DNA of 64,000 bases from Anadara kagoshimensis (taxonomy: Eukaryota > Mollusca > Bivalvia > Arcoida > Arcidae). Location of the stretch: the NCBI GenBank assembly GCA_021292105.1, contig CM037872.1:13480791-13544790 (forward strand). Reading direction: 5' to 3'. Position 1 is the stretch's first letter, and each line of letters begins with the position of its first letter. Shown here piece after piece: positions 1 to 64,000 of the stretch. The notes beneath the pieces were generated by a model. That model did no database searches. It had not been told where the DNA came from and was given only the letters and a program-made list of their open reading frames with translations. The position numbers and the translations under genes were made by a program.

Positions 1-1015
1 CTCATGTGTGCCTCATGGTATCTTCTGAAATCAAAGTAAATCAGCGGTTTGTACTTTATATGGGTGTATGTTTATTTTTCGTGATATCAGGGTTTATAAG
101 TTTGTATCTATATCAGAGTATGGAATTCAAAATTATCTATATAGACAAAGGTATAACAAAATTGAGTGGGTGATTTCTAATTTTGCAATAAATCAAGCTA
201 CCAATAGTCATGATGAATTGTGAAATTAATAAGAAATAAATTATTCCAATCTTAAGACCACAGTTCATCATTTATCTGAAATACATGAAAGGATGAAGAT
301 GATTAATTCTGAAAATCATGGTTTGACCATTGCATCTTTTTTCTTGTCTACATGCAAATTGATGTAACTCTGGAATATTTGTTTTCATTTTGATTTATAA
401 TTTTTTTTTTTTAAAAAATAAATAATTCACATTTTCACTCATAAGGGAAAAATTGTCACCCTTCTGGCATTCTTTTAATTACTTTACAATTTCATAACAA
501 AGAATACTATGTTATGAGAGGTAATAGACAGAGACATTGGATTGAATTTGAATTTATTGGGATGTGTAAGTGTGACAGCTAAGGAATATTGATGTATACT
601 CATTTTAAAGTCAGTAGGACCAAACTAAGTAATCACCGATGCCTGAAAAAAGTCTTTTTGTTAATACAAAGTAACATTAACAATACAGTGGTTCAATTTA
701 GAGGTCTGATGTTCTACAGATTCTATACTCTCTATGTACAAGCTTCAAAGGATGGGAAATGACATTTCATGCTACATTAAATTAATAGCTTTCACCAACC
801 ATCAAGGCAATTTAAAAAAGGCCACCCCTGTAGTGTAGGTAAACATTAAAACTGACCAGTTTAATATCAATGACAATTTCTACAAACTTGGACGTTTTGT
901 CTTAAATAACTGTACACATGTATAGTCAACAATATAAAAACTGATCCCCACAGAAGAGACCTTAAAAACTGATGCCCATTCAGGACAAGCATGGCACATT
1001 ACAATACCCTCCCTG
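1..1015. other. No gene or clear repeat seen
   Basis: AT-rich non-coding sequence with poly-T/poly-A runs (e.g. 401-416). No frame with protein-like composition, no tRNA, and no inverted arms were recognised. Confidence 0.5.
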
Positions 1016-1140
1016 CACATTGATCTTATTGCACTGCAAAGGTAAAACTTTCAGCCACTTGTCCTATACCTGGTGATGTCTTGATATAACTGAAATGTTC
1101 TTGACTAGGACATAAACCCCACTCAATCAGTCAACCTATA
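1016..1140 (+). repeat. SINE-1 tail fragment
   Basis: Matches only the 3' part of the SINE-1 family (cacttgtcctatacctggtg, then a degraded gatgtctYgatataa and ttcttgactaggacataaa). The tRNA head is missing, as in a 5'-truncated copy. Confidence 0.6.
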
Positions 1141-1418
1141 ATATGCACATCACACAGCTTGTATGTGATATATGTAGTTCTCTCAGCAGTTGCTGTTTCC
1201 ACTTGTATCCTGGCACGGATAAATTTATCAACAGAATGTGTGAATGGAGCTTAACAAAAATCAAACCCCTCACTTTGTATTGCTGATTGGTTCTTAACTT
1301 GATCACCTATCTTAAGCATATTCTGACACATTCCTCCCTATTTTTAGTTGAGTTGAACAAAGTTAAACTTGACCATTAATTGATGTGGTTGGGCATGTGT
1401 GTTAGCAGGCTGGCAGGA

Positions 1419-1742
1419 TACCACTGCCGTAGCTCAGTGAGAGGTTGTGGGATCAAAGTCCAACAGGGTCTGATTAAAGACTTTAAAGTGGGTAGTGAAT
1501 GTTCTTTTGCAAGGCACTGGGCATTACAAAACTAAAGTCACAGTTCTTTCGGATAGGAACTTAAAGTAAACAGGGCCCGTGTCATGGAAGGTGTGGCACA
1601 ATAAAGAATCCTATTGTATATATTATGTCATCAGCCTAATGCAAAGGCAGAATTTCTGCACCATCACTTATATCTGGTAATGTCTCGATATAATTGAAAT
1701 ATTTTTGACTAAGACATTTAACAACATTACTCAACTCAACTC
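1419..1742 (+). repeat. SINE-1, full-length tRNA-derived copy
   Basis: The tRNA-like head carries an A-box region (cgtagctcagtgagaggt) and a degenerate B box (ggatcaaagtcc). It is followed by the family body (cggataggaacttaaa, gcccgtgtcatgg, ataaagaatcctattgta) and the tail ending cattactcaactcaac. Four or more related copies in this window define the family. Confidence 0.8.
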
Positions 1743-1815
1743 TAAACACCTGCAGATATTAAACTAATATTTGGTATGTGAGTCTACCATAATGAATCAC
1801 CATCAAATCATGATG

Positions 1816-1975
1816 CATGGCACTCGGCATTACAAAATGAAAGTCACAGTTTTTTCGGATAGGAACTTAAAGTAAACAGGGCCCGTGTCATGGAAGGTGT
1901 GGCACGATAAAGAATCCTTAAGTATATATAATGTCATCAGCCTAATGCATAGGAAGAATTTCTGCACCATCACTG
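1816..1975 (+). repeat. SINE-1 body fragment
   Basis: Nearly identical to the body of the copy just upstream (including catggaaggtgtggcac) but without head or tail. It ends in a C-rich tract (ccccacccccacccccgat). Probably a local duplication of the neighbouring copy. Confidence 0.7.
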
Positions 1976-3880
1976 CAACCCCCACCCCCACCCCCGATAC
2001 AACATATCATGTCCACCTAAGGCCAAGCAACACACGGTGAAATCAAGTAACAGTTTCATACAAGTATTTTATGTTTCATAATATTTTTATGTACATCTCA
2101 TATAGACAGTATGTACTCGTCATATTTCACCCTTAAATTGTCAAAAGTTAGAAAATCAAATGTACAAAAAGCACCATTATGTATTCATTAAAATAAGTAC
2201 AGTTATTTTATAGTAAGCTTTGCAGTTTGATATTTTTTTCAAAATTCTCTAGTGGGCTGTACTCAATGTTTTAGACAGGTAGAGCTGCCTTCTAGTATAA
2301 GATGGTCCCACATTGAGGTCCTAGTTTGGCTACTGCATTCTAATGCATATTCATCAAAAAGCGGGTTTGGGGGTAAATGTATTGATTTGGATTTGTCTGT
2401 CCATTCATCTGTCTGGGTTGGATTTCATGGCTTGCAAAGCTCTCTTCTACTTCAGTTTGAAAGCTACAGCATTTATATTTGATAGGATGTTTGAATACAT
2501 GATAGGCTAAATACAATCAAACTTCAATATCTTGATTACCACAGATATCTTCAAGTCAATATTGTATCTGTTTTCTATATAAAGTAAAAAGAGAGTTATA
2601 CCTGTGGTCAATGTTATTATTTACAGTCAAAAGACTGTTTTCACTACCATAATGTGCAATACAGTGTAACTACTCACAATGTTAATGAAAACAATTGTGT
2701 CAATGCATTAGTGCACAGAGTACTGGTTTATCATGCAAGATTAACTGTCAAGAATATAAAAGTCATTTCTTTCTGGCAAGGTGACTCTTCAACTACAAAA
2801 CCTCAAACACCCGAATAATCAAAAGTACCAACAAATCCCCATGCACTCAGAGTTATCAAAGTTCTACTTTATCCTAAAAATGTATATAAAAGCAGTGTTA
2901 GCTCTGATCATTTGTGAATTTAGCTAATTGCTTGTTTTTATAATTTCTGGCTCCAAAAATAGCCTTTGACATATTGTTGTTCCAAATTTTTATCAATTTC
3001 ATAATGAGGCAGACAAAAATCACTGAATTTTTCTATTCTTTTATACAAAAGTATGAAAACCTAAAACATAAGTTACAAACTATCAACTGAAAACAATCTA
3101 TACTGCAGAATAGAACTATATTTGATACATTTTTTGTTGCTCTTAGTTCCTCAGTATTTATAACTCTTTAATGTATAAATTGGCTCCTACATTTTAAAAT
3201 TGGCTCCTAATTTCTAAGATTGACTTATGTTTTGGCTCAAACGAGCTAACCCTGTTAGAGGCAGTTAGACATAGTCAGTGCATATGCCAGATAGGGGTAT
3301 ATGGCTTCTATGACAAAAATATTTTTTCAAAATTTCAAGCATTAAAATTGAAAATTTGATTGATAAGAACATGTAAAAGGTTGAGACTAAACAAACATTT
3401 GTGCATTTTCTAACTATATGAACATTATTGGACTGACTCGATTTTTAAATGTTAATTTTTACATTGTTTTTAACTTTTATTCATAGCAGAGGATAACATA
3501 CACATATTTTAAATTGGTAATTTACTTGTTTTTATGGTTTCTCTCTAAAATATATATTAAGTTCAAATGGACCATCAACATAGTCCCCATACATCTGGGA
3601 AGTATCAGGAATTTTTCTAAGGTCAGAGAATTGGCAGGGAATTTTAAATAAAGTCAAGTGTGGGAACCATGACCAGCTCTCCATGAAGCAGCATCATATG
3701 TTTTTACTACAATGCATGATATATATTAATCAGCAATTCGTAGAATAAGTAAAATGGCAAATGCAAAATATACTTTTTGAATATGAATGTTGATAAAAAT
3801 TGCATATATGAGGGATGCCAAGCCAGTCTATGACATAAATATGAGGAAAATGATCTTGAAAGATCCTGTATTTTCCCTGC
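1976..3880. other. No gene seen; AT-rich non-coding
   Basis: A 76-residue plus frame at 2252-2482 has no recognisable domain and no splice context. 3120-3260 holds a GGCTCCTA/GGCTCAAA motif cluster resembling 26750-26850, probably a degraded repeat. Nothing else is supportable. Confidence 0.5.
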
Positions 3881-3888
3881 TGTAATGT

Positions 3889-4605
3889 TGATGCGTCGTT
3901 AACCTCTATTTTCATTTTCCCTCTAAAACTACCAGAAAAATTTCAATGGATCTTGGTAGAAATTCATATGATTTATTGGGATATTGCCATGGCTACAAAG
4001 ATTAGGTCAAGGTGAACTTGGCTGCAAAACTCTGGAAAAAAAACTTCTCCGAAACTGATATCTGAAGAAAAAATCTGATGTGAATTAGCTTCTCTAGAAT
4101 CTAATGCCTGTAGTTTATTCATTTTGTGAAATTGAGACAAAAAAGGGTTAAGTTGGTTTTTTTTGCATTTAATGTTGAAAAAACTGTAAAATAGCTTCAA
4201 ATTGTAGTAACTTGACTGTTTGAACTGATAAGGTCATGGAGTAGTCAGTTTTTACATATTCTTGTAATAATCTTGAAAATGGTGCAAGGTCAAAGGTCAG
4301 GCTTATGCTTTTATTAATTATCTTGAAAACTATAAACTTTTTATAAAGGTATATACATGTATTAGAATATTGTTGCTGTTGATGTAATGATCATTTCGAA
4401 ATTTAAGTACAGGTCATAGATTCAAAGGTGAAGGTAACAGATGCGAAAAAATACTGAAATAATTATAATTATCTGGAAAAGCTTTAAAATTTCACTATAG
4501 GTGAAGATTTTGACATTGGAGTTTCAGATTTTATTTTTTTTAAAAAAACGTTTAGCTAGTCATTTATCAGGTGAGTGTATCGGGCCCAATTGAGCTTCTT
4601 AATAA
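3889..4605 (+). mobile_element. Pearl-like element, 5'-truncated, one 145-bp unit
   Basis: Collinear with 12340-15290: cgtcgttaac, then an atattgccatggctac block, a single diverged copy of the 145-bp unit (~4310-4460), and the terminal block ttatcaggtgagtgtatcgg ending near gggcccaattgagcttctta. The family's left hairpin is missing. It represents the one-unit state of the minisatellite that is expanded in the copy at 12.25 kb. Confidence 0.7.
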
Positions 4606-4730
4606 AATGTGAAGCTATAGAAAATAAAAGTAAAGCAAAAACCACAATACCGTTATTTGGGATTTTCAAAAGTCATTACCCACTAGAACAGTTAGAAAAA
4701 TATATTCAACCTGCCTAGTCTATATGTCAA

Positions 4731-5037
4731 GAGAGAGAGATATCAAGAGAAATGAAACTTCTTTGAGAGAGGGAGGGAGAGAGAGAGAAGAATATTAAAA
4801 CTGGTAACTTCAGCACACTGTCATGTGCTACTTTTGAATTTTTATAACATAATATAATTCAAAAGTAACACATGGCAATTTGTGCTACTTTTGAATTATA
4901 TTATTTTATAAAAATTCAAAAGTAGCACATGACGCACTTATATTATAAAGAGAGAGAGAGAGATATCAAGAAAAATGAAACTTCAACACACTTATATTTT
5001 AGTAAATTTAGAGACAAAGAGAGAGAGAGAGAGAGAG
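4731..5037. repeat. GA microsatellites around a palindrome
   Basis: Short (GA)n runs at 4731-4740, 4762-4787, 4950-4964 and 5016-5037 flank the palindromic repeat at 4819-4933. Confidence 0.7.
4819..4933. repeat. Palindrome made of two smaller palindromes
   Basis: Two ~57-bp hairpins, each with arms tcatgtgctacttttgaatt / its complement, stand side by side so that the whole ~113 bp is also an inverted repeat. Single diverged relatives occur at 9152-9208 and 51413-51468, so this is a dispersed mini-palindrome family. Confidence 0.75.
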
Positions 5038-5049
5038 CTAAGACTAAAC

Positions 5050-5160
5050 CTTGTTATATTTGATCACGTGCCTACGTTCAAACCCTACTTGGAACACATC
5101 CTAATGTGAAAATGTGAGAATGTTTGTCATTTCCCTTGCCAAAGGTTTTTTTTTCAAAAC
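5050..5160 (+). repeat. SINE-like fragment with B box
   Basis: gttcaaaccctacttgg followed by acatcctaatgtgaaaa and tgccaaaggt resembles 7970-8050 and 52890-52960. It looks like the head-to-body junction of a second tRNA-derived repeat type. Confidence 0.4.
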
Positions 5161-5363
5161 AATCCGGTGGCCTCCACCATCCTTATCTGACAGCCTCGTT
5201 ATAATAAATGACAGAATTTTGACCGGGTAGTAAAACATGCTTGACAACATACAATATAACCAAAAACAGGACACAACCGACAACACAACAAAAGGTGACT
5301 GAATTAATATAGGAAAAGACATAAACATATTAAGACCACTGATTATAAAACTCTTAACTGTAC

Positions 5364-5690
5364 AACCACTGCGATAGCACAGTTGATAGAGTGCTTGCTC
5401 TGTAAATGGGAGGTCGTGGGTTTGAATCCCGACTGGGTCCGACCGAAGACTAAAAAGTGGATATTGACTATTTTTTTCACCAAACACTCGGCATTAGGAA
5501 ATTAAAGAAACGGTTCTTTTGGATAGGAACTTAAAATAGACAAGGTCCCGTGTCACAACAGGCTCGCTACGATAAAGAACCCTGTTGTATAATGCCATCA
5601 GCACCTTCGCTTATATAGCTGGTGACGTCTCAATGTAAGTGAAATATTCTTGACTGGGACGCATACATCATTACTCTGTGTTGAGTTGGT
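5364..5690 (+). repeat. SINE-1, full-length copy
   Basis: tRNA-like head (cgatagcacagttgatagag, then gggtttgaatcccgac as B box), the family body (ttggataggaacttaaa, ataaagaaccctgttgta) and tail (ttcttgactgggacg). The antisense frame through the head reads GIQTHDLPFTEQALYQL, a common artefactual SINE peptide, not a gene. Confidence 0.85.
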
Positions 5691-6970
5691 CATACTATAT
5701 ATGATGTAAGTGATGGTTTTCTCGACCCCGGCATTGAGAATATGTAGTGACCGTTTGAACTACACTAGTTGTGATCAGTTTTCTGTTTTGGTTGCTAATT
5801 TTTAAAAAAATGTTTAACAATTGATCAGTCCATTTCTATGGTTAAAGTTTCGGAATCAAAGTTACGGTTTCAGCTTTTAAAACTTAAGATATATCAAAAT
5901 AAAAGCATTTGCGTGGGCTTTATTTTGTATCTATTATTTTCAGAGTTCCTATTTTGGGTGAAACATGCAAATTTGGATTTTTTCCGCCCATCTATTTATC
6001 TTCTAATATTCAAGTCATCACAAATAACATATTTGAGTTTTATATCAACCCAAGCTCAAGGAATTATGAGAATAAAGTCAAATTACACAATTAATTCATC
6101 ACTTGTGTAACACAGTTATCACACTTTTGGTTACCATGGTAACAGATTTCTTTGTTTGAAAGTACCATTTTAGTGAAAGCAGACTATGAGATTCCTTATT
6201 ATACACAATTTAGTATTTATCCAACCACTGATATCATTGGCGTTTGGACTCAAATTTATCGACCAAACTTTTTCAAAAATGGCTTTTGCAATGTTGTTAT
6301 TGATTGGCCGAAAATACTACAAAATTCAGAATTCATAGTTTTTGGTGAAAACAGAAATTGTAAAAGCATCAAAAGTCATATATTTTACACTTGCCAACAT
6401 GTAAAAATATCAAAATATATTGAAATTAAAAAGCAATTTACTCTTAATCTTCATTTTTGCACGGTTTTTTTGCCATGGCAACCATAATTTTATTGAAAAT
6501 ATTTTTAAATAAAATTTTTGGAATAACAGTTTATTTATGTGTGGTTTAGTAATGGTAAAATTTCAGCGAAAACTTAAATATTTATGTCAAAATAATGATC
6601 AGCTTTAACAAAATAAAACACATTTTTTCATCAATGGTATGCCAATTTTTATATTTTAGACCTAATAACTACTAAATTTGTTCTTTTTATTTTTGTAAAA
6701 ACATGCAAAATTTTTTAATTATCTTTTTGCGGCATCTTTCATTGATACTTAACTTTGATTTCCTGCAAAACCATATTTTACTAGGGTACAAGTCTCCAGA
6801 TACACCCTGTACTGCTTCGCATTAGGGGACATGATTATGTCATATCGGGGGACATGATTTGAAGCAGGGAATTCAGACAGGTGGGTTAAAAATGCTTTCG
6901 TTTTGTACCAAAATAACATATTTCGGTCATAATTATTGCCTCACGGAACATTACGATATGTCTGTGAGGC
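5691..6970. other. No gene seen
   Basis: The plus frames at 5838-6110 and 6152-6487 are AT-rich with no domain. Two GGGGACATGATT motifs at ~6824-6860 resemble motifs inside the inverted-arm element that starts at 6971. A small hairpin (attgcctcac / gtgaggcaat) sits at 6934-6974. Confidence 0.5.
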
Positions 6971-7929
6971 AATGCATCCACGATTTGGTATAAGATAAGG
7001 CCATAAATACTACTTTACCCCTGCAATGTTTTGCTGGTGCGGACTACGAAGCATTTTTCAATGCAAAACGTGGTAATGTGTACACTTGAAGATCTACACA
7101 ATGCAGATTTTGCATTCGGTATGTAAAATATCATCTATACTTTCATCTGTACCAAACTTATACCACAAAACCCCCTATTTCTTTCACAATTAGTGCTTTA
7201 AATATGTATCAACCGGGGGACATGACTTTGGAATCGCCCAGGGGACATGATCAGAGTTAAATTACAGACAGTGCTGTTGATTTTTACAAATAATTTAAGA
7301 AAACACACCGCCAAATGCCATGAATGCTTGATCACATCATTTTAACTGTTTGGGCAATGTGCACCTATGTCTGCATAGATACGCATTCATATTGCTTTGG
7401 GAAAGGTTAGTCAAATCTTTTATATACGTTTGGAGGATACCAATAAAGTACACTACATAATAATTGATGTTTTTGAATAAATATATTTATATTTTACAAC
7501 ATTGAAAATTGAGACCAGTTGTGTTGAATTAAGACCCTATCCAGTTGAAAATTGAACCGTATCGTGGAATTTTGATCAGAAGACCGAGTCAAATTTCAAC
7601 TGGTTAAAACAGATAACAATAATAATAATAATAATTAAATTGATGCTTGTTTTTTCTAGTTGTTTGGGTTTTTTGTGGTTTGTATAAATAATTTTGTAGG
7701 GATGTTAATGATATAAGTTTCAGTCAATCTGTCTGTCTGTCATTTTGTCTGTCTACCTGTACTTTCTTGTCAGTACTTTTTTGTTGCATGCTGTATTACA
7801 CCGTGTTCCTGATTGTGTTGGCTATTGCCAAGTTCATGTTTTCATCTGCTAATCTCTTTTTTATATGTATGACTACCAAAACTTACAAAGTGAATCTGAA
7901 ACGACAACGGCATACAGTGTGATATATAT

Positions 7930-8140
7930 GGGTAACTTGGTAGTCAAGTGGTTAGAGATGGATTGCCTCACAGCCAAGGTTCGAATCCCAATTGGGACAG
8001 ATTCTAGTGTGAGAAAGTTTGTAGCTTGCAGAAGGTCAGTGGTTTTCTTTGCGCACTCTGGTCTTTCTCTACCATTTCTTGACTGACCCCTCGATATAAA
8101 TTAATGAATCTTGACTGGGGTGTTAAACTCCAATATATAG
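7930..8140 (+). repeat. tRNA-derived SINE, variant type
   Basis: tRNA-like head ttggtagtcaagtggttaga and aaggttcgaatcccaattgg (A and B boxes), then agattctagtgtgagaaa, and a shortened tail tcttgactggggtgttaaac like SINE-1. Confidence 0.65.
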
Positions 8141-9151
8141 TGTTCCTAGAAAATATTGAGGAATTCTAATGGAAACCGATCATTAATCACAATGAATACA
8201 TAAAAAGTAATATTTTGTTAGTCCACTATTTCCAGAAATACCAATGTGTTCGAAATATTTTCATAAAAATTCTCAATAATTTCTGGGAATTATGTAAGTA
8301 AATTTGATTTTTTTTCTCAAAAGTAGAATAACTGAAAAAGTAACAAATAACTTTTTCCTGTCATTTTTTCAATTAGAGACCCATTGACATTAAATATAAA
8401 TTGAAAAAAGTTAGATAACAAAAAGCACCGTTACATGCATTGTAAAGATGAATGAGGTAAATTTAAAACTAACGAGAGAGAAATGACGGCTGAAACTGGT
8501 GAAGTTAAATAGAACCAGTAGAAGCAATAATTCACTACATATATAAGACAACACTTGCATGCCCGAGACCAATAGATAAACAACACAACATAGATAGGAC
8601 GTGCATAAATAATAATAATGGTGTGGTTAACTGTACAAGAAGCGATTTTGGGACTTGAACATTTAAACATTGTCCTTTTTGTACAGAACATTTCCCCTCT
8701 GCACAATTAAAATGCATATAGTGTTCATAAAAAATCAAATAAAAAACATTTTATGAAATTATGGTTTCGTAACCATTTTAAGATAGTGGTTGTCAATTAC
8801 AATTGGTTTTTCATAAACTAACCAAACAGCAACTTCAACATACTCAAAATTTTAAAATAGACAACTTTCAGTAAACAGGTGTGAAAAATAGCATAAATAT
8901 TTAGAGAAAACAGGACCACTGTAAAATACTTTGATATACCCGAACTTAAACCCGTGTGTTTTACAATTAGATAATTGTATAATTACTAAATGCATACAGT
9001 TGTACGAAAGTTTGAAAAAAGCGTAATAACACGCGACAAGAATGACGAGCTACAACAAACTAATGAAATGGACATTTATATTCTGATGTAAGTAAGATAA
9101 TTTAGTAACTATAACTTAATGATACATTGGATCTATATACTGGTTAATAGT

Positions 9152-9208
9152 GTCATATACCACTTTTTAAATTTGAGCATAAAATACATTCAAAAAGTGG
9201 TATATGGC
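9152..9208. repeat. Mini-palindrome
   Basis: Arms tgtcatataccactttttaa and aaaaagtggtatatggca form a hairpin with a short loop. Probably a diverged member of the 4819-4933 family. Confidence 0.6.
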
Positions 9209-9825
9209 AATAGTAAGCAACATAGTTAACAATTTTAAAATAATATGGCACGTGCATTGCATTTTTTAACAATTTTCGCTACGTAACCTTGGCGAAAAGT
9301 ACACGTTTTTATGAGAAAGAAATGTGTTATTTTGCAAAAATTAAGCGTTATTACGCGAATGCTTTTTGTTCTACCAAATTGAACCCAATAGACTTTCGTA
9401 AAGTTGAATTTTGTCATCGTTGTAAATTTTACTGTCCTATTATGTATTACGTATAGCTGCAAAATCGACGGTGTGTCATATTGGTAATGGCTACAGCGTA
9501 CATTCGAGTACAGTGGGAGACAGAACAAAACTCTGTGTTTGTGGGAAGGGGCAATATTAAACAGGGTAAATTTTCAATGAATTGAGATATTTATAGAAAA
9601 AAATAATTATCAACCTGTTGAAAAATGACCCCGGGTATAAATTTTACGAATTTTTGTCAAAAAAGCACCCCTGGCTAAATATTAACGTTGAAAAATGAAC
9701 CCCGGGTCAAAATTCTTCATTACACTGGTTACTACCTCCTAATGCCTAGTACCAACTAGAACTGTCAGTGAAGCTGACTTGTAATCCCCCCTTGCATACA
9801 TGTAAGGTTTTTTCATTTAATTTGG

Positions 9826-10029
9826 TCACGACTCTTGACCTACAGCCGTACATACCTGTCGAAAGTTTAACACAAAGCTAAGGAATGGGTTAAATATCTC
9901 ATCAAATGATATCAATATCTTGCTTGCTTTTCGACCAAGGGCTATGAATTTCTCAGCCAGACGGCAGGCCAACTTCTGTTTCTTTTCGCTACGCATTGGT
10001 AAACTTTCAAAAGGTCCAACTAAATGCAC
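9826..10029 (-). other. Exon-like open frame of unknown origin
   Basis: Reads FESLPMRSEKKQKLACRLAE, then KFIALGRKASKILISFDEIF, up to a strong donor TCGACAG|GTATGT. Composition is more protein-like than its surroundings. However, the donor and ~30 bp before it (9855-9884) belong to a MITE terminal repeat (acctgtcgaaagtttaacac) found five more times here. No acceptor partner or further exons were found. Confidence 0.2.
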
Positions 10030-10124
10030 CTACCATTGGTAAATGAACCATATACGACCATATACCTGATATTAGAAAATCATTAGGGTCGTAATACAGG
10101 GTGTTTGGTTGGTTGAATGCTGTT

Positions 10125-10355
10125 AAACATTATTTCACTTCTATTGGGGCAATCAGCTTAGGAATGATGGGGAAAACTGTAGTACTCTCAGAGAAAACCA
10201 CATATCCTCGGCAAGCGAATGTCATTAAAGCTTTGAGTGGGACTGCATTCACACCCAAACTGACGGCAAATACATGTAAAATGATAATAATCACCATCAT
10301 CATCATCATCTAGTTAATTTTAAGTGAAATATTCTTGATTGTTATGTTAATCATC
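10125..10355 (+). repeat. Degraded SINE-type fragments with (ATC)n
   Basis: ggaaaactg, gagaaaacca, ggcaagcgaa matches a repeat also at 43850-43910 and 60600-60660. It is followed by a (CAT)n run (~10290-10310) and a SINE-1-like tail (gtgaaatattcttgattgtt). Confidence 0.5.
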
Positions 10356-11046
10356 TTTATTTCAGTCACAATTTTTTAATGTGTACATATATTTATTCAA
10401 AAACATCAATTATTATATACGTGTACCCTATTGGTATCCTCAAACGCATATAAAAGATTTGACTAACCTTTCACAAAGCAATATGAATGCGTATCTGTGT
10501 AAAAATTGGTGCACATTGCCCAAACAGTTAACTTATGATGTGATCAAGCGTTCGTGGCATTTGGTGGTGTGTTTTCTGAAATTATTTGTGAAAATCAACA
10601 GCATCATCTGTAATTTACCTCTGATCATGTCCCCCGGGCGATTTAAAGTCATGTCCCCCGGTTGATACATATTTAAAACACTAATTGTGAAAGAAATAGG
10701 GGGTTTTGTGGTATAAGTTTGGTACAGATGAAAGTATAGATGATATTTTACATACCGAATGCAAAATCTGCATTGTGTAGACCTTCAAGTTTACACACTA
10801 CCACGTTTTGCATTGAAAAATGCTTCGTAGTCCGCACCAGCAAAACATTGCAGGGGTAAAGTAGTATTTATGGCGTTATCTTATACCAAATCGTGGATGC
10901 ATTAAAGGGTTAATATGCAAACATAAAGTGATGTTTCAACATTTCAATAAACACATTTTTATAATACATGTAAGTATATTTATCTCGGAATAGATCTATT
11001 TTACCATGATCCTGGTTTTTACTTGATGCACTTTATGTATTAACAT

Positions 11047-11712
11047 TATTATCCCCCCCACCCCCGCCATCAGTGGTGAGGGGGAATATAGTAATACTGC
11101 TTTGTTGTGTGTGTGTGTGTGTGTGTCGGGGGTCCGTCCTAGTTGGTTTCCGTGCATTTAAAAGTAAACCCTACATCTGATTGAGCTGAAACTTGGTCAG
11201 TTGATTCGTTATGATAGTGATTGGTGTGTGATTGCTCGACAGCCTTATAGCATATCCAAGATGGCCACCATTATTATAAATAACAAAAACATATAAATGG
11301 CTGTTGCAGCCTTATTTATGTACCGATTTCATCGATATTTTCAATATATATAGAAAATAGAACTCGGGTATTAAACATATTTAACTGGATTTTCTGTAAA
11401 AATTTTATATGACCATTACAGCCATATTTATGAACCAATTTCATCAGAATTTTAAACATAGGAAATAAAACTGTGGGAATTAATCATATGTAATAGATTT
11501 TTCCATTAAATTTTAATTTGCATAATATTTATAAAATATGCAAATAAGGTGTACTTTAATTTGTTGTGGTTTTCAATCTATTAAATGGGCAAACTAGCCT
11601 ACTTATTTAACAACCAGTGTTCCATAAAACATATTTCACCTTGTATGGAATTCACTGATGTTCGCCTTTGCAGAGGTGGGGTGGGGGATAGTGTTCTCTG
11701 AACACCTTGTTT
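11047..11712 (+). mobile_element. C-rich-ended interspersed repeat
   Basis: Left end tatcccccccacccccgcc and right end ggggtgggggatagtg are inverted relatives. The body has a (GT)n run (11102-11127) and an internal near-duplication (gccttatttatgtaccgatt versus gccatatttatgaaccaatt). No coding capacity. The family name is unknown to me. Confidence 0.5.
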
Positions 11713-12252
11713 AATATAAAATTATCATTTCTTCAACCTAGCTATAGTACTAGAAAGGATGATGTCTGAATCAAGATAAAATTTCATCAACACTGTAATC
11801 TCACAATATAGCTTCTCTAAACAGGTATTTTAAAATTTAAAAGATAAGATAAGGAAAGTAGCAGATGTTGTTTTGTTCTTTGTTAAGATAAATGCCTTTC
11901 CTTCTGGTTTAAATGGGAATCCCTGTTCCAAAGTCATTTGTATTTAGAATCATTGGGGCGGAGAGCTCAATTCTGTGTTGGACATTATTGACTACCTCCT
12001 GTAGTTTTATTCTAGTGTCACCAGTTTTAACAAGAGTATAACAATAACCAAACTTTTTATATAAGTCTAAATGTTGAGAAGGGAGATTGAACTTATTTTG
12101 ATATCAAGCAAACAATAAACAAGAAATTTCACAAAAATCCCATGTGCTAAAAAGTAGAAAGTCTTTATAAGTTAGTAGTAATCAGATGAGTCAAAATTAA
12201 AATGGATTTTTTTATAAATGCTTGTTTAGCATGCAAGAAAATTAAAATAGTC
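11713..12252. other. No gene seen
   Basis: Unremarkable AT-rich sequence without protein-like frames or repeats recognised elsewhere in the window. Confidence 0.5.
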
Positions 12253-15200
12253 TTTTTAGCTCACCTGACCGAAGGTCATGTGAGCTTATGGCATAGGGCA
12301 GCGTGTGTATGTGCGTGTGTGCGTGTGTGCGTGTGTGCGTCGTTAACACCCATTTTCGACTTCTCCTCTGAAACTACTGGACAGTTTTTAATGAAACTTT
12401 GTCAGAAGTATATATGGGCCGGTGCAATTCAGATTTGTTCGTGGCGTTGCCATGGCTACCATAACTAGGTCAAGGTGACCTAGGGGTGCAAAAATCTTAA
12501 AAAATCTTCTTCTCTGAAAGTACTGATTGGAGAAAAAATCTGATGTGATATTTGGCTTCTCTAGGGTCTTAAGCCTATAGTTTGTTCATTTTGTAAAATT
12601 CGGATAAAAATAGGTTACGCGTTTTTGCGTTTAATTTTGAAAAAATCGTAAAATAGCTTCAAATTGTTATAACTTGACTATTTGACCAGATAATGACATG
12701 GGGTTTTCAGTTTTGACATCTACTTGTTAGTATCTTCAAAATGAGGTCAAGGTCAATTGTGAAGGTCGTGACCTAATTTTTTTTTACCTCTGATTATAAT
12801 TATTATCTCGAAAACTTTAAACTTTTTGTATAGGCATGTATATTAGAATGTTGTAGGTATTGATACAACAATCATTTTGATGTATAGAAAAAGGTCATGG
12901 GTTTAAAGGTCGAGGTCACAGATGTGAAACAATACATAAATGGTTAATTATCTCGAAAACTTTAAACTTTTTGTATAAGCATGTATATTAGAATGTTGTA
13001 GGTATTGATACAACAATCATTTTGATGTATAGAAAAAGGTCATGGGTTTAAAGGTCGAGGTCACAGATGTGAAACAATACATAAATGGTTAATTATCTCG
13101 AAAACTTTAAACTTTTTGTATAAGCATGTATATTAGAATGTTGTAGGTATTGATACAACGATCATTTTGATGTATAGAAAATGGTCATGGGTTCAAAGGT
13201 CAAGGTCACAGATGCAAAACAATACGGAAATGGTTAATTATCTCGAAAACTATAAACATTTTGTATATGCATGTATATTAGAATGTTGTAGGTATTGATA
13301 CAACGATCATTTTGATGTATAGAAAAAGGTCATGGGTTCAAAGGTCAAGGTCACAGATGCGAAACAATACCGAAATGGTTAATTATCTTGAAAACTATAA
13401 ACATTTTGTATAGGCATGTATATAAGAATGTTGTAGGTATAGATACAACGATCATTTTGATGTAAAGAAAATGGTCATGGGTTCAAAGGTCAAGGTCACA
13501 GATGCGAAACAATACCGAAATGGTTAATTATCTCGAAAACTATAAACTTTTTGTATAGGCATGTATATGAGAATGTTGTAGGTATTGATACAATGATCAT
13601 TTTGATGTATAGAAAAAGGTCATGGGTTCAAAGGTCAAGGTCACACAGAAATGGTTAATTATCTTGAAAACTATAAACTTTTTGTATAGGCATGTATATT
13701 AGAATGTTGTAGGTATTGATACAATGATCATTTTGATGTATAGAAAAAGGTCATGGGTTCAAAGGTCAAGGTCACAGATGCGAAACAATACGGAAGTGGT
13801 TAATTATCTCGAAAACTATAAACATTTTGTATATGCATGTATATTAGAATGTTGTAGGTATTGATACAACGATCATTTTGATGTATAGAAAAAGGTCATG
13901 GGTTCAAAGGTCAAGGTCACAGATGCGAAACAATACGGATATGGTTAATTATCTCGAAAACTATAAACATTTTGTGTAGGCATGTATATCAGAATGTTGT
14001 AGGTATTGATACAATGATCATTTTGATGTATAGAAAAAGGTCATGGAATCAAAGGTCAAGGTCACAGATGCGAAACAATACCGAAATGGTTAATTATCTC
14101 GAAAACTATAAACATTTTGTATAGGCATGTATATTAGAATGTTGTAGGTATTGATACAACGATCATTTTGATGTATAGAAAATGGTCATGGGTTCAAAGG
14201 TCAAGGTCACAGATGCGAAACAATACCGAAATGGTTAATTATCTCGAAAACTATAAACTTTTTGTATAGTCATGTATATTAGAATGTTGTAGGTATTGAT
14301 ACAACGATCATTTTGATGTATAGAAAAAGGTCATGGGTTCAAAGGTCAAGGTCACAGATGTGAAACAATACCGAAATGGTTAATTATCTCCAAAACTATA
14401 AATTTTGTGTAGGCATGTATATTAGAATATTGTAGGTATTGATACAACGATCATTTTAATGTATAGAAAAAGGTCATGGGTTCAAAGGTCAAGGTCACAG
14501 ATGTGAAACAATACCGAAATGGTTAATTATCTCGAAAACTATAAACTTTTTTATAGGCATGTATATTAGAATGTTGTTAGTATTGATACAACAATCATTT
14601 TGATATATAGAAAAAGGTCATGGGTTCAAAGGTCAAGGTCACAGATGTGAAACAATACCGCAATGGTTAATTATCTTGAAAACTATAAACTTTTTGTTTA
14701 GGCATGTATACTAGAATGTCGTAGGTATTGATACAACGATCATTTTGATGTATAGAAAAAGGTCATGGGTTCAAAGGTCAAGGTCACATATGTGAAACAA
14801 TACCGAAGTGGTTAATTATCTCAAAAACTATAAACTTTTTGTATAGGCTTGTATATTAGAATGTTGTAAGTATTGATACAATGATCATTCTGATGTATAG
14901 AAAAAGGTCATGGGTTCAAAGGTCAAGGCCACAGATGCAAAACAATACTGAAATGGTTAATTATCTCGAAAACTATAAACTTTTTTGTATAGGCATGTAT
15001 ATTAGAATAATGTAGATATTGATACAACAATCATTTTGATGTATAGAAAAAGGTTATGGGTTTAAAGGTCAAGGTCACATATGCGAAACAATACAGAAAT
15101 GTTTCATTATCTTGAAAACTATTAACTTTTTGAATAGGCATGTATACTAGAATGTTGTAGGTATTGATACAACGGTTATCATGATGTAAAAAAAAAAAAC

Positions 15201-15290
15201 CATTGGGGTTTAGTATTTATGTTTTTTTTAAATCTATCAGCTAGCCATTAATTATCAGGTGAGCGTATCAGGCCCATGGGCCTCTTGTTA
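12253..15290 (+). mobile_element. Full pearl/HINE-like element with expanded minisatellite
   Basis: The left end has a hairpin (gctcacctgacc gaa ggtcatgtgagc). The right end has tcaggtgagcgtatc followed by the perfect palindrome ggcccatgggcc and ctcttgtta. The motif gctcacctga near the left end recurs inverted near the right end. In order: a (GTGTGC)n run (12302-12342), a unique ~450-bp block shared with 3889-4300, ~16 tandem 145-bp units (~12795-15190), and the right end. Flank-tandem core-flank architecture with a terminal hairpin is that of bivalve 'pearl' elements, interpreted in the literature as non-autonomous Helentrons; family assignment here is inference. No transposase or helicase frame is present. 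Confidence 0.75.
12795..15190 (+). repeat. 145-bp minisatellite, ~16 units
   Basis: The repeat period is 145 bp (e.g. ggtcatggg at 12893, 13038, 13183). Each unit carries aggtcatgggttcaaaggtc followed by aaggtcacag, a ttaattatctcgaaaactat block, and gtatattagaatgttgtagg. One unit near 13640 is shortened by ~20 bp. The first two units are nearly identical; divergence rises toward the right end, as expected for recent amplification at one side. Confidence 0.9.
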
Positions 15291-17124
15291 TAATATCAAA
15301 AATAATTGTACAAATGCAAATATATATAATAAAAAATTTTCCGAGAGAATCTTGCCATCATGGTTCACTGCATTGCTGTGACTTTATGGTTAGAGAATAT
15401 GATGTCATGGATATTATCTTTAAACAGATCATGCATAAGACTTTAAAGTTTGAGATGCTGCTTCCTCCTCTTGCACTTGGTATAGAGAGGACAGAGTTTC
15501 TGGTTCACAAAGTAACCAGAAAATATTAAAAAAGTGAAAATTTGAAAAGGTCCACATGGCTGTCAAATTTAATCAAAATTGAGTCAGTATGACATAGTAG
15601 ATCACCTATATAAAAGTTCATACCAAATATGAATCCAACATCTCAACAAATAAAGGATAAACTGTTTAGGGACAGACAAGTGAAAACCTATAGTCTCTTC
15701 CAGTTTCAATGGACTAATTAATATCTAATAAAAGTTTGACACTCCTATCTTTAAAACTGTTTTTTTTAAATTGTCCAACTTTTGAAAGACATTCAATTAT
15801 ATCTGGGACTAAATGTGCCTCCTATGATAATACAATATGTTATACCTTTTAGATCACCCCCCCCCTTCCAATCATCTCTTTTGTATTGGAGAAAGCGTAA
15901 TAGCCATTCCCATGTATCATTGACACCCTGAATAAATCTTTAAATAGGTGGGAAGAATAACCAAATGATTATGAGTTTAGAATAAACCAACTTTCATTTG
16001 GTGGGTTGTATATCAATTTAAGTAACACAAATGGCACAATAGCAAACCTATAAAACCAAAAAATAATGGCCACACAATAAAAGGTTTAACCCTCATGTCA
16101 GTACAATGAATGTACACTTTCAAGTGTCCATCAATTTAAAACTCATTACTTCTACTGATCAGATCAAAAGGTTAATTTTTCCATATACACATATTGTGAT
16201 AGTGCTCCTGAATCTGTGATAATTTCTATCATGGAAATGTGTCTCTAATAATCCTTACAATTTAAATTTCTAATGTAATGTAATGAATTTTAACTTTATA
16301 AAGTTGCTTTAATTATATGTGATTGTATCAAGTAGAAATTGGTTGAAATCTCAAATTGTCACAAAAATATTTTTTGTCTTTAAAAAGTATAAAAATTCAT
16401 TCTCTATCTTTTTACAAAATTTTACTTAAAAATTCTAACAAATACAAAAGTTATGAAGTCATTTATGATGTAGCTATTTACGTATCACCCAATTGTAAAT
16501 GGGCGCAAAACTACTTGAATTTGCAAAAGTTATCGGAAATTCTAACAATATAGGGACCTTAAGTCAGGTACATTTTTTCAGTCACATGCAGTATAAATGT
16601 AGTATTCATTTGCTTGTTGTATAAAATACCTGTCTCCATGTTGAGCACTGTGTTGTTGATAAAGGTGCACAGGTACCTGTTTTCACGGCAATGATCGCGG
16701 TATAATGATGACGTCGTTCGTCCAACTGTTACGTCACAATACTGAAAATGTTGACGTGGAGATTTTGACCGATTTCTACTTGATCACATATTACTAAGAA
16801 AAATAAATTTATTTTGATTTTACACATGTGTGTATTTATTATGAGAGTAGAGATTAATCATCACAAATTAAAATTTTGGAGCACATAAGGATTCCTTATC
16901 ACGAATACCCCTTTGACAATTTGAATCTTCCCAGCAAATTAATCCTAGACAAACTAAAAACAATATCTTGAACAAAATAGTTTTCTGCTATCAACATAAT
17001 TTCTTTGTTAATTATATTACATGTCGATTTTAAACTACAAATAAAACATTTTTCTTTTTCATTCGATAATATTGAAAAATCAATGTCCGTTGATTCAACA
17101 TTTTTACATAATGTAATACATGTA
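15291..17124. other. No gene seen
   Basis: AT-rich. 15560-15720 (tcatacc-aaatatgaatcc, gggacagacaagtg) resembles generic molluscan dispersed repeat text. Short frames at 15314 and 16356 lack any domain. A CG-containing patch at 16690-16740 (gatgacgtcgttcgtcc) stands out but has no assigned role. Confidence 0.45.
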
Positions 17125-20100
17125 TAAGGCTCAATCAGAAATGACCATTTCAATATGTAGCATTGTGTGATCAGAATTGATTGATTCATCAATATTACAT
17201 ATTCCTGTAACATAAGATTCAATCGAACAAGGCCATTTCAATATGTAGCATCGTATGATCAGAATTTGTTGAGTCATCAATATTACATATTTCTGTAATA
17301 TAAGATTTAATTAAACATGGCCATTTCAATATGTAGAATTGTATGATCAGAATTAGCAAATTCATCAACATTACATATTTCTGTATAAGATTTTATCAAA
17401 CGTGGCCAAATTAATATGTAGCATTGTATGATCAGAATTGGTTGATTGATCAATATTACATATTTCTGTAAAATAAGATTCAATTGAACAAGGCCATTTC
17501 AATATGTAGCATTGTATGATCAGAATTTGTTGAGTCATCAATATTACATATTTCTGTAATATAAGATTGAATCAAACATGACCATTTTAATATGTAGCAT
17601 TGTGTGATCAGAATTGGTTGATTCATCAATATTACATATTCCTGTAATATAAGATTGAATCAAACATGACCATTTTAATATGTAGCATTGTGTGATCAGA
17701 ATTGGTTGATTCATCAATATTACATATTCCTGTAATATAAGATTGAATCAAACATAACCATTTCAATATGTAGCATTGCATGATCAGAATTGGTTGATTC
17801 ATCAATCTTACATATTCCTGTAATAAAAGATTGAATCAAACATGACCATTTCAATATGTAGCATTGCACGAACAGAATTAGCTGATTCATTAATATTACA
17901 TATTTCTGTAATATAAGATTGAATCAAACATGGCCATTTCAATATGTAGCATTGTGTGATCAGAATTGTTTGATTCATCAATATTACATATTTCTGTAAT
18001 ATAAGATTGAATCAAACATGGCCATTTCAATATGTAGCATTGTGTGATCAGAATAGGTTGATTCATCCATTTAACATATTTCTGTAATATAAGATTGAAT
18101 CAAATATGACCATTTCAATATGTAGCATTGTATGGTCAGAATTTGTTGATTCATCAATATTACATATTCCTGTAATATAAGATTGAATCAAACATGGCCA
18201 TTTCAATATGTAGCATTGTGCTAGGTTTCCATAAATTTAAAATAATTAGTAGCCAAATTTCCAAAATTTGTGAAAATACAGTGCTTTTTAAAGTATTTTT
18301 TCACAAATTTGCTAAAATAGGTTACTTTTTGAAAGAATTCCTCAGAAATTAGTAGCCAATGGCGATTTTGGCTACCAGGAATGGAAACATAGCATTGTGT
18401 GATCAGAATTGGTTGATTCATCAATATTACATATTCCTGTAATATAAGATTGAATCAAACATGACCATTTCAATATGTAGCATTGTACGATCAGAATTGG
18501 TTGATTCATTAGTATTACATATTCCTGTAATATAAGATTCAATCAAACATGGCCATTTCAATATGTAGCATTGTGTGATCAGAATTTGTTAATTCATCCA
18601 TTTAACATATTTCTGTAATATAAGATTGAATCAAACATGGCCATTTCAATATGTAGCATTGTGTGATCAGAATAGGTTGATTCATCCATTTAACATATTT
18701 CTGTAATATAAGATTGAATCAAATATGACCATTTCAATATGTAGCATTGTATGGTCAGAATTTGTTGATTCATCAATATTACATATTCCTGTAATATAAG
18801 ATTGAATCAAACATGACCATTTCAATATGTAGCATTGTGTGATCAGAATTGGTTGATTAATCAATATTACATATTCCTGTAAATTAAGATTAAATCAAAC
18901 ATGGCCATTTCAATATGTAGCATTGTGTGATCAGAATTTGTTGATTCATCCATTTAACATATTTCTGTTATATAAGATTGAATCAAATATGACCATTTCA
19001 ATATGTAGCATTGTATGATCAGAATTGGTTGATTCATCAATATTACATATTCCTGTAATATAAGATTGAATCAAATATGACCATTTCAATATGTAGCATT
19101 GTATGGTCAGAATTTGTTAATTCATTAATATTACATATTCCTGTAATATAAGATTGAATCAAACATGACCATTTCAATATGTAGCATTGTATGATCAGAA
19201 TTGGTTGATTCATCAATATTACATATTCCTGTAATATAAGATTGAATCAAATATGACCATTTTAATATGTAGCATTGTGTGATCAGAATTGGTTGATTCA
19301 TCAATATTACATATTCCTGTAACATAAGATTGAATCAAACATGACCATTTCAATATGTAGCATTGTATGATCAGAATTGGTTGATTCATCAATATTACAT
19401 ATTCCTGTAACATAAGATTGAATCAAACATGACCATTTTAATATGTAGCATTGTGTGATCAGAATTGGTTGATTCATCAATATTACATATTCCTGTAACA
19501 TAAGATTGAATCAAACATGACCATTTCAATATGTAGCATTGTATGATCAGAATTTGTTGATTCATCAATATTACATATTCCTGTAATATAAGATTAAATC
19601 AAACATGGCCATTTCAATATGTAGCATTGTGTGATCAGAATTTGTTGATTCATCCATTTAACATATTTCTGTAATATAAGATTGAATCAAATAAGACCAT
19701 TTCAATATGTAGCATTGTATGATCAGAATTGGTTGATTCATCAATATTACATATTCCTGTAATATAAGATTGAATCAAATATGACCATTTCAATATGTAG
19801 CATTGTATGATCAGAATTTGTTGATTCATCAATATTACATATTCCTGTAATATAAGATTGAATCAAACATGACCATTTCAATATGTAGCATTGTATGATC
19901 AGAATTGGTTGATTCATCAATATTACATATTCCTGTAATATAAGATTGAATCAAATATGACCATTTTAATATGTAGCATTGTGTGATCAGAATTGGTTGA
20001 TTCATTAATATTACATATTCCTGTAACATAAGATTGAATCAAACATGACCATTTCAATATGTAGCATTGTATGATCAGAATTTGTTGTTTCATCAATCTT

Positions 20101-23100
20101 ACATATTCCTGTAATATAACATTGAATCAAATATGACCATTTCAATATGTAGCATTGTATCATCAGAATTGGTTGATTCATCAATATTACATATTCCTGT
20201 AATATAAGATTGAATCAAACATGACCATTTCAATATGTAGCATTGTATGATCAGAATTGGTTGATTCATCAATATTACATATTCCTGTAATATAAGATTC
20301 AATCAAACATGACCATTTCTATATGTAGCATTGTATGATCAGAATTTGTTGATTCATCAATATTACATATTCCTGTAATATAAGATTCAATCAAACATGG
20401 CCATTTCAATATGTAGCATTGTATGATCAGAATTGGTTGATTCATCAATATTACATATTCCTGTAATATAAGATTGAATCAAACATGACCATTTCTATAT
20501 GTAGCATTGTATGATCAGAATTTGTTGATTCATCAATATTACATATTCCTGTAATATAAGATTCAATCAAACATGACCATTTCAATATGTAGCATTGTGT
20601 GATCAGAATTGGTTGATTCATCAATATTACATATTTCTGTAATATAAGATTGAATCAACTATGGCCATTTCAATATGTAGAATTGTATGATCAGAATCAG
20701 CAAATTCATCAACATTACGTATTTCTGTATAAGATTTTATCAAACGTGGCCAAATTAATATGTAGCATTGTATGATCAGAATTGGTTGATTGATCAATAT
20801 TACATATTTCTGTAATATAAGATTTAATTAAACATGGCCATTTCAATATGTAGAATTGTATGATCAGAATTAGCAAATTCATCAACATTACATATTTCTG
20901 TATAAGATTTTATCAAACGTGGCCAAATTAATATGTAGCATTGTATGATCAGAATTGGTTGATTGATCAATATTACATATTTCTGTAAAATAAGATTCAA
21001 TTGAACAAGGCCATTTCAATATGTAGCATTGTATGATCAGAATTTGTTGAGTCATCAATATTACATATTTCTGTAATATAAGATTTAATCAAACATGGCC
21101 AAATTAAAATGTAGCATTGTATGATCAGAATTGGTTGATTCATCAATATTACATATTCCTGTAATATAAGATTGAATCAAACATGACCATTTTAATATGT
21201 AGCATTGTGTGATCAGAATTGGTTGATTCATCAATATTACATATTCCTGTAATATAAGATTGAAGCAAACATAACCATTTCAATATGTAGCATTGCATGA
21301 TCAGAATTGGTTGATTCATCAATCTTACATATTCCTGTAATAAAAGATTGAATCAAACATGACCATTTCAATATGTAGCATTGCACGAACAGAATTAGCT
21401 GATTCATTAATATTACATATTTCATTAATATAAGATTGAATCAAACATGGCCATTTCAATATGTAGCATTGTGTGATCAGAATTGTTTGATTCATCAATA
21501 TTACATATTTCTGTAATATAAGATTGAATCAAACATGGCCATTTCAATATGTAGCATTGTGTGATCAGAATAGGTTGATTCATCCATTTAACATATTTCT
21601 GTAATATAAGATTGAATCAAATATGACCATTTCAATATGTAGCATTGTATGGTCAGAATTTGTTGATTCATCAATATTACATATTCCTGTAATATAAGAT
21701 TAAATCAAACATGGCCATTTCAATATGTAGCATTGTACGATCAGAATTGGTTGATTCATTAGTATTACATATTCCTGTAATATAAGATTCAATCAAACAT
21801 GGCCATTTCAATATGTAGCATTGTGTGATCAGAATTTGTTAATTCATCCATTTAACATATTTCTGTAATATAAGATTGAATCAAACATGGCCATTTCAAT
21901 ATGTAGCATTGTGTGATCAGAATAGGTTGATTCATCCATTTAACATATTTCTGTAATATAAGATTGAATCAAATATGACCATTTCAATATGTAGCATTGT
22001 ATGGTCAGAATTTGTTGATTCATCAATATTACATATTCCTGTAATATAAGATTGAATCAAACATGACCATTTCAATATGTAGCATTGTATGATCAGAATT
22101 GGTTGATTAATCAATATTACATATTCCTGTAAATTAAAAAAATCAAACATGGCCATTTCAATATGTAGCATTGTGTGATCAGAATTTGTTGATTCATCCA
22201 TTTAACATATTTCTGTTATATAAGATTGAATCAAATATGACCATTTCAATATGTAGCATTGTATGATCAGAATTGGTTGATTCATCAATATTACATATTC
22301 CTGTAATATAAGATTGAATCAAATATGACCATTTCAATATGTAGCATTGTATGGTCAGAATTTGTTAATTCATTAATATTACATATTCCTGTAATATAAG
22401 ATTGAATCAAACATGACCATTTCAATATGTAGCATTGTATGATCAGAATTGGTTGATTCATCAATATTACATATTCCTGTAATATAAGATTGAATCAAAT
22501 ATGACCATTTTAATATGTAGCATTGTGTGATCAGAATTGGTTGATTCATCAATATTACATATTCCTGTAACATAAGATTGAATCAAACATGACCATTTCA
22601 ATATGTAGCATTGTATGATCAGAATTGGTTGATTCATCAATATTACATATTCCTGTAACATAAGATTGAATCAAACATGACCATTTCAATATGTAGCATT
22701 GTATGATCAGAATTTGTTGATTCATCAATCTTACATATTCCTGTAATATAAGATTGAATCAAACATGACCATTTCAATATGTAGCATTGTATGATCAGAA
22801 TTGGTTGATTCATCAATATTACATATTCCTGTAATATAAGATTGAATCAGATGTGACCATTTCAATATGTAGCATTGTATGGTCAGAATTTGTTGATTCA
22901 TCAATATTACATATTCCTGTAATATAAGATTGAATCAGATGTGACCATTTCAATATGTAGCATTGTATGGTCAGAATTTGTTGATTCATCAATATTACAT
23001 ATTCCTGTAATATAAGATTGAATCAAACATGACCATTTCAATATGTAGCATTGTATGATCAGAATTTGTTGATTCATCAATATTACATATTCCTGTAATA

Positions 23101-24870
23101 TAAGATTAAATCAAACATGGCCATTTCAATATGTAGCATTGTGTGATCAGAATTTGTTGATTCATCCATTTAACATATTTCTGTAATATAAGATTGAATC
23201 AAATAAGACCATTTCAATATGTAGCATTGTATGATCAGAATTGGTTGATTCATCAATATTACATATTCCTGTAATATAAGATTGAATCAAATATGACCAT
23301 TTCAATATGTAGCATTGTATGATCAGAATTTGTTGATTCATCAATATTACATATTCCTGTAATATAAGATTGAATCAAATATGACCATTTCAATATGTAG
23401 CATTGTATGATCAGAATTGGTTGATTCATCAATATTACATATTCCTGTAATATAAGATTGAATCAAATATGACCATTTTAATATGTAGCATTGTGTGATC
23501 AGAATTGGTTGATTCATCAATATTACACATTCCTGTAACAACATGACCATTTCAATATGTAGCATTGTATGATCAGAATTGGTTGATTCATCAATCTTAC
23601 ATATTCCTGTAATATAAGATTGAATCAAATATGACCATTTCAATATGTAGCATTGTATGATCAGAATTGGTTGATTCATCAATCTTACATATTCCTGTAA
23701 TATAAGATTGAATCAAACATGACCATTTCAATATGTAGCATTGTATGATCAGAATTGGTTGATTCATCAATCTTACATATTCCTGTAATATAAGATTGAA
23801 TCAAACATGACCATTTCAATATGTAGCATTGTATGATCAGAATTTGTTGTTTCATCAATCTTACATATTCCTGTAATATAACATTGAATCAAATATGACC
23901 ATTTCAATATGTAGCATTGTATCATCAGAATTGGTTGATTCATCAATATTACATATTCCTGTAATATAAGATTGAATCAAACATGGCCATTTCAATATGT
24001 AGCATTGTATGATCAGAATTGGTTGATTCATCAATATTACATATTCCTGTAATATAAGATTGAATCAGATATGACCATTTCAATATGTAGCATTGTGTGA
24101 TCAGAATTGGTTGATTCATTAATATTACATATTCCTGTAACATAAGATTGAATCAAACATGACCATTTCAATATGTAGCATTGTATGATCAGAATTTGTT
24201 GTTTCATCAATCTTACATATTCCTGTTATATAACATTGAATCAAATATGACCATTTCAATATGTAGCATTGTATCATCAGAATTGGTTGATTCATCAATA
24301 TTACATATTCCTGTAATATAAGATTGAATCAAACATGACCATTTCAATATGTAGCATTGTATGATCAGAATTGGTTGATTCATCAATATTACATATTCCT
24401 GTAATATAAGATTCAATCAAACATGACCATTTCTATATGTAGCATTGTATGATCAGAATTTGTTGATTCATCAATATTACATATTCCTGTAATATAAGAT
24501 TCAATCAAACATGGCCATTTCAATATGTAGCATTGTATGATCAGAATTGGTTGATTCATCAATATTACATATTCCTGTAATATAAGAATGAATCAAACAT
24601 GACCATTTCTATATGTAGCATTGTATGATCAGAATTTGTTGATTCATCAATATTACATATTCCTGTAATATAAGATTCAATCAAACATGACCATTTCAAT
24701 ATGTAGCATTGTGTGATCAGAATTGGTTGATTCATCAATATTACATATTTCTGTAATATAAGATTGAATCAACTATGGCCATTTGAATATGTAGCATTGT
24801 ATCATCAGAATTAGCGGATGCATCAATATTACATATTTCTATTATATTTCTGTAATGTAAGATTCAAATT
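17125..24870. repeat. 88-bp satellite array, ~86 units
   Basis: The period is 88 bp. The monomer includes tgaccatttcaatatgtagc, attgtatgatcagaattggt, tgattcatcaatattacata and ttcctgtaatataagattga. ATATTAC and GTAATAT can pair as a small hairpin in most units. As 88 is not a multiple of 3, the minus-strand frames of ~60-110 residues are artefacts. Variant monomers (agcaaattcatcaacattac; aacgtggccaaattaatatg) recur with a ~3.5-kb offset (17381 versus 20898), showing that a block of about 40 monomers was duplicated. Confidence 0.95.
18221..18391. mobile_element. 171-bp MITE inserted in the satellite
   Basis: Ends are taggtttccat and atggaaacata (inverted, one mismatch), flanked by the direct repeat GCATTGTG (18213-18220 and 18392-18399). 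The 8-bp duplication and tip sequence suggest a hAT-type non-autonomous element; the superfamily call is inference. Internal ttagtagcca motifs occur near both ends. Confidence 0.8.
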
Positions 24871-26937
24871 TGTCTAGTCACATGTGAATGTAAATAAAAT
24901 CTATACTGTGTTTTATTACATGGTAATGAATGTTTTTCTATTGTGTCATTTTGCTACAAATGACGCCATTGTATATCTTAAAACCATTTTCCACTTCTTT
25001 CGTCAGTCAACATGTGACTGTATTCTGACTTTGTTTCCATATATTAAATAAAACATAACATTTTTTTCATGGGTATTAAAGTCAGTTGAAAGATTTGTTA
25101 CTCTGAAAAAAAAATTATAATTGAAATGACCAAGACCAGCCTATATTTCATTTTCATGTATCCAGTAATATATTAATTTGCCCTCATGCCCATATGACAG
25201 AATGGCTTACTCCAACCTCATGCAGTCATTCCAAAAATAATTGTATTGCTTATATTCTTTTAAAAGGTCAAAAATGAAATTTTGAAATCAGACTCTTTTA
25301 TGTCTCTTAAAAACAAAGATGTATATGTACAGAATTAAAAAATAAATTATTACACACTCCAAATTCGAAATAAAAAAATTATGATAATTTCTTAGTTTCA
25401 ATAATAAAGTCATATAAAACTGTTCTAAATGACTATTATTTTGCTGGTTTTTAGCATTAATTACAGAAATGGCAAATGTTTGTAAGAACTTGTCCGGTCG
25501 AGTGATAATATATCCTGGATAAATGCTTATATGCAATCTGAAATCGTGGAACTTGACCCATGTTAGGAGGTTAGGCGTTATGGAGGTTAGAAATTAACAA
25601 CTGTGCGCTATTAACACTGAATAAATCCGAATTTGACATCATTTTAATACTAAGAAGACATATGCCACTGTTTTTCTAAAATAAAATACAATTTTATCAT
25701 ATCAACGTAGTTTTTCAGAAAATGGTGTAACGGAGGTTAGTTCCTTATATGAGACATTGAAAAATTCTATCTCAATATTGGATTTAAAGACATGGTTTAA
25801 AAATTCCTATCTAATATAAAGTTTCCCCCTGTACTCTTAGGCCATCATTGTAATCTGAAATAAGTTTCATATCTTTATTGCTTTTAGTTATGAATTCCTC
25901 ACGTAATGAAATATCTGTTACAGGTTAGGAATTTTTACCGACACATGTAAAATAACCGGTTCAAAATTATGAATGATCACTTTTAGAAAATCTACTCGGT
26001 TCAAGACCCTATCTGATGTTAAGAAATAAATCTGATAGAATTTGTAAAATGGTTCCATTTAAAAACTATAATATAAGCTCTGAAAGTTTACATATTGCTA
26101 TTGCAACATGCTCAAACGTCACATTTTCCTTCCAGAATCTGTCTCCACGGACAAGAAAAACCATTGTCAACTTTAAACGTTACGATATTATTTTGGAATG
26201 ACTGCATGGTATATTCTGCTGCATAGACTTTTGAAATTAAAATGTAGATTTCGTTTTATATACTGCATGACCCATATTTGTCAATTAAACAATAAAAAAA
26301 ATGTCTGTAATATAAATGGCATAATTCATATGATACTGTGTTATATTTGATGTTTTAATTGCTGAATATACAAATATTCCACTGTAGAAATTTTATATAT
26401 TTCAATATATCTTAGAAATCTTTTTTATTTTTTTAAAATAACCTTTTTTTCAACTTATAATTGATTAATTCATGTTAATTTAAAAAAAATTAAAGGGAAA
26501 TAACCACTACAGAGAATTCTTACAAATGTATTTAATTATAGGTTTTTTGTATTTGAAAGGGAGATAACCATTATAGAAAATCGTTAAATTACAGTTTTTT
26601 GTAATACAAACATGACAAAGTAAAGAGAGATAACTCTTATTACTTTGTTATATTACAGATTACTGTAAGATTACAATATTTTGTAAGTCCCTGGACTGTA
26701 TATATAGCACATTAGTAGTACTACATTTCAGACATTTTTGCTGCTTTTCTTAGTTTTCCTGGCTACATATCATATAAATCGGCCCCCAAATCTTAAAATT
26801 GGCTAACGTTTTGGCTTCAACTTTTCAAGAGCCAGAGCTCTAACCCTGTAATTGGACACCACGAATTGTTTGTTTATCAACCGATATTTAATACGAGTTA
26901 CTCCTCTTTGTACGGAACATTTTATTTATCAACTAAT
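24871..26937. other. No gene seen; short degenerate repeats
   Basis: 26510-26640 holds three loose ~65-bp copies with gggagataac and tacagattttttgtaa-like text. ggaggttag recurs at 25566, 25581 and 25733. I found no TM1-TM2 exon for the GPCR downstream. Nothing else is supportable. Confidence 0.45.
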
Positions 26938-27051
26938 GCCCGGAATTGTTTGTTTTTAGGTATGCTTCAGAGAGTGTGTACGGAGCATATTATTTATCAA
27001 CCAAATTTAAAGCCCGGAATTGTTTGTTTTTAGGTATGCTTCAGAGAGTGT
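26906..27051 (+). repeat. Tandem duplication of a splice-acceptor region
   Basis: The 40-bp string at 26938-26977 (gcccggaattgtttgttttt, then aggtatgcttcagagagtgt) repeats exactly at 27012-27051, 74 bp apart. The preceding tacggaacattttatttatc is also duplicated with small changes. Each copy supplies a TTTTTAG acceptor; only the second continues into the GPCR frame. Confidence 0.85.
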
Positions 27052-27953
27052 TTTTAGACTCTCAGTGGATGGTGGTGTTGTCCCTCGCTGTTGTCAGATT
27101 GAGGCTCAGCTGCTGTAAGCAGATCACGATACTACTAGTGGACAATTCTCCAACGTATATCACGCTATGTGTTTTACTTCTACTCCCCATCACGAACGCA
27201 ATAACCACCTTTGTGTCCTTTCTACCTACTGATGGAGATGTACATTTGTCCCAAAGGAATTATAGCAAAAAGGCTGTATCGAACAGGTCCGACATTTTCA
27301 TGACCTGTCAACAACATGGTACTCTGGAGTCAAAGGTTATGCCTTATGTAGCTTTGAGTTTTATTCCGCTGCTCATAACATGCGGCATATATTTGGCCAT
27401 CTTTTTCCGGATATCAAAATTTCCTGTCTATGCAGATGGAATGTTCAATGACGTCCGCCAATTTAACAGACGACGTTTTAGAAAACAAATCAAGATGGCC
27501 TTTTTAACTTTACTTGCGATGTTGCTTTTGTTTTGGTTCCCTTACACTGTACTTGAAATCCTCGTGATGGTGTCCAATGGGTACATAAATATTCATGTAC
27601 TCAGAATTCTGTTATACCTGAAAACTGTCATTTTTCTATTGCATCCATTCAGTGATGCAGGGTTTGACAGGTTTCGAAAAAACCTACTGTCGATGAAAAT
27701 TGCCTATCTACACGAAAGCCCTTTTCCCCAATTGAGAGATAAAAAAGAAGATGTAAAAGGCCATTGCTTTTCACCGGAAGATATTCCAAAAGGCAACGAA
27801 CATAATCCTCTTAGTCACACGCAGTTGACTATGCCAACAGGAAATAATTGCATCCGGGACTTTAATGACATCATGATCATGGATGACGAATTAGAAATCG
27901 GTGATCAACGTCTGCGCATGAAGAATTCGCGTCCTTTGTCTTATCTGTACTGA
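27034..27953 (+). CDS. Class A GPCR, 3' exon (TM3-TM7), 5' partial
   Basis: Multi-pass membrane receptor fragment of 305 residues counted from ATG 27036. TM3 is ~6-26 (SQWMVVLSLAVVRLRL), TM4 ~40-62, the second extracellular loop carries Cys91 and NxS sites (75, 83), TM5 is ~102-127, TM6 ~150-178 (FWFPYT for the usual CWxPY), and TM7 ~184-212 ending HPFSDAGF in place of NPxxY. RRRFRKQ and DRFRKN flank TM6 and TM7 as basic cytoplasmic ends. The tail is ~90 residues. The pattern resembles lophotrochozoan peptide-type (FMRFamide-receptor-like) receptors. TM1-TM2 were not found in the window, so the ATG at 27036 is probably internal and the exon begins after TTTTTAG at 27033. The E/DRY arginine site reads VRL. 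It may be a divergent receptor or a decaying copy. Stop TGA; AATAAA at 28259-28264 is a possible polyA signal. Confidence 0.72.
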
Positions 27954-28400
27954 AGTATTAATGGACTTATTTCATTCATAACTATAGACTTTAATTGGCT
28001 GACAAGTCACGAAGTAAATCTCTGTCAATATACTATTCTCTGTTCAGTATTGGCATAATAGACCTGGCAACTTAAGCCATATCTCGGCCACTCGGCATCT
28101 GAAATTCGACTCGTTTGCTCAGTGTTAACACCTTTGACCCGTATGTACTGTAATAATTAAGTAGATTCTATTTATAGCACTTTGATATTGCAAGTAGGAA
28201 AATAATAGTAAATTGTGTAGAAGCTTTTATCAAACGAAATAATAACATAAAATTTTGTAATAAATATTTATTGGGGCTACTGACCATAAAACCGGCGATT
28301 TTGTACCAGCAGCAGACGTGACGTGTGAAGCTATCTGGACAGGAGTTGCTTACCCTTTTCGGAAAATTGTTTGCCTGGTGAAATTTCAGCAAACTGTATT
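27954..28400. other. GPCR 3' flank
   Basis: Contains a possible polyA signal (AATAAA 28259-28264) and, near 28080-28150, a degraded right end of the ACCTGTCGAAAG MITE family (ctcagtgttaacacctttga). Confidence 0.4.
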
Positions 28401-28404
28401 TGTT

Positions 28405-28668
28405 GAATGTTGCTTAATTTTCCATCAGCCATTTTTTCAGCTATTCGCGACGAGAACTACTTCATTAATCTATGATCAAGTTCGTGTATGCACGAGACAA
28501 CAGTACCACTACGGAAGTCACATTTTACTGACACCAGTCAAGGCCGACGGAAAGGAAATTCACTTACCCACATGTGGTCTGGGCGGGACTCGAACTCAAA
28601 GCGGTGAGAGACCCTGGATTTGTAGACTAAAGTCTTATGCATTAGGCCTTCGCGACCTCATATCGTCG
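28405..28668 (-). repeat. SINE-2 copy
   Basis: On the minus strand the tRNA-like head (ggtcgcgaaggcctaatgca, then gagttcgagtcccgccc) is followed by cacatgtgggtaagtgaa and the body. It shares ttcagctattcgcgacgaga with the copy at 61.7 kb. Confidence 0.75.
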
Positions 28669-28772
28669 TATTGAGAAACAGCTTGTAGATTTGAAATTCT
28701 AATCAAATCCAACTACAATGTTCTACATTACTAACCTCCAAAAAGTAGCCAACATTTGTATCTCATGTACAG

Positions 28773-29005
28773 TACAGAAAGTTTAACATTGAGCTAAAAC
28801 AAAAACAGTGTCGAAACGTGGATATCTGGTGACTGAAACATAGGCAGCCACTAGTCTAATAGATACCAAAGAATAAATAGCGAATAACAAGAAATAGATT
28901 TAAAAAAACAAGCTGCCGGGAAGCTGCTGAGAATTTGCTAACGAGGGGCCGAGATGAGTTACCGATTCAGCACCATTTAGCTGAGTGATTAACTTTGGAC
29001 AGGTC
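28773..29005. mobile_element. MITE of the ACCTGTCGAAAG family
   Basis: Left agaaagtttaacattgagct and right tgattaactttggacaggt are imperfect inverted ends. The same ends bound elements at 35291-35673, 43235-43655 and 51525-51678. Confidence 0.55.
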
Positions 29006-29404
29006 TGTAGTCTATACCGTTTTATTTTGGTGGATTGTTTGTGCCATCACATGACGGGACATTAGTGTAAATCAAGAAAAGAAAAATAATATAGATTTGA
29101 AACATCATGACTGCCACCATGTACGCGACCTGTTCCATTCATAATGTAACACTTATCACCCGTGATTTTCTTACTTTTTCACGCATGAAATATATATAAA
29201 ACAATTTTGCTTGTCAGATATATGACCCAGTGTACGAGTAGAAACACTTTTTGCATGGTTTAACGTAAAACTAACTGCGTTGTGGAAGGCATTGATTTAG
29301 GGCTTTTGAAGTTGTACATGAGTTACAGAAAGATTGTAAAATAAGTGAAAGATATGGGCTACAATATTTCTACTGTGCCTCTGTACTGGATTAAACATCA
29401 ACCA

Positions 29405-29702
29405 GAAATTATGTTGGTTGAATGTTGATTCACGTCGCATCAGCAATTCTTCAGCGAAGAGAACTGTTTATTAATCTCTATGGATTAATCTATGAACAAG
29501 TTCATGTATGCATGTTAAGTGTGAGTGTGTTGTATAGTCTGCCTCGTACCAGCGCGCATTCAGGGCGACTTTAAGGTGCTAGCTTACCAAATCAGTACGC
29601 CACAGACAAGCGTACCTTTCCCCCAGTCCATTATACTGACACCGGATGAATCAGTAAAGACCAACGGCAAGTAAAATTCACTTTCCCACATGTGGAATAG
29701 CA
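29405..29702 (-). repeat. SINE-2 copy
   Basis: Body only: gcatcagcaattcttcagcg, gcgcattcagggcgacttta, gtacgccacagacaagcgta, cccacatgtgg. The tRNA head is absent. Confidence 0.75.
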
Positions 29703-30017
29703 GCTACTCCTTATGTCATCAGAAAGATACGTCATTTGATAGACTCCAAACGTGAGATGATGTTTCCATTGGAACTGTATCGTCTATTCAACACTAGATT
29801 TGTTTTTATTCTAAAACTGCCTGATGTTCGCAAGTCTAAAATTTTTAAGGTCATCTATGGCATGTATGACGTCAAAAGCAATGTTGCCTGTGGACAATAA
29901 CTAAAATTAATGTTTGATCTTATAAGTTTACATTCACACTTCAATCAAATAAGACAATGTGTTAATATAGAAATGTAGTTGATAATAAGGTCCCCCTAGG
30001 CCAAAGCCGAGAGAGAG

Positions 30018-30056
<39 letters not shown>

Positions 30057-30651
30057 TTGGACAAACGTGTTTTTAAATGAAGGCAGTGTTCAACCCAGTT
30101 TTAGTTGATGAGGTCATTCTATACAATAAACAAATGGATTGTAATTATTTTTAAAAAAAATAATATTAATAATAATTACAATATTAATTTACAAACCTTT
30201 AAGATTTTTTTGGAAAGGTCAATATTGAAACATCTACTCTCTTTGTTTGCATGCTCAATACTTGGTGTTATTATTATTATGTTATTATTGATATCTCTCA
30301 TTTTGTTATTTATGTATTTTTTTTTATTTTTTAATTAATAAATGTCAGATGTTATAATTATAACTATACATGTTGCAATGTACTGAGACATGAATGTAGG
30401 GGGAGGGTGTAAAAGACAATGTCCCCTTCCAATCCTTTTGTTTTGTATTTTTGTTTGTTTGCTTTTTTTTTTTTTTAATAAAATATAATATGAATACGTG
30501 TCATATCTTCTTTGACATTTTTAAACAGATACTAGTTGCAACTCACAATAATATATAGTGATACACTGATGAACTTATGTATCACATCTTCATTTTATTA
30601 AATAAAAACAGTTTGATTTTGAAATTTCTGACCAAAAATATAAAACTTGAC
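29703..30651. other. No gene seen; (GA)n microsatellite
   Basis: A (GA)n tract at 30008-30052. The frame at 30105-30338 is low-complexity AT translation. Confidence 0.5.
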
Positions 30652-30906
30652 CTATGTATCATAGATCAGTTCATTAATGTGTAGGAAACTCTGGTGTCCA
30701 TTTCCACAGTATGTAAACTCCGGTGTACGTCTTCCGGAAGCTGGGATCGTCGAAGCGAAGAAAAAGCCAACAGTAATGGTTCCATTGTCGTCCTGTGACA
30801 GTATATTGGCTGCCAGTAAGTTTTCTTGTACACTTTCACTGCAACAATTACACTCAAACTGATCGCGGATAACAGCGGAGTAAGTTTTGAATACAGTCGG
30901 TAACAT
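30652..30906 (-). other. 84-residue open frame crossing a transposon end
   Basis: Reads MLPTVFKTYSAVIRD, FECNCCSESVQENLL, DDNGTITVGFFFASTIPAS, RRTPEFTYCGNGHQSF. Codon use looks protein-like, but the frame crosses the left tip of the element at 30705, so it is probably fortuitous or a chimera. There is no acceptor upstream and no recognised family. Confidence 0.2.
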
Positions 30907-31343
30907 TTATTGTTTCAGTTTGAAGAAAATGATTGTTAATCATTCAACTTTTCAATGATATTTTCAAAGAAGTCAAATAAATTATATTTCCCGAGCATAA
31001 AAATATGATAAATGCCATATTTAATGCATTTGATTTAAGACACCAAGTGTTTAGATTAAAGGTGACGTATCCCTTTATCCCAAAACGCGACAGTTAAGAA
31101 ATACTGATTTAATTTCACGCTGGTGATTCCAGATAGTGTACGCCTAGCTGATAAAAACATGAACGCCTAGCTGGAATTTTAGTGGAAAAATATGTACGCC
31201 TAGCTGTACAGAAAATTGTACAATTTATTGCCATTTTTCACATTTTTCTTAGATAATCGGTTGAGAAAACCCCTTCACAACTTTATGCTAATCTCAAGGA
31301 TATGGTGCCATTTAATATACATTTTATTTATAAATAGATAGAT

Positions 31344-31676
31344 TGATTGATTGATTGGATGCGGTTTTACGTCAAAGTTAATAATATTTCACTTATATGG
31401 AGACGTCGCCAGCTATATGTGAAGCCATAAAAAATTGACCTATGCAGTGCGCTAAGGACAATGTGTAGGTAGAGTTCTTTACGGTGCCACGCCTGCTATG
31501 AGATGAAGGAACGGATTTTAATGTCTTTTTCGAAGGAATCGGCGACTTTCATTTCTACATGCCGAGTACATGGAGTATTTACTACCTATTTTTAAGATAT
31601 GGTCAGCCCCAGGCCGGATTCCGAACCCACGACCTCCTACACCAAGCGCATTACCAACTGAACTATCGTATATGTT
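31344..31676 (-). repeat. SINE-1 copy
   Basis: On the minus strand: head with ggaggtcgtgggttcggaat (B box), the body with taaagaactctacc, and a tail ending in gtaaaaccgcatccaat next to a (GATT)n run. It lies inside the Transib-like element, so it is the younger insertion. Confidence 0.75.
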
Positions 31677-31775
31677 GAAAAGAGCGTGTTGTTGGTAGTA
31701 GCAGAACCTATAAATCATTCCTTTCTTTTTAAATCAATCGACAAAAATGAAATAAAATAGCCAATTAGATAAATA

Positions 31776-32160
31776 AACAGGGGACCAAAGACCTTAACGC
31801 TCACCTCAGGATATGTCATATCTCGTGTAGAAAGTCAATGGACAATCACATAAATTACAAGGAATGTTTTAATTTTCAAGAGTTAGGACCTAATGTAAGG
31901 ATTTTTTTCAAATTTTTTATTACTTATCCTAAAATGCTACCGTATACTTCTTAATATTTAAGGTCTAGCTACAATAAATGTATGGACAGCTAGTAAAAAT
32001 CACAAAGGCAAAAACCTAGGTTATTTCAGTATTCTTACACATCTATGACCTTGACCTTTGATCCAATGAACTTCATCATTGTAATTAACGTCAATGCCAT
32101 ACTTATACAAAAAGTTTAGAGTTTTCCAGACATATATTTTGTGACGTCGTAGCAGACGTT
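31776..32160 (-). mobile_element. Pearl-like element, right-end fragment
   Basis: aggggaccaaagaccttaac and gctcacctcagg match the terminal block of the family (minus orientation), then ctatgaccttgacctttgat from one 145-bp unit. A further piece of a unit lies at 32771-32850 (aatattctaatatacatgcc). Confidence 0.6.
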
Positions 32161-33994
32161 CTTAATCGCGAAGGCCCTGATTATCTGTAATGAAAATTAT
32201 CCCCCTTTTTTAAATGACGTTAATTACGGTGTAACAAGAAAATGCTCCCTAAACAAAGAAAATACCACAAAATTTTAAAGGGGAATTTTTATTATTATAA
32301 TTTTAAAAATAAGTTCAAGCCCCCTTTGTGGAAATTACTGAAAATACGAGATTTTCAGATTATCTGGGAACCAAGCATATAAATGTTCAGAAACAAATAC
32401 TCCATATCTTGAACGGTTGTAAATCATTGAATCAAATGCACCCTCGGCACTTTTGGTTTTCTGATTGTGTATTTAGAATGGCGAGATAAAAACTTATGAA
32501 CTTTCTGGCTTAGTAAGAGAAAATATAGAGGACAACCACACTTTACGCTTCGAAATTTAAACACGCCGAGGAACCTGTATTTTAATATGACACTAACAAA
32601 TAAACATTACGGGCATCCTGTATGTGTGTAGTAAAAGTTCCGACTTGTTCCGACTTTTGTTAAAAAAAACTTTTGTTTTCTTTCGCTTTTATTTCCCTTC
32701 ATGTAAGACATTATTCATAGCGGACTGTCTAGGCGGATATGCAAATGAGATCATTGCCGTTCATTTTCTAAGATGTATCAAAATGACCTTAAGGCTAATA
32801 ACTTCAATATTCTAATATACATGCCTATTAAAAAGTTGATAGTTTTCCAGATCATGCACTGACAAATATAGTAGTTTAGCAATTTCCATTTCAAGAACCT
32901 TGCCATTTCCCCATTTTGAGCCCTACAGCTACGATTACTACATGTCCTAAGTATGCTACACATGGAATATCTAAGTTATATCTCTTGTATCTTTAGAGGG
33001 AAAGATTATACTATTTCCCTTATAGGACCCAAAGGGGACATAACTCCCTCATTTGTGCAACCAGAAAGCCCTTCACCAAGGCATGATTGTCATTAAGTTT
33101 CATCAACTTTGGCCTGGTAGTTTTGAAGGAGATGACTTAAATACATATTGTTCTGTCCTATTGTCAAGTCTATTTATGAAAGGTTTATTCACTAAATAGT
33201 TGATTCTCAAGATTTTGACTCCGATAATGTACACGATAATCGACTTATGAATTATTGTGAATCTACAGATGGTGGTCCAAGTTGGATTTGTATTTTGAAG
33301 TAAATTTGCATATTTCGCAAGAAAAATTCTGGGATTCCTAAAAATAACTTTCATCTTGCCCTTCAAGTTGAAAATCCTGTCCATGTCTGCAATGAAAAAT
33401 CAATTCTTTAAACAAGTTAACACGTGTCAGAGAACAAAATTAATTTTACAATGTTTTACAACAACACCAAACACAAATATATGTATGAAGAGATGTTCAC
33501 ATAAATGCAGCTAAAATACACTAAAATCCCAGCTAGGCGGTTGTTATGATTTTGCAAGAGTTGCAGCTAAGCGTACACCGGGTAAAAATAATACTTGTTG
33601 TAGTTAAATATTTAAACGTATATCTTGCATATGCGATTTGTATTCAAACTAGATGATGTTTCTTTGTTCCAATTACCTTATAAAACGGTAAGATCGGCTT
33701 TAAATTAAGATAAAATTCAATCTTACGCCAAGGAGGTTGGTGATTTTCCCCTGGCTGTCGATGATTAATTGTGTTTTTTGACATTATATGGTGATATTTG
33801 CGGGCAAATTGTAATGTCTAAGTGTTACTGACTTCAGCAACCAAAATTATAAGTGGTATCCAAGACTTGACAATTTAATTTTGAGCGTTTACTTACCTCT
33901 AAAATTCAGTCATTGAGACTATCAACATCACACGGTCGCTTCGACGATCCCAGCTTCCGGAAGACGTACACCGGAGTTTACATACTGTGATTTC

Positions 33995-35280
33995 GTCTAA
34001 TACATTATGAGTGATACTCACTCCACAGAGTAGGCGCGTTCACAGTATTTTCATTCACTTGAATCGTAACACTAACTATTCATTGCGTGGATTATCGTAT
34101 ATGAATATTTCTTTTCACTGAAAGGTCAAGCGGACAGGTCAAAGTTGTTTGCCTATACTACCAATAGAATATCGCCATGTTGTTGTCTAACCTCCACAAC
34201 TGTCTGGTAAACTGCAACTTTCACTATACTGCATAAATGAAAGTCCTTCTTCGAGAATAAACTCTCTTCAATTGAAACCTTACTAAATTGAACTAGATGT
34301 TGACCCGCCTTTACTGTGAGGTGGCTGCACATACAATTACGGACAAGATAGTATAAAAACTTAATGATATTATAAGTATTTTAATCACTATAAACTCTGA
34401 AGTCAATGTCTTTATATTAATTTTGCCAATCAATAAACAACCAGTGATAACTAGCAAGAAGACTACCACCAACCACATGCAAAACATGTTAACATCGTTT
34501 GTTGGTAGATTTTAGTTCATACTAAATTAATTAGAATTGTTTACATACCGAGATAAAGACCTGTGACTACAATGCCACGACTTAGGACGTACATTGAAAA
34601 TATATTTCAATGGTGTGGTTAACTAATTTTATGGGCGCCCAACTCTCCCACTTACAAAGTAGGCAGAGGTCTTTGTTGTCACTCAAACATATAGGTTGGA
34701 CTTCCACATGTACCATCCAGAAAAATTCTTATTTGACTTAAAAATCTTTAAAATGACGGAATCAAGCTATTTTAGCGTTTCACTACTGTAAACAAACATA
34801 TATTCACCTCTTTTTTCGCGTTTTTTCGCTAGTATAGTAAAATTGCGAAAGTATATTGTCGCGAACCTTAAATATATCAGATTTTCTAATAATTTCTTTG
34901 TTCTATTAATTAAACCGCGAATTTTCAGTCACGAATTGTTTTTGATTGTGACATCCCGAAAATTAATACCCGCGAATGAATGTTGTTTTACAGTATATAA
35001 ATCATTATAATAGGAAGACTACAGTTGTATTTCAAATGTTCGTACTGAAAAAAAATGCATTTTCTATACTGAACTGTTCTGTCAATATAATATCTCTAAG
35101 CAACAGCGCTTAACGTTGCCTTAACTTTTTTATTTTTAATGTGTTCATTTTAATATTATCCCGGGTATAAAACACAGAATACAACAAAGACAATGAGTCC
35201 AAATAGAAAAAGACACATTCCATAATCAGACATAAATCACCTGGATCCAAAAAGAAACAGAGAAAATGATAATGCAGTTA
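33995..35280. other. No gene seen
   Basis: A possible regulatory or decayed-repeat stretch only. 34810-34990 shows repeated cgcgaa/ttcgcg text (tttttcgcgttttttcgct; accgcgaattttcagtcacg) suggestive of an old repeat. Confidence 0.4.
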
Positions 35281-35290
35281 TACTACAATA

Positions 35291-35673
35291 CTGTCAAAAG
35301 TTTAACACCAAGTTAACGATGTAGTGCTGAATCCCCAGCATATCTTGGTCTTTGTTATCTTCAGTACAGACCTGTCACATATTTAACAATAACCTTACAA
35401 ATTAGTGTCAAATTGGCAGCTCATCCCGGGCTCCCGTGAGCTATATTGTATACTTGTGCCAACAATCCAATATATTGTGAAAACTGTCCAATAAGTTTGA
35501 AAAAAAATCGGACTGTTGTCACAACATATTGGATTGTTGGCACCGGTCCAGTCCAAGTATGTTAGGCTCAAGAGAACATAGGATGACAACATAGCAATAT
35601 CTTTAATCTCAGTCAATCAGCAGACGATCTTCGATTCCGTTTCGTTAGCTCAGTGTTAAACAGTTTAACAGGT
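35291..35673. mobile_element. MITE (ACCTGTCGAAAG family) with a nested hairpin
   Basis: Ends ctgtcaaaagtttaacacc and gttaaacagtttaacagg. Inside, 35456-35480 and 35519-35543 are near-perfect inverted arms (gtgccaacaatccaatatat / complement), a separate small hairpin element. It lies just downstream of the carbonic anhydrase stop. Confidence 0.65.
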
Positions 35674-35786
35674 CCTCTTTGTACCTATATGCAGGAATAC
35701 AAATTTAATACTGAAAGAAGGAAATAATATGTACATAATAATATTCTCTTGATAATTATCTGTCTGTACGGAATCCTTCACTCAGA

Positions 35787-35918
35787 TCACACATACATCT
35801 TTATAAAGAAGTTAGACTCCACTGGTCTCATCCCGGTTGCTTGAATGGGGCGGATGTTACCGTGTTCAGATATTGGCTTACCATCGAATCCCCGAAGCAT
35901 GTATAATGTGTACATCCC
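35787..35918 (-). CDS. Carbonic anhydrase exon 7 (C-terminus)
   Basis: Acceptor GCTTTAG|GGGATG; stop TGA at 35787-35789. Encodes GMYTLYMLRGFDG, then EHGNIRPIQATGMRPVESNFF, matching the family end NxRPxQPLNGRxV. There is no long tail or repeat domain of the nacrein (Gly-Asn) type. Confidence 0.92.
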   Translation of the reverse strand, partial: GMYTLYMLRGFDGKPISEHGNIRPIQATGMRPVESNFFIKMYV

Positions 35919-38900
35919 CTAAAGCAAAAAAACGAGAGTGTTAAAACATAACTGTAATGTTGAAAAAAGTTTTATAGCCGTAATCACTTTAAAGTTTTTG
36001 GTGCGGTAATTTTCGTCAAATTTCCGACATTTAAAATGTATTACATATTGTTTGAAATGCTTAAAAAATGAAAATTATTCGTATAAAATACTCAAAATCA
36101 CTTGCACAAGAATGCTACGGGTTGAAGTACCGATAACAGTTTCAAGCTTATCGCTCGGTTGTCGCCATTTTACCTAATGAATATGCATGATTTTAACCAT
36201 ATTAAGGTCGTCCAAATTAATCACGTGACACGAAAGTAAAGCAGAAAAATGGCGTCGGAGGTAAGGCACATGTTATTGTTTGCTGTTGTTTTGCCAATTT
36301 TTTTACATGCACACTCTTTTTTCGTTTTTTGGCCGAATCCGACAACGTTTGAGGTCTCCCCGCTTTCATTGGCCGATTACTGTCGCCATCTTTTGTTTGT
36401 CTCGTATGCTAATTTGGGTCACGTGATACCTGCCGACCTCGATCTGATGAATTTTAGACATGCCAACCCAAAATTATTTCTGAAACATATTTATTTTCTA
36501 AACATTTGAGTCCGATTACTAAAAATTTTACAATTAAGCGAATCGTCATAACTCTTATAATTTGTGAAAAATAAGGGTTTTGTGAGTTTTATTTTAAATG
36601 TCGGAAATTTAACGAAAATTACCGCACCAAATACTTTAACTATCATTATGATAACTTCCATGTTCTTTTCATTTTCAATTTTTAATTCACACATAGCGAA
36701 TGAAACTAGCTAGACTGAAAATTCTTAATCTTCCAGAGAACCGTACCCGGCCTCACTTTCCAACCCTTGTGGAACATCACGTGTGAAACTTTATTTGCCA
36801 GGTTTCTAAGTATTTACTTTGCCTTTGGTATTGTAATTTAAACACGGACGATGTTCTTGTCTCCGATTTTAAGGTTGATCTGTACGAGTATTATCTCGCA
36901 ATATAAAACAAGTAACCTAAATTGGGACATTGTCTTGTCTATATGCAACTCAACTGAACTGCTATATTTATGGAGTTTAGGGAGAGAGAAGGACAGAAAG
37001 AGAGAGAGACAGAGAGGGAGAGAGTTTTGTCTATATGCAACACAACTAAACTGCTGTGTTTATGTAGAGAGACAAACATGAGAGAGAGTATTATATTACC
37101 GCTGGCGATATCTGTATTGGCCGTTCCATCACTATCCAAATGTTGTTGGGTTTACACGGAGGAACAGATGACGATCCAACATAATTGTAAAAACTTCCCG
37201 TTGATGGTAGAATATCAGACAGAAATAGTGACGTATTGTGACCTTTATCTACAAAAACAAAATAAATGGAATATTAATTATAAATTGTCACGCGGCATTT
37301 TTATAGACTTAAAAGACTCATTTCTTGTGTTTGTAGTTTGTCAAAAATTTATGAAAAATTGTTTTTCAATGTTTCAAAAGAAAGAATCGCATCTTATATT
37401 AGTTAAGCAGATTAAAGCCAGGATTAAAAATACGCTCAAAGATACTTAAAAGTATATTAAGCACTGGAATTTGGCCTCAGTATCACAATGATTCTGTAAC
37501 CAAAGTTTCTTGACTTAAATCTGACAAATTTTGACAAAATTTTATGGTATTAAAATAAAAAATTCAACTAATAACATTAATAACATTAATTTTAGAATGA
37601 AGATGTAAAAAGTTAAAACTATCTAAAAATGACACATCAAATCCACGAATATCTTGAAAACTAACGATATTTTCATTTTTCATTTGCCAGATTTAAGTTA
37701 GTCAATTAGGAATTATTGTAAAACTGAGGTCAAACTACCTTTATGCGACCTTTAAGTTGTTGGCGCCACAACTTATAGGGATACTGAAGTCTAGCGGATT
37801 ATGACCAAAATCGATAGTTATAAGTACAAAATTAATCATAAAATTCAAAAAAATAAAAAGTTATTCCATTAAGGTATATCTTTAGCTATTTGAAAATTGC
37901 CGAAATCGTCGCTGCAGCTCTTTTGTGTTGGAGGTGAGAAGAACACCCTGTGACGTGATGTGTGAACAAACCTCGCCATTACAACCGCTATTGAAATAAC
38001 GACCACTATTGAAATAATATTTCAATAGCGGTTGAGAATGCACTGAAATAACGACCACTATTGAAATAATTTCAATAGCGGTTGAGAATGCACTGAAATA
38101 ACGACCACTATTGAAATTGGAATAATTATTTCAATAGCGGTTGAATCTGCACTGAAATAACGACCTCTATTGAAATAATTATTTCAATAGCGGTTGAGAA
38201 TGCACTGAAATAACGACCACTATTTAAATAATAATTATTTCAGTAGCGGTTGAGAATGCACTGAAATAACGACCTCTATTGAAATAATTATTTCAATAGC
38301 GGTTGAGAATGCACTGAAATAACGACCTCTATTATTTCACTAGCGGTTGGGAATGCACTGAAATAACGACCACTATTGAAATAATTTCAATAGCGGTTGA
38401 GAATGCACTGAAATAACGACCACTATTGAAATTATTTCAATAGCGGTTGAGAACTGAAATAACGACCACTATTGAAATAATAATGTCATAAGAACTTTTT
38501 TCTACACGAATAACCTAACCGCCTATTGAATATATTTGCGGTGACGATTATGTTTATCACTGCACAACCGCGTGTACCAGTGAATATGATCTTATTCGTT
38601 AATTAATAGTGATATATTTTACCATACCAAAAACAAAAGTTATAAGAGGTATTTGTTGAGGAACAGTCGTAATTTACCTCTGTTTTCTAATGTATAGTAT
38701 ATACTGGTAAGTTTATACATTAGCTTGTTTCCTATAAACAGTATATACTGGTCAAAATCATTACGAAAACCTTGCATGTACAGCTGCATTTTTCGAATTT
38801 AAGGTGCTTTGATTTTATTATTAAGATATCAGTTTAAATATTTTTAAGAAGGGTTTTTTCTATAACATTCAGTTTATAAACATAATGAACTATAATCCAT

Positions 38901-41900
38901 ACATATTAACCGCAAATTTTTTCAGAGAAGAAAATGATAAGATATTTCAGATCTGATATATAAGACCCAAGTTAAAAAATAACATTGAGCTAAATTATAC
39001 AATGCATAAGTACAGGACTTAAAATCTTCTTCAATGATACATCAAAATTGCACTGCAATATGTATTTCCCATTATTTTAAAAAAGAGATGGGAGGCAATA
39101 AAACAATACATTAAAATATTACCGTATGTGACAAGTTCATCTGCAAAGGCATTGAGACAGAAAAGGAAGAAAAAACTAGTTTTTTTCAGTGCCACTACTT
39201 ATCATTTGTTATTGCTAACCAATCGAAATAGACTCGGAGTCACGGGGTGCTTTCAAGAGAAGAAGTCACTTTGTACTGATCAACAGAGGTAAGTGTTTTT
39301 TAAAAATAATAAATAAATAAAATTTATAAATTACTATATTCAGTGGGATTCATAAAGTAAAACCATTTAAAAAGAACGAGATAGAAAAGTGTGTATCTTA
39401 CAATTCATAAAATGCAGTTTTCTTCTTTAAAACGTTATGACAAAATACAAATAAAAGATGAACATGTTAGGATTCATATTGCAGTTCGTAATTTTTAAAT
39501 TTAAGCAGAGCGATATTTAGACTAATTTCAAGAAACAACTTTCTAGTCTATATGTGCATTTATATAAACACAACAATATACATTAGGGTTAATCCAGTGT
39601 AATTAAACCATTGGACGTGAAAACGGCAAAACAAAGTGTACACGTGAACTTCCAGCATGGAAGTGAGGCCGGATGCTCCGGAAGCAGGCCCGTAGCAGCC
39701 CATTTGAAAGTGGGGGGGGGGGGCAAACCAAAGGGTCAAGGGAAGACAGTGTGCCGCAGGCGCGCATGCGCTAGGGGATCTGGGGGCATGCTCCCCTAGG
39801 AAAATTTTAAAAATTAAAGTCAATATATGCAATTTCCTGAATTATGAGAATTAAAAAATATCTTTCAGTACTTCAGAAATTTTTGATAACATATTCACTC
39901 AAGAAAGACACGCTTAATGAAACCAAAACTATTTTAGAATTTATTGGCATAATATGTATTTTTAATTTGCAACAAATTTTGACAATATTGTGTGGGTGGG
40001 TGAGCTAGGGGGTCTGGGGCATGCTCCCCCGGAAAATTTTTAAAAATTGAAGTCATAATACCGAATTTCCTGAATTCTGAGAAAAAAGATATCCTGTAGT
40101 AATTCAGAAATTATTAATAACAAATACATTTACATACAATAAAAATACTTTTACCGAAACTCAAACTATTTTCGAATTAATCTGTAAGTGTTTGTTAATT
40201 TGCACAACTGAAATTAGTTATTTTAACAATATGTTGCACAGTTATACGTGACATGCGAGTGACGTGTGAGCGTGAGTCGGAAAAAAAAAATTAAAATTAG
40301 GCTAAAATGCTGCATGATTTGCCTTTTTAGACAAACTTATTGTATCGTACGCATTGGCGCCGAAGGCGCAGCGCTCATGGACATCTTTATTACCAAAGAT
40401 TATGTTCTCAGGACTATCAAACAGACTTTATAAAAAAAAATGGCCAAAAAAGTGGGGGGGGGGCGGTCCCCCTTGGCCCCCCCATCTCCTACGGGCCTGG
40501 GAAGAGTGAGCGCCTCCTGGTTTGCATGCAACATCCGCCATGTGTTAATCCAAAATAAGGTGTATATATACGACAGTTGACTGAAACTACCAGGTATCAT
40601 AGATATCAAAGACCAGCTTGGACATAGAGACACTATATTTGTTGACAAAGTCATGATGACGACCATAAAACTTTTTAATAGTTCTAATAAGCCTGGCCTT
40701 ACAACATCCCTGTGTCAATAACTTGTTAGTGAGCAGCTTAGTATTTGAAAGGTCGTTTCTTCTCTCCTTGTAATCAAACATAGTATGGTATATTGTAAGT
40801 GAAAACTGTATTCCTTATAATAGGCGAATACAATTATGGCCGATTTCCATGTTCCAATCGACATGGTGATAAGGGACATTTCAGTCCCTGCCATAGTACA
40901 TAATATAATGATCGTACAATGTGTTCTAAGAGTAACTTTGAATGTTATGTGATATGAAACGGATGGACGCACATCTGAAAATAACGACCTTTAGATATGC
41001 ATAAAAATGACATTCTGGTGATCAATTTTGTAAAGTTTGAGTAAAATCCCTTCAGTAGTTTGGAAGGAGTTGTGGATACACGCTTTCTGGACGGACAGAC
41101 AGACGGCCAAACGTACGGACTCACATCTGACAACAACGCCCTTTGGATACGCATAAAAGGACTTCCTGATGATCAATTTTGTAAAGTTTGAGTGAAATCC
41201 CTTCAGTAGTTTGGTAGGAGTTGCGGATACAAGACCGGACAGACGGACAGACCGACAGACTGACAGACGGACATCGACTATCACTATAATCCCCTTTCGG
41301 TTTCACCGATAGGGGACTAATAATTATTTCAATATAGGTCGTTATTTCAGTGCAGATACAACCGCTATTAAAATAATTTCAATAGTGGTCGTTATTTCAG
41401 TGCATTCCCAACCGCTATTGAAATTATTTCAATAGTGGTCGTTATTTCAATAGCGGTTGCAACGTGAAAGTTGTTAAAATTATTGTTTAAGTATGGTTTT
41501 GTGTGCGACAGTTGGTTGTAAAAATAATTAAAAAAAATTATAATAACTTAGAACTTGTCTCTATTTAGACCTATTTCAAATTGAATAATGACCAATATCG
41601 GCAAAATAACACAGGGATCTATGCATCAACTGACCTAAAATAATATTTTTTTTCACGATAAATCGATTAGATCTCAATTTATTAAAAGTATAATTTATAT
41701 CCCTTTCTCGCATACAGGTAATTAAGAGATTATCAGTAACCTACACTACCTTTAGATCATGTTTATTAGACATTCCATCGACGGTAATCAAGAGGTAGAT
41801 CTACCTTACAATATACAACATATTCATAATTTGACTTTCCAATCACTAAACACTATGACAGCAAGTTGGTTTTGAACTTGCATATTTATTGTTATACCAA

Positions 41901-44900
41901 TCTTCAGACTAACCAATTGTTACAGATCAAAACACATCAAACAAACATTTTATGTAAAAATTGTCTAAACAAATTTTTGTCTTATAAAAACTAAATGCCA
42001 CGCGTGACAACTCTTTTGCATGTGTTTCAATACTCTGAATATAATCTATAGTTTGAACTTTCAGACGGAAAATGGTATAGCTACAAGAGACGCTATCCTT
42101 TTTGATCACACGGCCTCACTTTCCTGTTTCACGTTCACGTGTTTAATTTAATCTGTCAGTTTTCAAAGTGGATTTTGATTTATGTTTGTAAGTGATTATA
42201 TCAAGACGAGGTGGCCGAGTGGTTAAGGCGATGGACTGCTAATCCATTGGGGTCTCCCCGCGTGGGTTCGAATCCCATCCTCGTCGATTGTTTTATTTTA
42301 AATACTATCAATTTGTTGTGAATCAATTTAGCAAGGCTCGTTTCTAGAAAAGGGCGTATATATACGCTGTTTATCCATCCATAATAATTTTTCCTTCCTA
42401 CTCCTCCAACACCATTGATTATATTTTGCTTAACATGTTATACGTGATTATCTGGATATGAATTCATATGTGAACCGAGAGAGGAGGTAACCCAGTAAAT
42501 TTCTCATTGCGACCTTTACTGGTAGTTTCATGGCAAAAATGTTAAACGACGTATCTAGTCCGCTGAGAGTTGCTTTTGTTTCTCTTACAACACAAGAGAA
42601 TTTTGGCACCACTTTGAACATCATACTCCATTACATAGTTTATTTACGACAATGGAATGAAAGCAGTTTTAAAACCCCAATCCGGTGTTTTAAAGAACTG
42701 TTCACGCCCAGCAGTGACAAAATAAAAAAAGTGCAAACATGAAAAGATGCATTGATACACATTAAAGCTTGAAGTTGAAAGTGTCCATTATGAAAATATA
42801 TACTCACTAGAAGGAAACAGAATATGGCTGACAGCTCTCAGTACAAACAGATCCAGATAAGAATTAAACCCTCTGTCGTAGTTAACCTGTAAAACAAATA
42901 ATTCAGACTGATAATATAAATACTGTTGGATGTTGAAGTTGATGTTGAATGTTGTTTGACGTCGCATCAGCAATTTTTCAGTTATTCGTTACGAGAACTA
43001 TATATACTTTATTAATTTTTAAACAAGTTCGTGTTTGCACGTGAAGTAAGAGTGTATCTTGGTCTGTCTTGTACCAGTACTCAGGGCGACTTTAATTTAA
43101 GGTGCTAGCTCACCGAGTCAGTACGCCACAGACAAGCGTACCATTCCCCCAGTCATATTAAACTGACACCGAGTGAACCACTAAAGGCAAAAGGCAAACA
43201 AAATCTTTGAAACATCTTAAACATTTACAATATTTTTTAGTATGAAATCAAATAATACAGATCTCTCCAAATATTAATTCTAAGCAGTAACGATATAGTG
43301 CCAAATCTGCAGTTCACATCGACCCCCTCATTACGTTGTGGGCAGGGTCTCTCTTTAGAGACCATTGAATCCGATGCCTTGGGTCACAGCAAGTGTGGCA
43401 CGTTAAAGAACCCTACCTGATATCGTCTCGAGCACACTGCAAATGTGAAACTTTATGCCACTTTACCTATAGCTAGTGATGCCTCGATGTAAGTGAAATA
43501 TTCCTGCTTGTGACGTTAAACCTATTTACTCATTCAATCGACCCCTCGTTAAGCCACATTTCGGTAGCTTTTTGGCCATCTACATTTCAGCCGAACTTCG
43601 ACTCAATTTCATTAGCTCAGTGTTAAACCTTCGATAGGTTTATGAATATGAGTTATCTATCTTGAACCATCCCTATTGCTATTGTTATTGCTATTGTAGG
43701 AGACGCATAATTGAACAGCTTCATATATTTTATATACTTCTGACTATATTTGAATACAGTCGAGTTAAATATGGTAATGCTGTTTTAATGGTCAAGATTC
43801 TTTCACGCATATAGATGCCGTCATTTCCAGGATTGCAAGGAAAACCACAGGAAACTACTGACATTCGGTAAGCAAACTTACAAACTGTATCACACCAGGA
43901 TCTGTTTTGATTTGGTTAGTGAGAGATACTTACCTCGGCGAAAATAGACACAGTTACTGTACCGCCCAATCTACCAGCCGCTGATTCGTAAGTCGGAAAG
44001 TCTGCTAGGTAATGCTCTAAATGAATCTAAGAAAAAAATGGAATAACTTGTGACGTTAATCCTTCAGACCAGGGTTAACTGAAGCATTGACATTTCTTCA
44101 TCAACATACATAGAACGATTCCGATGAAAACGTAAATGTAGGTATGCGAATACATCATTGTTTGCTAGACTTTTAATTTGAATATTCTTGACTGGGACGT
44201 TAAACATCATTTCTCATCTCAACTCAACAACTAACGTATCCTGGATGTATATAATATATTTGACTTACTGTTACACAAACTTTTTAAACATGGTAGTAAC
44301 AATGCTGTTCAAGTTGCAAGGGCAGGGGGTGTCTAATTAATATAAATCTACCATTTAAATTTCAGAACTTTCTTTTTCATTAGTAATTATACTAAAAAAT
44401 AGCGTTTTAAGCACTTACTTTTCCGACTATTAAAGCATTACTGTTAATGTGATACGCTCAAAAATTGCTTCTGGGTGTATTGTTGGCATAAAAACGTTTA
44501 AACGTTGTGTCAGAGCACGTACTGTCTTAAATCGGGATTGTTTTACGTGCTTTTGATATTTGCGGTTATGTTGCAAAAAGCTACGTGTTTGTTTTTGCGG
44601 GTTTAATTTTTGGGATCATGATGAATGAATCAGTAACTCAATCGGTGACAAAATCAGTACTTGGTGATATTGGAGAAACTTTTACTTAGTATGACTGTGG
44701 TTTTTTGGTAGCATATTTCAATATTGATACGTGATGAAGCTAGTGAAATACCGACAAGTGTCATGCACACGTATGAAACAAATACCCCTGACGTAATACA
44801 TCAAAATTCAACACTTGTGTTAATAATCCTTACTTCTGCAGCGTACTTTTTGGAGTCTACACTGTGTTCCGACCCAGATTCAAAGTCATAAGTGCTGCCA

Positions 44901-47467
44901 AAATGTATGTGGAAATTATCCAGATAATACATACTCTCTTCACCAGAACCAGGTACACCATGTAAAACTTTACTTCTAGGTCTGACATAAAATACTGGCA
45001 TAAAACCTTAAACAGAAAATGTCTAAAATGTTAAAGACATATAGCAACTGTAATGCTTTCATGGTTTTTCTGGGTTTACTTAAGAAAGTAACGAGTTTGT
45101 TTACAGCAAAATTGCTATATGCAACTATTGAATAGTATTGCAATCGATTGTGTTACTTTGGTACAGCTACACCTACTGTATATCCAAAAATGGAGCACTG
45201 CAATGGAAAATGCAAAAATAAAACCATATTTTCCATCAAATTCACAAACAAATTGTCAAAACTTGATACAAAATCTACTGACCTAGTAGAAAAATATGTT
45301 CATATAACCAAAAGTGAATTTAATTCTGTACATAGAGCAATTTTTAAAGTTTTTAACAAAGCAACAAATATGTCAAAGTTATTCCTTCTGTACTTTCTCA
45401 CTCGAGACAACTTTAAATGTAATGCAATGATTTGAATATTCTTTATGAGCACACATGAACCTTAAAATCCCGAACAACAATAACCTACCTGACCTTAAAT
45501 GCCTTATGTGTACATGTAGATTTGTAAGAGGCCCAATTGGAATATAAACTTGATCAATTTTTAAAAAAAAATCCCAAAACTTATCCATATACAGGAGAAA
45601 TGAATAACCATGTTTTCATTTAAAAATATAATTTTGTTAGGTCAGTGCATTTTTATTTCATTTTATTGATAGTTTTATGGAAACATTTTCCATTGAATGA
45701 AATAAATAATGAAAACTATAGTTGTAATGTCCATCGAAAACGATACCTTTTCCCCTCACTCTAGTCACAAAAATCCATTTTTATAATTGTTTCCAAATTT
45801 ATCAGCAAACCCCAATTTGAATGAACTAATGGTACAATTAAATGAGTTTTTACTTTTTTATGGTATCATTTCATAAGTAGCACATGATATTAATATCTGT
45901 CTGCAACACCCGGGGTCTATTGCTACAGGTAGAAAAACCACCGTCCAAAGAAATTACCTTCATATCTTTTTACTGTTAAATACAAGAAATAAATGCTATG
46001 TGCATCAGTAAATCGATGTACTTATGGTGTAACATGAAATTGTGATTTTTTTCAAAGTAGTATGAATAAAACTTATGGTGAGCGGAAGAAATATTTTTGT
46101 TACCGTTTATCCATTTGGACGCTGCCATTGTTCCGACGGTGGGTGTCAAGGCAGTATAAAATATTTATGTTTCAAAAAACATACAAAGTATTACATATTT
46201 TGCAATTTTTTTAAATTAAAGATTGTAAATATAAGAAATGACATTCTTATTCGCATTATCAATGCAAGTATGAATAACAATGGCCAGTCCATTAATACAT
46301 GAACGGCTTCGCAAAAAGAATGACATTTCGTAAGTAAAAAATCCAAGTCTACTCATATTACAGGCATAAAGATAAATTCACAAGTGCAGGGTATGAATAT
46401 ACTATACAAATATTTTATTACTGTTATAAAACATTACCATTGTTAAGAAGTTCTCCCTGCATCTTTTTCACGTTGTTATAGGTAATTGAATTTCCGCTTC
46501 CGCCGAGAACAGTCTGCATTTGTATATCGATAGGTGATTGGTTCATTAGTCCACAATGGGAGAAAACTGTTTTCCAGTTCGGTGGACCTGAAATTAAATG
46601 CAATAAGTTACAATTAATGGTACATATCTTTCACAATTAAAATCACTGCGGTAGCTCATTTAGTAGTGTGCTCGCCCGGTAAGTGGGAGGTCGTAGTTTC
46701 GAACAACGACCGGGTCTGATCCAAGATTTGAAAATTAGTCACATGAGTCAGGGGGCAGAACCCAAAAATGTGACAACCCCTAAACTTTTTTGTTAAAAGC
46801 AGGAAACATGGTGGATATTATTGCCCTATATGTACTTAGTTAGGCTAGGTATGTTTCCACCTTGACTTTTTCCGTTTAATGGAAATATGGCTGCCAATCC
46901 AAGATGGCCGCCAAAAAAGATAATTTAAGTATAAAAATTTAATATCAAATCAACCACTCAACCTTTTTACTTGAAATTTTGTATTTGATCAATTAAATAT
47001 TTATACTAATTTTTCATGAATAAGTATTAGTTGTAAAATTCAATATGGCCGCCATTTTTAAGATGGCCGACCTATAATCATCGCGCTGCATTTTAAATCA
47101 AATACAACATATGATGTCATATTTTATTACATTAAACCAATGTATTGTATTTAATATATATGTATTTAGTTAGGCTAAGTATGTTTCCACCTTGACATTT
47201 TCCGTTTACTAAAAAATATGGCTGCCAAATCCAAGATGGCCACCAAAAAAGATAATTTTAAATAATAAAATTCAATAACAAATCAACCGCTTAACCGTTT
47301 GAGTTGAAATTTGGTATTTGGTCAATTAAATATTTATACTAATATTTTCTGAACAAACTATGGTTGTTAAATTCAATATGGCCATCATTTTTAAGATGGC
47401 CGACTTATAATCATCGCCCTGTCTTTTAAATCAAATACAACAAAGGATTGCATTTAATTGCCGCTTG

Positions 47468-47504
<37 letters not shown>

Positions 47505-50500
47505 TGTGTGACATATTATGTGAAAATATTATCAGTACAGCTCTTTAAATTTATTTTATGTAATTAAAATAACGAAGCCGAAACATTTTTCAAGTTTTCA
47601 ATAAAGATCATTTGAATCAATTAATAGCTATGACTTTTGACGTCTGCAATAAAAATAGTCATCTAGCTCATTAAAACATTCAAAAAGGTCCAGCAGCAAC
47701 ATGATTAACATCCACGGGCACCTTGCAGCAATAAATCGCTTATATTCGGAAATGGATTAGTATGTTTGTTTTTGATTATACTTATTATATTAGTATGATC
47801 AGAATATAACATATTTCCCCGGTTCAAAAGTTCAACAGCTATCAATATAGGGTTGAAAACAATCTTTTATTTCCAAAATATTAATTGTACAACAAAAATC
47901 AAGACCATAAAAACATCTGCATCTCTACAAAGGATAAGCGTCTGGCCATTATCTGTTTCTTTGGCTCCTTTGGCACAAAGAACAATTCTTGTGCCTGCCT
48001 CTTTATAGTTTACTCAAAGACCTGATTTACCTCGCCCTGTATTCGAGAATGTAGTATTTGCATCCAAAAAACCCTAACCTAACAATCAACTTTTTGTCAT
48101 ACACCCTTTTTGTTTATCTCATTTGATATAAAACTAAAAAAATCAGATTCATTCTTTATTCTCGCCCATATGTATATTGGATTATTCCAATTTTCAGTTT
48201 TCCATCTTTTTTCTGCAATACATGTATTATTCTTTAAATCAAATTATTCTTACCAGTTCTTACTTGTCTTAATGCTCTATGATTGTGATTTGTGGATAGA
48301 TTGTTGTGTTTTTTTATTTATTTTTTTCTTATCAGACTCAAATGCTCAAAATATCAATCAAACAAAACATCACAAAATATTTACCTTATCACTATTCCTT
48401 AAATGACACTTTTTGTTATCTGCAAATCAACAAAGTTGTCAAAGGTTTGTGCATTGGTACTTTCCGAATGCTGTTAACCAATGTCATACTCTCAATTATG
48501 GTACAAATCTGTATACCTTTTTTCAGAACATTTCTGAATGACATCATCAACCTGTGACTACATCAGATGCTTGTTGATTGGTCGTAAACTACCTGATGGT
48601 GTTACTTAGAATACAGTTACTTCTTTTTTTCCAGTATATCACTATCTCCATAATGATACCGAAAAAAGACCGGTACGATTATATATGGCACGGCATTGAC
48701 TAACAGCATTGGAAAACCACAATATCCACTTTGAATATTGTCTCGCAGCAACCACAAAGTATCGATTTAGAAAAAAGTGTAAGAGTATATTGTTTGCTTT
48801 TATAAAGGCTTAAACCAGACAAAAAGAATAAATTTAAATCAAACTTATCAATCCATGTCAAAATCACAGTAAAATCTTGAAACTTTCAAATTAAGTTTAA
48901 CACAGGGGCACCCCACACTTTTTAGAATTAAAGGAATATGAACTTTTGGGCGCCACATATCCATGGTATCCATGATACAGAGTCACCATACTGTATTGTG
49001 ATGACAGCCATAAAACTTTATGAGGACCTTGATAAGCCAAGGCTTGCACTATCCATACATCAACAACTCATTTGTTACCAGTTTGCACTGTTGTATAAAC
49101 AGGTTTAAAGAATGCAGAAGAGAGATGGAATTCCATTTTGTCTGAGAATTTGACCAATTTTACAAATACAGGAGAGGATAAGGCTTAACTGTTTAGTTTT
49201 AAATCAAATGAGTTCTGCAAGGAAGTACAAGGCAAGGAGTCAGTGGTTAGTGGAGGGTTGCGAATTCAAAGGTACATTCTCGAGTACAGGGCGAGATACA
49301 TCAAGTCTGTGTGCAACCCATAAATAGGCAGACTCAAGACTTGTTCCTTATGCCGAGTGAGATGAATAGAATAACGGATAATGATTAGATGCTTATATTC
49401 TCTTGGTTTTGTTTCACAACTAAACAGTAAGGTTTAAGTTAGTACTACAAAAAAGAAACCGAAATTGTCAGGAGTCAATAAGAAATATCAGAAGAAAAAC
49501 ATTTAGATATGTTGGTATTTGATCATCAGACAGTGATTGAGCTTCCAGCATGGGAAATGTTCAAACAAATTACAGAGTTTGAAAACTGAACTGAAAGCTT
49601 ATGAATATACGATAAAGTCGGTAATGCTGTTATCAAGTGTAGATTCTTTTGTATGTTATTTATTACGAACTACCAGCCCTTAACAAAAACCTTCATGAAC
49701 TTCACAGTCATATGTTCTGTCAGTGCCACTTTACAAAATACGATCCGGTCATGCACATTAAACACATTAATTATCAGTTTATGGTTTAGAATCTATTTTA
49801 TTTCCTCAGTAAATACTACCATTAACTCTTGTTAGCAGTTGGGAAATTGACCTTCAATATTTATGAATGTGGAATTGTTGAATCTTTGTGATATTTGTGC
49901 AGCTTAATTATTGTGAAAACCCCATTCTACTGAGAGTTGTTTGTGGATGTGAATGATATTAGTGTAAAAGGTTTTAAAGGAGGCAGTTAACTAGCATATA
50001 TGCAGTTTCGATATATTGTATTAAAACAAATTCAGCGTGGTGATTATAATATTGATTATATATTGAATTTAACAACCATTGTTTTTTCATGAAATATTAG
50101 TATAAATATTTAATTGATTAAATACCAAATTTAAACTCAAAAGGTTAAGCGGTTGATTTGTTATTGAATTTTATGTTTTAAGATTATGTTTTTGGTGGCC
50201 ATCTTGGATTTGGCAGCCATATTTTCAGTAAACGAAAAAAGTCATGGGGAAACATACTTAGCCTAACTAAATACATATATATTAAATACAATACATTGGA
50301 TTAATGTCATAAAATAATGAATCGTATGTTGTATTTGATTTATTATGCAACGCGATGATTTTAAGTCGGACATCTTAAAAATGGCGGCCATATTGAATTT
50401 AACAACCAATATTTATTCATGAAAAATTAGTATAAATATTTAATTGATCAAATACCAAATTTCAAGTAAAAAGGTTAAGTGGTTGATTTGATATTGGACT

Positions 50501-52335
50501 TTTATACTTAAATTATCTTTTTGGCGGCCATCTTGGATTGGCAGCCATATTTCCATTAAACGGAAAAAGTTAAGGTGGAAACATACCTAGCATAACTAAG
50601 TACATATAGGGCAATAATATCCACCATGTTTCCTGCTTTTAACAAAAAAGTTTAGGGGGTCAATAAAGAGGCTACTTTTTTAGATCTGCCCCCTGACTAA
50701 ATTGGTAATGACTCTTCTTTCGCCAAGCACTAGGCATAACCAAATGGCAGTCAGGGTTCTTTCGGTTGGGAACTTAAATAAACGAGGTCCCGTGTCACTG
50801 TGGGCTTGGCACGCTAAAGAACCCTGCTGTATAATATCATCAGCGCAACACACAGGCATAATTTCTGCACCCTCTCCTATAGCTGGCGACGTCTCGATAT
50901 AAGTGAAATATTCTTGACTGGGACCTTAAACACCATTACTCAAAAATAGATTACTAAAATTTGCTAAATTTAAGTTAAGAAAAATATTAAGCTAAGGAAT
51001 GATTGTGAAACTGGCGTCTGGCCTAACTTCCCTGGTAGAAGTCTATGTGGTTAACATAATTCGCCAGTTTTTAAGTTTTTACTTTACTTTTGAATTGTGC
51101 TATGAACATGGATTGGTATGTGTGTGTTTGTTTGCTTCGCTTTCATAAGTTTTCTCCAGTATGTCTGAACTTACTGTTTCAATATAAGTGAAAGAATCTT
51201 GACTTGGGTGTAAATAACCATTACAACACTTAAAAACTAATGCTTTGCAGTAACAAAATGCTTTATATGCCATTTTTACAGCGGTATTTTTAAGTGTCTG
51301 TTATCACCAACAATGAACGTTGCATTATAGATGTAGTCAGGTGATTATGTATATCATTTTTCTCAAATGTGGTACCTAAAACTGTTTGATATTCAGTAAT
51401 TATAGTATTGTCATGTACTACTTTTGAATTTTTATAAAATAATACATTCAAAACTAGCGCATGACAGTATGTGTAATAATAATGTGTGTGTGTCAACATA
51501 TTGACAGTGTATAGACCTATCGAAAGCTTAACGTACGTAGTGCCGAATCTGTAGGTCATCTCGAACCCTCGTTACTTATTTCTCGACAGCTGCTGTTTTT
51601 CTCTCGGTAGCGTTTTAGCAACTCGGCAGTCGAGCTTCGGCTACATACCGTTGACTCAGTGTTAAACATTCGACAGGTCTGTACTGTGTGTGTAGGAGAT
51701 TTTAAGCACATGTACATATATTAGTGTCTTATTGTGTATCATATGCAGATGTTTTATATATAAATGTCAAATATGGCCCGAAATAATTCTATAATTAGAA
51801 CATTACATTCTCCTCCACTTGTCAACCTCATATAGTGTCTTATTTATAAAAGAGGAAATTATGGCTGGAATGTGTAAGTTATAATTAACGAATCCGTTAC
51901 TATGGCAATGATATAAATATTTAATAAGTTCATCATATTTTATTTTAACTGTTCATCAACTTTATAAAACAATTCTCTTTAACTCAACAGTACTGTCATT
52001 GTCAGTATTATGACCCAAGATTAAACCCGACATTGAGGGACTAATTATTTCACTCAAGATTAAGTGCTTCCATACTTGTAAGGGTCACATCATGTCAAAG
52101 CAGCCATTGCTACTATGGGGGCTTGACATTTAGCATACATATACATTGCTGTGTTTATGCCCTGCCAAAGATTCTGTTGTATCGGAAAATTTATGATCTA
52201 TCCCACCCAGGTTTGTTGAAGCGTATTTATGCGTTTTTGAATATTTGGTATCAATGGATGCAGAATTGAATATACTTCATCCACAATCTGGGTTGGGGTG
52301 TTGGTTAGGGGTATGTTCAAGAACCAATTCTATTA

Positions 52336-52366
<31 letters not shown>

Positions 52367-55353
52367 TTTACTAACGTTCAACGATCTAGTTTTGTGAATA
52401 CAAAGTCAAAGGTATTTATAACATGGATGATTCTAGCTGTCCTAGATGTCACCTTTTCATCAAACTGTCAAATTCACACTGAGTTTTCGGTTCTTGCATC
52501 GGTTCTTACGTATTGTATATAGATTCTATTCGCAGTTTTGTATGACTTTCAAGACAAAAAAAGACACAATGAAACACGATTATGTAATTCCACTTGATTG
52601 ACAGAAATAATAAACAGTTACATGTATATGTATTGTTTATATATGAATTTCCATAGTTACATGTTCCTTTCATTTTCAATTTTGATTACACACGTGGCAA
52701 AGGTAGCTACTTATGCATCCGGAGCACCCGACCTCACTTTCCTAGCGTTAGACCTAGTATGTTAGTTTCAAAGTATTTACTTTGCTTTGGGATTTTTATT
52801 TGGACATGGGTTTGTATTTTTCTTTTTTATGTATACTTTGCCCGGGCCGAAGGATTCTGCAAGCGCTTACGGATCACACACATCAGAACGCCAGGTTTGA
52901 ATCAACTACGGCACGTCCTAGTATGAGACAATCTATCAGTTTGTTTGCCAAAGGCCAATCTTTTCAGCGTCCCTACTATTCTAGAACTGGCCGCGTTTTG
53001 ACTTGCGCTTAAAAATTTTCCGTTATTCATTTTCCAACGATTACGTAGTATACCATGCTGTATGTGTCGTATGAATTAACAAGACACATGTTTATATGTA
53101 AATTAAATGTAAATAATGTTGGTTATTTTAGTGATTTATGTTTGTGAAATAAGCTGCTAAGACACATTCATTTCTGTATGCCTTAAAATACAATGTCAAG
53201 TATAGGAAACTTGTACTGTTTAATAAACATGTAACATTGCATTACGTAACGTAATGATTATTTCTAAATATTATTCTTTTTCGCAATGATACACATGCAG
53301 TTTCCGTATAGTTGGAATTATATTTAAGTAAGCCTTTAAACTATTCGTCTACTTTTATTATATTGTACAATGTTAATGGAATTCTATAAAAATTGTCACC
53401 TAGTTTATATTTCTTCAGTATGCGCTGTGACAGTTTCCGTGAAGGGAACACCCAAAAGCGCCTAGAAATGTAAGTGTTAACATGATGTGATGGTGACCTA
53501 CAGAGCAGAGGCGGTGACGTTTTACGCATAATGTCTTGTTCACTTTGATGTATCACCGATACTTTTGCTTTTAACACAATTCTATTGCATTGTAAGTTTA
53601 GTTTGAATGTAGATGCAAGTATGAACTTCATACTCTATATTCACACGCCATCGGGATTTACTTTTACCTGGCCCTTTACGGAATAATTTGATATGGCTTT
53701 TTTCTAAAAAAATTCTTTCCGATGAAACAACTGTTTTCCGCAGTGTTTATTTTTAAATTTCCGCAATATACATGTACATATCTCTGTTGATTTCCTCTTC
53801 TGTTTTAAATGGAAATGGGATTTTTAACAATACTGTCAAAAGTTTCTAAGGTTTTGACGGATGCTATTAAAACCAATAAAACACTAAATACCACCATCAT
53901 TAAAATTCGTCAAACATACTAAACATCAAGATACTTATAGTCATATTTATTAAAATTCAGCTCTATTAAATTGCATGGTTTTTCTTATACTTAATAACCG
54001 AACATTTACAATAGCACCCATTTATCGTCTATGAAAGCTATTTCTCAATATTATCGTAAATTTGCCTCAAACGTGTTTGACCTTTTTTGAAATGATGATT
54101 TTTTCATCAATGGAAGTACGGTGGAAGCGGGGTCACCTGTCATCCCACTCATCGATGACGTCATCCTTTATTAAGCTTCGCTCTTCATTCAATTTGTACC
54201 CGGAACATCCGGTATCATACTAGCTTGAAGTGACCCAAAAACAATGTCATTTCTTAAAAAAAGAAAATAATATCTATTTCTCACTTCTCATTCCCAGTCA
54301 TACTAGTTGTACCTACTAGTACATTACTTAAAGGAAATTATAAGTTTAAACTTTTGATAGATCTGCACTGAAACCTACACACGAACAACATCGAGTTGCT
54401 AAAAATAAACTAGTAAAACTTAACATGTTTATTTAGATTTAATGTTTGTAGAACATGTTCTTGCGTAATTTCCCTACACTGAAACAACTTGACACACAGA
54501 GGGTGAAAGTTTCTACCAAGACATGTCTGAAAAAAAAACCTGTCAGACATAGTGTTAAAACTGAATGTTTCTGAAAACAACCTGTCAAATATGTGTATGC
54601 ACTTTAAATTTACTGCCTTCTGTTTGGAATGTGAAGTATAAATAAATTCTTAAGAAAACATGTGCAGGTTTTTTTGACCAAAATACAATGTATGTTAAAT
54701 TTCCATATATACCTAGACCTACTGGCAGATTTACTAGTATGGAATATCGACACAGTTAAGGAACAATGCATAATATAATATAATGTTTTAAACAAAGGTG
54801 ATGGATTCGATGTTTGCATTGTCAGCTTTCTTTTGCTGTACAGCAATATATAGTTGCTTTTTGTGAATTTGTTTCACAGTTAATACGGTATGGTAGAGCT
54901 TGTTCAATCAACGGAAACTGAATACAACGAAGCAAGTGCCTTACAAAAAAAATTGTTGACTCAGGATTATTTCAATTTTTATTGCCGTCATCACAATATT
55001 GTCGATAAGTATAATGTTCCTATATAAATAAATATCATGGATATATTTGACTTTTCATTGCCGTTATCACAATATCAACGATCTACTATGACGTCAAATA
55101 CTTCAATTGTATTATCGGCTTACAAAGGTAACGGTTTCCACTTTTTTTGTTAAAAGCAACTATGGGACATCAATAACAAAGGGGTTGATGATTTTGTATA
55201 AGCGTTACCTTTTGGTGAAAACCGGTCATAATTATAGTCCACTGGCTTCTTTATCTGATTTCCGTTATTAATTGGTTTTGGTGAAGCACTGAAATATCCA
55301 AAATGTATCTGTAACAAAAGCGTTGTCAATAGCAACCAATGACGTACGTCCAT
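35787..55353 (-). CDS. Secreted alpha-carbonic anhydrase, complete 7-exon gene
   Basis: Hydrates CO2 to bicarbonate; in molluscs secreted members serve shell mineralisation and acid-base balance (family knowledge). Seven exons join in phase (intron phases 1,1,0,0,1,0; all GT-AG), giving 921 nt and 306 residues. The order is signal peptide (~1-22), a short linker, then the CA domain from GPPNW (49-53) to the C-terminus. Zinc ligands are present as FHIHFG (H131, H133) and IHLEHY (H158), with the gate Glu in GSEHSVD (E145). Cys60 and Cys245 match the conserved disulfide of secreted CAs. Oddities: the His64 position is Phe100 (NNGF), and the family GSLTTPP motif reads GSSSVPP (238-244), so Thr199 is Ser and Thr200 is Val. 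Activity may therefore be reduced or altered (inference). Introns of 8.6, 1.4, 0.8, 1.0, 5.6 and 1.2 kb are filled with transposons. An ATTAAA at 35704-35709 (minus) is a possible polyA signal. A TATA-like stretch lies near 55465-55480, unproven. The family call is secure; exact physiological role is not. Confidence 0.93.
35993..36635. mobile_element. 643-bp TIR element flanked by TTAA
   Basis: Inverted ends agtttttggtgcggtaattt and its partner (caaatact at the right tip) extend ~45 bp to cgacatttaaaat. Both tips abut TTAA (35989-35992; 36636-36639). A TTAA target is typical of piggyBac, though the tips are not CCY. It lies in carbonic anhydrase intron 6. Confidence 0.7.
36655..36860 (+). repeat. 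Right arm of the long-TIR family X
   Basis: Shares aacttccatgttcttttcat, cccggcctcactttccaacc and aagtatttactttgcctttg with 52655-52830 and 59310-59517. A solo arm in intron 6. Confidence 0.6.
36977..37090 (+). repeat. (GA)n microsatellite and a short duplication
   Basis: GA runs at 36979-37023 and 37080-37088 separate two copies of tgtctatatgcaacncaact. The second run abuts the exon 6 donor of carbonic anhydrase on the other strand. Confidence 0.6.
37100..37248 (-). CDS. Carbonic anhydrase exon 6 (active-site loop)
   Basis: Acceptor TTTTTGTAG|ATAAAG, donor CCAGCG|GTAATA. Encodes LFLSDILPSTGSFYNY, then VGSSSVPPCKPNNIWIV and MERPIQISPA, aligning with the family block YxGSLTTPPCTExVxWxV and PIxIS. 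Thr199 is replaced by Ser and Thr200 by Val. A longer plus-strand frame over this interval is a shadow. Confidence 0.93.
39637..40740. mobile_element. Family X element split by another insertion
   Basis: acgtgaacttccagcatgga to gatgctccggaag on the left continues after the insert as agtgagcgcctcctggtttg and onward to gatgacgaccataaaacttt (40651), matching the order seen intact at 58.8-59.5 kb. Confidence 0.65.
39685..40499. mobile_element. 815-bp hAT-like element, 5-bp TSD
   Basis: Tips CAGGCCCGTAG and CTACGGGCCTG, with subterminal G/C runs (39709-39723; 40453-40462), flanked by GGAAG on both sides. It interrupts family X at the same point where the uninterrupted copy reads ctccggaagggtaag. 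The interior holds a ~270-bp tandem near-duplication (gggggcatgctcccc / ggggcatgctccccc). CAGGCCC-type tips fit hAT, some of which make 5-bp duplications. Confidence 0.78.
40957..41320. repeat. Interspersed repeat, ~130-bp tandem duplication
   Basis: gatcaattttgtaaagtttg, atcccttcagtagtttgg and ggacggacagacagacgg occur twice. It ends tttcggtttcaccgatagggg, then actaa, abutting the right palindrome array. Confidence 0.6.
41460..42204. other. Intron 5 sequence, nothing recognised
   Basis: AT-rich, without repeats seen elsewhere in the window; it precedes the tRNA gene. Confidence 0.45.
42205..42286 (+). tRNA. tRNA-Ser (anticodon GCU)
   Basis: 82 nt. Acceptor stem GACGAGG/CCTCGTC, D-arm GTGGCCGAGTGGTTAAGGC (A box), anticodon stem ATGGA/TCCAT with loop CTGCTAA and GCT at 42238-42240, a long variable arm typical of class II tRNAs, and B box GGGTTCGAATCCC. 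TTTT at 42291-42294 is a Pol III terminator. All stems pair, so this is a functional gene rather than a SINE head. It lies antisense inside intron 5 of the carbonic anhydrase gene. Confidence 0.96.
42808..42886 (-). CDS. Carbonic anhydrase exon 5
   Basis: Acceptor TTACAG|GTTAAC, donor TTCTA|GTGAGT, phase 1. Encodes VNYDRGFNSYLDLF, then VLRAVSHILFPS, aligning with the helix between the central strands and the active-site loop. The leftover A joins AT of exon 6 to make Asn. The tRNA-Ser gene lies 0.5 kb into the following intron on the other strand. Confidence 0.9.
42945..43200 (-). repeat. SINE-2 copy, head missing
   Basis: gcatcagcaatttttcagtt, actcagggcgactttaattt, gtacgccacagacaagcgta as in the other SINE-2 copies. 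Lies in carbonic anhydrase intron 4. Confidence 0.7.
43235..43655. mobile_element. MITE (ACCTGTCGAAAG family) with a SINE inside
   Basis: The right end gctcagtgttaaaccttcga and left interior agcagtaacgatatagtgcc match 51525-51678. The MITE is interrupted by a SINE-1 copy. Confidence 0.6.
43335..43537 (+). repeat. SINE-1 copy nested in a MITE
   Basis: Body and tail (gtggcacgttaaagaaccct; tgcctcgatgtaagtgaaat). The flanks tcgaccccctcatta and tcgacccctcgtta are a ~14-bp target duplication of MITE sequence. Confidence 0.7.
43795..43920 (+). repeat. Dispersed repeat (gaaaacca / gcaaac type)
   Basis: tgccgtcatttccaggattg, caaggaaaaccacaggaaac, attcggtaagcaaacttaca; same type as 10160-10240 and 60600-60660. 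Confidence 0.5.
43934..44026 (-). CDS. Carbonic anhydrase exon 4 (third zinc His)
   Basis: 93 nt, phase 0 on both sides. Acceptor TTCTTAG|ATTCAT, donor GCCGAG|GTAAGT. Encodes IHLEHYLADF (third zinc histidine), then GRLGGTVTVSIFAE, the counterpart of the family's DGLAVLGVFLE strand. Confidence 0.94.
44178..44230 (+). repeat. SINE-1 tail fragment
   Basis: ttgaatattcttgactggga then cgttaaacatcatttctcat. Lies in carbonic anhydrase intron 3. Confidence 0.6.
44834..45006 (-). CDS. Carbonic anhydrase exon 3 (zinc site)
   Basis: Acceptor GTTTAAG|GT, donor GCAGAA|GTAAGG. Contains YLDNFHIHFGS (first two zinc histidines) and SGSEHSVDSKKYAAE (Glu106 equivalent). The open frame reads past the donor for a few codons in the intron; the splice is set by the join to IHLEHY in exon 4. 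Confidence 0.95.
46438..46587 (-). CDS. Carbonic anhydrase exon 2
   Basis: Acceptor TTTCAG|GTCC, donor AACAATG|GTAATG. Encodes PPNWKTVF, then HCGLMNQSPID, matching the family signature CGxxxQSPI near the N-terminus, and ends GELLNN-G. This last stretch is where the His64 proton shuttle (NNGH) normally sits; here the next residue is Phe. A SINE begins only ~60 bp upstream in intron 1. Confidence 0.92.
46648..46745 (+). repeat. SINE-1, 5' half of an interrupted copy
   Basis: tRNA-like head cactgcggtagctcatttag and aggtcgtagtttcgaacaac, then ccaagatttgaaaattagt. The body resumes at 50699, 3.95 kb away. Confidence 0.8.
47748..47777 (+). repeat. Family X right-tip fragment
   Basis: ggaaatggattagtatgttt and gtttttgatta, identical to the right tip of the copy at 59.5 kb. 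Confidence 0.55.
48838..49105. repeat. Family X left-arm fragment
   Basis: atcaaacttatcaatccatg, then gtgatgacagccataaaact and ttgataagccaaggcttgca as in 58752-58960. Confidence 0.55.
50699..50946 (+). repeat. SINE-1, 3' part of the interrupted copy
   Basis: Begins in the head-body junction (aaattggtaatgactcttct) and continues through cactaggcataaccaaatgg, ataatatcatcagcgcaaca and the tail tcttgactgggaccttaaac. Collinear with 46648-46745. Confidence 0.82.
51018..51232 (+). repeat. Family X arm and a SINE-1 tail
   Basis: ggcctaacttccctggtaga to tatgtgtgtgtttgtttgc is a right arm; 51173-51232 (aatataagtgaaagaatctt, gacttgggtgtaaataacca) is a SINE-1 tail. Confidence 0.55.
51413..51468. repeat. 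Mini-palindrome
   Basis: tcatgtactacttttgaatt and attcaaaactagcgcatga form a hairpin, as at 4819-4933. Confidence 0.65.
51525..51678. mobile_element. 154-bp MITE, intact (ACCTGTCGAAAG family)
   Basis: Ends acctatcgaaagcttaac and gttaaacattcgacaggt are inverted. The interior gccgaatctgtaggtcatct and tctcggtagcgttttagcaa gives the uninterrupted reference for the other copies. Confidence 0.7.
51679..52654. other. No gene seen; (AT)n/T tract
   Basis: A (TA)n run at 52332-52359 runs into poly-T (to ~52369). No protein-like frames. Confidence 0.5.
52655..53010 (+). repeat. Family X right arm, then a SINE-like piece
   Basis: acatgttcctttcattttca, cacacgtggcaaaggtagct, tccggagcacccgacctcac is the X arm. 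52850-53000 (ccaggtttgaatcaactacg, tcctagtatgagacaatct) resembles the variant SINE at 7930. Confidence 0.5.
53341..53631 (-). other. 96-residue open frame, unassigned
   Basis: Starts with a true ATG and includes SVIHQSEQDIMRKTSPP, HHVNTYISRRFWVFPSRKL and ILKKYKLGDNFYRI; AATAAA occurs just before the stop. Composition is fairly protein-like, but there is no recognised domain, signal or splice partner. Lies in intron 1 of carbonic anhydrase, same strand. Confidence 0.22.
53632..54889. other. Intron 1 sequence, nothing recognised
   Basis: Contains a TGACGTCA-like CRE core (tcgatgacgtcatcc, ~54153-54167) of unknown relevance; otherwise AT-rich. Confidence 0.4.
54890..55130 (+). repeat. Family X fragments
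   Basis: tgccgtcatcacaatattgt and atggatatatttgacttttc match the X interior; the cgtcatcacaatat block occurs twice. Confidence 0.5.
55209..55353 (-). CDS. Carbonic anhydrase exon 1 (signal peptide)
   Basis: Encodes residues 1-48 plus one base. The start MDVRHW has A at -3 and G at +4 and leads directly into a hydrophobic core (LLLTTLLLQI). An in-frame upstream ATG at 55374 would add seven residues (MFAHHWK) and cannot be excluded. The donor is CCAAAAG|GTAACG, phase 1; it completes a Gly codon with exon 2, giving SPK-G-PPNW. Confidence 0.85.
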
Positions 55354-55597
55354 TTTCCAATGATGCGCAAACATCGCGGATTGACCACCGCTGTATTTTG
55401 ACTTTCCCACTACAAATTCTTTACAGACTATACTAGATGTTCTGCCCTCCAGATATTTAAATTATGTTTTGTATAACTGTCAGACTCATCGTGATGAGAA
55501 TGTAGAATTCTGTATTATCATAATTTCTAGATAAATGTTAACTTTATAATTATTATTTCAACATTTTTTGACAAAAAAGACAAACGTAGTGTACATT

Positions 55598-55735
55598 TTA
55601 AAAATATTTTAGAAATGTTTAGAAATATTACGAAATTAAATTAAAAATATTTTAGAAATGTTTAGAAATATTACGAAATTAAATTAAAAATATTTTAGAA
55701 ATGTTTAGAAATATTACTAAATTAAATTTCAGAGA
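55598..55735. repeat. 43-bp tandem repeat, 3 copies
   Basis: aaaatattttagaaatgttt, then agaaatattacgaaattaaa; the same phase recurs at 55601, 55644 and 55687. It sits ~245 bp upstream of the carbonic anhydrase start codon. Confidence 0.85.
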
Positions 55736-56138
55736 TTGCAATGTATAACATCTCATTATTTTATTTTAACATTTTGTCAAAGACAAAGTGGATCCGCATA
55801 TTTTTTATAAACATTTCAAATATTTCACTACAACGTCTTGTTAAAATAAATAAGTCCTATTGATTTGCTTGTTGATTGAATGGGGTTGACAAATATTTAA
55901 ATTATATCAGGATGTCACCAGTTATAGATAAAGCTTGTTAAGTGGCAGAATGTTTTGCCTCTACAATGCGCTCTGTTGTGCTCAGGGGAATGTTTTTTGA
56001 GGGTTCTTTAGTAAATGGTGAAGAAATTGACATACAGAACTGTAAATGCGGTACAAAATAGTCACTTAAAGGAATGTTACTTTAAAGTTAGAAACAGTAT
56101 AAAAAGATGTTTCTGCGAGCAACCGACCACAGGCATTT

Positions 56139-56486
56139 AAATCACTGCGGTAACTCAGTTGGATGAGTGATCGCTCTGTAAGTGGAAGGTCGTGGATTCG
56201 AACCCAGACAAGGTCTGACCCAAGACTTGAAAGTGGGTAGTGATGGTTCTTTCGCCAAACACTCGGTATTACGAAATTAAAGTCACGGTTCTTTCGAATG
56301 GGAACTTAAAATAAACTAGGTCCCGTGTCACGCGTACGGTGGGCTTAGCACGATAAAGAACCCTACTGTATAATGCTATAAGCGCAACGCACAGGCAAAA
56401 TTTCTGTACCTTCGCCTATAGCTGGCGACGTCTCGATATAAGTGAAATATCCTTGACTGGGACGTTTAACACCATTTCTCAATTCA
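56139..56486 (+). repeat. SINE-1 reference copy with TSD
   Basis: Flanked by ACAGGCATTT on both sides (56129-56138; 56487-56496), so both boundaries are certain. Head cactgcggtaactcagttgg and ggtcgtggattcgaaccc (A and B boxes), body, and tail ccttgactgggacgtttaac. At 348 bp it is the best copy for defining the family. Confidence 0.92.
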
Positions 56487-56687
56487 ACAGGCATTTGTAT
56501 CTGTATCAGGGGGATCCCCAAATTTTATGTTGACCTGTACAATGACACTGCAACATAACGCTCATGGTTATCTCGTGCAATTATTACTTTACCTATTAGT
56601 TAAAGTTCATCATTAAAGAAAGTGACCAAGCGTCTGTTTGTGTCCCCACAGCGATTTTTTTCTTTTTTGATGCTTTTACTGGTCATA

Positions 56688-56898
56688 GTCAAAACAAACA
56701 TACCAATCCATGTCTGAATCACAATCAAGAAGCAAAGTATAAACTTTGAAACTGACAAACTAGGTCAAACACATGAACTTCCACTAGGACAGTGAGGCCG
56801 GTTGCTCCGGAAGGGTAAGTATCTCCTGTTGAGCTAGTTACACCTGCCACATGTGTTATCAAAATTTACACTAGTATGTCAATATGTAGTACTTAGAA

Positions 56899-56956
<58 letters not shown>

Positions 56957-57096
56957 TTTCCTTTGTAATATACAATTTGGCCTCACTTCCCTGGTGGAAG
57001 TTCGCGTGTCTAACTTTACTTGTCAAGCTTTAACTTTGACTTTACTTCTTAATTGTGATTCGGACATGAATTAGTATGTTTGTTTTTGTTTTTGAT
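56688..57096. mobile_element. Family X element with a (TA)n core
   Basis: Left arm aaaacaaacataccaatcca to cggttgctccggaagggtaa; right arm ggcctcacttccctggtgga to aattagtatgtttgtttttg, inverted. A ~54-bp (TA)n run (56901-56954) separates the arms. Confidence 0.8.
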
Positions 57097-58559
57097 ACAT
57101 GTATATGCCAATATATAGTATTTAATATTTAGTTATATGACTACATATACTTAAACATATACATGTCGCACATAAGTAATTTGGAATCAAATTAGGAGAA
57201 GATATAACGTCTTCAATTAAAGTTGAAATTTCAAAAATCATTTAAAGGAGGTCTTCAAAGTACAAAAACGAAAAGAAAACTAACAAAGCCCCATAATTTT
57301 CTATTAACAATTGAAGTACGTTTTTTCAATTCGAACCCACACGTTAAATGAAAGAACGAATAGTCCATATTTTTATCCACTGGGCTATAAAAGCTTATAA
57401 ATGTTTTGTTTATACTATATAATACATTAGTATCAGGGTCATAATTTTTAATTTATGACTTCGCAAGAAGTAAATCAATTAAATATATGAAAATAGACAT
57501 TTTTGCATTTTTTCCATTTTCGTGAATAAAAGGTAATACTTTTCCATCAACGAAGATAATTTTTATTGGCATGACTCTAAATACAAAACATTTTTCTACT
57601 ATGTTAAAGTAAATCTTACCATTACTTTGAATGTTTCAATTTGCAATACATGGAATTTTAATTTAGGACATTCAGTTATATTTTCTGTATACATCCTTTA
57701 CGTTCATGACATATTTAACCATTCAACAAGTAAAGTAAGTCATATTGCATAACATTTAAAGATTATAAACCATACTTAAGTAATGTTTGTAAGTATAAGT
57801 AACATGTTATAATACAGGTTTTGACGCAATGTACATGTATAGGCAAACACCATTGACCTGTCCACTTGATCTTTAATTAGGAATATTCATATAGGAGGAT
57901 CCATCCAATACATGGGTAGCACTGAAGGATTCAAAGTTAATATATAATAATACACAGGTGTACTCTAAGAGGTCGGTATATCTCATGATGTATACAAAAT
58001 AAATACCTGTGTTCCCTTTTCATAGATATACTGGTCCGTGATAAATAATAAAATTAAAGGTCAATCGGACATGTCAAAGCTATTCGGCTGTCGCAAGTTA
58101 AGCACTCAACTGAAATGGAATCTAAATGGCCTACTGTTGAGTATTGGTTTGTAGGTTTGTACCAAAATATTCCCATGTTCTGTCGTAATTGATTATAAAA
58201 TGTTTCCATGGATTTTTGGAAAAGGAAATGTCTTATAGGTACTTGGTGTACATATAACACAGAAATTTCACCTTTTTAACGTTACATACTAACTTATTAT
58301 ATATGCGTACTTCTTCAATGGAGCTACTGTTAAAAACGCAAAATTAAAAAAATATCCTCCCAAAGTCGTTAATTTCATAATAATTAATCCTAACATGTGT
58401 TTTTATTCTTTGTTTTGTCTTGTTTGTGTTTAATCATACTTTTATTGTTTCGTTTTCTCGGTTACGTTTGATGTTGTTTTTCAGTATTTGTAATATCGAC
58501 ATTCCTTTCCATCTCATTATTGATTCCGCACGTTGCAGATGTAACAATTTTAAAAAGGG
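57097..58559. other. No gene seen
   Basis: AT-rich. A minus frame at 58054-58260 lacks domain or splice support. Confidence 0.45.
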
Positions 58560-58690
58560 GGTACTTACCCGTCTAAAGCCCCCGTCTTCACTTCCCTAGT
58601 GGAGGTTTACGTATTTCACTTATTTGTTAATTTCAGTGGTTTTTTCTCGGAGTTTTATTTGGACAAGGACTTGGTCATTTTGCACAAAGC
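58560..58690 (+). repeat. Family X solo right arm
   Basis: cccgtcttcacttccctagt, gtggaggtttacgtatttca, tttggacaaggacttgg. Confidence 0.5.
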
Positions 58691-58751
58691 AAGTTACTAC
58701 CCATAAAATGTTTTATGCAACAACTGGTCTCTCGGTTCATCTATATAATTG

Positions 58752-59517
58752 AAATCAAACATACTTATCCATGTCCGAATCAAAATCCAGAAGCAAAGTA
58801 AAACCTTTGGAACTGACAATTTAGGTTAGATACGTGAACTTCCACCAAGGATGTGAGACCGGGTGCTTTGCTGTGATGACGGTCATAAAAACTTTTTGAG
58901 GGCCTTGATAAGCCTAGGCTTGCAATATCCCCGAGTCAACAATTTATTTGCAAGCAGCCTGTTTCGTTGCACAAAGTTTCCGTAGTGGGAACACGTTCTA
59001 CCATAGCGTATTAATTGGGAAACAAATACACCATAAGCAAAAGAAGCAGATATATTGCTACATAGGAAAGTTGACAATAGAAAATTAAAGTCATCACGTT
59101 TGTCAGCCATGTATACAATTATTTACCTCAATTTGTTCTTCGATCTTACTTTGTACAACGAAGTAGGCTGCTTGCAAATAAATTGTTGACTAAGGGAAAT
59201 TGCAAGCCTAGGCTTATCAAGGCCCTCAAAAAGTTTTATGGCCGTCATCACAGTATTGTTGATAAGTTTGATGTCTCTGTGTCCAGGATTGCCTTGGATA
59301 TATTTGACGTCTCATAGTTCCATGTTCCTTTCACACAATTTTGATTACACACGTGGCGGGTGTAGCTAGCTAAACAGGAGGTGCTTACCCTTCCGGAGCA
59401 CCCGGCCTCACTTCCCTGGTGGAAGTTCACGTGTCTAACCTAACTTGTCAGTTCCAAAGTTTTTACTTTGCTTCTGGATTGTGATTGGGAAATGGATTAG
59501 TATGTTTGTTTTTGATT
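58752..59517. mobile_element. Family X, most complete copy (long TIRs)
   Basis: The arms are ~240 bp (left, internally deleted after gtgagaccgggtgctttg) and ~390 bp (right). Outer tips are aatcaaacatacttatccat and atggattagtatgtttgttt; inner arms are ttgagggccttgataagcct and aggcttatcaaggccctcaa. No coding capacity; a snap-back MITE. Confidence 0.82.
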
Positions 59518-59706
59518 ATCTGAGGTTTGAGGTCGAAACATGATGAATTAAAGCAAATATCAGAGAAATGCATAATAAAAATAAATCTGTGGTTTTTTAA
59601 AATGAAATTGTAATACTTATAAAGTACATGTAAAATTGAGTCAGTGATATTTTTATATATCTGGTATTTATGTATATAGTACATATAAAACTAAGCCAGT
59701 GACAAT

Positions 59707-59891
59707 TTAACATATCTGGTAAACTATAACCACGCCTTCTTTGCCAAGATGGTAATTATCAAACTTTTCAATTTTCACTTTTTTCCATTGACCTTCTTCT
59801 TCCAGTTGATCCATCTTCACTAAGAATCGACCTTTGTATTCTTCAACGGTTTCCAAATTAGCATACTTTGTAACCATGACAACAAACCCAC
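59707..59891 (-). CDS. Small secreted-protein candidate, last exon
   Basis: Acceptor TTTTTGCAG|GTGGG, phase 1, and stop TAA. Encodes 60 residues: GFVVMVTKYANLETVEEYKG, then FLVKMDQLEEEGQWKKVKI, then FDNYHLGKEGVVIVYQIC. Codon use and charge pattern are protein-like, unlike the surrounding AT-rich shadows. It joins in phase to a signal-peptide-like exon at 62268, making a predicted Cys at the joint and a second Cys at the very end. I do not recognise the family. Confidence 0.55.
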
Positions 59892-60039
59892 CTGCAAAAA
59901 CAAGTTGTGTACAGTGTCAACATTGATATATCAAGAAATAAACGAATACTACATTAAAAGGTGAAATATAAAAGGAAAAAAAATGAGCTTAGCTCAGGGA
60001 ATTTGAAACTCTTTCGTAGGCAAGACCCTCAATTTTTTA

Positions 60040-60125
60040 TTTACATGTTCCTTTCATTCTCCATTTTGATTTACACGACAGTTGTGACGGATGTAGCTTG
60101 CTAGACAGGAGATGCTTAAACTTCA
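60040..60125 (+). repeat. Family X arm fragment
   Basis: acatgttcctttcattctcc, gatgtagcttgctagacagg, agatgcttaaacttcactgg. Confidence 0.5.
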
Positions 60126-60259
60126 CTGGTGATAGATAATTTTACCAATATACACCCCCGTCCCCCGTACAAAATAGATGCAGTTTCGGCCGTTTGAATT
60201 ACGATTACATCTTCTGAATATGTTTTTGATGTCGCAGCTAATCAAGTAACTTATAACAT

Positions 60260-61563
60260 CACAGTGTGGGAACGGAAGTTCAGTGAAACTGTACAGTCGC
60301 CGGTAGATCTGTTTTATGAAAAGACGAATGAAAACAGTTGGGTCAAACTTATGTGTAATTATCTAAAATTATTGTTGTTATTGTCTGTACAGGTAGCTCA
60401 ACAACAGGCAATAAAGCTTCGCTGCATAAATCGAGTATAAGGAACGCTTTCCTCTAATAGAATGATTATAATCCATTCATAAAATCCTCCAATCCTACTT
60501 TAAAGTAAGATTTGATTTCACGAAATGATTATTCAAGCAAGGAATGTTTCATTTATATGGAGACAGTAAGGACATTGCAATGGTTTTTGTTGATGTCTAC
60601 TCAGTTTAGAGAAAACCAAAGACCATCGGCAAGCGAACTTACAAAACTTCTCGCACTAGGAAATGTCATAAGTAAGGTTCCTCATTTATTGCTTTAAAAT
60701 TTGTTCAAATAGCAAAATAAAAAAATGTATAATGGGACTGAAGTTCTACCGGTTTTACAAAAGTTATGTCCCTTGTCTATAGACCCCATCCCGGAAGAAT
60801 TTAAAACTTCTTTTCTCTATAAGAATTTTGAAGATTTTTCCCATAAAGGTTTAATGTATTTAAGAGCATATTAGTAACAAAATATTTCCTGTTGCAATTA
60901 GTTCGAAATTAAACTGTAAATTGACTGGACTATATAATTATTGCTTTTCGTTAACACAAGAAATTTAAAAAACATTCAATATTAAAATATTCAGCATGTA
61001 GTAGCAAAAATCATAGTCAATTAATAATGAAGAGAACATTGAATTATTTTGTTTTAATTTTGAGCTACCTGGACAGAGATATTACCTGTATAGTATGATC
61101 CAAACTACCCGTACAATAAACAACTTCCAAGGTGCAAAGAAAAATCTTATTTTTAGCGATAACTATTTATAGGAGCGTGGTGGCTTCTTTATACTGTTTA
61201 TCTTTGCACTATACGTTGCCTTGAGGATTGTTTGTTTTAATAGAAAATACAACACATCGGAGAATTCATGCGTTTTTCGCGATTAGTCGAGGTGTTTTGT
61301 TAATTTTTTTCGTGTTCAAGTATCGTTATTGTCGAATGTATGCAACTATATATGATAGCGATTTTTTGAAATGGTGTACACTGTACATTTCGTTAAATTT
61401 CTCCAAAAAAATTGATAAAAATATATTACAGTATGTGCTTATTGTTGGCTAATAAGTTCTCGCCAACCGTTTCAGCCATGATCATTTTCATTCGTTTTTC
61501 GCTTCAGAAGACAGAGCTACCGACGACTGTACAGTTTGACTGAACTTCCGTACCCACACTGTG
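60260..61563. mobile_element. 1.3-kb element, CACAGTG tips, 5-bp TSD (Transib-like)
   Basis: Tips cacagtgtgggaacggaagt and its inverted partner extend ~75 bp with few mismatches (…ctgtacagtcgccggtag…). AACAT flanks both ends (60255-60259; 61564-61568). There is no transposase frame; the interior includes a gaccatcggcaagcgaac repeat piece. The first seven bases equal the RSS heptamer consensus. Lies in the intron of the small secreted-protein candidate. Confidence 0.83.
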
Positions 61564-61667
61564 AACATGTGTGTGTAAAACAAAGATTGAAAGTCTATAC
61601 AGTATATACAATTGTTTGCAATCGAGATATCTCAAACGTATTAGAATTTCGTGCATTACTTTGTAGG

Positions 61668-62024
61668 TTGGTTGGTTTGCTGAATGTTGCTTAACGTTGC
61701 TTCAGCAATTTTTCAGCTATTCACGACGAGAACTAATTTATTAATATCTATGGATTAATCTATGAACATGTGAAATGCGGGTGTCCTGTATGGTCTGCCT
61801 TGTACTAGCGCGCACTCAGGGCGACTTTAACGTGCTAGCTCACAGCACAGAGTCAGTACCACTCCCCCAGCCCATTATACTGATATCAGGTGGATCAGTA
61901 AAGGCCAACGGCATGAAAATTTCACTTTCCCACATGTGGTCCGTGCGGGATTCGAACTCACAGCGGTGAGAGGACCTAGATTTGAAGACTGACACCTTAT
62001 CCATAAGGACACCGCGGCCTTCAC
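61668..62024 (-). repeat. SINE-2, full copy with tRNA head
   Basis: Minus strand: ggccgcggtgtccttatgga (A box) and gctgtgagttcgaatcccgc (B box), then cacatgtgggaaagtgaa, the body, and ttgctgaagcaacgtta. Best copy for defining SINE-2. Confidence 0.85.
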
Positions 62025-62267
62025 TTTACTTTGTAGGAGTGTAACTTCTACATATATAAACTGTATTTTACCTTTTCTAGTAATTACAGTTTGTGACCCG
62101 CATATATTTAAACGTTTTATAAAACTTCACTCCTAAGAACGGAATTCACATGTTTGATTTGACCAGAAATTGTACATATGTTTGCTTAGGTTCACCTCAT
62201 GTGTAAAAGCGTTTCGTGAAACTCTACCATGTTTATGAAAAGGCTTATAATAAAAGGAAACACTTAC

Positions 62268-62319
62268 ACTTGGCAAAAACCGACGCAACCAGGAACACAA
62301 TACAAGTTAATTTAATAAT
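62268..62319 (-). pseudogene. Signal-peptide-like first exon without ATG
   Basis: Reads IIKLTCIVFLVASVFAK followed by donor T|GTAAGTG (phase 1, matching the exon at 59891). This is a textbook signal peptide core with a V-F-A cleavage site. No ATG precedes it: the frame opens straight after a TAA with ATT ATT. Either the start codon has mutated, an assembly base error removed it, or the open stretch is fortuitous. The 2.4-kb intron holds a Transib-like element and a SINE. Confidence 0.4.
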
Positions 62320-62499
62320 TTAAAACAACTTAACAAGACATACACGTATTTGGGAACACTGATTATAAAATTTATGACTAAAAACCAAATAAAACTATAC
62401 AAATCTTAAAGAGATAAACTTTTGAAGAAAATTTTTATCATATTTTTTAAAATCATATGAGTAGACCCATATTGTAAAGAATTGGTAAAGAATTTGTTT

Positions 62500-62790
62500 C
62501 GTAAAAAATCAAAAGCAAAGACCATGTCCAAATCACAATTCTAATGCAAAGTAAGATAAGTAAGAAGTGCAAGTGAATTGCTATCGTGGTAGGAACCTTT
62601 TGTCTAGCTAAATAAGTGCGATATCAAAATTGATAGTGATAAGAAATCTCTATGGCACATCAATATTTTGGAAACTAGCCAAATTAGGTAAAACCTATAA
62701 TTTCCACCCGATTGATCCGGAAGCATCAGCACCTCCAGTTTAGCTAACTACTTTCGCCACGCGTGTAACCAAATTTGAGAATGAAACTTG
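62500..62790. repeat. Family X left arm, diverged
   Basis: ccatgtccaaatcacaattc, then aacctataatttccacccga, tgatccggaagcatcagc, cgccacgcgtgtaaccaaat. Confidence 0.5.
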
Positions 62791-63112
62791 TTACAAAAAT
62801 GACTTTATAGTTTTATCATGAACCACACATGAAACCGGATACGATAGTATTTATCGTTTGTCAATGTTTTATGACTTTTTTGCATCGTAAAGTATTAATC
62901 TATTTCCTCACTTCGAGCACATGTTTCAGCAATCATTGTTCTAAATAACTGGTAAATCATAGTATATTTCCAGTGAGATCTTATTACAATCTCATTTCAT
63001 ATTTGTTCGATTAATATTCTTTGCTTCTGGTTACGGAAGTATACATTTATTGTTTGTTAATGTTTACGACTTTTTGCGCACAATTCACAAACGGCCGTCT
63101 AGTGCTTTAAAT
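62791..63112. other. No gene seen
   Basis: AT-rich spacer before the second pearl-like element. Confidence 0.45.
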
Positions 63113-64000
63113 AACAAGAGGCCCATGGGCCTTAACGCTCACCTGAGGAAGAGTACATATCTTATGCAGAGGTTCAATAGTCAATAAAATTAATAAAAGG
63201 AATATCAAAATTTTCAGCAGTAAGGGCCAATAATATGCAAGTATTTTTGCAAATTAATTGTAATAATTATTATATAAGTATACTATATATAACATATTTA
63301 AAGTCTAGCTACAATATATTATTTATAAACAGCTAAAACATGTGCATTAGGCCAATACCGACAATATTCCAATATACATGCCTATACAAAGAGTTTATAG
63401 ATTTTGAGATAATTAACCATTTAAGTATTCGTTTGCATCTATGACCTTGACCTTTGAACCTATGACCTTCATTTATATATCAAAATGATTGTTGTGCAAA
63501 TGCCTACAATATTCCAATATACATGCCTATACAAAAAGTTTATAGTTTTTGAGATAATTAACCATTTAGGTATTCGTTTATGTCTATGACCTTGACCTTT
63601 GAACCTATCACCTTCATTCATATATCAAAATGATCGATAGGCCAATACCTACAATATTCTAATATACATGCCTATACAAAAAGTTGATAGTTTCTGAGAT
63701 AATTAACCATATAAGTATTAGTTTGCATCTATGACCTTGACCTTTGAACCTATGAACTTCATTCATATATCAAAATGATTGCTGTGCAAATGCCTACAAT
63801 ATTCTAATATACATGCCTATACAAAAAGTTTATAGTTTTTGAGATAATTAACTATTGAAGTAATCGTTCGCGTCTATGACCTTGACCTTTGAACCTATGA
63901 CCTTCATTCATATATCAAAATGGTCGATAGGCCAATACCTACAATATTTTAATATACATGCCTATACAAAAAGTTTATAGTTTCTGAGATAATTAACCAT
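63113..64000 (-). mobile_element. Pearl-like element, cut by the window end
   Basis: Starts aacaagaggcccatgggcct then taacgctcacctgagg, the reverse complement of the right end at 15255-15290. From ~63355 on it carries at least four and a half 145-bp units (ctatgaccttgacctttgaa at 63439, 63584, 63729 and so on). The left end lies outside the window. Confidence 0.85.

Follow-up and report, generated by a model that had tools for sequence, protein, structure and literature searches.

A family of non-autonomous DNA transposons with RSS-heptamer-identical tips and 5-bp target duplications in the bivalve Anadara kagoshimensis

The locus analyzed here raises the question of whether two inverted tips flanked by the same 5-mer delimit a single mobile element and, if they do, which kind of transposase is responsible for its movement. 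The tips carry CACAGTG, a heptamer identical to that of the V(D)J recombination signal (RSS), and an earlier note on this DNA had interpreted the pair as a MITE of the Transib/RAG lineage, active in this genome. We addressed the question in the window, by which we mean the whole 64,000-nucleotide stretch of Anadara kagoshimensis DNA that was analyzed, and in the genome that contains it (1.115 Gb in 36 contigs). Our results support a family of non-autonomous DNA transposons with a 5-bp target duplication, and they put forward the Transib superfamily as the best guess for the transposase that moves it, with a probability of roughly 0.62.

The 1304-bp element (Table 1) has inverted ends of sequence CACAGTGTGGG and is flanked on both sides by an exact AACAT; both features had been described previously and can be read directly. 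The left repeat starts with CACAGTGTGGG, with CACAGTG at 60260-60266 and CTGTACAG-N6-GTAGATCTG deeper inside, and the right end of the element is CCCACACTGTG. The two arms comprise 74 nt that are 85% complementary, a figure that includes one flanking base pair. Allowing up to one mismatch, CACAGTGTGGG is found in the 64 kb only at the two element ends, both exact, and the 11-bp tips alone are nonetheless unremarkable in the window, because at least two such matches occur in 8 of 100 shuffles of it. What establishes the window element as real is the combination of the long inverted repeat with identical 5-mers on either side and with further copies in the genome. Two siblings, on C3 (68216291/68216588) and C1 (45387642/45387957), contain 296 and 314 bp extra between element positions ~116-122 and 127; given that both are ~300 bp longer near element position 122, a loss of this segment from the window copy is probable.

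Table 1. Coordinates and basis of the annotated features (positions refer to the window; one gene is given by its locus)
Feature	Position	Strand	Basis
Target-site duplication, left: AACAT	60255..60259	.	Sequence; exact twin at 61564-61568
Terminal inverted repeat, left	60260..60334	+	86% over 75/79 bp with right arm, aligned as inverted repeats; tip matched genome-wide
Junction of probable ~300-bp internal deletion	60381..60386	.	Alignment gaps versus two siblings
Subterminal site, left: TGTACAGGTAGCTC	60386..60399	+	Element position 127; motif search and alignment
Subterminal site, right: one mismatch, minus strand TGTCCAGGTAGCTC	61062..61075	-	488 bp from right end
Terminal inverted repeat, right; ends CACTGTG	61485..61563	-	Inverted-repeat alignment
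Target-site duplication, right: AACAT	61564..61568	.	Sequence; twin of left 5-mer
Whole element, non-autonomous, 1304 bp	60260..61563	.	No stop-to-stop frame of at least 150 aa
RAG1-like transposase gene	L053

A genome search with the 75-bp left tip, as the earlier note had recommended, recovered the family at 40 places including the query itself (best 40 of 462 candidates), the others being 88-94% identical. The consensus of the tips includes CTGTACAG-N6-GTAGCTCTG, and CACAGTG is present in 30 of the 40 aligned tips, a count made by eye on a set that was gathered by similarity and in which some rows are duplicates. A 24-bp tip, with at most 3 mismatches, matches 477 sites in the genome (238 forward and 239 reverse), and the reversed pattern used as a control has no genomic match in either orientation (0 + 0). 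When the whole window element is used as the query (best 40 of 1159 candidates), the long interior matches are 75-83% identical, with one further piece at 69%. At that level of identity the window's own subfamily must be considered old, and the proposal that the element is active in this genome does not hold for the window copy or its subfamily. That this copy is of an ordinary kind, an old non-autonomous cut-and-paste DNA transposon, is well supported.

A variant of the tip, ending in GTTRAG, has 149 exact matches in the genome (72 + 77), and among the 100 of them listed many form convergent pairs ~2.8 kb apart. The element in L052 (C4:21771074-21773892) is 2779 bp long and has AACAT flanks too; used as a query, it aligns end to end over 30 of the 40 scored places (best 40 of 2974 candidates), that is, with itself and with 29 further copies that are 95-98% identical to it. 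The 2.8-kb copies are a sister subfamily that has both ends in common with that of the window, and the 95-98% identity of its 29 other full-length copies makes fairly recent movement plausible for this sister subfamily, though not for the window's, so that the notion of current activity may fit the former. An exact 21-mer from the tip has no match in viral contigs and none in prokaryotic contigs, and no account of this family was recognized in the literature searched, Repbase and Dfam lying outside that search.

Family copies are locally concentrated on C14, where eight whole-element matches and six tips (L018-L023) lie within about 2 Mb (60.36-62.24 Mb); flanking letters common to five of the tip loci (L019-L023) look like the product of segmental duplication, not of transposition. 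Beside another family copy, in L033:3637-9199, there are long frames of a degenerate repeat with DDSILVP-type units that extend over several kb.

To characterize the target duplication, we compiled independent pairs of ends from the 12 of 20 fetched 10-kb loci in which both ends are present, adding the window and L052 and excluding L046 as a duplicate of L041, for a total of 13. The loci dropped, being without a usable second end, were L033, L034, L038, L039, L042 (partial matches only), L048, L049 and L050. The flanks of these pairs are exactly duplicated at 5 bp in seven cases, at 4 bp in one, at 3 bp in none and at 2 bp in three. The earlier note had held that related copies with another duplication length would tell against its reading; such copies were looked for, and no pair of the 13 shows an exact match at 6-10 bp. 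Mismatched left/right pairs, which served as a control, are identical at 5 bp in 2 of 156 combinations, as expected from the fact that the window and L052 both have AACAT. The exact 5-bp duplication of L044 (AATAT) is obtained only if its tip is eroded; 4 of 5 duplicated bases agree in L032, L045 and L047, and L037 and L040, where 1 and 3 of 5 bases agree, show no convincing duplication. The duplicated 5-mers are AT-rich, with G or C at 8 of 35 bases versus 33% in the flanks.

To look for empty sites, the joined flanks of nine insertions (eight of them independent) were aligned to the fetched loci and to the window. For L035, whose insertion lies in a dispersed repeat, the alignment runs across the junction to empty relatives: L031 (85% over 397 positions) and L050 both have a single AGTCT at the insertion point, L012 has AGTGT, L017 a one-base gap, and L034 stops shortly beyond the junction. 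For the L035 copy, both the ends and the 5-bp duplication are settled by these empty relatives. The other eight joined flanks, including those of the window insertion, for which an empty site with a single AACAT had been sought, have no empty counterpart in the same sequences.

The inner part of the elements contains a further conserved feature. The motif TGTACAGGTAGCTC, with up to 2 mismatches, is present in all 9 elements inspected, as opposed to 1 match in ~117 kb outside them. In six of these elements (L052, L031, L032, L035, L036 and L044) two or three copies lie in inverted orientation ~400-500 bp inside both ends, mostly with a tandem spacing of 23-24 bp. The window copy has one site per side, the left one closer to the end than in those six copies, and L041 and L043 have one in all. 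TGTACAGGTAGCTC resembles the terminal repeat in its core, which makes the inverted tandem copies candidate transposase-binding sites. Transib elements are not known to carry subterminal tandem sites.

The earlier note had suggested looking for a full-length relative encoding a Transib or RAG1-like transposase, and no such gene could be tied to the family ends in the copies and tip matches examined. The Pfam model for RAG1 (PF12940) yields a single genomic locus, L051 (C8:56668092-56671481), where it scores 30.8 bits (positions 480-602 of 653), which is weak for a RAG1L gene. This locus contains an 832-aa frame; the 742 residues fetched from it reach 29.3 bits against PF12940, whose cut-off is 25, and the 15 sequences of solved structures that it matches are all RAG1 (best E 2.1e-5). 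The L051 protein has 63 matches in the genome (best 60 of 235 candidates) and its core alone has 87 (82 of 82 candidates scored). We compared these loci by eye with the tip matches listed, which comprise 100 of the 477, 100 of the 149 and the complete set of 76 for one tip type. No relative of L051 was seen within a tip pair among them, a comparison that a divergent Transib could escape, and L051 itself is not near any listed tip; the RAG1-like locus closest to a tip, at a distance of ~18 kb, is a weak fragment on C19. The best match of the L051 protein in the fetched loci and the window has an E of 4.5, and its 1158-bp 3′ flank contains neither CACAGTG nor CACTGTG. At the 3′ end of its reading frame, a segment that is SAP-like by eye (L051:1152-1373) is ~85% like a sharp-edged dispersed repeat, found at 39 other places and nearly always over the same 222 bp (best 40 of 1308 candidates).

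One RAG1-like relative is present as 715-aa frames on C4:28143290-28145065, C8:38664323-38666098 and C9:55909749-55911524, and a further copy of the same lineage on C10:19176758-19178109 has shorter frames. The 550 bp 3′ of this frame occur at four places, on C4, C8, C9 and C10, with a rounded identity of 100%, from which it follows that a RAG1-superfamily element has moved recently in this genome. By eye, neither CACAGTG nor CACTGTG was seen in these 550 bp; the boundary of the element lies beyond them, because all 550 bp are matched in the four copies. No exact family tip lies beside the four near-identical copies among the matches listed. Nor was a transposase-coding member found among the copies with these ends that were examined. 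The longest stop-to-stop frame of L052 is 147 aa, without Pfam matches at E up to 1, and the best match of a RAG1-like protein to L052 has an E of 1.4. Among the pairs fetched, L044 and L047 are the longest, and no transposase was recognized by eye among their up to ten longest frames of at least 80 aa; the interior of L047 contains LINE-like frames. Seven tip pairs 3.1-4.8 kb apart were seen by eye among the matches listed; the 400 bp sampled in one of them (4.08 kb) are satellite-like.

Several explanations compete for these observations. A chance pairing of dispersed repeats, instead of one element, would be compatible with 11-bp tips that by themselves are not significant in the window, but the duplication statistics, the empty relatives of L035 and the 30 full-length 2.8-kb copies (query included) of a sister subfamily carrying both ends leave this explanation with practically no weight. 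A second alternative is that the family consists of non-autonomous RAGL elements that depend on a RAG1L-RAG2L transposon such as those known from oysters; it has in common with them the CAC start and the 5-bp duplications. The V(D)J signal nonamer is ACAAAAACC, and five tips match it at no more than 3 of 9 bases at spacers 11-13 and 22-24, in agreement with the initial remark that the heptamer is not followed by an A-rich nonamer at 12 or 23 bp. Non-autonomous RAGL elements have been reported in a pearl oyster, and the end consensus of protostome RAGL elements is CACTWMCAAACKTYKBB (PMC7204232 section 6); beyond CAC the family departs from this consensus, matching it at 6 of 17 positions, which is no better than chance (98% of 20,000 random sequences beginning with CAC score at least as high). 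The search for a convergent RAG1L-RAG2L gene pair covered RAG1, for which PF12940 detects a single weak locus that, by eye, is not near the tips listed. The unmatched consensus and the lack of a nonamer disfavor the RAG1L-RAG2L lineage, and we consider this origin very improbable.

The helper could also belong to another DDE superfamily, be it a hAT-type group with 5-bp duplications, a relative of EnSpm/CACTA, Ginger2 or an undescribed one, in which case the CACAGTG end would be convergent. The absence of a Transib-type transposase tied to the family ends, among the tips listed, fits this alternative, and so would subterminal repeat arrays acting as putative binding sites: a layout of terminal plus subterminal repeats, and tandem subterminal sites in particular, recall hAT and CACTA ends. 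According to the usual rules, hAT elements have CAG-type ends and 8-bp duplications (5-bp in some groups), EnSpm/CACTA elements have CACTA or CACTG ends, CACTA in the CACTA family, with 2-4-bp duplications, and Ginger ends are TG. The family studied here differs in both duplication length and terminal bases, for its ends are CACAGTG, its exact duplications are of 5 bp, and no exact 8-bp case is found in 13 pairs. Subterminal repeats are reported to matter in the hAT-derived Kat1 (PMC4763223), and Ginger2 may leave 4- or 5-bp duplications (PMC10045372). On balance, we regard a helper from another superfamily as unlikely, yet as a contender to be taken seriously.

With the RAGL consensus unmatched and no nonamer, Transib is left as the best fit, by elimination against the usual rules for other superfamilies; of the Transib/RAG lineage initially proposed, the 5-bp duplication and CACAGTG fit the Transib part, and the RAG part, taken strictly, is disfavored. 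Transib and RAG targets are GC-rich, as a tendency rather than by definition, and the targets of this family, in contrast, are AT-rich. The family resembles Transib in its 5′-CAC, RSS-like heptamer ends and 5-bp target duplications; unlike Transib, it has inverted tandem subterminal sites, no block resembling the nonamer at 12 or 23 bp and no transposase in the copies examined. Its several hundred ends also differ from the one or few copies in which autonomous Transibs are said to exist (PMC4411706). Transib and RAGL transposons have CAC-led ends and 5-bp duplications (PMC7204232 section 6), in agreement with the earlier note; PMC4411706 and PMC8355894 likewise report CAC-led RSS-like ends with 5-bp duplications for Transib/RAGL, and PMC4455052 gives a rule used by Repbase that is based on 11 end positions in common.

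Under the Transib assignment, we infer that the element is moved in trans by a transposase, most likely from that superfamily, which would recognize the terminal repeats of ~75 bp and, probably, the TGTACAGGTAGCTC sites that lie as inverted tandems ~400-500 bp inward of the ends. This enzyme would cut just outside CACAGTG and join the ends to the target with a 5-bp stagger, giving rise to the 5-bp duplications. A more specific version of this scenario envisages a lineage of Transib class, or of a new superfamily, with bipartite ends made up of a tip identical to the RSS heptamer and distal inverted tandem sites ~430 bp inside, hundreds of non-autonomous copies and an unusual RAG1 relative as the helper; we consider it speculative and rather improbable.

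The interest of the family lies in its size, in the RSS-identical heptamer and in the distal arrays of putative binding sites. Transib is reported to be rare in molluscs, a survey of their genomes having yielded one element (PMC10294476). The presence in one genome of several hundred Transib-type ends and of recently moved RAG1-like genes provides material on the recognition of RSS-like ends outside vertebrates. If the helper is a Transib transposase, the distal sites would offer a second mode of end recognition to test; if it is not, the RSS-like heptamer would be shown to be convergent.

The window also contains several features outside the element. A 145-bp satellite is found in two places (12802-15196 and 63348-64000), which by eye are on opposite strands. 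Positions 17133-24837 are occupied by a 7.7-kb array with an 88-bp unit. A tandem, palindrome-like unit of ~50 bp is present at 37992-38482 and 41322-41449 in arrays that look related by eye. Finally, positions 26937-27953 hold a 338-aa open frame that resembles a multi-pass membrane receptor by eye and lacks Pfam matches with an E of 1 or lower.
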